Shown: piece after piece, positions 1 through 29,430 of the stretch
Numbering within the stretch: the stretch's first letter is position 1
Layout: each line of letters opens with the position of its first letter
Source: a virus
Reading direction: 5' to 3' (one strand)
Length of the DNA: 29,430 bases
IMG/VR virus record: IMGVR_UViG_3300046028_005495
Span: 1-29,430 of that record
Translations under genes and position numbers: made by a program
The notes under the pieces: model-generated
What the model was told of the DNA's origin: nothing
Database searches by the model: none
The model's input: the letters and a program-made list of their open reading frames with translations, nothing else

Positions 1-1
1 G

Positions 2-1255
2 AGAGCCGCACTAAACGTATTATTTGGTGCATCAAATACAAAATCGCTGAATGAATCGACTATAAGTACCATCGACGGGATTGTAAATAAAGTAGTAGAA
101 TCCATTGATTCAAATCGGGTTCTTTCCGAAGGATTTTTAGGTGATATATGGGATGGTTTGAAAAAATTAGGAAACAAAGCAAAGGAAGCATTATCAGGTG
201 GTTGGAATAAAGTAAAGGCAATTTGGGGCGAATTCAAAGAATTGACCGAGGCATTTGTAGAAGTAATGAAAGACGGATTCCGTAAAGGATTGGATTCAGC
301 TAAGAAATTTGCTATGGATCAAGTTAATTCTGTAAAAGATGAAGTAATGACTCTAGCAGCTCCCGTACTTGATAAATTAGACAACATTGGAGAGGAAAAG
401 AAATTTGCGAATGAAGTTGTTAATGCTTATGAAACTGGCCAGTGGGTTGCAACTCAAATGAGAGGACAGGTTGTTGAAAAAGGCCAGTGGGCAACTGATG
501 TTGTAAAGGGCAATGGACAACCAGAAGAGCCACCAGCAGTAGATCCAAAGGCAATGGAAAAAGGATTTGAAGAACTAAAACAAGAAGAGGGCATTCAGAC
601 CCGTAAAAAACTTATAGAATCAAAAACACGTCTGTTCAGCAATCCAAACTTTTTACGTGAATTGTATATTTCTTCTCAGAAAAGACTAAATGAAGGTGGT
701 TCGGGTGCAGCTCACCTTGAAGATGCTTTAGGAAATTCGTGGTTAAAAAAGGCAGTCCATTGGTGTGTACAGGTGTTTCAATGGGCCTTGATTCCATTAG
801 CAAAAGCGGCACAGGAATACGCCCAAAAGAAAGGTCCGGAACTATTAGAGACAGCTTCAAAAAGTATTAATTTCTTAGGAGGTCCGGGTGTTTATAAGTT
901 CCCTATGCTTGGACTTATTGTTGCTGAACTTTTAGAAATAGTCATCAAAACATTTACACCCGGAACTGCAGATGCGGCAAAATGGGTAGCTGGGATTTTT
1001 TATCCACCACTCGTACCAATACTAGCAACAGCAGACACTGTGATAAAAATCATAAAGACGATTCTGTTGGTCTATACAGTTGGAACTATATTGTTCAATC
1101 TGATTGTCTCTATCAGAAAAGCATACACGGATTGGAAAATCGAAAAAGCTGGTCAAGGTGGAGGTGGTGGTGAAGAACCAGAAGTTCAAACCGCTGGTTA
1201 CAAACCTAAAGGTTCATTCAAATTGAAAGAAGGCAAACTGGTATTCATCCAGTGA
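2..1255 (+). CDS. Helical, partly hydrophobic protein of unknown function (5' end outside window)
   Basis: The frame is open from base 2 to the TGA at 1253-1255, giving at least 417 residues. The only in-window start with some support is a TTG at 158, but 52 further codons upstream are open and read as ordinary protein, so the gene almost certainly begins before the window. The N-terminal half is charged and helical. Residues encoded at roughly 760-1125 hold several hydrophobic helices separated by Gly/Pro, which could be membrane or pore segments. A Gly run followed by a basic, Lys-rich tail ends the protein. Upstream of the TTG the frame encodes VLSEGF, which fits the (L/I)xE|(A/G/S) rule of T4 prohead protease gp21. 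If that site is used, this would be a virion-internal protein with a cleaved propeptide. That is inference; I recognise no family. A terminator-like hairpin follows directly. Confidence 0.75.
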   Translation, partial: RAALNVLFGASNTKSLNESTISTIDGIVNKVVESIDSNRVLSEGFLGDIWDGLKKLGNKAKEALSGGWNKVKAIWGEFKELTEAFVEVMKDGFRKGLDSAKKFAMDQVNSVKDEVMTLAAPVLDKLDNIGEEKKFANEVVNAYETGQWVATQMRGQVVEKGQWATDVVKGNGQPEEPPAVDPKAMEKGFEELKQEEGIQTRKKLIESKTRLFSNPNFLRELYISSQKRLNEGGSGAAHLEDALGNSWLKKAVHWCVQVFQWALIPLAKAAQEYAQKKGPELLETASKSINFLGGPGVYKFPMLGLIVAELLEIVIKTFTPGTADAAKWVAGIFYPPLVPILATADTVIKIIKTILLVYTVGTILFNLIVSIRKAYTDWKIEKAGQGGGGGEEPEVQTAGYKPKGSFKLKEGKLVFIQ

Positions 1256-1276
1256 TATAAAAAAAATATAATTCTG

Positions 1277-1305
1277 AAAAGGGTGGACATTCGTTCACCC
1301 TTTTT
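1277..1305 (+). terminator. Rho-independent terminator after the first gene
   Basis: The arms AAAAGGGTG (1277-1285) and CACCCTTTT (1296-1304) pair, extended by a G-T wobble and an A-T pair, leaving a loop of about six bases (CATTCG). A short T run follows on the 3' side. It lies 22 bases after the stop codon and just ahead of a TATTTATA box. Confidence 0.75.
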
Positions 1306-1318
1306 AGTTTTGAAAGAC

Positions 1319-1326
1319 TATTTATA
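1319..1326 (+). promoter_or_regulatory. TATTTATA box (candidate late promoter) at the GAF-like gene
   Basis: This is an exact TATTTATA between a terminator and the next start codon. Here the box ends only 4 nt before the ATG at 1331, much closer than at the other genes (18-37 nt). If it is a -10 type element, the transcript would be nearly leaderless. Confidence 0.4.
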
Positions 1327-1330
1327 ACAT

Positions 1331-1930
1331 ATGGACATATTCACAGATTACATAGACCTTGTAAAACTCGGAATATCGAGTCTTGTCACACTCTTGGGTG
1401 TGTTTTTGTCTTGGTTCCTCAAGTACAAGTACGGTGAATATAAACACAAGAAAGTTACCCGTGAAATTTCTCAATCAAAATTAGTCCAAACAATCCTTGA
1501 ACAACAACTACACGAGTATGGATGTCAACGTGCATTTATTCTTCAACGTCATAACGGTGGTAAGTTCAAAACAGGACGTTCTATGAATAAACTTTCAACA
1601 ACCTTTGAAGCACTTGAAGAGGGTGTGAGTACAGAGTTCAAGGAATATCAAAATCTACCAATAACACTCTATTCCAGTTTAGTTGATTCAGTCCAAACTG
1701 AACGTGGTATATTTCCATCAATAGAAGACATAGATGATATACTAACAAGAGCCTTCTTCACGCAACGTGGAACGAAGTCTGCTGTTGTATATCCAATTGT
1801 ACGTGGTATGGAACTGATGGGTATGGTTGGATTTGAGTGGACACATAAGGCTAAGAATATGGAAAGTTCCTTTGTGGAACTGAAACAAGACGGTAAAGTT
1901 ATAGGAGAAACCCTTTCTAAATTATTGTAG
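1331..1930 (+). CDS. Membrane-anchored GAF-like domain protein
   Basis: This 199-residue protein has one N-terminal hydrophobic segment (about residues 12-30). The acidic N-terminus before it and the basic stretch after it (KYKYGEYKHKK) predict an outside N-terminus and a cytoplasmic C-terminal domain by the positive-inside rule. A linker helix (about 45-62) leads to a globular domain with GAF-like features: a hydrophobic strand followed by HNGGKF (74-79), then the GTKSAVVYPIV and MGMVGFEW strands (147-170). GAF domains bind small ligands or mediate dimerisation; the ligand and role here are unknown. The size and single N-terminal segment recall T4 holin T, but the predicted topology is opposite, so I do not call it a holin. 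No clear ribosome binding site precedes the ATG. The PhoH gene follows after 8 bases. Confidence 0.6.
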   Translation: MDIFTDYIDLVKLGISSLVTLLGVFLSWFLKYKYGEYKHKKVTREISQSKLVQTILEQQLHEYGCQRAFILQRHNGGKFKTGRSMNKLSTTFEALEEGVSTEFKEYQNLPITLYSSLVDSVQTERGIFPSIEDIDDILTRAFFTQRGTKSAVVYPIVRGMELMGMVGFEWTHKAKNMESSFVELKQDGKVIGETLSKLL

Positions 1931-1938
1931 GAGTTTTT

Positions 1939-2661
1939 ATGATAAATGAAAATGCAGAAGAATACATTATAGAAGAAGAAGTTGCTGGTATTGAAGTTTC
2001 AGGTATAAAGAAAGGGAGGAAACAAATAAAAAACAAGATACATTTCAACTTATCGTTGAATGTAGAACAAAAAGAAGTAAAAGCTAGTATATTGAGAGAT
2101 ACCATCTCTGTTCTAACGGGTAAAGCTGGTTCTGGTAAAACACTTCTTGCAACACAAATTGCTCTTGAATATCTTTTCTATCGTGAAGTTGAAAGAATCA
2201 TCATTACAAGACCGACGGTTTCCAATGAAGATATTGGATTCTTACCCGGTGACATAAAAGAAAAGATGAATCCGTGGGTTGCTCCAATTCATGCAAATAT
2301 GTATATGTTATACGGTAAACCAAAGATTGAGAAACTCATAAACGAAAACATAATTGAAATTGCACCGATTTCATTCCTTCGTGGTAGAACATTCGTAAAT
2401 GCTTGTGTTATTGTTGATGAAGCCCAAAACGTAACAAAGTCACAGATGGAGATGATTCTTTCCCGTCTCGGTACAAATTCCAAGATGTTAATCTGTGGTG
2501 ACGTAACACAAACAGACCTAAAGAACAAGAAAGACTCTGGTTTCCCATATTTATTTAATATGGTCAACTCTGTTCCTGGTCTTGGTGTGTATGAACTAAA
2601 AACAAATCATCGCCATCCAATAGTTGACAATATATTGAACTATTTTGAAGAACAGAAATAA
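1939..2661 (+). CDS. phoH: PhoH-like ATPase
   Basis: A 240-residue protein with the PhoH P-loop ATPase core. The Walker A motif GKAGSGKT is at residues 61-68, the conserved ITRPTV and GFLPGD segments are near 89-105, and Walker B is VIVDEAQN at 157-164. A sensor-like LICGDVTQTD and a C-terminal NHRHPIVDNI segment complete the family pattern. Residues 1-35 are an acidic then basic extension outside the ATPase domain. PhoH-like proteins are frequent in marine and other T4-like phages; their role in infection is not settled (RNA metabolism and phosphate stress have been proposed). The start is supported by TAGGAG overlapping the previous stop. Unusually, the gene sits directly upstream of the neck genes, so it is probably co-transcribed with them. 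The assignment is strong; the biological role is open. Confidence 0.93.
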   Translation: MINENAEEYIIEEEVAGIEVSGIKKGRKQIKNKIHFNLSLNVEQKEVKASILRDTISVLTGKAGSGKTLLATQIALEYLFYREVERIIITRPTVSNEDIGFLPGDIKEKMNPWVAPIHANMYMLYGKPKIEKLINENIIEIAPISFLRGRTFVNACVIVDEAQNVTKSQMEMILSRLGTNSKMLICGDVTQTDLKNKKDSGFPYLFNMVNSVPGLGVYELKTNHRHPIVDNILNYFEEQK

Positions 2662-2670
2662 GAGAAATAA

Positions 2671-3822
2671 ATGATAGAAATTCCTATCTGGCCTGGCAGT
2701 TCAAGTTTTACAACCGGTAGTACACCATTCGGAACATTCGATTCTGATGCAAGATTTCGATCAGATATTGATGCATTTGCAGATTGGTGTGCTAAGAGAA
2801 TGGGTTATCCGATAGTGGATATTGAATTACAAGACGTAAACTTTTACGCTTGTTTTGAAGAAGCAGTTTATGAGTATTCTTACAATGTGAATCAATTCAA
2901 TATTCAACAGAATCTATTGAGTATAATGGGTACTCCCACAAATAACAACTTGACCCATGAACATATATCTACGAACATGGGTGGTTTGATTCAACTTGCA
3001 ACTGAATATGGTTCTGAAACGTTTACAAACGGTAATGTGAATTTTTATTCGGCTTCTATTGATGTACAGTATGATCGTCAAAATTATGATCTAAATGCAC
3101 TAATACGAGATGTATACAAACCAACAGGTTCTATTGAGATAAAGAAAGTTCACCATTATGCTCCACCAGCATCTATTCGTTTCTATGACCCATACTTGGG
3201 TAATCAGGCGATGTTAGATACGTTCGGCTTCGGTGCATATTCAACAGGCGTTTCCTTTATGTTGATGCCTATGTATGCTGACTTACTTCGTATTCAAGCA
3301 ATTGAGTTCAATGATTTGATGAGAAAGTCGTCATATTCTTTTGAGTTAATAAACAATCAACTTAGAATATTCCCACGACCTGTCAGAGATTTCAAATTGT
3401 GGATTGAGTATATTGTAAAAGAAGAACGTTCTAACCCATTGAAATATCAACCAATATCTGGTTCTGGTGTAACAGGGCTCGTTTCCGATATGTCTAATGC
3501 TCCATATGATTACATGGTATATTCAAACATAAATTCGGTTGGACACAGTTGGATCTATAATTACGGACTTGCATTGGCAAAAGAAATGTTGGGTTATGTT
3601 CGTGGTAAGTATGGAAGTATTCCAATTCCAAACGGTGAAACAACACTAAATGCATCGGACTTACTAAGTGCCGCTTCAACGGAAAAACAAGCTTTAGTTG
3701 AACAACTTAGAACAATGTTGGACACGATGACCCGTTCCAAGTTACTTGAAGCAAAACGACTTGAGGTAGAGGCACTTGGTGTTTCACTAAATGCAACTCC
3801 TTTGAAAATTTACATAGGATAA
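2671..3822 (+). CDS. Neck / head-completion protein (gp13-like)
   Basis: A 383-residue soluble protein with no membrane segment. The N-terminal region has a DIDAFADWCAKRMGYP segment followed by DIELQDVNFYACFEEAVYEYS (about 32-70), a pattern I associate with head-tail connector or neck proteins of large T4-like phages. The middle contains many aromatic residues and beta-type sequence; the C-terminal ~100 residues are helical and include a Glu/Arg/Lys-rich helix. Position is the main evidence: it is immediately followed by gp14-like and gp15-like genes, matching the T4 order 13-14-15. In T4, gp13 and gp14 form the neck that closes the filled head and receives the tail. The protein is longer than T4 gp13 (about 309 residues). 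Spacing from phoH is 9 bases, so the genes are coupled. Confidence 0.6.
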   Translation: MIEIPIWPGSSSFTTGSTPFGTFDSDARFRSDIDAFADWCAKRMGYPIVDIELQDVNFYACFEEAVYEYSYNVNQFNIQQNLLSIMGTPTNNNLTHEHISTNMGGLIQLATEYGSETFTNGNVNFYSASIDVQYDRQNYDLNALIRDVYKPTGSIEIKKVHHYAPPASIRFYDPYLGNQAMLDTFGFGAYSTGVSFMLMPMYADLLRIQAIEFNDLMRKSSYSFELINNQLRIFPRPVRDFKLWIEYIVKEERSNPLKYQPISGSGVTGLVSDMSNAPYDYMVYSNINSVGHSWIYNYGLALAKEMLGYVRGKYGSIPIPNGETTLNASDLLSAASTEKQALVEQLRTMLDTMTRSKLLEAKRLEVEALGVSLNATPLKIYIG

Positions 3823-3826
3823 ATCC

Positions 3827-4354
3827 ATGCCACTATTTCATGGACAACGAGATGCTTCTTTAGTTCACAAGTTCAATACCGAATTGATTGTGGATATTAT
3901 AGATACCGAAGTTGCTTTGTACAAACTTTCATTAGAAAATACAAAAACAAATATCTATGATGAATCTGATAAAAAAGTGTATCATCAGCCAATAAAGATA
4001 CCGTCGCTTATCAATCGTCAACCACAGACATTCGAAGGCACAGAGTTTGGACAAGACTATACTCAGGTTTGTGATTTTGGATTTATTCGAGAAATTCTAA
4101 AAGACGTTGAAACGTATATTGAAGTCGGTGACGTAATAGAATATAATGGGGAATACTGGGAAATAGATGCCATTCAAGAAAATCAATACTTCGGTGGTAA
4201 GAATCCTGATTATTCTTTTGCAACGGAAAGATGGGGTCACAATGTTTCTATCATAGCCAATACACACTTGACAAGACGTTCTCGTATCAATATTGAAGAA
4301 GTTCGTTCCGCTCCAAGAGTTTCTGAAAACAATAATTTACCGGATAACATATAA
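3827..4354 (+). CDS. 14: Neck protein (gp14-like)
   Basis: A 175-residue protein. The C-terminal half contains the segments GDVIEY, GEYWEIDAIQEN and an NVSIIANTHLTRRSRINIEEVR stretch, which resemble the region of T4 gp14 around its GDLIYFP and LFEINWVEP segments. T4 gp14 is a neck component that joins the head portal side to the tail. The protein is shorter than T4 gp14 (256 residues), lacking most of its N-terminal and C-terminal extensions. An AGGAT sequence lies a few bases before the ATG, and its TAA overlaps the next ATG (TAATG), implying translational coupling with the gp15-like gene. The order and motif similarity together support the call. Confidence 0.65.
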   Translation: MPLFHGQRDASLVHKFNTELIVDIIDTEVALYKLSLENTKTNIYDESDKKVYHQPIKIPSLINRQPQTFEGTEFGQDYTQVCDFGFIREILKDVETYIEVGDVIEYNGEYWEIDAIQENQYFGGKNPDYSFATERWGHNVSIIANTHLTRRSRINIEEVRSAPRVSENNNLPDNI

Positions 4355-5349
4355 TGCCAAAAAATTCATCGCCATATCGTAAACCACCTGTACGAAGAAC
4401 CATAGATTCTTTTATAGATGACAAAAATATTGAAGAACGTCCACGGATTGATTTGGGTAAATCAAGACATACTCAAACTCGTAGAGACAAGGATAGAACG
4501 AAATCAATAGGGATTACTCTATATGATATAGATTTTGCAGTAAAATCGTTTATAGATAATTCAATGCTACTCAGAGTGGATGATAACGGTGAATCAATTG
4601 TAGTTCCAACCCTTTATGCAAATTCTGAAAAATGGGCATCAATACAAAGAAACGGTTATCTAAAAGATAAAAAAGGAAAAACATTGGTTCCACTCATCAC
4701 ATTTAGACGTTCAAGTGTGAATATGAAAAGTGAGTTGAGACGGAATAAAGTTGCTACAACAAATCAACTTGGTTACGTTCTAAAACAAAAATATAATAAG
4801 AACTCACCATATGACAAATTTTCTACACTATATGGTGTAAACGATAGAAGTGTTCAGGAATATATTATAACACCAATACCCGATTACGTCGATGTTTCGT
4901 ATGATTTTATTGCTTGGTGTGAATACCAAAATCAATTGAATTATATTGTAGAACAATTTGTATATTTCACTGGTCAATCTTTTGGTGAAAGAAATTCTCT
5001 GAAGTTTTCTACAAATGTGGACTCTTTCACGATGGAGGACAATAATACAACTGGTCAAGACAGGGTGGTGAGATGTTCATTCCAAATAACTGTTCATGGT
5101 TATTTACTTCCAAAAAATGCCGGAACTGATATTACAACAAAAAGATTTATTGGACCAAATAGAGTTACATTCGGTACCGAATCTTATCCTAATTTATCAA
5201 CCGCAATAAGACAAAATGATTCAAGATTTGATAGTGGAATGAACTCGGATGAATACGAGAAATACTTGGACTTACAACGAAGGCTAAATGATCTCACAGA
5301 AATATCATTGAGAAATAGTCCAGATGTGTATCCTACGGAAAATGATTGA
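4354..5349 (+). CDS. 15: Tail terminator / tail sheath stabilisation protein (gp15-like)
   Basis: A 331-residue protein. After a basic N-terminal tail (about 1-50), the sequence follows the T4 gp15 plan: VVPTLYANSEKWASI (83-97) parallels the T4 segment RVPITYASKEHF, then a basic SELRRNK region, an ITPIPDYVDVSYDFIAWCEY strand pair, IVEQFVYFTGQSF (about 196-208) and RVVRCSFQITVHGYLLP (about 235-251). T4 gp15 forms the hexameric ring that caps the finished tail and binds the neck. The C-terminal ~70 residues are charged and probably flexible. This is the last gene of the neck block before a short gap with a TATTTATT box. Confidence 0.85.
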   Translation: MPKNSSPYRKPPVRRTIDSFIDDKNIEERPRIDLGKSRHTQTRRDKDRTKSIGITLYDIDFAVKSFIDNSMLLRVDDNGESIVVPTLYANSEKWASIQRNGYLKDKKGKTLVPLITFRRSSVNMKSELRRNKVATTNQLGYVLKQKYNKNSPYDKFSTLYGVNDRSVQEYIITPIPDYVDVSYDFIAWCEYQNQLNYIVEQFVYFTGQSFGERNSLKFSTNVDSFTMEDNNTTGQDRVVRCSFQITVHGYLLPKNAGTDITTKRFIGPNRVTFGTESYPNLSTAIRQNDSRFDSGMNSDEYEKYLDLQRRLNDLTEISLRNSPDVYPTEND

Positions 5350-5357
5350 TATTTATT
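5350..5357 (+). promoter_or_regulatory. TATTTATT box upstream of the small coiled-coil gene
   Basis: A 7/8 match to the recurring TATTTATA octamer, ending 37 nt before the ATG at 5395. It directly follows the gp15-like stop codon. The imperfect last base makes it one of the weaker copies. Confidence 0.4.
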
Positions 5358-5394
5358 ACTATAGTTACGTTTTACAATAATAGAAGAGGTTTTT

Positions 5395-5679
5395 ATGTCA
5401 GACAATATATCAAAAGAATTTCAAGCCGAAGATATTCAAGCTGTGAAAGATTTACAATCAAGATACGCAACTAACACGGCACAGATTGGTCAAGTAGAAG
5501 TGGAACTACACTTATTGAAAAGAAGATTATCTCAAATTGAAGAAATGCGAGTAAACCTTTTTTCAACCTATGATGAACTTCAAAAACAAGAAAAAGAGTT
5601 GGTTGCTTCCTTGAATGAAAAGTACGGTGACGGTGTTCTTGACTTAGATTCTGGTAAATTTATACCATCTGCTCAATAA
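5395..5679 (+). CDS. Small coiled-coil protein upstream of the sheath gene
   Basis: A 94-residue, highly charged protein. Residues about 15-75 form a heptad-like helix (VEVELHLLKRRLSQIEEM, then KQEKELVASL) and the C-terminus is KYGDGVLDLDSGKFIPS. The last segment resembles the end of short proteins seen next to tail genes in other T4-like phages, but I cannot name a function. AGAGG precedes the ATG at a normal distance. The gene lies between the tail terminator and the sheath, with its own upstream box, so a minor structural or assembly role is plausible (inference). Confidence 0.7.
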   Translation: MSDNISKEFQAEDIQAVKDLQSRYATNTAQIGQVEVELHLLKRRLSQIEEMRVNLFSTYDELQKQEKELVASLNEKYGDGVLDLDSGKFIPSAQ

Positions 5680-5698
5680 GTTTGAGTTTTTTTACTCA

Positions 5699-5706
5699 TA
5701 TTTATA
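5699..5706 (+). promoter_or_regulatory. TATTTATA box upstream of the tail sheath gene
   Basis: Exact octamer ending 35 nt before the GTG start at 5742. It directly abuts a small inverted repeat, TGAGT (5683-5687) and ACTCA (5694-5698), with an all-T loop. Confidence 0.55.
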
Positions 5707-5741
5707 GTAGAGATAATTACACAATTTTTTGGAGATAAATA

Positions 5742-8198
5742 GTGGCTAATGAAAGAATTGTAAGTCCTGGCGTGTTTACGGTAGAAAAGGATCTTTCGTT
5801 CTTACCACAGGGAATTGCACAGATTGGTGCAGCACTTATCGGACCAACAATGAAAGGTCCGGCATTTGTTCCTACGGTAGTTCAAGGATATAATGACTTC
5901 GTAACACATTTTGGTGGAACATATGAGCAATCGTATCTTCCATATACTGCTAAAAGCTATCTGAATAATGCTGGTAGTGCAACGATAGTTCGTGTACTCG
6001 GTTCAGGTGGTTATTCCTTGTTGTACCCACTTGCCGTGGTTGCAACTGGTTCGTATGGAAAGAGATTGATTTCTCTTCTACACCCTACTTTTGTTGTAAC
6101 GACTGAAGCTACAGCATTGTTTGAGAAATCTACTCTTGCTTCAAATGCAAGTGGTTCATTTGTCATTAGAGTTTCTGGTTCATTTGGAACAGATAACTCG
6201 GCTTTTACAGGAAATGCTGTTAGTGAAAACGGAACACCGTTTAGTTCATCAATTGACCCTGAATCAACTGCATTTATTGGAAACCTTTACGGATACAATC
6301 CATATGGAACACACGCAGTTTATAACTATGTGAATTTCAAATGGGCTGCTTCAGCATCATTGGCCGCGGACCCAACTACAAGAATTATATTGGAAAGTGG
6401 TTCTGCTGCTTCACCATGGCAATTCACTAATGATTACCTCGAAGCTTCTACTCCGTGGATAACTTCTCAAAAAATTGGTGGTGCTGTAACGGACCTCTTC
6501 AAGTTCCATACACTTTCACACGGTATTCATTCTAATTATGAAGTGAAGGTTGGTATTGCAAATGTTCGTCCAGCTGGTACAATCGCTGGTTCTGAATATG
6601 GTGACTTTGATGTTGTAGTTCGTTTTGTGGATCAATCAAAGCTCCCACAAACTCCATTTACATCAGAAGATGATGATCTCCGTCCAAATGTGGTAGAACA
6701 ATTCAAGTGTAACCTTGACCCTAATTCACCACGTTATATCGCTAGAGTAATTGGTGATAGATACATCACAATTACAGATGAAGGAAAGGTTGTTGTAAAT
6801 GGTGATTATTCTAACAAGTCAAAGTATATCCGTGTAGAGGCAACTGAAGCTGTTTCTAACGTTGCTATTTCTCCGTCACTTGTTCCTTTTGGATTCCGTG
6901 CACCTTACTCACCAATCCCACTTAGTTCGGATGGTAGTGTTGGATTCTCACAACCAAGTGCAGCAACATATGTATCGGCCCAAACAGTAGGTGGTTCATA
7001 TAACCGTAGAGTATATTTTGGATTTAGCTACGATTTCGATACAACAGACAACTTCAACTTCTTACGTCCGTTGCCTGTTGCTTCATATTTGACAACTGGT
7101 TCAAATGCAGACTTCTATCTTGGTGATTATAATCAAGCTGCTGGGGCAAACTTCCCATCATCTGCAACTGGATATAGTTCGTCAATCGACCTTACTGTAA
7201 ACACTGCTCTTGATACACGTAAGTTCATGATTCCATTCCAAGGCGGATTTGATGGTCACAAGCCACACCTCCAAAAGAAGACCGGAACATACATTCTAAA
7301 CACAAATACACAGGGATTCGATATATCAACAACTTCTGCTGATGGATATGTTTCATATAAGAAGGCAATTGATGCGGTATCTAACCCTGATGAATTTGAC
7401 ATCAACATGATTGTAACACCAGGTGTTGTTCACTCGTTGCACTCACCAATCACAACATACGCTAAGGATGTTTGTGAAGACCGTGGTGATGCTTTCTATG
7501 TGATGGACTTGATTGGCTACAACGATAACATCAATACTGCTGTTTCAACAACAGAAGGATTTGATTCTAACTATGTTGGAACATACTATCCGTGGGTTAA
7601 GATTCTTGACTTCGATAGAAACAAGCCAATTTGGGTTCCACCTTCAGTTGTTCTTCCTGGTGTTATTGCATTCAACGACCGTGTTGCTGCTGAATGGTTC
7701 GCACCAGCTGGTCTGAATCGTGGTGGTCTCACAGAAGTTATCGAAGTGAAGACACGTCTTACACACGCTGAGCGTGATACCCTTTATGAAGCACGTATCA
7801 ACCCAATCGCAGTATTCCCATCAACAGGAGTATGTGTATGGGGTCAGAAGACACTTCAAGGTCGTCCATCTGCTCTTGACCGTATCAACGTTCGTCGTCT
7901 CTTGATTGCAGCTAAGAAGTTCATCGCATCTGCTACACGTTACCTTGTGTTCGAACAAAACACAACACAAACACGTACACGATTCCTGAACATTGTTACT
8001 CCATATCTTGAGTCAATCCAACAACGTCAAGGTCTTTATGCCTTCCGCGTTATCATGGATGAGTCGAACAACACACCTGACATCATCGACCGTAACATTC
8101 TTTATGGTCAATTATACCTACAACCTGCTAGAACTGCTGAATTCATTATTCTTGACTTCAACATTCAATCAACAGGTGCAGCATTCCCAGGTGCCTAA
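5742..8198 (+). CDS. 18: Contractile tail sheath protein (gp18-like)
   Basis: An 818-residue tail sheath subunit. The N-terminus MANERIVSPGVFTVEKDLSF is the usual sheath opening (SPGV followed by a strand that donates to a neighbour). The C-terminal third carries the conserved sheath core: NPIAVFPSTGVCVWGQKTL, INVRRLLIAAKKFIASATRYLVFEQN and the terminal strand EFIILDFNIQ. The middle (about 110-480) is a long, Ser/Gly-rich insertion that should form the outer protruding domains. It is larger than T4 gp18 (659 residues). The start is GTG, supported by GGAG 8 bases upstream; no other start fits the family N-terminus. Codon choice shifts toward CGT, ATC and AAC in the last third, as expected for a very highly expressed protein. 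A strong terminator follows. Confidence 0.96.
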   Translation: MANERIVSPGVFTVEKDLSFLPQGIAQIGAALIGPTMKGPAFVPTVVQGYNDFVTHFGGTYEQSYLPYTAKSYLNNAGSATIVRVLGSGGYSLLYPLAVVATGSYGKRLISLLHPTFVVTTEATALFEKSTLASNASGSFVIRVSGSFGTDNSAFTGNAVSENGTPFSSSIDPESTAFIGNLYGYNPYGTHAVYNYVNFKWAASASLAADPTTRIILESGSAASPWQFTNDYLEASTPWITSQKIGGAVTDLFKFHTLSHGIHSNYEVKVGIANVRPAGTIAGSEYGDFDVVVRFVDQSKLPQTPFTSEDDDLRPNVVEQFKCNLDPNSPRYIARVIGDRYITITDEGKVVVNGDYSNKSKYIRVEATEAVSNVAISPSLVPFGFRAPYSPIPLSSDGSVGFSQPSAATYVSAQTVGGSYNRRVYFGFSYDFDTTDNFNFLRPLPVASYLTTGSNADFYLGDYNQAAGANFPSSATGYSSSIDLTVNTALDTRKFMIPFQGGFDGHKPHLQKKTGTYILNTNTQGFDISTTSADGYVSYKKAIDAVSNPDEFDINMIVTPGVVHSLHSPITTYAKDVCEDRGDAFYVMDLIGYNDNINTAVSTTEGFDSNYVGTYYPWVKILDFDRNKPIWVPPSVVLPGVIAFNDRVAAEWFAPAGLNRGGLTEVIEVKTRLTHAERDTLYEARINPIAVFPSTGVCVWGQKTLQGRPSALDRINVRRLLIAAKKFIASATRYLVFEQNTTQTRTRFLNIVTPYLESIQQRQGLYAFRVIMDESNNTPDIIDRNILYGQLYLQPARTAEFIILDFNIQSTGAAFPGA

Positions 8199-8208
8199 TG
8201 AAATAATC

Positions 8209-8239
8209 GGGGGAGTTGAAAAACACTCCCCCAATTTTT
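8209..8239 (+). terminator. Strong rho-independent terminator after the sheath gene
   Basis: GGGGGAGT (8209-8216) pairs perfectly with ACTCCCCC (8225-8232) around an 8-base loop, followed by AATTTTT. It is the strongest hairpin in the window and should end the abundant sheath transcript. Confidence 0.9.
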
Positions 8240-8255
8240 ATAAAAGGAAATAGAT

Positions 8256-8723
8256 ATGAAATTGTCATCAAGAAAAAAACTACTGAAAGAGGCTGAAGAA
8301 GAGTTGGAAACTATCAAACAGGAAAATAGACTCAATGAGTCTGAAACTAATTTTCTTGTAGATAGACTACAACGAGATACTTCAAACTTTAAAAAGCTTG
8401 AAAAAAGGTATCAAGATATGATAAATCTCTCCGGTAAAAAAACTGTAAGTGTTCCAATCACTACAAAAGTTCCGGTTAGTTTTTATTACGATATAGAACA
8501 CGACGAAGTTAGATATGACATATCAGACGACGGTGGAGACGATACATTACTTGAAAAAGAAATAATGAAAAGTCCACAATTCAAAAATGAAATGAAAAAG
8601 TATTCTGATATGGCAAAGCTTTTTATGAAGGATTGCCGGATGTGGATAAAAGAAACCGCGAAGAAGTCTGGTATTTCTATCAACAAAGATGACGTTGAAG
8701 ATATTATGTGGAATCTATTCTAA
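8256..8723 (+). CDS. Hypothetical protein between sheath and tube genes
   Basis: A 155-residue charged protein that I do not recognise. Residues 1-58 are a Lys/Glu-rich helix with coiled-coil character. A short beta-type segment (VSVPITTKVPVSFYYDI, about 65-81) leads to an acidic DDGGDDT turn, then a helical C-terminus ending in DVEDIMWNLF. AAGGAAA lies at normal distance before the ATG. It follows the sheath terminator, so it either reads through from the sheath or uses a weak TTTTTATA sequence overlapping the terminator tail. The length and charge would suit an assembly factor or a regulatory protein; nothing in the sequence decides. Confidence 0.7.
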   Translation: MKLSSRKKLLKEAEEELETIKQENRLNESETNFLVDRLQRDTSNFKKLEKRYQDMINLSGKKTVSVPITTKVPVSFYYDIEHDEVRYDISDDGGDDTLLEKEIMKSPQFKNEMKKYSDMAKLFMKDCRMWIKETAKKSGISINKDDVEDIMWNLF

Positions 8724-8742
8724 TGTTTTTTTCCGGCATCTA

Positions 8743-8750
8743 TATTTATA
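8743..8750 (+). promoter_or_regulatory. TATTTATA box upstream of the tail tube gene
   Basis: Exact octamer ending 30 nt before the ATG at 8781, with GGAG between them as the ribosome binding site. Confidence 0.6.
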
Positions 8751-8780
8751 TGAAAGAGATTTTTAAACTTGGAGAAATAA

Positions 8781-9269
8781 ATGGCTGAATTACTTGATCC
8801 TACCGAAATATTTTTTACCCCGTATGAACCGAAACTTGCCAACCGGTTTATCATGTATATTGAAGGCGTCCCAGCATACCTCATCAAAGGTGCAGGTAGA
8901 CCAAACATCAACTTCAACCCAATCACACTTGACCACATCAATGTCAAGCGTAAGGTAAAAGGTAAGGGTGAATGGCAGGACGTGACTATCAAGCTATATG
9001 ACCCGATTGTACCATCAGCTGCACAGGCAGTCATGGAGTGGGTTCGTCTATCACACGAGTCTGTAACAGGTCGTGACGGATATTCTGACTTCTATAAGAA
9101 GGACATCACATTCAACGTTCTTGGCCCAGTTGGTGACAAGGTTGAAGAATGGACTTTGAAGGGTGCTTTCATTACAGCAACAACATTTGGTGATATGGAT
9201 TGGTCAACGGATAACTTCGTTGAAATCTCTCTCACACTTGCTTATGATTACGCAATCCTCCAGTTCTAA
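8781..9269 (+). CDS. 19: Tail tube protein (gp19-like)
   Basis: A 162-residue protein, the same size as T4 gp19 (163). It has the tube-protein plan: an N-terminal strand region (EPKLANRFIMYIEGVPAYLIKGAGRP), the central VKGKGEWQDVTIKLYDP segment, and the C-terminal EEWTLKGAFITATTFGDMDWSTDNFVEISLTLAYDYA strands that form the inner beta-barrel of the hexameric ring. The KGAFI, DMDW and LAYD residues are typical of phage tube proteins. It has its own TATTTATA box and GGAG site, and an inverted repeat follows, so it is probably expressed as its own abundant transcript. Its codon choice resembles the sheath C-terminal region. Confidence 0.95.
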   Translation: MAELLDPTEIFFTPYEPKLANRFIMYIEGVPAYLIKGAGRPNINFNPITLDHINVKRKVKGKGEWQDVTIKLYDPIVPSAAQAVMEWVRLSHESVTGRDGYSDFYKKDITFNVLGPVGDKVEEWTLKGAFITATTFGDMDWSTDNFVEISLTLAYDYAILQF

Positions 9270-9288
9270 TCGTTGAACATAAAATTTC

Positions 9289-9321
9289 ATGGGTATCTTG
9301 GATTTTTTCTGAGATACCCAT
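9289..9321 (+). terminator. Hairpin after the tail tube gene, abutting a TATTTATA box
   Basis: ATGGGTATCT (9289-9298) pairs perfectly with AGATACCCAT (9312-9321) around a 13-base T-rich loop. The 3' side is AT-rich rather than a clean T run because the box begins at its last base pair. Likely a terminator, possibly a weak or factor-assisted one. Confidence 0.65.
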
Positions 9322-9332
9322 ATTTATTTATA
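9321..9332 (+). promoter_or_regulatory. Double TATTTAT(T)TATA box upstream of the tail chaperone gene
   Basis: TATTTATT (9321-9328) and an exact TATTTATA (9325-9332) overlap by one four-base step. The second copy ends 37 nt before the ATG at 9370. The box starts on the last base of the upstream hairpin. Confidence 0.55.
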
Positions 9333-9369
9333 CGAACAATATTGTTTCATTTAGTTATAGGATTTAGTT

Positions 9370-10239
9370 ATGGCACAAGTATCAACCGGATATAATCTTC
9401 CAAAAACTGGAGCGGAGATGTCCGACGAAGAACTCAAAGCCCATTTGATGGCGGACTTCAAACAAACATCAGTCAAGAAATCGAATTTCCCAACGGAAAT
9501 AATTCCACTCCCGTCAAAGGGTCTTTTATATTCAGAAGACCATCCTCTTGCCGAGGGTACGATTGAAATGAAGTATATGACTGCAAAAGAAGAAGATATT
9601 TTGACTTCACAGAATCTTATCAAGCAAGGCGTTGTTTTGGATAAGTTATTCGAGTCGCTTATTGTTACATCAATCAATTATGGTGATTTGTTTGTTGGCG
9701 ATAAAAATGCAATCATGGTTGCAGCTAGAATTTTAGGATATGGAAAAGATTATGTAGTTGAAGTTGACGACCCGTTTTCACCTGGTACAAAACAAAAAGT
9801 TACAATTGATTTGACTCAAATAGAGCACAAGGAGGTGGATTATTCTCTATTCGAGCAACGTAAGAACGAATTCGATTTCGAACTACCACAGTCAAGACGG
9901 GTTGTCACTTTTAGACTTATGACTCATAGTTTGGACAAACAAATACAGACGGAAATAAAAGGTATGAACAAAACAACTGTTCGTACAGGTATTGATAGAG
10001 AACTAACAACTCGTTTGAAAAATCTGATAATTGCAGTTGATGGTGAATCGGGTCGTGCTACCGTAAATAATTTTGTTGATAATGAACTATTTGCACTCGA
10101 TTCTCGAGCACTACGTTCGTATATGAAGCAAATAACACCAGACCTTGACATGACCTTTACATTTGTTTCAGAAACAACAGGAGAGGTAAAGGAGATGGAC
10201 ATCCCAATGGATGTTTCCTTTTTTTGGCCTGGGAACTGA
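9370..10239 (+). CDS. Tail/baseplate assembly chaperone (T4 gp26-like)
   Basis: A 289-residue soluble protein. It contains the pattern of the T4 gp26-type baseplate family: IIPLPSKGLLYSEDHPLAEGTIEMKYMTAKEEDIL (about 44-78), then LDKLFESLIV, a GDKNAIMVAARILGYG segment (110-125), a small beta domain (residues 125-150) and a long C-terminal domain with RLMTHSLDKQI and SRALRSYMKQITPD. Its place between tube and tape measure genes is where contractile- and long-tailed phages encode tail assembly chaperones that coat the tape measure. The gene ends in TTT TTT TGG CCT GGG AAC TGA and overlaps the next frame by 29 bases across a run of seven Ts, so a frameshifted long form of about 361 residues is likely. 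AGGA precedes the ATG. Confidence 0.75.
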   Translation: MAQVSTGYNLPKTGAEMSDEELKAHLMADFKQTSVKKSNFPTEIIPLPSKGLLYSEDHPLAEGTIEMKYMTAKEEDILTSQNLIKQGVVLDKLFESLIVTSINYGDLFVGDKNAIMVAARILGYGKDYVVEVDDPFSPGTKQKVTIDLTQIEHKEVDYSLFEQRKNEFDFELPQSRRVVTFRLMTHSLDKQIQTEIKGMNKTTVRTGIDRELTTRLKNLIIAVDGESGRATVNNFVDNELFALDSRALRSYMKQITPDLDMTFTFVSETTGEVKEMDIPMDVSFFWPGN

Positions 10240-10456
10240 TTATAAACTAGGATTACATGAAGAGATATTCTCTTTATGTTATCATGGAAAAGGTGGTTTT
10301 ACATGGGATGAGGTTTATTGTCTCCCAATACACTTGAGAAGATTCTATATTCAACAAGTAATAAAGGCAATAGAAGAAAAAAACAAAGCGGAAAGTGCAG
10401 AATACAGCAAAGCAAAACGTTCGGTTCCAAGTTTTTCTTCCTCACCTAAACAATAA
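10211..10456 (+). CDS. Second frame of the tail assembly chaperone (frameshift extension)
   Basis: An open frame in the +1 phase relative to the upstream gene, overlapping its last 29 bases. The encoded segment GTDYKLGLHEEIFSLCYH, GGFTWDEVYCLPIHLRRF and the following charged helix (YIQQVIKAIEEKNKAESAEY) look like a genuine conserved domain, not random sequence. The ATG at 10211 has no well-placed ribosome binding site: GGAG at 10191-10194 is 16 bases away. A +1 (or -2) slip on the T run would instead fuse it to the upstream protein, as with lambda gpG/gpGT-type tail chaperones. I therefore treat it as the C-terminal extension of the long form; separate translation from the internal ATG is the alternative. 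It ends before a terminator-like hairpin. Confidence 0.7.
   Translation: MFPFFGLGTDYKLGLHEEIFSLCYHGKGGFTWDEVYCLPIHLRRFYIQQVIKAIEEKNKAESAEYSKAKRSVPSFSSSPKQ
10216..10227 (+). other. Candidate programmed frameshift site (TCC TTT TTT TGG)
   Basis: Seven consecutive Ts (10219-10225) lie in the overlap of the two chaperone frames. After the zero-frame codon TTT at 10222-10224, a +1 slip lets the same tRNA re-pair with TTT at 10223-10225 and continue as GGC CTG GGA, entering the downstream frame. A -2 slip would also keep perfect pairing and add one Phe. A simple -1 slip would not reach the open frame. Confidence 0.5.
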
Positions 10457-10462
10457 TATTCG

Positions 10463-10499
10463 GGGTTTACATATTTATAGGTATGTAAACCCTACTTTT
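10463..10499 (+). terminator. Terminator hairpin containing a TATTTATA box in its loop
   Basis: GGGTTTACAT (10463-10472) pairs perfectly with ATGTAAACCC (10483-10492) around a 10-base loop. TAC and a run of Ts follow (10496 onward). The loop holds all but the first base of a TATTTATA octamer. Confidence 0.75.
10472..10479 (+). promoter_or_regulatory. TATTTATA box inside a terminator loop
   Basis: Exact octamer ending 34 nt before the ATG at 10514. It is embedded in the hairpin at 10463-10492, so the same DNA seems to end the chaperone transcript and start the next one. Confidence 0.55.
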
Positions 10500-10513
10500 T
10501 TACGGAGGAAAAA

Positions 10514-10738
10514 ATGTCAATAGCGAAATCAATAATGGATGCAGTCGTAGATTTCATAGTAAAACGAAAAGTAAATCAGTTAGAAAAAGCTTTTCGTTCA
10601 AACCAAAAATTAGTCGGACATATTCGTGATATGTACAAGGCATACGATGCTATGGAAAAACAAATAGATGATTACTGCAAGAAATATCCGAAAGATTGTA
10701 AAGACGCAGAAGAAAGACGTAAAAAATTCAGAGTATAA
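10514..10738 (+). CDS. Small basic protein upstream of the tape measure gene
   Basis: A 74-residue, strongly basic and helical protein that I do not recognise. A hydrophobic-to-amphipathic N-terminal helix (MSIAKSIMDAVVDFIVKRK) is followed by a charged helix and a C-terminal YCKKYPKDCKDAEERRKKF with two cysteines seven residues apart. It has a strong GGAGG ribosome binding site and its own upstream box. It is 13 bases before the tape measure gene and likely co-transcribed with it; a role in tail assembly is possible but is inferred only from position. Confidence 0.7.
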   Translation: MSIAKSIMDAVVDFIVKRKVNQLEKAFRSNQKLVGHIRDMYKAYDAMEKQIDDYCKKYPKDCKDAEERRKKFRV

Positions 10739-10751
10739 CTGGTTGCACTAA

Positions 10752-13700
10752 ATGGCTCGTAGAAATAATACACAAAATCCTAATCAGAATCAGCAACCGC
10801 AACAGCAACCGTCTCGGCCATCAGCTGATGCAGAGAACGCCAGAAGCAGAGCTGCATCAGAATATAATCGTATTCAAGGAGAAATTCTAGAAACAGAGCG
10901 GAAACTTGCAGAAGCTAGAGCTATAACTGCGCGCACAGCGGATGAACAACTTGAGAAAGACCGCAAAATATCGCAACTTGTACAAGAACGAGTGGTTCAC
11001 TTACAACAACTTCAAGCTCAAGAACAAGAAATATCATCAATATTGGATGATCAAGAGAATACCGAAAAAAATATAGTAGAAATAATAAGAAAAAGACGGC
11101 GAGACCAGTCTGAAGTGAAAGACTTGTCACAATCTGTTCTAGTAAGTATGAGAGAACAGAGACATGAAATGACAGAAATTAGTGACGTTGGTAGACAAGT
11201 TACCGAAAATATGCAAGCTAGTTCTGACCTTTCCAGAAAGTTTGGTAATATACTACAAACAGTTACCAATCAATTGGCTGATGGAGCAAACTTTTCAGAC
11301 CAATTTATGGATACCCTCCAAGAAACAAATAAAGTTCGTGAAGAATACCGTAATCTTGAAAGAGAAATAGCTGATGGTGCAAAAGCAGCCGCAGAAGGTA
11401 AATATGATTCTAAAAAAGTAGAAGAAGATTTAGCAAAGAAAATGACTAAAATTCGAATTGATGAAGAGGCGTTTCAAGATAAGATGAATGAGTTCTTGGA
11501 AAATAGAGAAAATATGACCGAAAAAGAAATACTAAATAAACAAATAGAGCTAGATATAGAACGAGAAGCATTGAATGCAAGAAGAGGTGCCCATGATATA
11601 ATGTTACAACAAAATAAAGCATTGGGAGAGGCATCTGAAACAGCTGAAAAAACACTTGGGGTACTTGATAAAATAACAAGCGGGGATTTCAAAGGCGCAC
11701 TACTTCAGAAATTCGGACTGGATGACATAAATTCTCAGCTAAAAGAAAAAGTTGGCGGTGCCCTTGTAAATGTAGTAAAATCTGTAAAAGCAGGTGACTT
11801 GAAAGGTGCATTTTCTGAAGCTGGTAAAGGTCTCAAGAGTATTCTTGATATGGCTGGTAAATTGACAATGGCTCTAGGTATAGGTGCCATTCTTATGTTG
11901 GGAAACTTCCTAATCAATTCATTTGGAAAATTGGATAAAGAAGTTTCACAGCTCGGTAAAGACTTTGGTATAAGTAAGAATGAGGCGAAAGAACTTCATC
12001 ATACTGCAGTAGACGTTTCAAATGAAATGCGAGTTACTGGAATACATTCTGAAGAAATTGCAAAGAGTCTAAAAACAGTTAGTGATAATCTCGGTGGAAT
12101 TGATTTGACTGGTGCATTTGCAAGTGGTAATGCTCAAGTTCAACAGATGGTAAAAGATACCGCACTTCTTACTGAGAAATTTGGATTGAGTGCTGAAGAA
12201 GCTGGTAATCTAAGTAACATAGCCGCCATATCTGGTAAATCGGTTGGTGAAATGAGTATGATGGCATCTACTCTTGGTAAGGGTATATTCTCTGCAAAAG
12301 ACTCTATGAAGATACTTGCTGGTATTCCAAAGAGTATTGTATCTCAAATGTCAAAAATGCCAGAGGCAATGATAAAGACTGCAATGCACGCAAAGATGCT
12401 TGGTATGAATATGAAGCAAATTGCGGACATTGGTCGTAAGAGTCTTGATATTGAACAGTCTCTTGAGGCTGAAATGGAAGCCCGTGTATTGCTTGGTCGA
12501 GAAATAAACTTGGATGCCATGAGACAAGCTGCACTTGCAGGTGACCAAGAAAAGGTAATGAACGAACTTCTAAAACAAGTCGGTTCGATGGAAGACTTCA
12601 ATAAGATGAATGTACTTCAGAAAGAAGCTCTCGCAAAAGCTGCAGGTATGGAAGTTGACCAAATGGCTGAAATGCTTGGAAAACAAGAAGAACTCAATAA
12701 GGCTGGATTATCACAACAACAATTACAAGAACTCCAAGCAAAAAATGCAGGTGATTTGGCAAAGATGGCTGCAGAAACTGGTGATAAAGACAAAAAGGCA
12801 TATCTTGAAAAATTGGCCGCAGAGAAAAAGTCTGAAGAAACACAAGCAGCAATGGCGGATTTGATGAAACGAATTCAGGAAATTGCTGTAAAACTGTTAG
12901 ATCCAATATTGGATATGGTTGACGGTCTCATGAATGGAAAAGACGGTGCCGAGGCAATGGATGGAATTCTAAATGCAGTAAAAGGAACCGTTGGTTTTAT
13001 AAAACCTATTATTGCAGCTATAGCTGCTACAATAGGTTATATTGTAAAACCATTGACTTGGATACTTGGATTATTTGGAGATTCTAAAGAACAGACTCAA
13101 GAAATCGCAAAAACAACTGGAAAGGTAGGAGATGGAGTACAAGCAGTCACTAACCAAGTAAAACCACTAACATCTGGATTTGGAAGTGTTCTCACTGCTC
13201 TTACTGCAATAGGTGGTTACTTCTTTGGTAAATCTTTACTCGTAAAGGGAATGGATTTACTAAAAACTAAAGCATTGGATTTTGGTTCTGCTATGGTATC
13301 AAAAGTTGCTGGTTCATTTGATAAAGTACAAGACAAAGCAACTGGTGTAACTAAAACACTTATGGGTAAAGTCAGCGGTGCAACCAAGAAAATTGGTGAA
13401 AAGATTGGCGGAAGTGTTGCAGATAAAGGGGCAGAAGCTGTATCAAAAGCACCAATTCCAGGCGGTCCTGGTAAAAAAGGTAGTGCATTTAAAGACTTTT
13501 TTAAAAAAATGGATCCGAAGAAAATGTTAGCTGGCGCCGCTGCACTTCTTATTGTTGCTGCCGCACTTTATGTTGCAGCAAAGGCAATGCAAGAGTTTTC
13601 AACCGGTGTGAAATGGGAGGGTGTGATTATGGGTATAGTTACACTTGGTGCTCTTGTAGGGGCAGTTATGGTACTTGGTGCGATAATGTCATCGGGAGTA

Positions 13701-14702
13701 GGTGCGGTGGCAATTATAGCTGGCGCTGCTGCATTGTTTATATTATCAGGTGCATTATATGTTATGGGTAAGGCAATGCAAGAATTTTCAAAAGCAGCTG
13801 TTATACTAATTCCGTTTTTTCAAGAAATGACTAAATTGGATATGGATAAACTTGCAAAATTAGCCATAAACATCGCACTATTAGGTGGGGCATTTGCTCT
13901 TCTTGGTACAATGATGGTGCCTATAATGATGGGTGCTGCCGCATTTGCAGTATTAGGTGCATCACTTGCCGTGTTCGGTGTTGCTGCGATGATTGCTGGA
14001 AAAGGAATAAAGGACATAACCACAAGTATTGCAGAACTTTTAAATTTTGATAGTTCAAAATTTGATGGAGTTGCAAAGGGTCTTGGAACTATTGGTGATG
14101 CCATTTTGAAAATGGGTGCTGGTAGTTTGATGTCTGGTGTTGGTGACGGCATATCCAAATTATTTGGTGGTGGAGAAAGTCCATTGGACAAGGTGGCAAA
14201 TATATCACAAAAACTAAATCCAGAAAAACTATCCGCAACAGCGAAGGCCATAAAAGATTTGGCAGATTCATTCAAGTATTTTGCAGATGAAACCGCAAAA
14301 CTAAAAGAGTTTGATACAGATAAATTAGACTCAATCATACAAAAAATGGAAGAAGTCCAACAGGCAGAAGCCGCAGGTGGCATGGCAAAGGCAGTGACTG
14401 GAGTAGCAAATGCGGTTACTGGATTTATTGGTAATCTGTTTGGTTCTCCAGAACAACAATCGTCACAACCAGTTTCTGCTGGTACTACTGCGATTAGTGG
14501 AGCCGGTGGCGGAGGTGGTACAACAAATATGGCTAATGTTGAGAAGAAACTCGATACACTTATATCTGTTATATCACAAGCTGCAAACCAACCACTTGTT
14601 ATCAAGTTTGGTGAGAAGACAGTGGAAGAAATAAAATCACAACTTAACTTCAAAGCGTCAACGGACATCGGTGTTAACAAGGGATATGCTAAAACTATAT
14701 AA
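10752..14702 (+). CDS. Tail tape measure protein
   Basis: A 1316-residue protein with the classic tape measure build. A Gln/Asn/Pro-rich start (NQNQQPQQQP) leads to about 300 residues of charged coiled coil, then a Gly/Ala/Lys-rich helical middle with many Met and Gln residues. A strongly hydrophobic Ala/Gly/Leu/Ile/Val region follows at about residues 925-1085, with four or five potential membrane-crossing helices. These could insert in the host membrane during ejection. The C-terminus is a helical segment, a Gly-rich linker and a short globular end. No peptidoglycan hydrolase motif is evident. Length sets tail length in this class: at about 1.5 angstrom per residue, it would predict a tail near 200 nm, about twice T4 (gp29, 590 residues). 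No clear Shine-Dalgarno precedes the ATG. Confidence 0.9.
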   Translation: MARRNNTQNPNQNQQPQQQPSRPSADAENARSRAASEYNRIQGEILETERKLAEARAITARTADEQLEKDRKISQLVQERVVHLQQLQAQEQEISSILDDQENTEKNIVEIIRKRRRDQSEVKDLSQSVLVSMREQRHEMTEISDVGRQVTENMQASSDLSRKFGNILQTVTNQLADGANFSDQFMDTLQETNKVREEYRNLEREIADGAKAAAEGKYDSKKVEEDLAKKMTKIRIDEEAFQDKMNEFLENRENMTEKEILNKQIELDIEREALNARRGAHDIMLQQNKALGEASETAEKTLGVLDKITSGDFKGALLQKFGLDDINSQLKEKVGGALVNVVKSVKAGDLKGAFSEAGKGLKSILDMAGKLTMALGIGAILMLGNFLINSFGKLDKEVSQLGKDFGISKNEAKELHHTAVDVSNEMRVTGIHSEEIAKSLKTVSDNLGGIDLTGAFASGNAQVQQMVKDTALLTEKFGLSAEEAGNLSNIAAISGKSVGEMSMMASTLGKGIFSAKDSMKILAGIPKSIVSQMSKMPEAMIKTAMHAKMLGMNMKQIADIGRKSLDIEQSLEAEMEARVLLGREINLDAMRQAALAGDQEKVMNELLKQVGSMEDFNKMNVLQKEALAKAAGMEVDQMAEMLGKQEELNKAGLSQQQLQELQAKNAGDLAKMAAETGDKDKKAYLEKLAAEKKSEETQAAMADLMKRIQEIAVKLLDPILDMVDGLMNGKDGAEAMDGILNAVKGTVGFIKPIIAAIAATIGYIVKPLTWILGLFGDSKEQTQEIAKTTGKVGDGVQAVTNQVKPLTSGFGSVLTALTAIGGYFFGKSLLVKGMDLLKTKALDFGSAMVSKVAGSFDKVQDKATGVTKTLMGKVSGATKKIGEKIGGSVADKGAEAVSKAPIPGGPGKKGSAFKDFFKKMDPKKMLAGAAALLIVAAALYVAAKAMQEFSTGVKWEGVIMGIVTLGALVGAVMVLGAIMSSGVGAVAIIAGAAALFILSGALYVMGKAMQEFSKAAVILIPFFQEMTKLDMDKLAKLAINIALLGGAFALLGTMMVPIMMGAAAFAVLGASLAVFGVAAMIAGKGIKDITTSIAELLNFDSSKFDGVAKGLGTIGDAILKMGAGSLMSGVGDGISKLFGGGESPLDKVANISQKLNPEKLSATAKAIKDLADSFKYFADETAKLKEFDTDKLDSIIQKMEEVQQAEAAGGMAKAVTGVANAVTGFIGNLFGSPEQQSSQPVSAGTTAISGAGGGGGTTNMANVEKKLDTLISVISQAANQPLVIKFGEKTVEEIKSQLNFKASTDIGVNKGYAKTI

Positions 14703-14719
14703 GAAGATGGCATCATTGA

Positions 14720-14727
14720 TATTTATA
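14720..14727 (+). promoter_or_regulatory. TATTTATA box upstream of the giant baseplate gene
   Basis: Exact octamer ending 18 nt before the ATG at 14746. It lies in the 14-base loop of a weak inverted repeat, CATTG (14714-14718) and CAATG (14733-14737). Confidence 0.5.
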
Positions 14728-14745
14728 AGAAACAATGGATAACAC

Positions 14746-17700
14746 ATGGCATTAGTAGATTTATCATCCGACCTTTCTAAATTTCGTTCTGAAGTTTCTC
14801 GTGAACCAAAGAGTACACCAGAGTCATCAAAGGCAACGAATAATAAGAACTTTGCAACCTTTCAGCCTATAACTGAAAAGTTGTCTCAGTTTTCTATGAA
14901 TGTGAAACGCCAAGAGCCTAAAAAATTGGAATCCAAACTTGAGTCTACAAATTTAGATGATATAAAAAAAGTGGTTTCTCAAAACTTGATAATCAATCGA
15001 GTTTCGAGATTGTCAAACATAAACCAAGATTATGATGGACAAAATAGGGCTGCAATTCCTACCGCAATGGTATCTGAAAGACTTGGACAGGTTCAAATAA
15101 CTGAATTTTCTAGTAGACTAACAAAATCAGATATTATACCGATAAAACAATCACAGGGTACTAATAACAATATATCTGGTATAAATGTAGAAACTCAAAG
15201 TCAGGGGATTTATAACAACATATCCCCAGTGGAAGTTACTAATGATAAGGACGAACAATCCAACAATATAGTAAATCCAGATGTAGATATAATTGTACCC
15301 GTTCAGTCATTTGATAGAACGGCAACTAGCCCTGATATAAAACCAAATCTAACTGATTCTTCGGATAATATAACCGACCCAAAAATCGAAATAACAAGAC
15401 CACCACAATCTTTTGATAGGGAAGAACAATCTATTGAAATATCAAAAGATTTAGTTTCACCTATCAACAATATAACTGATCCAAAAACAGTTTTAGACTT
15501 GAATGTTCTTACATACGAAAGAGCAAAACAAAGTCCTCCGATAGTGACTGATAGAAGACAAGATGGCTTTGTAACAGACCCAAAAACGGGTGTTTTTAGA
15601 TTTGATGGCGCAACTATACAGACTGACGATAATAGTAGACTGAATATAGATGGATTACCTATTAGATTTATTCCAATATCTCAATTGGAAAAATTCGAAT
15701 TACCACGAGAAGTTGATATAGCAAGATATGACTTGGAATCTATACAGACTGAAGATAACAGTAATCTGAACGTGGATGCCGTGATAAAAACAAATCCTTC
15801 TGGTAGACATGAAGACCCATCCGTTTCTGGACTTTCTATAATCGGAACACAATCTGTAAACTTTTTTACAGACACAAAAGCCAAGGGGTTTGTAGTTAGA
15901 CAACAAGGTGGAGAAACATTATACACAGGACAGTCTGTATTTGGATGGTCTGGTAAGCGTGAGTCTGCTCCAACAACCAATTTTATATCCGATACAAATG
16001 GTAAAGGTTTTACAAAGTTTGCACAAATTGGACAAACATTGTATGAAACGGAATCTTCTGTTTTTGGTTTTACTACAATACAGTCTACTGACTTTTTTGA
16101 TGTGACCAAAAAGTACAGTTCAGATGGGTTCAAATTATTTGCGACTTTATATGAATCAGACTACAAAAAAGATTCGTCACAATTTACCTTCAATGGTGCC
16201 GCAGATTCTGCACCTGTTGTAAACTATTTTGATTTGAACGGAAAAGTTACATCTGATGGCTTCCACAAATTTGCTCAGATTTATGACACCAAATATGTAC
16301 CAGATTCTTCACTATTCACATGGACTGGTAATAGAGATGGTGCACCAGAATCAAACTTCTTTGATGTAAATTCTACTTCAACTACTTCTGGATTCCATAA
16401 GTTTGCGCAAATCTATGATACAAAGTACATACTAGATTCTTCAATCTATGACTGGGATGGTACACGAGAAGATTCTCCGGAAGTAAACTACTTCGATATT
16501 TCTGGTAAGAATACAAAATTTGGATTCCATAGATTTGCTCAGATTTATGATACAAAATACATACCGAACTCTTCAATTTATGACTGGGACGGTACTTCTG
16601 AAAATGCACCTGAAGTAAACTATTTTGATATAATAGGAAAAAATACATCGCAAGGATTTCATAAATTTGCTCAATTGTATCAAACAAAATATGTCCACGA
16701 ATCTTCGGATTTGGATTGGAATGGTGTAAGAACGGATGCACCTGAAGTAAACTATTTTGATATTACAGGAAGAAACACAAACGCCGGTTTTCACAGACTG
16801 GCTCAATTGTATGATACAAAGTATATTCATGAGTCATCCGATTTTGATTGGAATGGTGTAAGAACAGATGCACCCGAAGTAAACTATTTTGATTTGACTG
16901 GTCAACATACAACAAGTGGATTTCATAAACTTGCACAGATTTATGATACAAAGTATGTTCATGAGTCTTCATTGTTTGATTGGAATGGTGTAAGAACAGA
17001 TGCACCTGAAGTAAACTATTTTGATCTTGGTGGAAGAAATACAACAATTGGTTTCCATCGTCTGGCTCAATTATATGATACAAAGTATATTCATGAGTCT
17101 TCATTGTTTGATTGGAATGGTGTAAGAACAGACGCACCTGAAGTCAATTTCTTTGACCTAAATAAACAACATCAGACAGTTGGATTTCATAGACTTGCTC
17201 AAAAGTATGATACCAAATTTATCAAAGACTCATCTTTATTTGATTTTGACGGCGGAAGTAGTAATGCACCTGAAGTTAATTTCTTTGACTTGAACGGTCA
17301 ATTCACATCAAAAGGATTTGAGAAATTCCCACAGGCACTCGTAACTAGGTACATAAAAGATTCATCTCGATTTGATTTTGATGGCAATAGTAAAAGTGCA
17401 CCTGAAACTGATTTTTTTGATCTTTCTAAGAAATTTACATCAAAGGGATTCGAGAAGTTTCCACAATTATTAGTTACCAAATATATCAAGGATTCTTCAC
17501 AGTTTGATTTTGATGGAACAAGTAAAAGTGCACCAACAACAGACTTCTTCCCAAACACCAATGCAAAAGGATTCACATCGTTCCCTCAAAAACTTCAGAC
17601 GGAATATGTAAAAGACAGTAGTGAATTTACATTCAAAGGTTCTTTACCATCGGCAGTGAATTTCTTCCCAGATGATAACCAATCTGGATTTATAAATAAG

Positions 17701-20700
17701 ACACCGTTGTTGGAAACAAAATACGAAAAGGATTCATCAAGATTTACGTTCAAAGGTACTTTACCAGAACCAGTTGATTTCTTTCCAAATACATCAGCAC
17801 CTGGGTTTGAAATAAAAACAGCACCACTCGAAACAAAATACATACAGGACGTTAGTAGATTTACATTCAAGGGAACTCGTGCAGATGCACCAAATGTGAA
17901 CTATTTCCCAGATGATTTCAATAGTGGATTTACAACACTAGCTCAGCCTCTTTCTACCGAGTATCAATCTGATATATCGAGGTTTACATTCAAGGGAACT
18001 CGTCAGGACGCACCATCTGTTGATTATTTACAAAATAATCCTGCATCTGGATTTGAGATACTAACACAGCCTCTTCAAAGTAAATACAAAAAAGAAGTTA
18101 GTAGATTTACTTGGGTAGGTACAAGACAAGATTCTCCGGAAGTTGATTTCCTAAAAATTCCAAATGGTAATCCAAATTCTATAAATGGATTCACGAGATT
18201 ATTTGCCGATGTAACTGATACTAAACTTTCAGATTCATTCTCAAGATTTTCAATAGAAAGTGCAAACAGTTTTTCTTCTGTAAAGAAAGTCCCATATACA
18301 AAGTTCTTTGGTTTCTTACCAATTGAACGTTCTGGATTTTTAGTTGGAATGACAAATGTCAATTCTTCACTATACCCACTATTCAATCCGAAATTGACAC
18401 CAGATGATCCGGCAGGAACTAGATTTTCAATAGAAGGACAACGTAGTCAAAATAGAAGACAAATGACCGATAACGTTGCGAAGTACGCTCCAAAAACTCT
18501 TGGTGGTTTATTTTGGTCAGACGGAATCAATACTGGAACAGCAACTCTTGATAATCAAGTTCCGTACATAAAAACGAAAGAACCTGATTCGTTTGGAAGT
18601 ACATACTTCCGCAAATATGAGAAGTTGGCTAAAGATTCAACTGAAAGTCTTGGTTACTTGACAAAGTGGGCAATAACTAGGAGGTCACCTTCACCACTTG
18701 ATGCTCAATATAATAAGTACAAGCTTCAAGCTGAATCAACAAACTACGGTTCTCCAAATTCCCTTCAACCTTATGTTGTTCGCGGTATTCAACGAGACGG
18801 TGAAGTTGAAAATCAGCGTTGGGGGTTTGGTGTAAATTTCGATGATGGATTTGTACGGGGTGGAGTAGTCACACAAGTTGAGAGAATATTTGAAGACTTG
18901 AAACGAATAGGTCAATGGTCTCTTAGTACAAAAGGATTGATGTTCAATATACGTCAACTTGCATTACAAGTTATGAATCCTGTTACGGATGTTGACCCCG
19001 ATAATAAATTCACAAGTGGAATAATCGGACTACCTTATCCATCGACTATGTTGTATAATCCGTTTTCTCTTGTAGCTAATATAGCAACGGCTAGAATAGG
19101 TCTACATTTACCTCGTCATGGTATATTGCCTTTCAGTAATATTTTTCTGAACAAATATGAAACTGCTACAAAAAATAGAGAACTGAAATTAGATACATCG
19201 AATCCAGAATACAAATCTTGGGAAAATGTATCAAAACCTTCATCTAGCAACAGAGACCCAGACGGAAAAAGTAGATTGATAGGTTTGATGAAAGAACTTT
19301 TGCCTAATTCGTTTAGTCCAATCGTATCATCAACTAGGACACAGATTCCATCACTTCCATCGGAAGCACAGCAAGCTATTGATACGGCAAGAGGATTAGA
19401 TTCATCTAGTCCGGATGCCGCAAAATATGCAGAAGATAAAGCAAAACAAATACAGACAGACGTGAATAACGGAAAAGAGGCATATAAAAATCCTGGACAG
19501 GGGTCTACTAATGCTTCTGGATTTGGTGAATCATCTACTATAAATCGTTTGACAACATCATTTGGAGGACCAAATTCATTTTTGGGAATTGGTGGAACAA
19601 CATTCAACAGAGCAGGTCATCCGTATCTTACATACTATACAACAAACCCAGATTTGTATGACTCTAAACATCCTTCATATAATGATTTCATGAAGAGAGA
19701 TACATATTTTGCGGCAACCAAAACATACGGTGATGTTTTACTATCCAATAGCACTATTAGAGCTTTGTACTATCTACTCGGTGGAGACGCAAATAAACCA
19801 GCGGATATTCCAACATTGGATAGTGTAGATGTTCCTGTTCAGAAGGGTGTGAAGGATATACTGAAAGCATCGTTATCATTGTCCGCAGAATATCCACTTG
19901 AAAACACTAGATTGTTTGCAACAACCAAATATGATCAGGCAATTTCAACCAAGAAAAAAATATCACAAGGGCCACAGGTTGACCCAGAAGGTATTCCTGG
20001 TGCTATACGAAGATATAGAACTTCAAATTATGATCAACTGAAACGTAATGATAGACGTAGGAGTAGTAAATTCAATGATTTTAGAGGTTCAATTACTTTG
20101 GACGAGAAGACAAAGGCATTTGTTACAAATCCAGATATTGCTAGATTCGATACAAGAAATCTAACAGATAGATATGGATTTGGCGATCAAGGTGAACCTG
20201 GAGCTCAACGAGACCTTCCATATTTGAGTACAATTCAATACTCAAGATTTGCAAAGGAAGGTATATTCAATTCAGGTGAAAGTGAATTCAAAGATTATGC
20301 TGTATCTTCTGAAAAGATAATAGATGGACAAAAACAGAAGTTTAGAGGAGACCGAATAAATATCATAGATTACAAGCGAGCAAATTTCAACATAAACACA
20401 AACTTGGTTTATGAAAAAGGGGAATATACTGACCAATTACCTGGTGCTGACGATTTGATTGAATTTTACTTTTCAAGTCTTGTATTGAGTGGTCATAAGA
20501 ATTGCCCAGCCGAAGTTATTGTATTTAGAGCATCATTCAATAGTATAACTGATAATCACAATCCATCTTGGAATTCTGTAAAATATATGGGACGTGCAGA
20601 CCCACTATATGTATATCAAGGGTATGAAAGAGAAATATCATTTGGATTTACAGTACACATTGGTTCTCGTGATGAAATGAAAGCTTCTTGGAGAAAGTTA

Positions 20701-21363
20701 AATTATCTTGCTTCTTGGACTGCCCCTGAGTATATTAGAAGTGGATTGATACGTGGACCTATGATTCGTTTGAATATAGGACACTTGTATAGAAAAATGC
20801 CTGGATATATTTCTTCACTTTCATATACATTTGATAATTCACAAACTACATGGGAAACCGCAAAATTACCTGAAGATATGGCACTAGCAGACCCAACAGT
20901 TTCAAAACGAGTCAAACCTGGAGTTTTACAGCTACCTAAACACGTAGATGTAAGTATCTCATTTGTTCCTGTTGGAGTTTACAGACCAGAATTCCGTGGA
21001 ATTATGTATAGTCTTTATGATGACCGTGTTTCAGGAAACAATGTAGAAACAGGACTACAACCACTTACAAGTAAGAAGGTAAATTATTTCAATGAATTTG
21101 ATGATACTGATGAGCCGGTAATTTATAGTGGAGTCGATGTTGATAAGAAAGGTTCTCTTGCTGAAAGGGATTATGGTGCCGCTGCAAATGCAAATCGCGC
21201 AATAGACAGCGAACCTATTTTCAGTAGCGAAGTTGTCCCGGAACCAGATACGAGTGGCCTTCAAGAATTTAACGAACAACAAAGAGCTCAACAAGATGCC
21301 GAACAGATGGAAAGAGTAAGATCTGAAGCTGGAGATTTTTCTGATATAAGTGGGTTAGGTTGA
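14746..21363 (+). CDS. Giant repeat-containing baseplate protein (possible tube-initiator-like C-terminus)
   Basis: A 2205-residue protein, the largest in the window. Residues 1-370 are low in hydrophobics, rich in Asn/Asp/Ser/Thr, and contain loosely repeated phrases (NNIS, NITDPK, SFDRE). Residues about 371-1230 are some 19-20 repeats with the signature (N/D)(Y/F)F-x-GF-x-Q-x-TKY-x-DSS-x-F-x-G; see the repeat feature. Residues about 1230-1880 are non-repetitive, including QLALQVMNP and IGLHLPRHG. A folded C-terminal domain (about 1880-2140) contains DLIEFYFSSLVLSG, GRADPLYVYQGYEREISFGFTV, RGPMIRLNIG and VDVSISFVPVG, patterns I associate with baseplate or tube-initiator proteins of large myoviruses. 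The last 60 residues are acidic and Gln-rich. Its position between tape measure and LysM/gp53-like genes supports a baseplate role. The exact function and the purpose of the repeats are unknown. Confidence 0.75.
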   Translation: MALVDLSSDLSKFRSEVSREPKSTPESSKATNNKNFATFQPITEKLSQFSMNVKRQEPKKLESKLESTNLDDIKKVVSQNLIINRVSRLSNINQDYDGQNRAAIPTAMVSERLGQVQITEFSSRLTKSDIIPIKQSQGTNNNISGINVETQSQGIYNNISPVEVTNDKDEQSNNIVNPDVDIIVPVQSFDRTATSPDIKPNLTDSSDNITDPKIEITRPPQSFDREEQSIEISKDLVSPINNITDPKTVLDLNVLTYERAKQSPPIVTDRRQDGFVTDPKTGVFRFDGATIQTDDNSRLNIDGLPIRFIPISQLEKFELPREVDIARYDLESIQTEDNSNLNVDAVIKTNPSGRHEDPSVSGLSIIGTQSVNFFTDTKAKGFVVRQQGGETLYTGQSVFGWSGKRESAPTTNFISDTNGKGFTKFAQIGQTLYETESSVFGFTTIQSTDFFDVTKKYSSDGFKLFATLYESDYKKDSSQFTFNGAADSAPVVNYFDLNGKVTSDGFHKFAQIYDTKYVPDSSLFTWTGNRDGAPESNFFDVNSTSTTSGFHKFAQIYDTKYILDSSIYDWDGTREDSPEVNYFDISGKNTKFGFHRFAQIYDTKYIPNSSIYDWDGTSENAPEVNYFDIIGKNTSQGFHKFAQLYQTKYVHESSDLDWNGVRTDAPEVNYFDITGRNTNAGFHRLAQLYDTKYIHESSDFDWNGVRTDAPEVNYFDLTGQHTTSGFHKLAQIYDTKYVHESSLFDWNGVRTDAPEVNYFDLGGRNTTIGFHRLAQLYDTKYIHESSLFDWNGVRTDAPEVNFFDLNKQHQTVGFHRLAQKYDTKFIKDSSLFDFDGGSSNAPEVNFFDLNGQFTSKGFEKFPQALVTRYIKDSSRFDFDGNSKSAPETDFFDLSKKFTSKGFEKFPQLLVTKYIKDSSQFDFDGTSKSAPTTDFFPNTNAKGFTSFPQKLQTEYVKDSSEFTFKGSLPSAVNFFPDDNQSGFINKTPLLETKYEKDSSRFTFKGTLPEPVDFFPNTSAPGFEIKTAPLETKYIQDVSRFTFKGTRADAPNVNYFPDDFNSGFTTLAQPLSTEYQSDISRFTFKGTRQDAPSVDYLQNNPASGFEILTQPLQSKYKKEVSRFTWVGTRQDSPEVDFLKIPNGNPNSINGFTRLFADVTDTKLSDSFSRFSIESANSFSSVKKVPYTKFFGFLPIERSGFLVGMTNVNSSLYPLFNPKLTPDDPAGTRFSIEGQRSQNRRQMTDNVAKYAPKTLGGLFWSDGINTGTATLDNQVPYIKTKEPDSFGSTYFRKYEKLAKDSTESLGYLTKWAITRRSPSPLDAQYNKYKLQAESTNYGSPNSLQPYVVRGIQRDGEVENQRWGFGVNFDDGFVRGGVVTQVERIFEDLKRIGQWSLSTKGLMFNIRQLALQVMNPVTDVDPDNKFTSGIIGLPYPSTMLYNPFSLVANIATARIGLHLPRHGILPFSNIFLNKYETATKNRELKLDTSNPEYKSWENVSKPSSSNRDPDGKSRLIGLMKELLPNSFSPIVSSTRTQIPSLPSEAQQAIDTARGLDSSSPDAAKYAEDKAKQIQTDVNNGKEAYKNPGQGSTNASGFGESSTINRLTTSFGGPNSFLGIGGTTFNRAGHPYLTYYTTNPDLYDSKHPSYNDFMKRDTYFAATKTYGDVLLSNSTIRALYYLLGGDANKPADIPTLDSVDVPVQKGVKDILKASLSLSAEYPLENTRLFATTKYDQAISTKKKISQGPQVDPEGIPGAIRRYRTSNYDQLKRNDRRRSSKFNDFRGSITLDEKTKAFVTNPDIARFDTRNLTDRYGFGDQGEPGAQRDLPYLSTIQYSRFAKEGIFNSGESEFKDYAVSSEKIIDGQKQKFRGDRINIIDYKRANFNINTNLVYEKGEYTDQLPGADDLIEFYFSSLVLSGHKNCPAEVIVFRASFNSITDNHNPSWNSVKYMGRADPLYVYQGYEREISFGFTVHIGSRDEMKASWRKLNYLASWTAPEYIRSGLIRGPMIRLNIGHLYRKMPGYISSLSYTFDNSQTTWETAKLPEDMALADPTVSKRVKPGVLQLPKHVDVSISFVPVGVYRPEFRGIMYSLYDDRVSGNNVETGLQPLTSKKVNYFNEFDDTDEPVIYSGVDVDKKGSLAERDYGAAANANRAIDSEPIFSSEVVPEPDTSGLQEFNEQQRAQQDAEQMERVRSEAGDFSDISGLG
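15859..18270 (+). repeat. About 19 in-frame tandem repeats, twelve of exactly 132 bp
   Basis: Taking the Asn/Asp codon before the aromatic pair as the register, units begin at 15859, 15979, 16090, 16222, 16354, 16486, 16618, 16750, 16882, 17014, 17146, 17278, 17410, 17542, 17659, 17776, 17899, 18022 and 18145. The eleven intervals from 16090 to 17542 are all exactly 132 bp (44 residues). Flanking intervals are 111-123 bp. Units around 16618-17146 are nearly identical in DNA (for example GATTGGAATGGTGTAAGAAC at 16846, 16978 and 17110), while outer units share only the protein signature. A degenerate twentieth unit may follow to about 18430. Confidence 0.95.
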
Positions 21364-21396
21364 TACTTAAAATATGATAATAGACGAAAGGTAATT

Positions 21397-21738
21397 ATGT
21401 CTTCAAGATATGAAAATTCAAACATAATAACTAATTCCAGGAAAGTAGAATCTGATGGTAAAGTGAAAATAGTCAGAAGACTAAAGACAACTTTATATCC
21501 AGATTTCAATCAATTTTTGAGTGAAGACACATATATTCTATCACAAGAAAATGATAGGCTGGATATTCTAGCTAAAGAATTTTATGGAGATGAAGTTTTT
21601 TGGCACGTAATTGCAAAAGCAAACGGAATAGGACATGGAACATTGGTAGTTCCTCCCGGTATGATAATACGAATACCGTATTATGATGAATACCAACCTA
21701 TATCAAAACTTATAAAAGATTTGAATGAAAGGCGATAG
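21397..21738 (+). CDS. 53: LysM-like baseplate wedge protein (gp53-like)
   Basis: A 113-residue protein. Residues about 43-97 form a LysM-like unit: DTYILSQENDRLDILAKEFYGD, then FWHVIAKANGI, then VVPPGMIIRIPYYDEY. This is the beta-alpha-alpha-beta pattern, with a tyrosine-containing first strand, the DxLxxIA-type helix and the proline-bounded last strand. Small LysM-type proteins of this kind are baseplate parts in contractile systems; T4 gp53 (196 residues) contains such a fold. It lacks the extra domain of T4 gp53. AAAGG precedes the ATG, and the stop lies 2 bases before the hub-like gene, so the two are co-translated. LysM folds can bind glycan, but in baseplates they are structural; I favour the structural role. 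Confidence 0.75.
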   Translation: MSSRYENSNIITNSRKVESDGKVKIVRRLKTTLYPDFNQFLSEDTYILSQENDRLDILAKEFYGDEVFWHVIAKANGIGHGTLVVPPGMIIRIPYYDEYQPISKLIKDLNERR

Positions 21739-21740
21739 TT

Positions 21741-24056
21741 ATGGCATCTGATGCATCTGGAAAATACAACCCGTTTTACAGACAAGTTTCGGGCGATGTT
21801 TCTGGTGAACTAAATAAGCGAGGTGATTTTTATGGATCACGAGTTAGGTCGCAACGAGTAGTACCCGGTACAAAAGGGTTCCCAGAAGCTGAAAGACTTT
21901 TATGGTCTTATGGAAAAACGGCATATGCAATAGTGCGTGCTGGGGGAATAACGCTTGGTGGGTCTGGTACAAGAGTTATGTCAGATAGAGGTGGAAATCT
22001 AACTCTGTATGATTCAACTAGAAATCAACCTAAATATCCATTACTCCAATCTATTGAATTATCAAATGAAGGAACTATTGGTTCTCTTCTAAAAGGTTCA
22101 TTCACCTTTACTGTCTATCCTGATATTTCTTCTTCTGGATTTGCAATGGAAGGTTTAGAAAATGCCTTCTTCAAACCAGGAAAAGAAGTTACTATAAAGT
22201 ATGGGTGGTCTGTTAGAGATGGTGGTCCAAATAACGGTGAACTAACCGGTATAATTTACAATTTCGATTGGAGTGTAAATAACGATTTATCTATAACCGC
22301 GAAGTGTAGTATTGTTTCAAAGGCAACTATTGCAATAGGTGTTTCTGGTGAACAGACAAACAAAGAAACAAATGACCCAAAAGAAGATCCACTCGGGCAA
22401 CCAATACCGGATGGTGATTTAGCTGGTATTCTTGAGTCTGATGTGAAGTTATTGGGTGGATTACAAAACAAGAGTGTAAATACTGGAACAACAAAGTATT
22501 ACACGAAATCTGAAGTTGGTGGTTCCCAAAAATTTGATTACTATGTAATTGGTATGCCAATGAGTTTGGCAGATGTACCCGATGATCAATTATCTGATGC
22601 AGATAAACAAAAAAAAGCAGACTATGAAAGTAATAAAGAAACACAAAATAAAAAGAATGATTTGGTAAAGAAGTTTGCAACTGGCATACAAGGTGAAAAA
22701 GAAGCACGTGTGGGATTTGAAAAGGCAAAAGCATCAGGACAAACTGAATTTGTTTGGAGAGAGAATGGGGTCGATAAAAAAGGAGACGCAGGAGCTTATG
22801 ACGCTTACTTGACTAAAATCAGCAATGATAGACGAAACAGACTAAGAGAAGAATATCGATCAACTTTTGGAACCAGTCCAGGAAGTGCTGGTGAAAATGA
22901 TTTGGTAAAACAAGCAGAATCGGCAGGAACGTCTGCCGCAGCTGCGAAGGCATCAGGACAAGCAACAGCTGCAAACCAAAATCAAGGAGAAGGTCCTTAT
23001 GGTGCAAAAGCACCGGCACCAGTAACTCAACCCGTATATTTTGTAAAACTTGGAGATTTGACTCAATTTGTAAATCTGATATTAGATACGTCTCCCCTCG
23101 GTGCGAGTTTGTTTACGGTCCAATGTTTTGGAAACACAACAAAACATTTGCCAGACATAGCATCATCTGCACCAGAACGTGTATTTTTCCCAGACGATGA
23201 GATGGGAACGTATGGTGATTTCAAACCATATGCTGGTTCTGGATTTTTGAAAAATGAAACATTGATTGATATTGGAAACATTCTAATATCAACCACAGCC
23301 GTTATAGAAACGTATCGTTCATTTGTAAAAGAAAACCAAACAAGTATAGAATATAAAAATCTAACTGGATTTTTTGATAAACTAATACAAGAAGTTAACT
23401 TTGCATCGGGTGAAATGTATCAATTGGCTACTCAACTGATAGACCCGCCTAAAGGTGGAAAGGGCGGTACTAAGGCTATACTTGCAATAGAAGATACCAA
23501 TATTGCGTCTGAAGTAATAGATAAAGTTACACCATTTCCTTTTACGGCTACTATTGCAAAACCTATTCTAAAATCCGTTAGTATAAGTTGTAAACCACCT
23601 GCAGCATCCGCCGCCGCAGCATACACGCAGGCGAGAGGTGATGGTAGAGTTGGTGGTGATGTATCATATTCGGCTAAAGGTGTACCGGATGAATTTACTG
23701 CTGCATATAATGGTATTCAAAAATCGAAAGACGGCTTCTTAACAAACGGAGCTGGTCCTCAGTTCACAACGGGTCTAAAGGGAAATTATGCAAGATATAA
23801 GAGGACATCTCCTGCAAATGAAAGTAGTCATTGGCTAACTAAAGTTTTGTATCCGATAGATTTTTCATTGACTATTGATGGTATAGATGGTTTTAAGTTT
23901 GGTGATGTCATACAGACAAATCTTATACCATCTAGATATAATCAAGAAGGTATGGTATTTGTTGTTACTAAAATTGGTCACACTATTCAAAACGGTGTTT
24001 GGGAAACTACTTTGAACACAAAGGCAAGAATAGATCCATCAAAACTACAACAATAG
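21741..24056 (+). CDS. Baseplate hub-like protein
   Basis: A 771-residue protein. The N-terminal region (about 40-200) has hub-type beta segments: LLQSIELSNEGTIGSLLKGSFTFTVYP, PGKEVTIKYGW and GELTGIIYNFDWSVNNDLSITAKCSIVS, as in proteins that form the hub ring and switch from tube to spike. A long, charged, Ala/Lys/Gly-rich insertion (about 205-415) looks flexible. The C-terminal half resumes folded sequence and closes with FSLTIDGIDGFKFGDVIQTNLIP and VFVVTKIGHTIQNGVWETTLNTKARI, a typical end of gp27- or gpD-type hub proteins. It is about twice the size of T4 gp27 (391). No lysozyme motif is visible, unlike T4 gp5. It follows the LysM protein after 2 bases, with AAAGG in the overlap. The hub role is inferred from pattern and position. 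Confidence 0.6.
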   Translation: MASDASGKYNPFYRQVSGDVSGELNKRGDFYGSRVRSQRVVPGTKGFPEAERLLWSYGKTAYAIVRAGGITLGGSGTRVMSDRGGNLTLYDSTRNQPKYPLLQSIELSNEGTIGSLLKGSFTFTVYPDISSSGFAMEGLENAFFKPGKEVTIKYGWSVRDGGPNNGELTGIIYNFDWSVNNDLSITAKCSIVSKATIAIGVSGEQTNKETNDPKEDPLGQPIPDGDLAGILESDVKLLGGLQNKSVNTGTTKYYTKSEVGGSQKFDYYVIGMPMSLADVPDDQLSDADKQKKADYESNKETQNKKNDLVKKFATGIQGEKEARVGFEKAKASGQTEFVWRENGVDKKGDAGAYDAYLTKISNDRRNRLREEYRSTFGTSPGSAGENDLVKQAESAGTSAAAAKASGQATAANQNQGEGPYGAKAPAPVTQPVYFVKLGDLTQFVNLILDTSPLGASLFTVQCFGNTTKHLPDIASSAPERVFFPDDEMGTYGDFKPYAGSGFLKNETLIDIGNILISTTAVIETYRSFVKENQTSIEYKNLTGFFDKLIQEVNFASGEMYQLATQLIDPPKGGKGGTKAILAIEDTNIASEVIDKVTPFPFTATIAKPILKSVSISCKPPAASAAAAYTQARGDGRVGGDVSYSAKGVPDEFTAAYNGIQKSKDGFLTNGAGPQFTTGLKGNYARYKRTSPANESSHWLTKVLYPIDFSLTIDGIDGFKFGDVIQTNLIPSRYNQEGMVFVVTKIGHTIQNGVWETTLNTKARIDPSKLQQ

Positions 24057-24063
24057 GTGTAAA

Positions 24064-24732
24064 ATGGCTACTCGTAAAAAAATATATTATACCCCAAATG
24101 AAATAATAGAAGGACTATACACCAGAGGTGGTGAGTGGATGATATTAGATACATGGGAAAATTACTCTGGATTTTTTCATATCTATGAATCAACCAACGA
24201 AATTTTTTCTGAGCAATCTTGGCATCCAACTAAATCAAGAAAACTAGTTCGTTTCCGTAATAAAGAAGAATCTTACTTCAAGTATATTGACATGAAGTAT
24301 TATAGAAAAGTAAATGGGGAAAAAAGAGAAGTTTATGGACCAACAAAGTATTATAGATTCACATCTCCAGTTGCAGTTATTCGTGAACCAACTTCGAGTG
24401 AAAAATCAAATGGTCTTATGACTCGATATTTTCTATTCAAGAGAAATGAACTCTCTTCAAAATCACCGATAGAAATAGATAAAATCCAAGCAGATACATA
24501 TGATTTGTCAAACGATGGTATAAATCAGTATTTATATGTCCTTTCAGAAATACCTTGGAAAATAGAAGGTCCTGAATTTGATATAGTTGAGAATGGTATT
24601 ATAAAAGTACCTGGCGTTGTAAATACAAACAGAAGAATTATTGATAGATTCTCGAAAAAATTTCCTATATTGAGGAAAGTTCTGACTAATGTTAGAGAGT
24701 TTTCTATTTACAACACAAACAACGCGTTCTAA
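24064..24732 (+). CDS. Hypothetical protein of the baseplate cluster
   Basis: A 222-residue soluble protein. The N-terminus has YYTPNEIIEGLYTRGGEWMI followed by a GFFHIYESTNEIFSEQSW strand, a pattern I recall from proteins encoded in baseplate clusters of other large T4-like phages, though I cannot name the family. The remainder alternates aromatic-rich strands (YFKYIDMKYYRKVNGEKREVYGPTKYYRF) and charged loops, and a basic C-terminal segment. AGGTG precedes the ATG by a few bases, and the gene starts 7 bases after the hub-like stop, so it is almost certainly in the same transcript. A structural baseplate role is inference from context. Confidence 0.7.
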   Translation: MATRKKIYYTPNEIIEGLYTRGGEWMILDTWENYSGFFHIYESTNEIFSEQSWHPTKSRKLVRFRNKEESYFKYIDMKYYRKVNGEKREVYGPTKYYRFTSPVAVIREPTSSEKSNGLMTRYFLFKRNELSSKSPIEIDKIQADTYDLSNDGINQYLYVLSEIPWKIEGPEFDIVENGIIKVPGVVNTNRRIIDRFSKKFPILRKVLTNVREFSIYNTNNAF

Positions 24733-24735
24733 AAT

Positions 24736-25950
24736 ATGTATCAAGATACCCCATGTATCTGTATTCCATTCTTTTCAAACAATAACTTCCATTCATCAGA
24801 ATCGGAGGTAGTTGGATTATATTTGTACTTTACTGACGGAACAACCGAATTAGTAAACTTTACACATCCTGATTCACGTATTTCTGAAAAAACATTAGAA
24901 TCAATAAAGTTTCATCCAAATTCACTTGTTCTAAATAAGAAAGGTATGTTATATCATGGTTTTGATAGCGGTATTGACCTAAACTCATATCTTCATTACT
25001 ATATTCACGATCATGCAAATATACAAGAATTCTACACAAGCGTGATGGAGAATTTTTACTCTCGATATTACACTTCAAAGAAGTTGACCAAGATAATTCC
25101 ACTATCAAAGTTGATTGAGTTTGCCGAGAATATCATTCTTTTTACTCTCCCATACTATAAACCGGAAAAGATTTCCAAAGAATGTATAGACTACTGTGAA
25201 GACTTTATAAATACATTCAAGTTTATAGAGTCGAATGAAATTCCTGTTGGTGACGAAATGAAGAAACAAAACTATATGTGGTACACCGCGACTTCTCGTC
25301 CAAGTAATTCATGGAACAACTTCAACTTCTCTGCTTTGAATAAAAATGATGGTACACGTAATAAGATTCATTCTAGATTTGAAAACGGGAAGATAGTTCA
25401 GTTTGACTATGATGCTTTTCACATCAAACTACTGGCAAAAATTCTTGATTATAAGTTTACCAAACATCCATACGAAGAAATAAAAGAAGAGTTGGGACTT
25501 GATATTCCGTATGATGAAGTAAAGTCGAGAGTATTCCAAAACATATATGGAACAATTACAGACCAATTCATACAACATCCGTTCTTCCAAAGAGTTCAGG
25601 CAATGATTGATGAGTTGTATCAAGAGTATGTTGATAAGGAATATACTGAATCATATTTTTACCATAAGAGATTCCGTGAAATAGAAAATGCAACACCAAA
25701 TAAGGTGTTCAATTACTTTCTACAATCATTAGAGACTGAATACAATGTCCGTAAATTAAAAACGATTCTACCTCTATTACAGGACAAAAGAACGGTATTG
25801 TGTATGTATCTGTATGATGCGTTCATATTTGACGTTCCACCCGATGAAAGAGAATTGATACCACAACTAAAACGTGCATTTGAAACAGATGATATGACGA
25901 CTAAATGCTCTATTGGTAGTGATTTTGGTAGTATAACTCCATATTTATAG
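24736..25950 (+). CDS. Compact family A DNA polymerase-like protein
   Basis: A 404-residue protein whose second half aligns with the palm and fingers of DNA polymerase I. TATSRPSN (184-191) matches the TATGRLSS motif. QFDYDAFHIKLLAKIL (222-237) matches motif A (ADYSQIELRVLAH), keeping the catalytic Asp (D224) but with His in place of the Glu. Y259-x3-K263-x3-F267-x3-Y271-G272 matches the O-helix spacing (R-x3-K-x3-F-x3-YG) with Arg replaced by Tyr. NYFLQ (326-330) matches the NxxxQG motif, and LYDAF (359-363) matches motif C (HDE), keeping Asp but changing both neighbours. The spacings from motif to motif resemble Pol I, though fingers are shortened. The N-terminal 170 residues show no clear DxE exonuclease site. 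The enzyme may have altered activity or be inactive. It sits 3 bases after a baseplate-cluster gene, with no clear ribosome binding site. Confidence 0.8.
   Translation: MYQDTPCICIPFFSNNNFHSSESEVVGLYLYFTDGTTELVNFTHPDSRISEKTLESIKFHPNSLVLNKKGMLYHGFDSGIDLNSYLHYYIHDHANIQEFYTSVMENFYSRYYTSKKLTKIIPLSKLIEFAENIILFTLPYYKPEKISKECIDYCEDFINTFKFIESNEIPVGDEMKKQNYMWYTATSRPSNSWNNFNFSALNKNDGTRNKIHSRFENGKIVQFDYDAFHIKLLAKILDYKFTKHPYEEIKEELGLDIPYDEVKSRVFQNIYGTITDQFIQHPFFQRVQAMIDELYQEYVDKEYTESYFYHKRFREIENATPNKVFNYFLQSLETEYNVRKLKTILPLLQDKRTVLCMYLYDAFIFDVPPDERELIPQLKRAFETDDMTTKCSIGSDFGSITPYL
25942..25949 (+). promoter_or_regulatory. TATTTATA box overlapping the polymerase-like stop codon
   Basis: Exact octamer ending 27 nt before the ATG at 25977, with its last bases in the TAG stop. 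It is centred in an inverted repeat, TAGTATA (25929-25935) and TATACTA (25954-25960), with an 18-base loop. Confidence 0.5.
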
Positions 25951-25976
25951 TCATATACTATTATAGGAATATTCAA

Positions 25977-26162
25977 ATGATAGACATTATAGAAGATATT
26001 GTAAATGAATGGTCAAAGAAGATACCATCGGGAATAATTGATTTAGAAAACGAATCGCATATGTATGAACTTTTAGAGGTTTTGAATCGCAAGATTGATA
26101 ACCCGCAAATCGTAAAGGCAGTAATGGAAAATATTCGGGAACAAACGAGAGAGAGGTATTGA
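25977..26162 (+). CDS. Small hypothetical protein
   Basis: A 61-residue acidic, helical protein that I cannot name: IIEDIVNEWSKKIPSG, then HMYELLEVLNRKI, then NPQIVKAVMENIREQ. Short proteins with a VxEW start and a C-terminal VxxxxxNxRE helix occur beside structural genes in other marine T4-like phages, from memory. AGGAAT lies at normal distance before the ATG, and a TATTTATA box precedes it. Its TGA overlaps the TTG start of the next gene, so the pair is translationally coupled. Confidence 0.7.
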   Translation: MIDIIEDIVNEWSKKIPSGIIDLENESHMYELLEVLNRKIDNPQIVKAVMENIREQTRERY

Positions 26163-26548
26163 AGACACAATTAGTATGCACCTTTGTGAAAAAATATGAG
26201 ATAGATGAAAAATTAGATGATATAAAAAATGAGTTCAGAGTTCTGAATAACAAAGTATTTCTTTTGAAATCACAAGACTTGGTAAATGAACTTATCCTAT
26301 CTTACAACGTTCTTTTAGATTCACATAAAGACTTTTTACCAGGTTCAATTTTGGTTCATCGTAAAAAGGAAAGTAATACAATTTATACTATCAACGCACT
26401 CAATGAGTTGATTATGAATTTGAATAACGGAGTTCTCGATAAGACATACCCAATAGAGTGGGAAACTTACAGAGATACTATGATGTTGAAGAAGCCAGAA
26501 GGACTGAAGATAATCAAGATTGAATTGATACGAGTCTATTCAATATAA
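26159..26548 (+). CDS. Small hypothetical protein with TTG start
   Basis: A 129-residue protein. The start is TTG, overlapping the upstream TGA as TTGA, with GAGAGAGG just before it. Translation from here gives KTQLVCTFVKKYEIDEKL, a good beginning; no ATG is available in the first third. The centre, ILVHRKKESNTIYTINALNELI followed by NNGVLDKTYPIEWETY, is a pattern I recall from short proteins of marine T4-like phages, function unknown. The spacing suggests a compact alpha/beta fold. A hairpin with an embedded box follows its stop, so it probably closes a transcription unit. Confidence 0.75.
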   Translation: MKTQLVCTFVKKYEIDEKLDDIKNEFRVLNNKVFLLKSQDLVNELILSYNVLLDSHKDFLPGSILVHRKKESNTIYTINALNELIMNLNNGVLDKTYPIEWETYRDTMMLKKPEGLKIIKIELIRVYSI

Positions 26549-26557
26549 AAATCCAAC

Positions 26558-26586
26558 CACCTTATATTTATGTTATATGGTGTTTT
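26558..26586 (+). terminator. Terminator-like hairpin with a late box in its loop
   Basis: CACCTTATA (26558-26566) pairs with TATATGGTG (26574-26582) with one T-T mismatch around a 7-base loop, followed by TTTT. The box TATTTATG (26565-26572) spans the stem end and loop, in almost the same register as at 10472. Confidence 0.55.
26565..26572 (+). promoter_or_regulatory. TATTTATG box in a terminator loop
   Basis: A 7/8 match to the recurring octamer, ending 31 nt before the ATG at 26604. Confidence 0.4.
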
Positions 26587-26603
26587 CTGTTTAGAGTATT
26601 ATT

Positions 26604-26921
26604 ATGAATGAAATTCAACTTATAAAAGAAACAAACGAAATTATAGAGTCAATCCGAAAAGAATTCGCTTCCATTCGTGAAGCCGAAGGATTTGAGGGTG
26701 TGTTCTCTGATATTAGTAAACAACTAAAAGATATTTCAATGTTGCCTAATAGCACAATTGATGTCTCCAAATACAAAGAACAGGAAATTGTTCAGACTCT
26801 AAAAAAACTTGGGTATGAATACAAGAAACCATATGGTAATAAACTTCACTTCTTCAACAAAAAAACAAGTATAAGTGTCTACCTTGATAAATCGAAGGGT
26901 ATGATAACACCGATACCATAA
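26604..26921 (+). CDS. Small hypothetical protein
   Basis: A 105-residue protein that I do not recognise. The N-terminal 55 residues are helical and charged (IQLIKETNEIIESIRKEF, then DISKQLKDIS). The C-terminal half is a small alpha/beta unit: EIVQTLKKLGYEYKKPYGNKLHFF, then TSISVYLDKSKGMITPIP, possibly a hairpin binding domain. It is expressed with the following gene (9 bases apart). AGAG before the ATG is a weak ribosome binding site. No function can be assigned. Confidence 0.7.
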   Translation: MNEIQLIKETNEIIESIRKEFASIREAEGFEGVFSDISKQLKDISMLPNSTIDVSKYKEQEIVQTLKKLGYEYKKPYGNKLHFFNKKTSISVYLDKSKGMITPIP

Positions 26922-26930
26922 GAGGAAATT

Positions 26931-27701
26931 ATGAAACGTATAAACGAAGCAACATTACTTTCAACTGGAAACGCAACATCACTAATGGTATTTATTGATT
27001 TGGCTATGGTTGTTGAAAAACAACGTGGTATGTTGCCAATAGCCTTTCCAAAATTAGGAAATAAGGGAATCAATAAGATGTTGAGAGGGTTTGCCTCCAA
27101 TGAAACTTATTCGGATAAAAAAGAACAACTCCTCGGTATTTCAGAAAGATTTTACAACAACGGTCCTATCAAGGCATTGTATAAAACACTCGCATTCCTC
27201 TCATCACAACCAACAAAACCAGAAGAATCTGATAAAAGAATTGGAGATGTAAACCGTGTTCTCTCTAAAATTGAAAGAATGATAAACGGTAAACTAACAG
27301 ACGAAGAACGTGAAATGTTTTCCCAAATGGAAGATAGTCTTGATAATTTTAGTGACGGTCTGAACTCAAATCTAAATTCTTCATTGGAATCTTCAGTTGG
27401 TCAAGAAGAACCATCTCCAGAAGAGAAGCCAGAAGAAAAACCAAAGGAAGAACCGAAACCAGATGAGAAACCTAAAGAAACTCCAAAGCCGGAAGAAAAA
27501 CCAAAGGAAGAACCGAAACCAGATGAGAAACCTAAAGAAACTCCAAAGCCGGAAGAAAAACCAAAGGAAGAACCAAAGCCAGAAGAAAAACCAAAGGAAG
27601 AACCAAAGCCAGAAGAAAAACCAAAAGAAAAGACGGAAGAACAATTCAGAAGTCTAATAAAAAGACTTGTTCGGGAATCTTTAAAAGAATTTCAAAAATA
27701 A
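26931..27701 (+). CDS. Protein with Pro/Glu/Lys repeat linker and C-terminal basic helix
   Basis: A 256-residue protein. Residues 1-155 form a helical domain (for example INKMLRGFASNETYSDKKEQLLG and ALYKTLAFLSSQP). Residues about 162-233 are a low-complexity linker of KPEEKPKE-type units. The C-terminus is an amphipathic basic helix (SLIKRLVRESLKEF). The N-terminus MKRINEATLL contains INE|A, which fits the T4 prohead protease gp21 rule ((L/I)xE|(A/G/S)), so a virion-internal protein cleaved near its N-terminus is possible. I cannot assign a function. AGAGGAAA is well placed before the ATG. Confidence 0.75.
   Translation: MKRINEATLLSTGNATSLMVFIDLAMVVEKQRGMLPIAFPKLGNKGINKMLRGFASNETYSDKKEQLLGISERFYNNGPIKALYKTLAFLSSQPTKPEESDKRIGDVNRVLSKIERMINGKLTDEEREMFSQMEDSLDNFSDGLNSNLNSSLESSVGQEEPSPEEKPEEKPKEEPKPDEKPKETPKPEEKPKEEPKPDEKPKETPKPEEKPKEEPKPEEKPKEEPKPEEKPKEKTEEQFRSLIKRLVRESLKEFQK
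27414..27632 (+). repeat. In-frame 60-bp and 30-bp repeats encoding the KPEEKPKE linker
   Basis: A 60-bp unit (20 residues, alternating EEKPKEEPKP and DEKPKETPKP) is repeated nearly perfectly at about 27432 and 27492, then shortens to 30-bp units (EEKPKEEPKP) to about 27632. The near-identity of the DNA indicates recent slippage or unequal recombination. Confidence 0.9.
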
Positions 27702-27734
27702 TTTTGGAAATCTGTAACTTTTTTCGTAGATTAG
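27702..27734 (+). promoter_or_regulatory. Host-type promoter candidate for the lipoprotein gene
   Basis: TTTTG (27702-27706), a 20-base gap and TAGATTAG (27727-27734). The same layout, with TTTCGTAnATTAGnATT conserved over 17 bases, recurs before the SSB gene. It can be read as a Bacteroidota-type -33/-7 pair (TTG, TAnnTTTG with one mismatch) or as a sigma-70 pair TTGGAA-N17-TAGATT. No TATTTATA box is present here. Confidence 0.5.
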
Positions 27735-27770
27735 GATTCCTGTAAAAACAATTCTATCAAAGGAGATAAT

Positions 27771-28388
27771 ATGAAGACAACACTACTTTCACTCATCACA
27801 GTTCTTGGACTTATGTCAATCGTCGGTTGCTCAAATACAGAAACAGGTCCAACAGAGCCAGATGCGATTTATACAACGATGGTTGCTAATCCAGATGGAA
27901 CCGTATCAGAACAAGTGGCGGAAAGACCAAAGCCAGATAACGGTAAGAAGGTTACACCAAGTCCATTTGCTGACCTACTTCGTCTTTTAAATCTCACACC
28001 AGAACAAAAACCACTCGTAGAAAGATTACTTGTACAACACAAACAATGTACACAATCTTGTATCGAAACACTCAAGACAGCTGAACGTGAAATTCTTATG
28101 AACGCAAGAATAGAAGAGAAGAAAATCAAGGATGCAGTAAAGGCCGGTACAATCACAAAAGAAGTCGCAAGACGTGAATTGGCTCAACTCAAGAAATCAA
28201 CACAAGAAAGACTAAAAGCACTTCCAAGAGAAAAGGTTCGTGAATGTCTACAAGGGTGTGATACACAATTCCTAAACTCACTCAAAGAAATTCTTACACC
28301 TGAACAGAAGATTATACTTGAAAAGTGGATTGCCTCTCGTCAAAAGAGAGGAACCACAGACGATAAGAATCCAAAGGGTCGGGGTTAA
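27771..28388 (+). CDS. Lipoprotein with LTPEQ and twin CX3C motifs (Spy/CpxP-like)
   Basis: A 205-residue predicted lipoprotein. The signal peptide has a basic start (MKTT), a hydrophobic core and a lipobox IVGC with the modified Cys at 20. After a Pro/Thr-rich linker (about 21-65) comes an all-helical body. LTPEQ occurs at 75-79 and again at 175-179, the LTxxQ signature of Spy/CpxP/ZraP-type periplasmic proteins. Each copy lies near a CX3C pair: C93-x3-C97 and C159-x3-C163, separated by a charged helical hairpin (about 100-158). Twin CX3C helices can be disulfide-stapled or bind metal. In a phage, such a lipoprotein might act in superinfection exclusion or envelope protection; this is inference. 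AAAGGAG precedes the ATG; promoter upstream and a strong terminator downstream make it a separate unit. Confidence 0.8.
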   Translation: MKTTLLSLITVLGLMSIVGCSNTETGPTEPDAIYTTMVANPDGTVSEQVAERPKPDNGKKVTPSPFADLLRLLNLTPEQKPLVERLLVQHKQCTQSCIETLKTAEREILMNARIEEKKIKDAVKAGTITKEVARRELAQLKKSTQERLKALPREKVRECLQGCDTQFLNSLKEILTPEQKIILEKWIASRQKRGTTDDKNPKGRG

Positions 28389-28410
28389 TTCCCTGACCCT
28401 TTTGGGTTTT
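28373..28410 (+). terminator. Rho-independent terminator after the lipoprotein gene
   Basis: AAAGGGTCGGGG (28373-28384) pairs with CCCTGACCCTTT (28391-28402) with one G-T wobble around the loop TTAATT, then TTGGGTTTTT. The gene's TAA stop lies in the loop, so the arm overlaps the end of the coding sequence. Confidence 0.85.
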
Positions 28411-28422
28411 TATCAACACCTA

Positions 28423-28453
28423 TTGACTATTGACATTTAATTTCGTATATTAG
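28423..28453 (+). promoter_or_regulatory. Host-type promoter candidate for the SSB gene
   Basis: TTG (28423-28425), a 20-base gap and TATATTAG (28446-28453). It also reads as a good sigma-70 promoter: TTGACT-N17-TATATT. The stretch 28441-28457 matches 27722-27738 at 15 of 17 bases, showing a shared promoter class for the lipoprotein and SSB genes. Confidence 0.6.
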
Positions 28454-28474
28454 TATTACAAACTAACAATTGAC

Positions 28475-28491
28475 CTGATAACAGTTATCAG
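28475..28491 (+). promoter_or_regulatory. Perfect palindrome in the SSB leader
   Basis: CTGATAACAGTTATCAG is an 8-bp dyad around one central base, flanked by TGA and TCA that extend the symmetry with one mismatch. It lies between the promoter and the ribosome binding site. As DNA it could be a repressor operator; as RNA it gives a 7-bp stem with a CAG loop, which could serve translational autoregulation like that of T4 gene 32. Confidence 0.55.
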
Positions 28492-28526
28492 TTCACAATT
28501 ATCATTTAACTTTTAGGAGTACCTAT

Positions 28527-29282
28527 ATGGCAATCAATCTTGATGCTATCCGCAACCGTTTGAACAATCTGAAGAATGCGAACAACCGCACTTCAAATAT
28601 TTGGAAGCCAGAACCAGGCGAACACCAAATCCGAATTGTTCCTTATGCACACAACCGAGAAAATCCTTTCATCGAGTTGTTCTTCCACTACAATCTTATT
28701 AAGAAGTCCGTAGTTTCACCACAGTCATTTGGTCGTCCTGACCCAATCGTTGAGTTTGCAGAGAAGTTGAAGCAAACAGGTTCAAAGGAAGATTGGTTGA
28801 TGGGCCGTAAGTTGGAACCAAAGATGCGAACATATGTTCCTGTTATCGTTCGTGGTCAAGAAAATGAAGGTGTAAAGTTTTGGGGATTCGGTAAGCAACT
28901 TTACCAAGAAATCCTTTCCTTTATCGCAGATCCTGACTACGGTGATATTACAGATCTGAAGGAAGGTCGTGATGTTGTAGTAACTGTAAAGTCGGCAGAA
29001 GAAGCTGGTAAGAACTTTGCAGAAACAACAATCCGTATCAAGCCAAAGCAAACACCGGCAACAGACAATCCTGACGTTATCGAGAAGATTAAGGAACAAC
29101 CTTCAATCACAGAACTTTATCCAGAACCAACATATCAAGAGCTAAAGTCATATCTTCAGTCTTGGTTGGGTGAAGCTGAATCACAAAGTGAAGAAGTTGA
29201 ATACAAGAAGCCAGCTGAAGCCCCAAAGCAAACAGTAACAAAGACAGAAGTTGAAGACGCATTTGACGACCTATTCAACTAA
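28527..29282 (+). CDS. 32: Single-stranded DNA-binding protein (gp32-like)
   Basis: A 251-residue protein with the gp32 plan. The N-terminal region (MAINLDAIRNRLNNLKNANN) is a basic helix for cooperative binding. The core has GEHQIRIVPYAHN, a FIELFFHYNL strand, YVPVIVRGQENEGVKFWGFGKQLYQEIL and GRDVVVTVKSAEEAGKNFAETTIRIKP, the pattern of a phage OB-fold SSB. The acidic C-terminus (VEDAFDDLFN) is the partner-binding tail. T4 gp32 holds zinc with three cysteines and a histidine; this protein has no cysteine at all, so the zinc site is absent. AGGAG precedes the ATG. A probable recombinase starts 12 bases downstream, the usual replication/recombination pairing. Codon use resembles the sheath, consistent with high expression. 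Confidence 0.88.
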   Translation: MAINLDAIRNRLNNLKNANNRTSNIWKPEPGEHQIRIVPYAHNRENPFIELFFHYNLIKKSVVSPQSFGRPDPIVEFAEKLKQTGSKEDWLMGRKLEPKMRTYVPVIVRGQENEGVKFWGFGKQLYQEILSFIADPDYGDITDLKEGRDVVVTVKSAEEAGKNFAETTIRIKPKQTPATDNPDVIEKIKEQPSITELYPEPTYQELKSYLQSWLGEAESQSEEVEYKKPAEAPKQTVTKTEVEDAFDDLFN

Positions 29283-29294
29283 TAGGAGTCAATC

Positions 29295-29430
29295 ATGGCA
29301 AAAAACAAAATGGAACTCACCGATGAACTCGGTGGGGTGATTGCTGAAACTATCAACAAGCAATTCAAATCTCAAAATCTCAAAACGGCTTACTTCTTGG
29401 AAGGTGACGATGATGCACCAACCATAGTGA
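29295..29430 (+). CDS. uvsX: Probable UvsX/RecA-like recombinase, N-terminus only
   Basis: Only 45 codons are inside the window; the frame is open to the end. The start MAKNKMELTDELGG and the following INKQFKSQ and TAYFLEGDDDAPTIV resemble the N-termini of RecA-like recombinases from marine T4-like phages, in which a polymerisation segment and an acidic DGDED-type strand precede the ATPase core. The Walker A and B motifs lie beyond the window, so the call rests on this short segment and on adjacency to the SSB gene. AGGAG lies before the ATG, and the gene is probably co-transcribed with SSB. Confidence 0.5.
   Translation, partial: MAKNKMELTDELGGVIAETINKQFKSQNLKTAYFLEGDDDAPTIV

Follow-up and report, generated by a model that had tools for sequence, protein, structure and literature searches.

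The number of modules in a tail-tube-initiator-like phage protein follows the length of the tape measure protein

In tailed phages, tail length is understood to be set by one protein, the tape measure protein (TMP). Here we describe a 2205-aa baseplate protein, encoded in a 29.4-kb virus record (the window, meaning the whole stretch of 29,430 nucleotides that was analysed), which seems to be tied to that length as well. As far as can be judged from the sequences, its 44-residue repeat is one of three interchangeable types of module in a tube-initiator protein that is locked to the length of the TMP. A comparison of related phages shows TMP length to be coupled to module count, at an apparent rate of about 20 TMP residues per module that is independent of the module type. 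We regard the protein as a tube initiator that carries a ruler-like extension, and there is a real chance that it is a second ruler. Throughout, TMP length is counted from the first start codon of the open reading frame and stands in for tail length; all coordinates refer to the + strand.

The tail genes encoded in the window are those of a T4-like phage. We located the tail sheath protein at 5742..8198 (phrog_23, E 6e-73), the tail tube protein at 8781..9269 (phrog_4542, E 8e-27) and, at 10752..14702, a TMP of 1316 aa, which was assigned by its match to phrog_4372 (E 3.5e-5) and by its upstream position. They are followed by the gene of the 2205-aa protein (14746..21363), called a repeat-bearing tail-tube-initiator-like baseplate protein on the basis of its open frame, its C-terminal fold and its homologues, and by a small baseplate wedge-like protein of 113 aa (21397..21738; phrog_7145, E 1.8e-10). 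This order of sheath, tube, TMP, array protein and wedge-like gene is the same in the phages Mel-JY01 and immuto, the TMP gene adjoins the array-protein gene throughout the family, and the tube initiators of contractile tails likewise have their gene between the TMP and further baseplate genes. The next gene (21741..24056) encodes a 771-aa protein without a family match, probably the hub to judge from gene order, which served as our length control. PhoH, a neck protein, a hub-like protein and a single-strand DNA binding protein are also encoded in the window.

The identity as a baseplate protein, which had been proposed from the sequence alone, is borne out by the fold of the C-terminal domain (residues 1866-2110, 20341..21075), assigned from the AlphaFold model and structural alignment. 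The model reaches a pLDDT of about 85-94 for most positions between residues 1820 and 2080, and Foldseek returned a probability of 1.00 between this domain and several baseplate tube proteins. Alignment with VIA-align gave Z scores of 9.5 for P1 (9ay5_G), 8.7 for PVC (6j0n_b), 8.2 for AFP (6rao_G) and 8.1 for A-1(L) (8kea_R). For T4 (5iv5_BE) the score was 8.0, with 149 residues aligned at an rmsd of 4.0; the residue numbers 37-358 indicate that this chain is probably gp48 and not the shorter gp54. A BFVD search with the domain added matches to proteins named 'baseplate tail tube cap' and 'gp48'. The tube-like fold is shared with the initiators of T4 (gp48/gp54), PVC, AFP, pyocin R2, A-1(L) and P1. 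Sequence families gave no link between the 2205-aa protein and the T4-type tube initiators, as searches of the whole protein against Pfam, NCBIfam and PDB sequences returned no such hit. The T4 proteins gp48 and gp54 are proteins of 35-40 kDa without a module array, whereas here the domain comes with about 1130 residues of modules and a middle region of ~730 residues (residues 1134-1865, 18145..20340), partly helical in an AlphaFold model of low to medium confidence.

The array begins at residue 369 with two units of 40 aa each (15850..16089), which form a conserved landmark. Eleven consecutive units of 44 aa, or 132 bp, follow (residues 449-932, 16090..17541; unit starts at residues 449, 493 and so on to 889), and shorter units of 39, 39, 41, 41 and 41 aa close the array (residues 933-1133, 17542..18144). 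Tandem Repeats Finder detected the array independently, with a period of 132/264 and a score of up to 730. Where the sequence-only reading had counted twelve exact 132-bp units, we find eleven complete ones; a twelfth start, at residue 933 (base 17542), keeps the register, yet the unit that it heads has 39 aa and DNA only 30-39% identical to that of the other units. The central units (residues 625-757), earlier described as nearly identical in DNA, are 74-83% identical. It is notable that the eleven 44-aa units contain no indel at all at a mutual DNA identity of 52-83%.

Between relatives, the arrays differ by indels of 44 or 88 aa, that is, by whole units. This agrees with the earlier view that the unit is a structural module and that the array grows in whole units. 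The window phage and most relatives do keep a fixed unit length (exactly 44 in 314 of the 680 GF-GF spacings that were measured), but some relatives do not: eight units in L066 measure 50 aa, and L097, L103, L239 and L240 have units of 54-109 aa that carry inserts. The spacing in exact residues, which had been taken for the constraint, is not what is kept, as relatives with long inserts between their units still obey the unit count. Freely varying unit lengths, once held to speak against such a module, do occur in some relatives, and the count law survives them.

No useful match for the repeat units came from Pfam, PHROG, NCBIfam or PDB sequence searches, and no family of fibre or carbohydrate-binding repeats scored above the curated cut-off for the window protein (best PDB E 0.27). 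Scattered short and weak Pfam and PHROG matches within the repeats look accidental, as sums of tiny chance matches. Modelled alone with AlphaFold, five units gave no fold (pLDDT 41), a prediction that is compatible with a strand folding on a scaffold. We also considered the array as a tape measure protein itself and rejected this, since the low-confidence model shows the units unfolded and lacking helices, and a separate TMP is encoded upstream.

The repeated part of the protein turned out to be longer than the sequence-only reading had supposed, because the N-terminal 368 residues (14746..15849) are likewise modular, in steps of 16-20 aa, as seen from indel sizes and tandem copies. When relatives are compared, the indel sizes in this pre-array region fall into clusters of 16-20, 31-34 and 52-68 aa, and pairwise alignments show changes by steps of 15-20, 31-34 or 60 aa. 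Type A modules have 20 aa (KPIESRLxxTKLDDI) and reach seven tandem copies in L101; the number among relatives is 0-7, and the window phage holds a single copy (QEPKKLESKLESTNLDDIKK, 14911..14970). Modules of type B have 16-18 aa (DKTEQSPDI or NNITDPKI), are expanded tandemly in L059 and were counted as length divided by 17. Type C is the 44-aa unit that is expanded in the window phage and in Mel-JY01. The three types (20, ~17 and 44 aa) are unrelated to one another in sequence.

The C-terminal domain is common to a far wider family of phages than those that bear the array, with proteins of 487 to 3136 aa; a search for relatives in bacterial genomes found none. The array-bearing clade has proteins of 1768-3136 aa and TMPs of 1183-1556 aa. 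An isolated member, the Microcystis phage Mel-JY01, encodes a protein annotated as hypothetical only (WWT39329.1), which is 46% identical over 96% coverage and has the same architecture with 15 units of 44 aa, four more than in the window, beside a TMP of 1348 aa that is 32 aa longer. L001 and L002, with 10 units, and L005 follow the same plan. A second, immuto-like clade has proteins of about 520-1010 aa with other repeats and TMPs of mostly 776-1222 aa; Flavobacterium phage immuto gp35 (YP_010114648.1) is a homologue of the C-terminal domain at 35% identity. Finally, a short clade without the array has proteins of 487-604 aa and TMPs of 540-605 aa.

The comparison of repeat number with tape measure length, which the sequence-only reading had suggested, was strongly positive. 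Among 30 relatives, N-terminal region length correlates with TMP length at r 0.92 (r 0.68-0.74 with tree contrasts, p below 4e-6), as against r 0.17 for the rest of the protein, or 0.37 without the L097-like phages. With module types, lengths and counting rules derived from the same phages as the regression, we obtained TMP = 470 + 20.9 x modules (n=37; R2 0.955; with contrasts R2 0.89, p 2e-18). When the three types were left free, their steps agreed within error, namely 21.6±2.3 TMP residues for A, 20.2±1.5 for B (per 17 aa) and 20.5±1.3 for C (n=37). Contrasts on the hub-gene tree gave 19.7, 19.5 and 19.3 TMP residues, respectively, with R2 0.91, and trees built from the TMP halves or from the pre-array region left the result unchanged (R2 0.89-0.93). 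That the slope is the same on TMP and pre-array trees speaks against an inherited TMP-array block as its cause. Overall, module count gave raw R2 values of 0.93-0.96 and contrasts of 0.87-0.93 on five trees. Residue length as the predictor reached only 0.40-0.55 with contrasts across the analyses (0.46 against 0.89 for the count, n=37). The specificity controls were flat, with R2 0.003-0.03 for the rest of the protein and 0.00-0.01 for hub length against the TMP. The scaling of size with tail length that marks a ruler is thus seen by proxy, as module count against TMP length.

The only outside tests are provided by the L097-type phages and by L239 and L240. L097, L099, L103 and L107 have proteins of 2837-2984 aa with inserts of ~10-60 residues between units. 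When these phages were held out, the module model predicted TMPs of 1263-1271 aa and the residue model 1393-1475 aa, while 1300-1303 aa were observed. Total protein length was discarded as a predictor, being misled by the inserts in these four phages, and so was the counting of a 44-aa unit as two half-modules, for which the contrasts gave R2 0.63 compared with 0.89 for one. The distant L239 (counted by hand, P 300, U 18) and L240 were found later and have TMPs 44 and 82 residues above prediction; with both added (n=39) the raw R2 is 0.93 and the contrasts give 21.2, 19.5 and 18.2 for A, B and C. Because the insert-bearing relatives follow the module count, the step per module would not depend on residue length. 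This one step per module, whatever its length or sequence, argues most strongly that the modules touch a regular lattice.

Individual pairs of phages show the same behaviour. In L050/L051, L057/L060 and L026/L020, gains in the array or the pre-array region are offset by losses in the other part and the TMP stays almost constant: +2, +3 and +4 units go with a matching loss of N-terminal modules and with TMP changes of +5, -1 and -14 aa. Single net gains are accompanied by a longer TMP, as from L001 to the window phage (+1 unit, TMP +28), from L106 to L105 (+21) and from L011 to L001 (+30).

A comparable coupling is found in the immuto-like clade with its unrelated repeats. Here, too, N-region length follows the TMP (contrasts r 0.78, p 1.5e-9), and neither the rest of the protein nor hub length does so. 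Immuto gp35 and its clade share with the window protein the C-terminal domain, a conserved N-terminal start and the N-region that follows the TMP; gp35 differs in its repeats of about 57-72 aa, its length of 716 aa and a small ORF between the TMP and its gene. A 60-72-aa unit accompanies 45-72 TMP residues in this clade, as in the series L182, L179, L181 (+66 aa with TMP +56, then +58 with +47). An exchange is seen in L188/L185, where the flanking DNA is 99% identical and the two versions of this protein, with genes 99% identical and few substitutions, differ by one extra 72-aa unit. Next to the extra unit, a swap has brought in another TMP gene, only 39% identical and 45 aa longer. The rule is broken by some members of this clade, L205 and L212, which combine TMPs of 1222 and 1202 aa with short N-regions. 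The array must be dispensable for a long tail in general, because array-less relatives also have long TMPs.

We believe, with a probability of roughly 60%, that the N-terminal half forms a strand of modules extending along the tail, about one for each lattice step. The C-terminal domain would form the tail-tube-initiator ring at the baseplate, from which the strand would leave headward alongside the tape measure and the tube. Each module of 17, 20 or 44 residues would correspond to one fixed tail step, most simply one ring of tube and sheath, and the strand would need as many modules as there are steps over the stretch that it covers. It could serve as a second quantised ruler or as a length-matched lining or stay. 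After a change in TMP length, modules would be gained or lost by unequal crossing-over until both match again. We infer, rather than observe, where the strand lies along the tail, that one module corresponds to one ring, and whether the strand sets the length or follows it. The stricter version, a second digital ruler in which the strand counts rings module by module and helps the tape measure to set or check tail length, is more tentative, and we would not bet on it.

Instead of tail rings, the modules could be matched to TMP residues, binding the TMP during assembly as a holder or chaperone with one module per ~20 TMP residues, or about three heptads. The common step of all three types, the adjacent genes and the position of the tube initiator next to the TMP anchoring site would all suit such binding, which we nevertheless consider unlikely: TMPs diverge to 30-40% identity beside similar or near-identical modules, a poor fit with sequence-specific contacts. 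We regard as quite improbable an external baseplate appendage (a fibre, whisker or sheath coat) with a reach that is matched to the tail mechanically, for instance because it bends back over the tail or braces the sheath. The large middle region between array and ring is easier to place outside the tube, aromatic residues are abundant in the array units (0.167), and the elements of a unit can be separated by insertions of 10-60 aa. Against this stand the lack of fibre or sugar-binding families above threshold and of a receptor-like C-terminal domain beside the array, as well as the equal step of three module types, which is unexpected for a free fibre.

It is very hard to see the correlation as a by-product of common descent or of the exchange of TMP-plus-array blocks without functional coupling. 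The genes are adjacent, the phages are related and TMP swaps do occur, yet the slope is the same by contrasts on five trees, including those of the TMP and the array region, L188 and L185 differ by one unit in a 99% identical gene beside an exchanged TMP, a second clade with other repeats is coupled as well, and the control lengths are not. Just as improbable is a local structure at the baseplate hub, a rod or wrap with the units as its rungs, unrelated to tail length. The baseplate domain and the strict 44-aa period of the window phage would fit; the tracking of TMP length by module number and the free unit length of some relatives do not. That part of the sequence-only reading finds no support in our data, since no scaling with the TMP would be expected of a rod confined to the hub or baseplate; its wrap around the tube is compatible with them.

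The strand along the tail that we favour would add a second protein matching the TMP in discrete modules. Its equal step for three unrelated types of repeat suggests a contact that recurs along the tail. Older work on T4 reportedly linked gp48 and gp29 in tube length. Among the open-access papers covered by our searches we found no description of a length-matched baseplate protein or of T4 gp48 as a length factor, and none of a coupling between module count and TMP for Mel-JY01, whose WWT39329.1 shares the architecture of the window protein with more units and a longer TMP. TMPs such as T4 gp29 and that of TP901-1 are likewise ruler-like, with a length that scales with the tail, and the TP901-1 TMP contains repeats of 11 or 18 aa (PMC5099701). 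The TMP of our phages is, however, a separate helical protein encoded just upstream, and the array protein scales by module number, not by residues. Module count would allow tail length to be read off by counting in the sequence alone. How length is controlled and how tail parts co-evolve become directly testable, as the isolated phage Mel-JY01 and the immuto phages are available, and a design principle is offered for length-matched protein assemblies.

The geometry can be estimated from known tails. For T4 we assume a TMP of about 590 aa and 23 rings, which gives at most ~26 residues per ring, and lower still if the TMP ends are not extended. The ring spacing of T4 is 40.6 A (PMC3004832), and each TMP residue adds 0.145 nm to the TP901-1 tail (PMC5099701). 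If one residue spans 0.145-0.15 nm, a 40.6 A ring should take 27-28 TMP residues, more than the ~20 that we observe. The intercept of ~470 residues may reflect partial coverage of the tail or extra TMP domains. The 40 A lumen would leave such a strand little room, and the middle region hints that it leaves on the outside of the ring. In view of the T4 ratio, a correspondence of about one module to one ring is nonetheless plausible. When the TP901-1 value is applied, the TMPs correspond to 38-51 predicted rings; the proteins hold 34-50 modules.

In the 2202-aa protein of L066, a relative that carries the array-bearing version of the baseplate protein, we found eight units in succession (residues about 515-915) that each measure 50 aa instead of 44 aa. 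These longer units are strongly similar to one another, as if a single 6-aa insertion had been spread by homogenisation. The tape measure protein (TMP) of the same contig seems to be split into two frames. Within the immuto-like clade, which has other repeats, the DNA flanking the TMP gene on both sides is ~99% identical between L188 and L185, whereas the TMP gene itself is replaced in one of them by a version just 39% identical. This is a natural TMP swap.

By eye, the 3136-aa protein of the array-bearing relative L239 appears to have an OmpA-like domain, probably peptidoglycan-binding, fused C-terminal to the tube-initiator domain and preceded by a proline-rich linker. Because Rhodothermus phage RM378 (NC_004735.1, 55658-56131) gives a weak match to the C-terminal domain (E 8e-6), the family may, judged by sequence, extend to a thermophile phage.

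In the window, the minus strand carries a 298-aa antisense open frame (13820-14716) that overlaps the TMP gene at its 3' end and is probably a by-product of codon bias. A 30-bp tandem repeat (27426-27629) lies inside the ORF 26931-27701 and encodes Pro/Glu/Lys-rich repeats. The head module of the isolated relative, Microcystis phage Mel-JY01, contains a gene annotated as ribosomal protein S21 (RpsU; 1613-1840).

Follow-up and report, generated by a model that had tools for sequence, protein, structure and literature searches.

Organization of the tail locus

The window (the whole stretch of DNA that was analysed, 29430 bases) is the entire virus record and probably a fragment, so the absence of a gene within it says little. 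A tape measure gene of 1316 aa (10752..14702, + strand; phrog_4372, E 3.5e-5) is followed by one giant open frame of 2205 aa (14746..21363, +), a 113-aa gene that begins 33 bases past it (21397..21738, +), and a 771-aa gene in hub position (21741..24056, +), which is named by position only and gave no PHROG or Pfam match. The tail tube gene is separate and encodes 162 aa (8781..9269, +), with a match to phrog_4542 at E 8e-27 and to PF06841 just below the cut-off. The 113-aa gene was matched to phrog_7145 ('baseplate wedge subunit', E 1.8e-10), and the PDB sequence that it matched best was gp16, a baseplate protein of A-1(L) (E 0.018), which confirmed that a LysM/gp53-like gene directly follows the giant gene, as stated in the preliminary description. 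The order tape measure, giant gene, LysM gene, hub position was also found in phages Mel-JY01 and immuto. The hub-position gene carries a carboxypeptidase annotation in immuto, and is about 1300 aa long in three of the related loci (L069, L073, L076).

The giant protein begins with a peptide conserved in long relatives (residues 1–45, 14746..14880, +; residues 1–40 average 0.68 identity to the window), and carries a repeat array at about residues 381–1179 (15886..18282, +), with 18 units by profile, mostly of 44 aa; identity at a lag of 44 aa was 0.49 versus 0.10, the highest among 200 shuffles. The array is followed by a region conserved in part (residues 1180–1880, 18283..20385, +), a putative tube-initiator domain delimited by alignment, models and fold searches (residues 1881–2122, 20386..21111, +), and a C-terminal tail (residues 2123–2205, 21112..21360, +). 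Among 46 long relatives, residues 1881–2122 were conserved, most strongly residues 1921–2040 (identity to the window 0.74–0.83), and conservation was gone after about residue 2120, leaving an identity of only 0.03–0.09 over the last ~83 residues.

Positions 20386–21363, the last 325 codons and the stop of the giant open frame, had been described as an initiator of ~320 residues behind a repeat extension of ~1880 residues. The three beta-rich segments quoted in that description were all located within the giant frame, and the assignment was kept for residues 1881–2122, but not for the unconserved last ~83 residues. The repeat array is real, with its 44-aa period, but spans about residues 381–1179 and not all of the ~1880; the extension also contains ~700 further residues between array and initiator, partly common to a short relative.

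Relatives and domain architectures

Related loci were collected from IMG/VR, where 159 of 180 candidate stretches were confirmed and 80 of the 159 were kept, and these were examined together with four named phages (RM378, immuto, Mel-JY01, and the 484-kb phage LR756508), giving 84 rows. Removal of duplicates and cut proteins left 54 relatives for alignment with the window, in all 47 long proteins (1768–2984 aa, window included) and 8 others (458–1579 aa). Units of the 44-aa type were present in 47 of 47 long proteins, with 7 to 21 each, and in 0 of 8 others. In one long protein (L066), a 16-aa repeat precedes the seven 44-aa units. Among the 8 others, L091 has a period of 26/52 aa.

The C-terminal domain has homologues in all four named phages, where the proteins are listed as 'hypothetical protein' or without annotation. 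The extension differs among them, being short in RM378 (458 aa in total), moderate in immuto (716 aa), and composed of the same repeats in Mel-JY01 (2255 aa), whereas in LR756508 (1579 aa; L016 10768-15504) the domain stands behind about 900 residues of unrelated acidic repeats, with a period of ~17 aa and a net charge of -249 over 900 residues. The first 430 residues of a short relative (L092) matched the array-to-initiator region of Mel-JY01 at E 1e-7, and a search for this middle region in the named phages found it in Mel-JY01 at most. Since part of the array-to-initiator region is common to a short relative, the giant form may have arisen from an older and shorter protein by enlargement of its N-terminal part.

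Structure prediction and fold searches

Residues 1881–2122 gave no usable match in Pfam, PHROG, NCBIfam or PDB sequences; phrog_1114 (head morphogenesis) was touched by 3 of 12 domain members with a best E of 0.037, and was set aside as weak. About 240 residues aligned across twelve relatives, later 46, and an AlphaFold2 model of the domain from 46 rows (mean pLDDT 72, pTM 0.66) contained two long strands, a helix, and then more strands. A second model, of 1183 residues, had pLDDT mostly 70–91 in the core of the same domain.

In Foldseek searches of the PDB, the first matches were baseplate chains of PVC, Afp, a Streptomyces eCIS, phi812 and A-1(L) (E 3.7e-6 to 5e-5), with one baseplate chain of Agrobacterium phage 7-7-1 also among them, at moderate TM-scores (0.41–0.47 by query length, first six PDB rows). 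Particular eCIS chains in this group are ones that we take to be initiators. Tube, neck and Dit chains ranked below the baseplate chains. In VIA-align, a P1 baseplate chain scored Z 10.1, the A-1(L) initiators 9.8, an Afp chain 9.2 and T4 chain 5iv5_BE (presumably gp48 or gp54) 8.5, values near 8–10 that are only slightly higher than the stated background Z of 7–8. The second model produced the same set of structural matches, and some BFVD structural neighbours of the domain bear the CIS tube name. The tube-initiator fold, a guess in the preliminary description, was thus borne out by the fold search of residues 1881–2122, which put baseplate tube initiators first with both models, and models and searches together point to the tube-like beta-barrel of contractile-injection tube initiators.

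Profile comparisons of the domain gave no match to PF11091 (T4_tail_cap, gp48) or PF19266 (CIS_tube), and hhalign gave probabilities of 0.6% for T4 gp54 and 0.2% for T4 gp48; since the two T4 profiles have little depth (Neff 2.1 and 2.4), the missing link to gp54/gp48 is a weak negative. A separate gp48/CIS_tube gene, not expected under the preliminary description, was sought in the records of Mel-JY01, immuto, LR756508 and RM378, where PF11091 and PF19266 had no match in 4 of 4 and the profile of the domain itself hit a single place per record; this too is a weak negative, since the same Pfam profiles miss the known domain as well, and a second, diverged initiator may exist.

Identity of the C-terminal domain

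The C-terminal domain of the giant is very probably the tube initiator of a contractile tail. The fold matches, the gene order, the separate tube gene and the occurrence of the domain once per named record (4 of 4) argue for this identity; the missing sequence-level link to any named initiator family, the moderate TM-scores, Z values little above background, and a fold common to tube, Dit and terminator proteins argue against it. The gene lies near the tape measure, LysM and hub genes (hub by position only) and apart from the main tube gene, and a LysM-type adaptor, in initiators part of the chain or a partner, would be supplied here by the downstream gene, a partner predicted from its sequence. 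That the domain is some other member of the wider tail-tube fold, for example a terminator of the tail, a ring of the Dit kind or an additional tube protein, is very unlikely: chains of these kinds do occur in the structural lists (8q01, 9mu3, 2x8k, 2wzp), but they rank below baseplate initiators with both models, the tail tube gene exists separately from the giant, and the giant keeps its place between tape measure and LysM/hub genes in Mel-JY01 and immuto too.

As a tube initiator, six copies of the C-terminal ~240 residues would form a ring on the hub, as hexamers do in the named relatives, the neighbouring LysM protein would hold this ring, and the first tail-tube ring would stack on it, with nucleation as in those relatives. 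By analogy with the hexamers of known initiators, a ring of six would carry six repeat arms; six arms per virion would require the ring to be hexameric, as it is in the named relatives.

Published systems were used for comparison. In A-1(L), gp16 bears a LysM domain and is separate from the tube initiator gp18 (PMC10966104), Mu has barrel and LysM within one chain (PMC11915804), and XM1 gp11, a tube-like ring, starts the tube (PMC10457771). The domain of the giant shares the barrel fold of A-1(L) gp18 (8kea_P, Z 9.8), and gp16 is a separate LysM gene as here (8kea_J matches the downstream gene, E 0.018); the gp18 barrel is N-terminal (residues 2–180), with an alpha/beta domain behind it, whereas that of the giant is C-terminal after ~1880 residues. 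The best Foldseek matches (eCIS/PVC/Afp chains 6j0n_b, 6rao_G, 9qgl_7A, 9gtp_M and 7aeb_M) have barrel and LysM in one chain of ~225 aa without the extension, whereas two genes are present here. In chain 7aeb_M, from the Algoriphagus eCIS, residues 2–168 share the fold of the giant's domain and residues 167–209 weakly match the 113-aa gene in sequence (E 0.17), which suggests that one barrel-plus-LysM eCIS protein corresponds to two adjacent genes here, much as in A-1(L) with its separate gp18 and gp16. T4 has the same order of tape measure then cap, with 5iv5_BE as its structural match; gp48 and gp54 are two proteins, of 364 and 320 aa, with no profile-profile similarity to the domain.

Fold and role are of a known kind, and the new part is the ~1880-residue N-terminal extension, which is unusual; no description of such an initiator extension, and no mention of Mel-JY01, was found in open-licence PMC papers. 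An initiator would be able to bear an N-terminal extension well beyond a thousand residues, and a likely role is provided for the unannotated proteins of Mel-JY01, immuto, RM378 and LR756508, as well as for those of the 80 loci kept among the 159 confirmed in IMG/VR.

Length analysis of the extension

In the 1183-residue model, the six repeat units that it covers (residues 901–1147) had block-mean pLDDT of about 24–40 and were unfolded, and pLDDT was patchy over residues 1180–1880. Values this low agree with a chain that is unfolded or depends on a partner, without proving it, and on this model the extension is probably fixed at the ring and unfolded for the most part.

A first pass on 17 relatives gave rho of 0.60–0.67 between extension and tape measure. 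The length test was then widened to the 42 of 47 long proteins with a whole tape measure. Five were omitted: in L041 and L069 the contig end truncates the tape measure, in L071 a stop lies inside the tape-measure match, and L081 and L082 nearly duplicate L079. Outside the correlation stood 7 proteins that lack 44-aa units but have a tape-measure length, and RM378, in which the tape measure was not located, had no length value. Spearman coefficients with tape-measure length (n = 42) were 0.84 for the number of units, 0.69 for the array end, 0.64 for total length and 0.59 for array length. With independent contrasts on three trees (n = 42), r was 0.65–0.72 for the array end (sign-flip p 0.0002–0.0015), 0.57–0.68 for units, 0.45–0.53 for array length and 0.39–0.41 for the part before the array. 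The signal was spread along the tape measure, the most even segment (715–1100) giving 0.33–0.46.

Any coupling is loose, since L064 and L065 are three units apart although their tape measures are practically equal (1293 and 1292), and L094 combines a tape measure of 2669 aa with a protein of 545 aa that lacks 44-aa units. Since the test was post hoc, conceived after the first values had been seen, with five length measures and three trees tried, the correlation needs an independent set. It is possible, if less than probable, that the domain is the initiator and the extension a weakly constrained tether or spacer, the length link coming from lineages in which repetitive proteins expand together; the post hoc design and its five measures agree with this, and the signal leans heavily on a few contrasts, r falling to 0.43–0.56 for the array end and 0.26–0.50 for units after dropping the three largest contrast products. 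Against such a tether, two controls on the same trees gave next to no correlation, namely post-array length (r 0.06–0.08) and the hub-position gene, available for 41 of 42 (r -0.10 to 0.07, and 0.09–0.19 once the outlier L076 is dropped).

Possible roles of the extension

Surface-exposed host-contact parts often differ in sequence between lineages, and the repeat sequence is wholly different between lineages here, as it would be if the initiator bore outward flexible whiskers that touch host or fibres and have no role in tail length. This is rather doubtful, since the length of the extension still follows that of the tape measure once the tree is corrected for, the lengths of the post-array part and hub-position gene do not, and no carbohydrate-binding or fibre family was matched along the whole giant protein in Pfam or PHROG.

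In the reading that we prefer, the repeats of an initiator-borne extension might instead touch the tape measure or the tube over some of the tail's length while it is assembled, and such contact would explain an extension that grows and shrinks with the tape measure; that the arm works along the tape measure or tube is, on the present data, a doubtful proposition. A stricter version, in which the initiator-fused repeat arm is a second length element and tail length is set by two proteins, appears unlikely. Six arms would then run from the baseplate along the tape measure or tube, with a repeat number that changes with the tape measure, and would be built from unrelated repeats in different lineages. 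Should the extension prove to be causally linked to the tape measure, a second component would take part in tail length control; no second tape measure in phage tail-length control was found in open-licence PMC papers. Strictly one repeat per tube ring was not supported in that form: at about 27–29 tape-measure residues per ring, a ratio that we assume, 1316 residues equal some 45–49 rings, far above 18 units, and the contrast (RMA) slope is 21–22 tape residues per unit.

Additional features of the tail genes

Larger differences in tape-measure length between relatives lie in the C-terminal half, and several small N-terminal ones are of 7 or 14 residues, as from heptad repeats. Upstream of the giant gene of L071 (record G024), the tape-measure match has an in-frame TAG and frames of 667 and 387 aa, which may reflect a broken gene, a sequencing error or a recoded stop. 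In the window, a 289-aa gene (phrog_150, 9370-10239) and an 81-aa frame (10211-10456), which is +1 (or -2) relative to it, overlap by 29 bases, and a run of seven T lies within the overlap (10219-10225); from a parallel that we assume, the two may be a pair of tail assembly chaperone frames joined by a frameshift. The annotated Mel-JY01 genes at the equivalent place likewise overlap by 29 bases.
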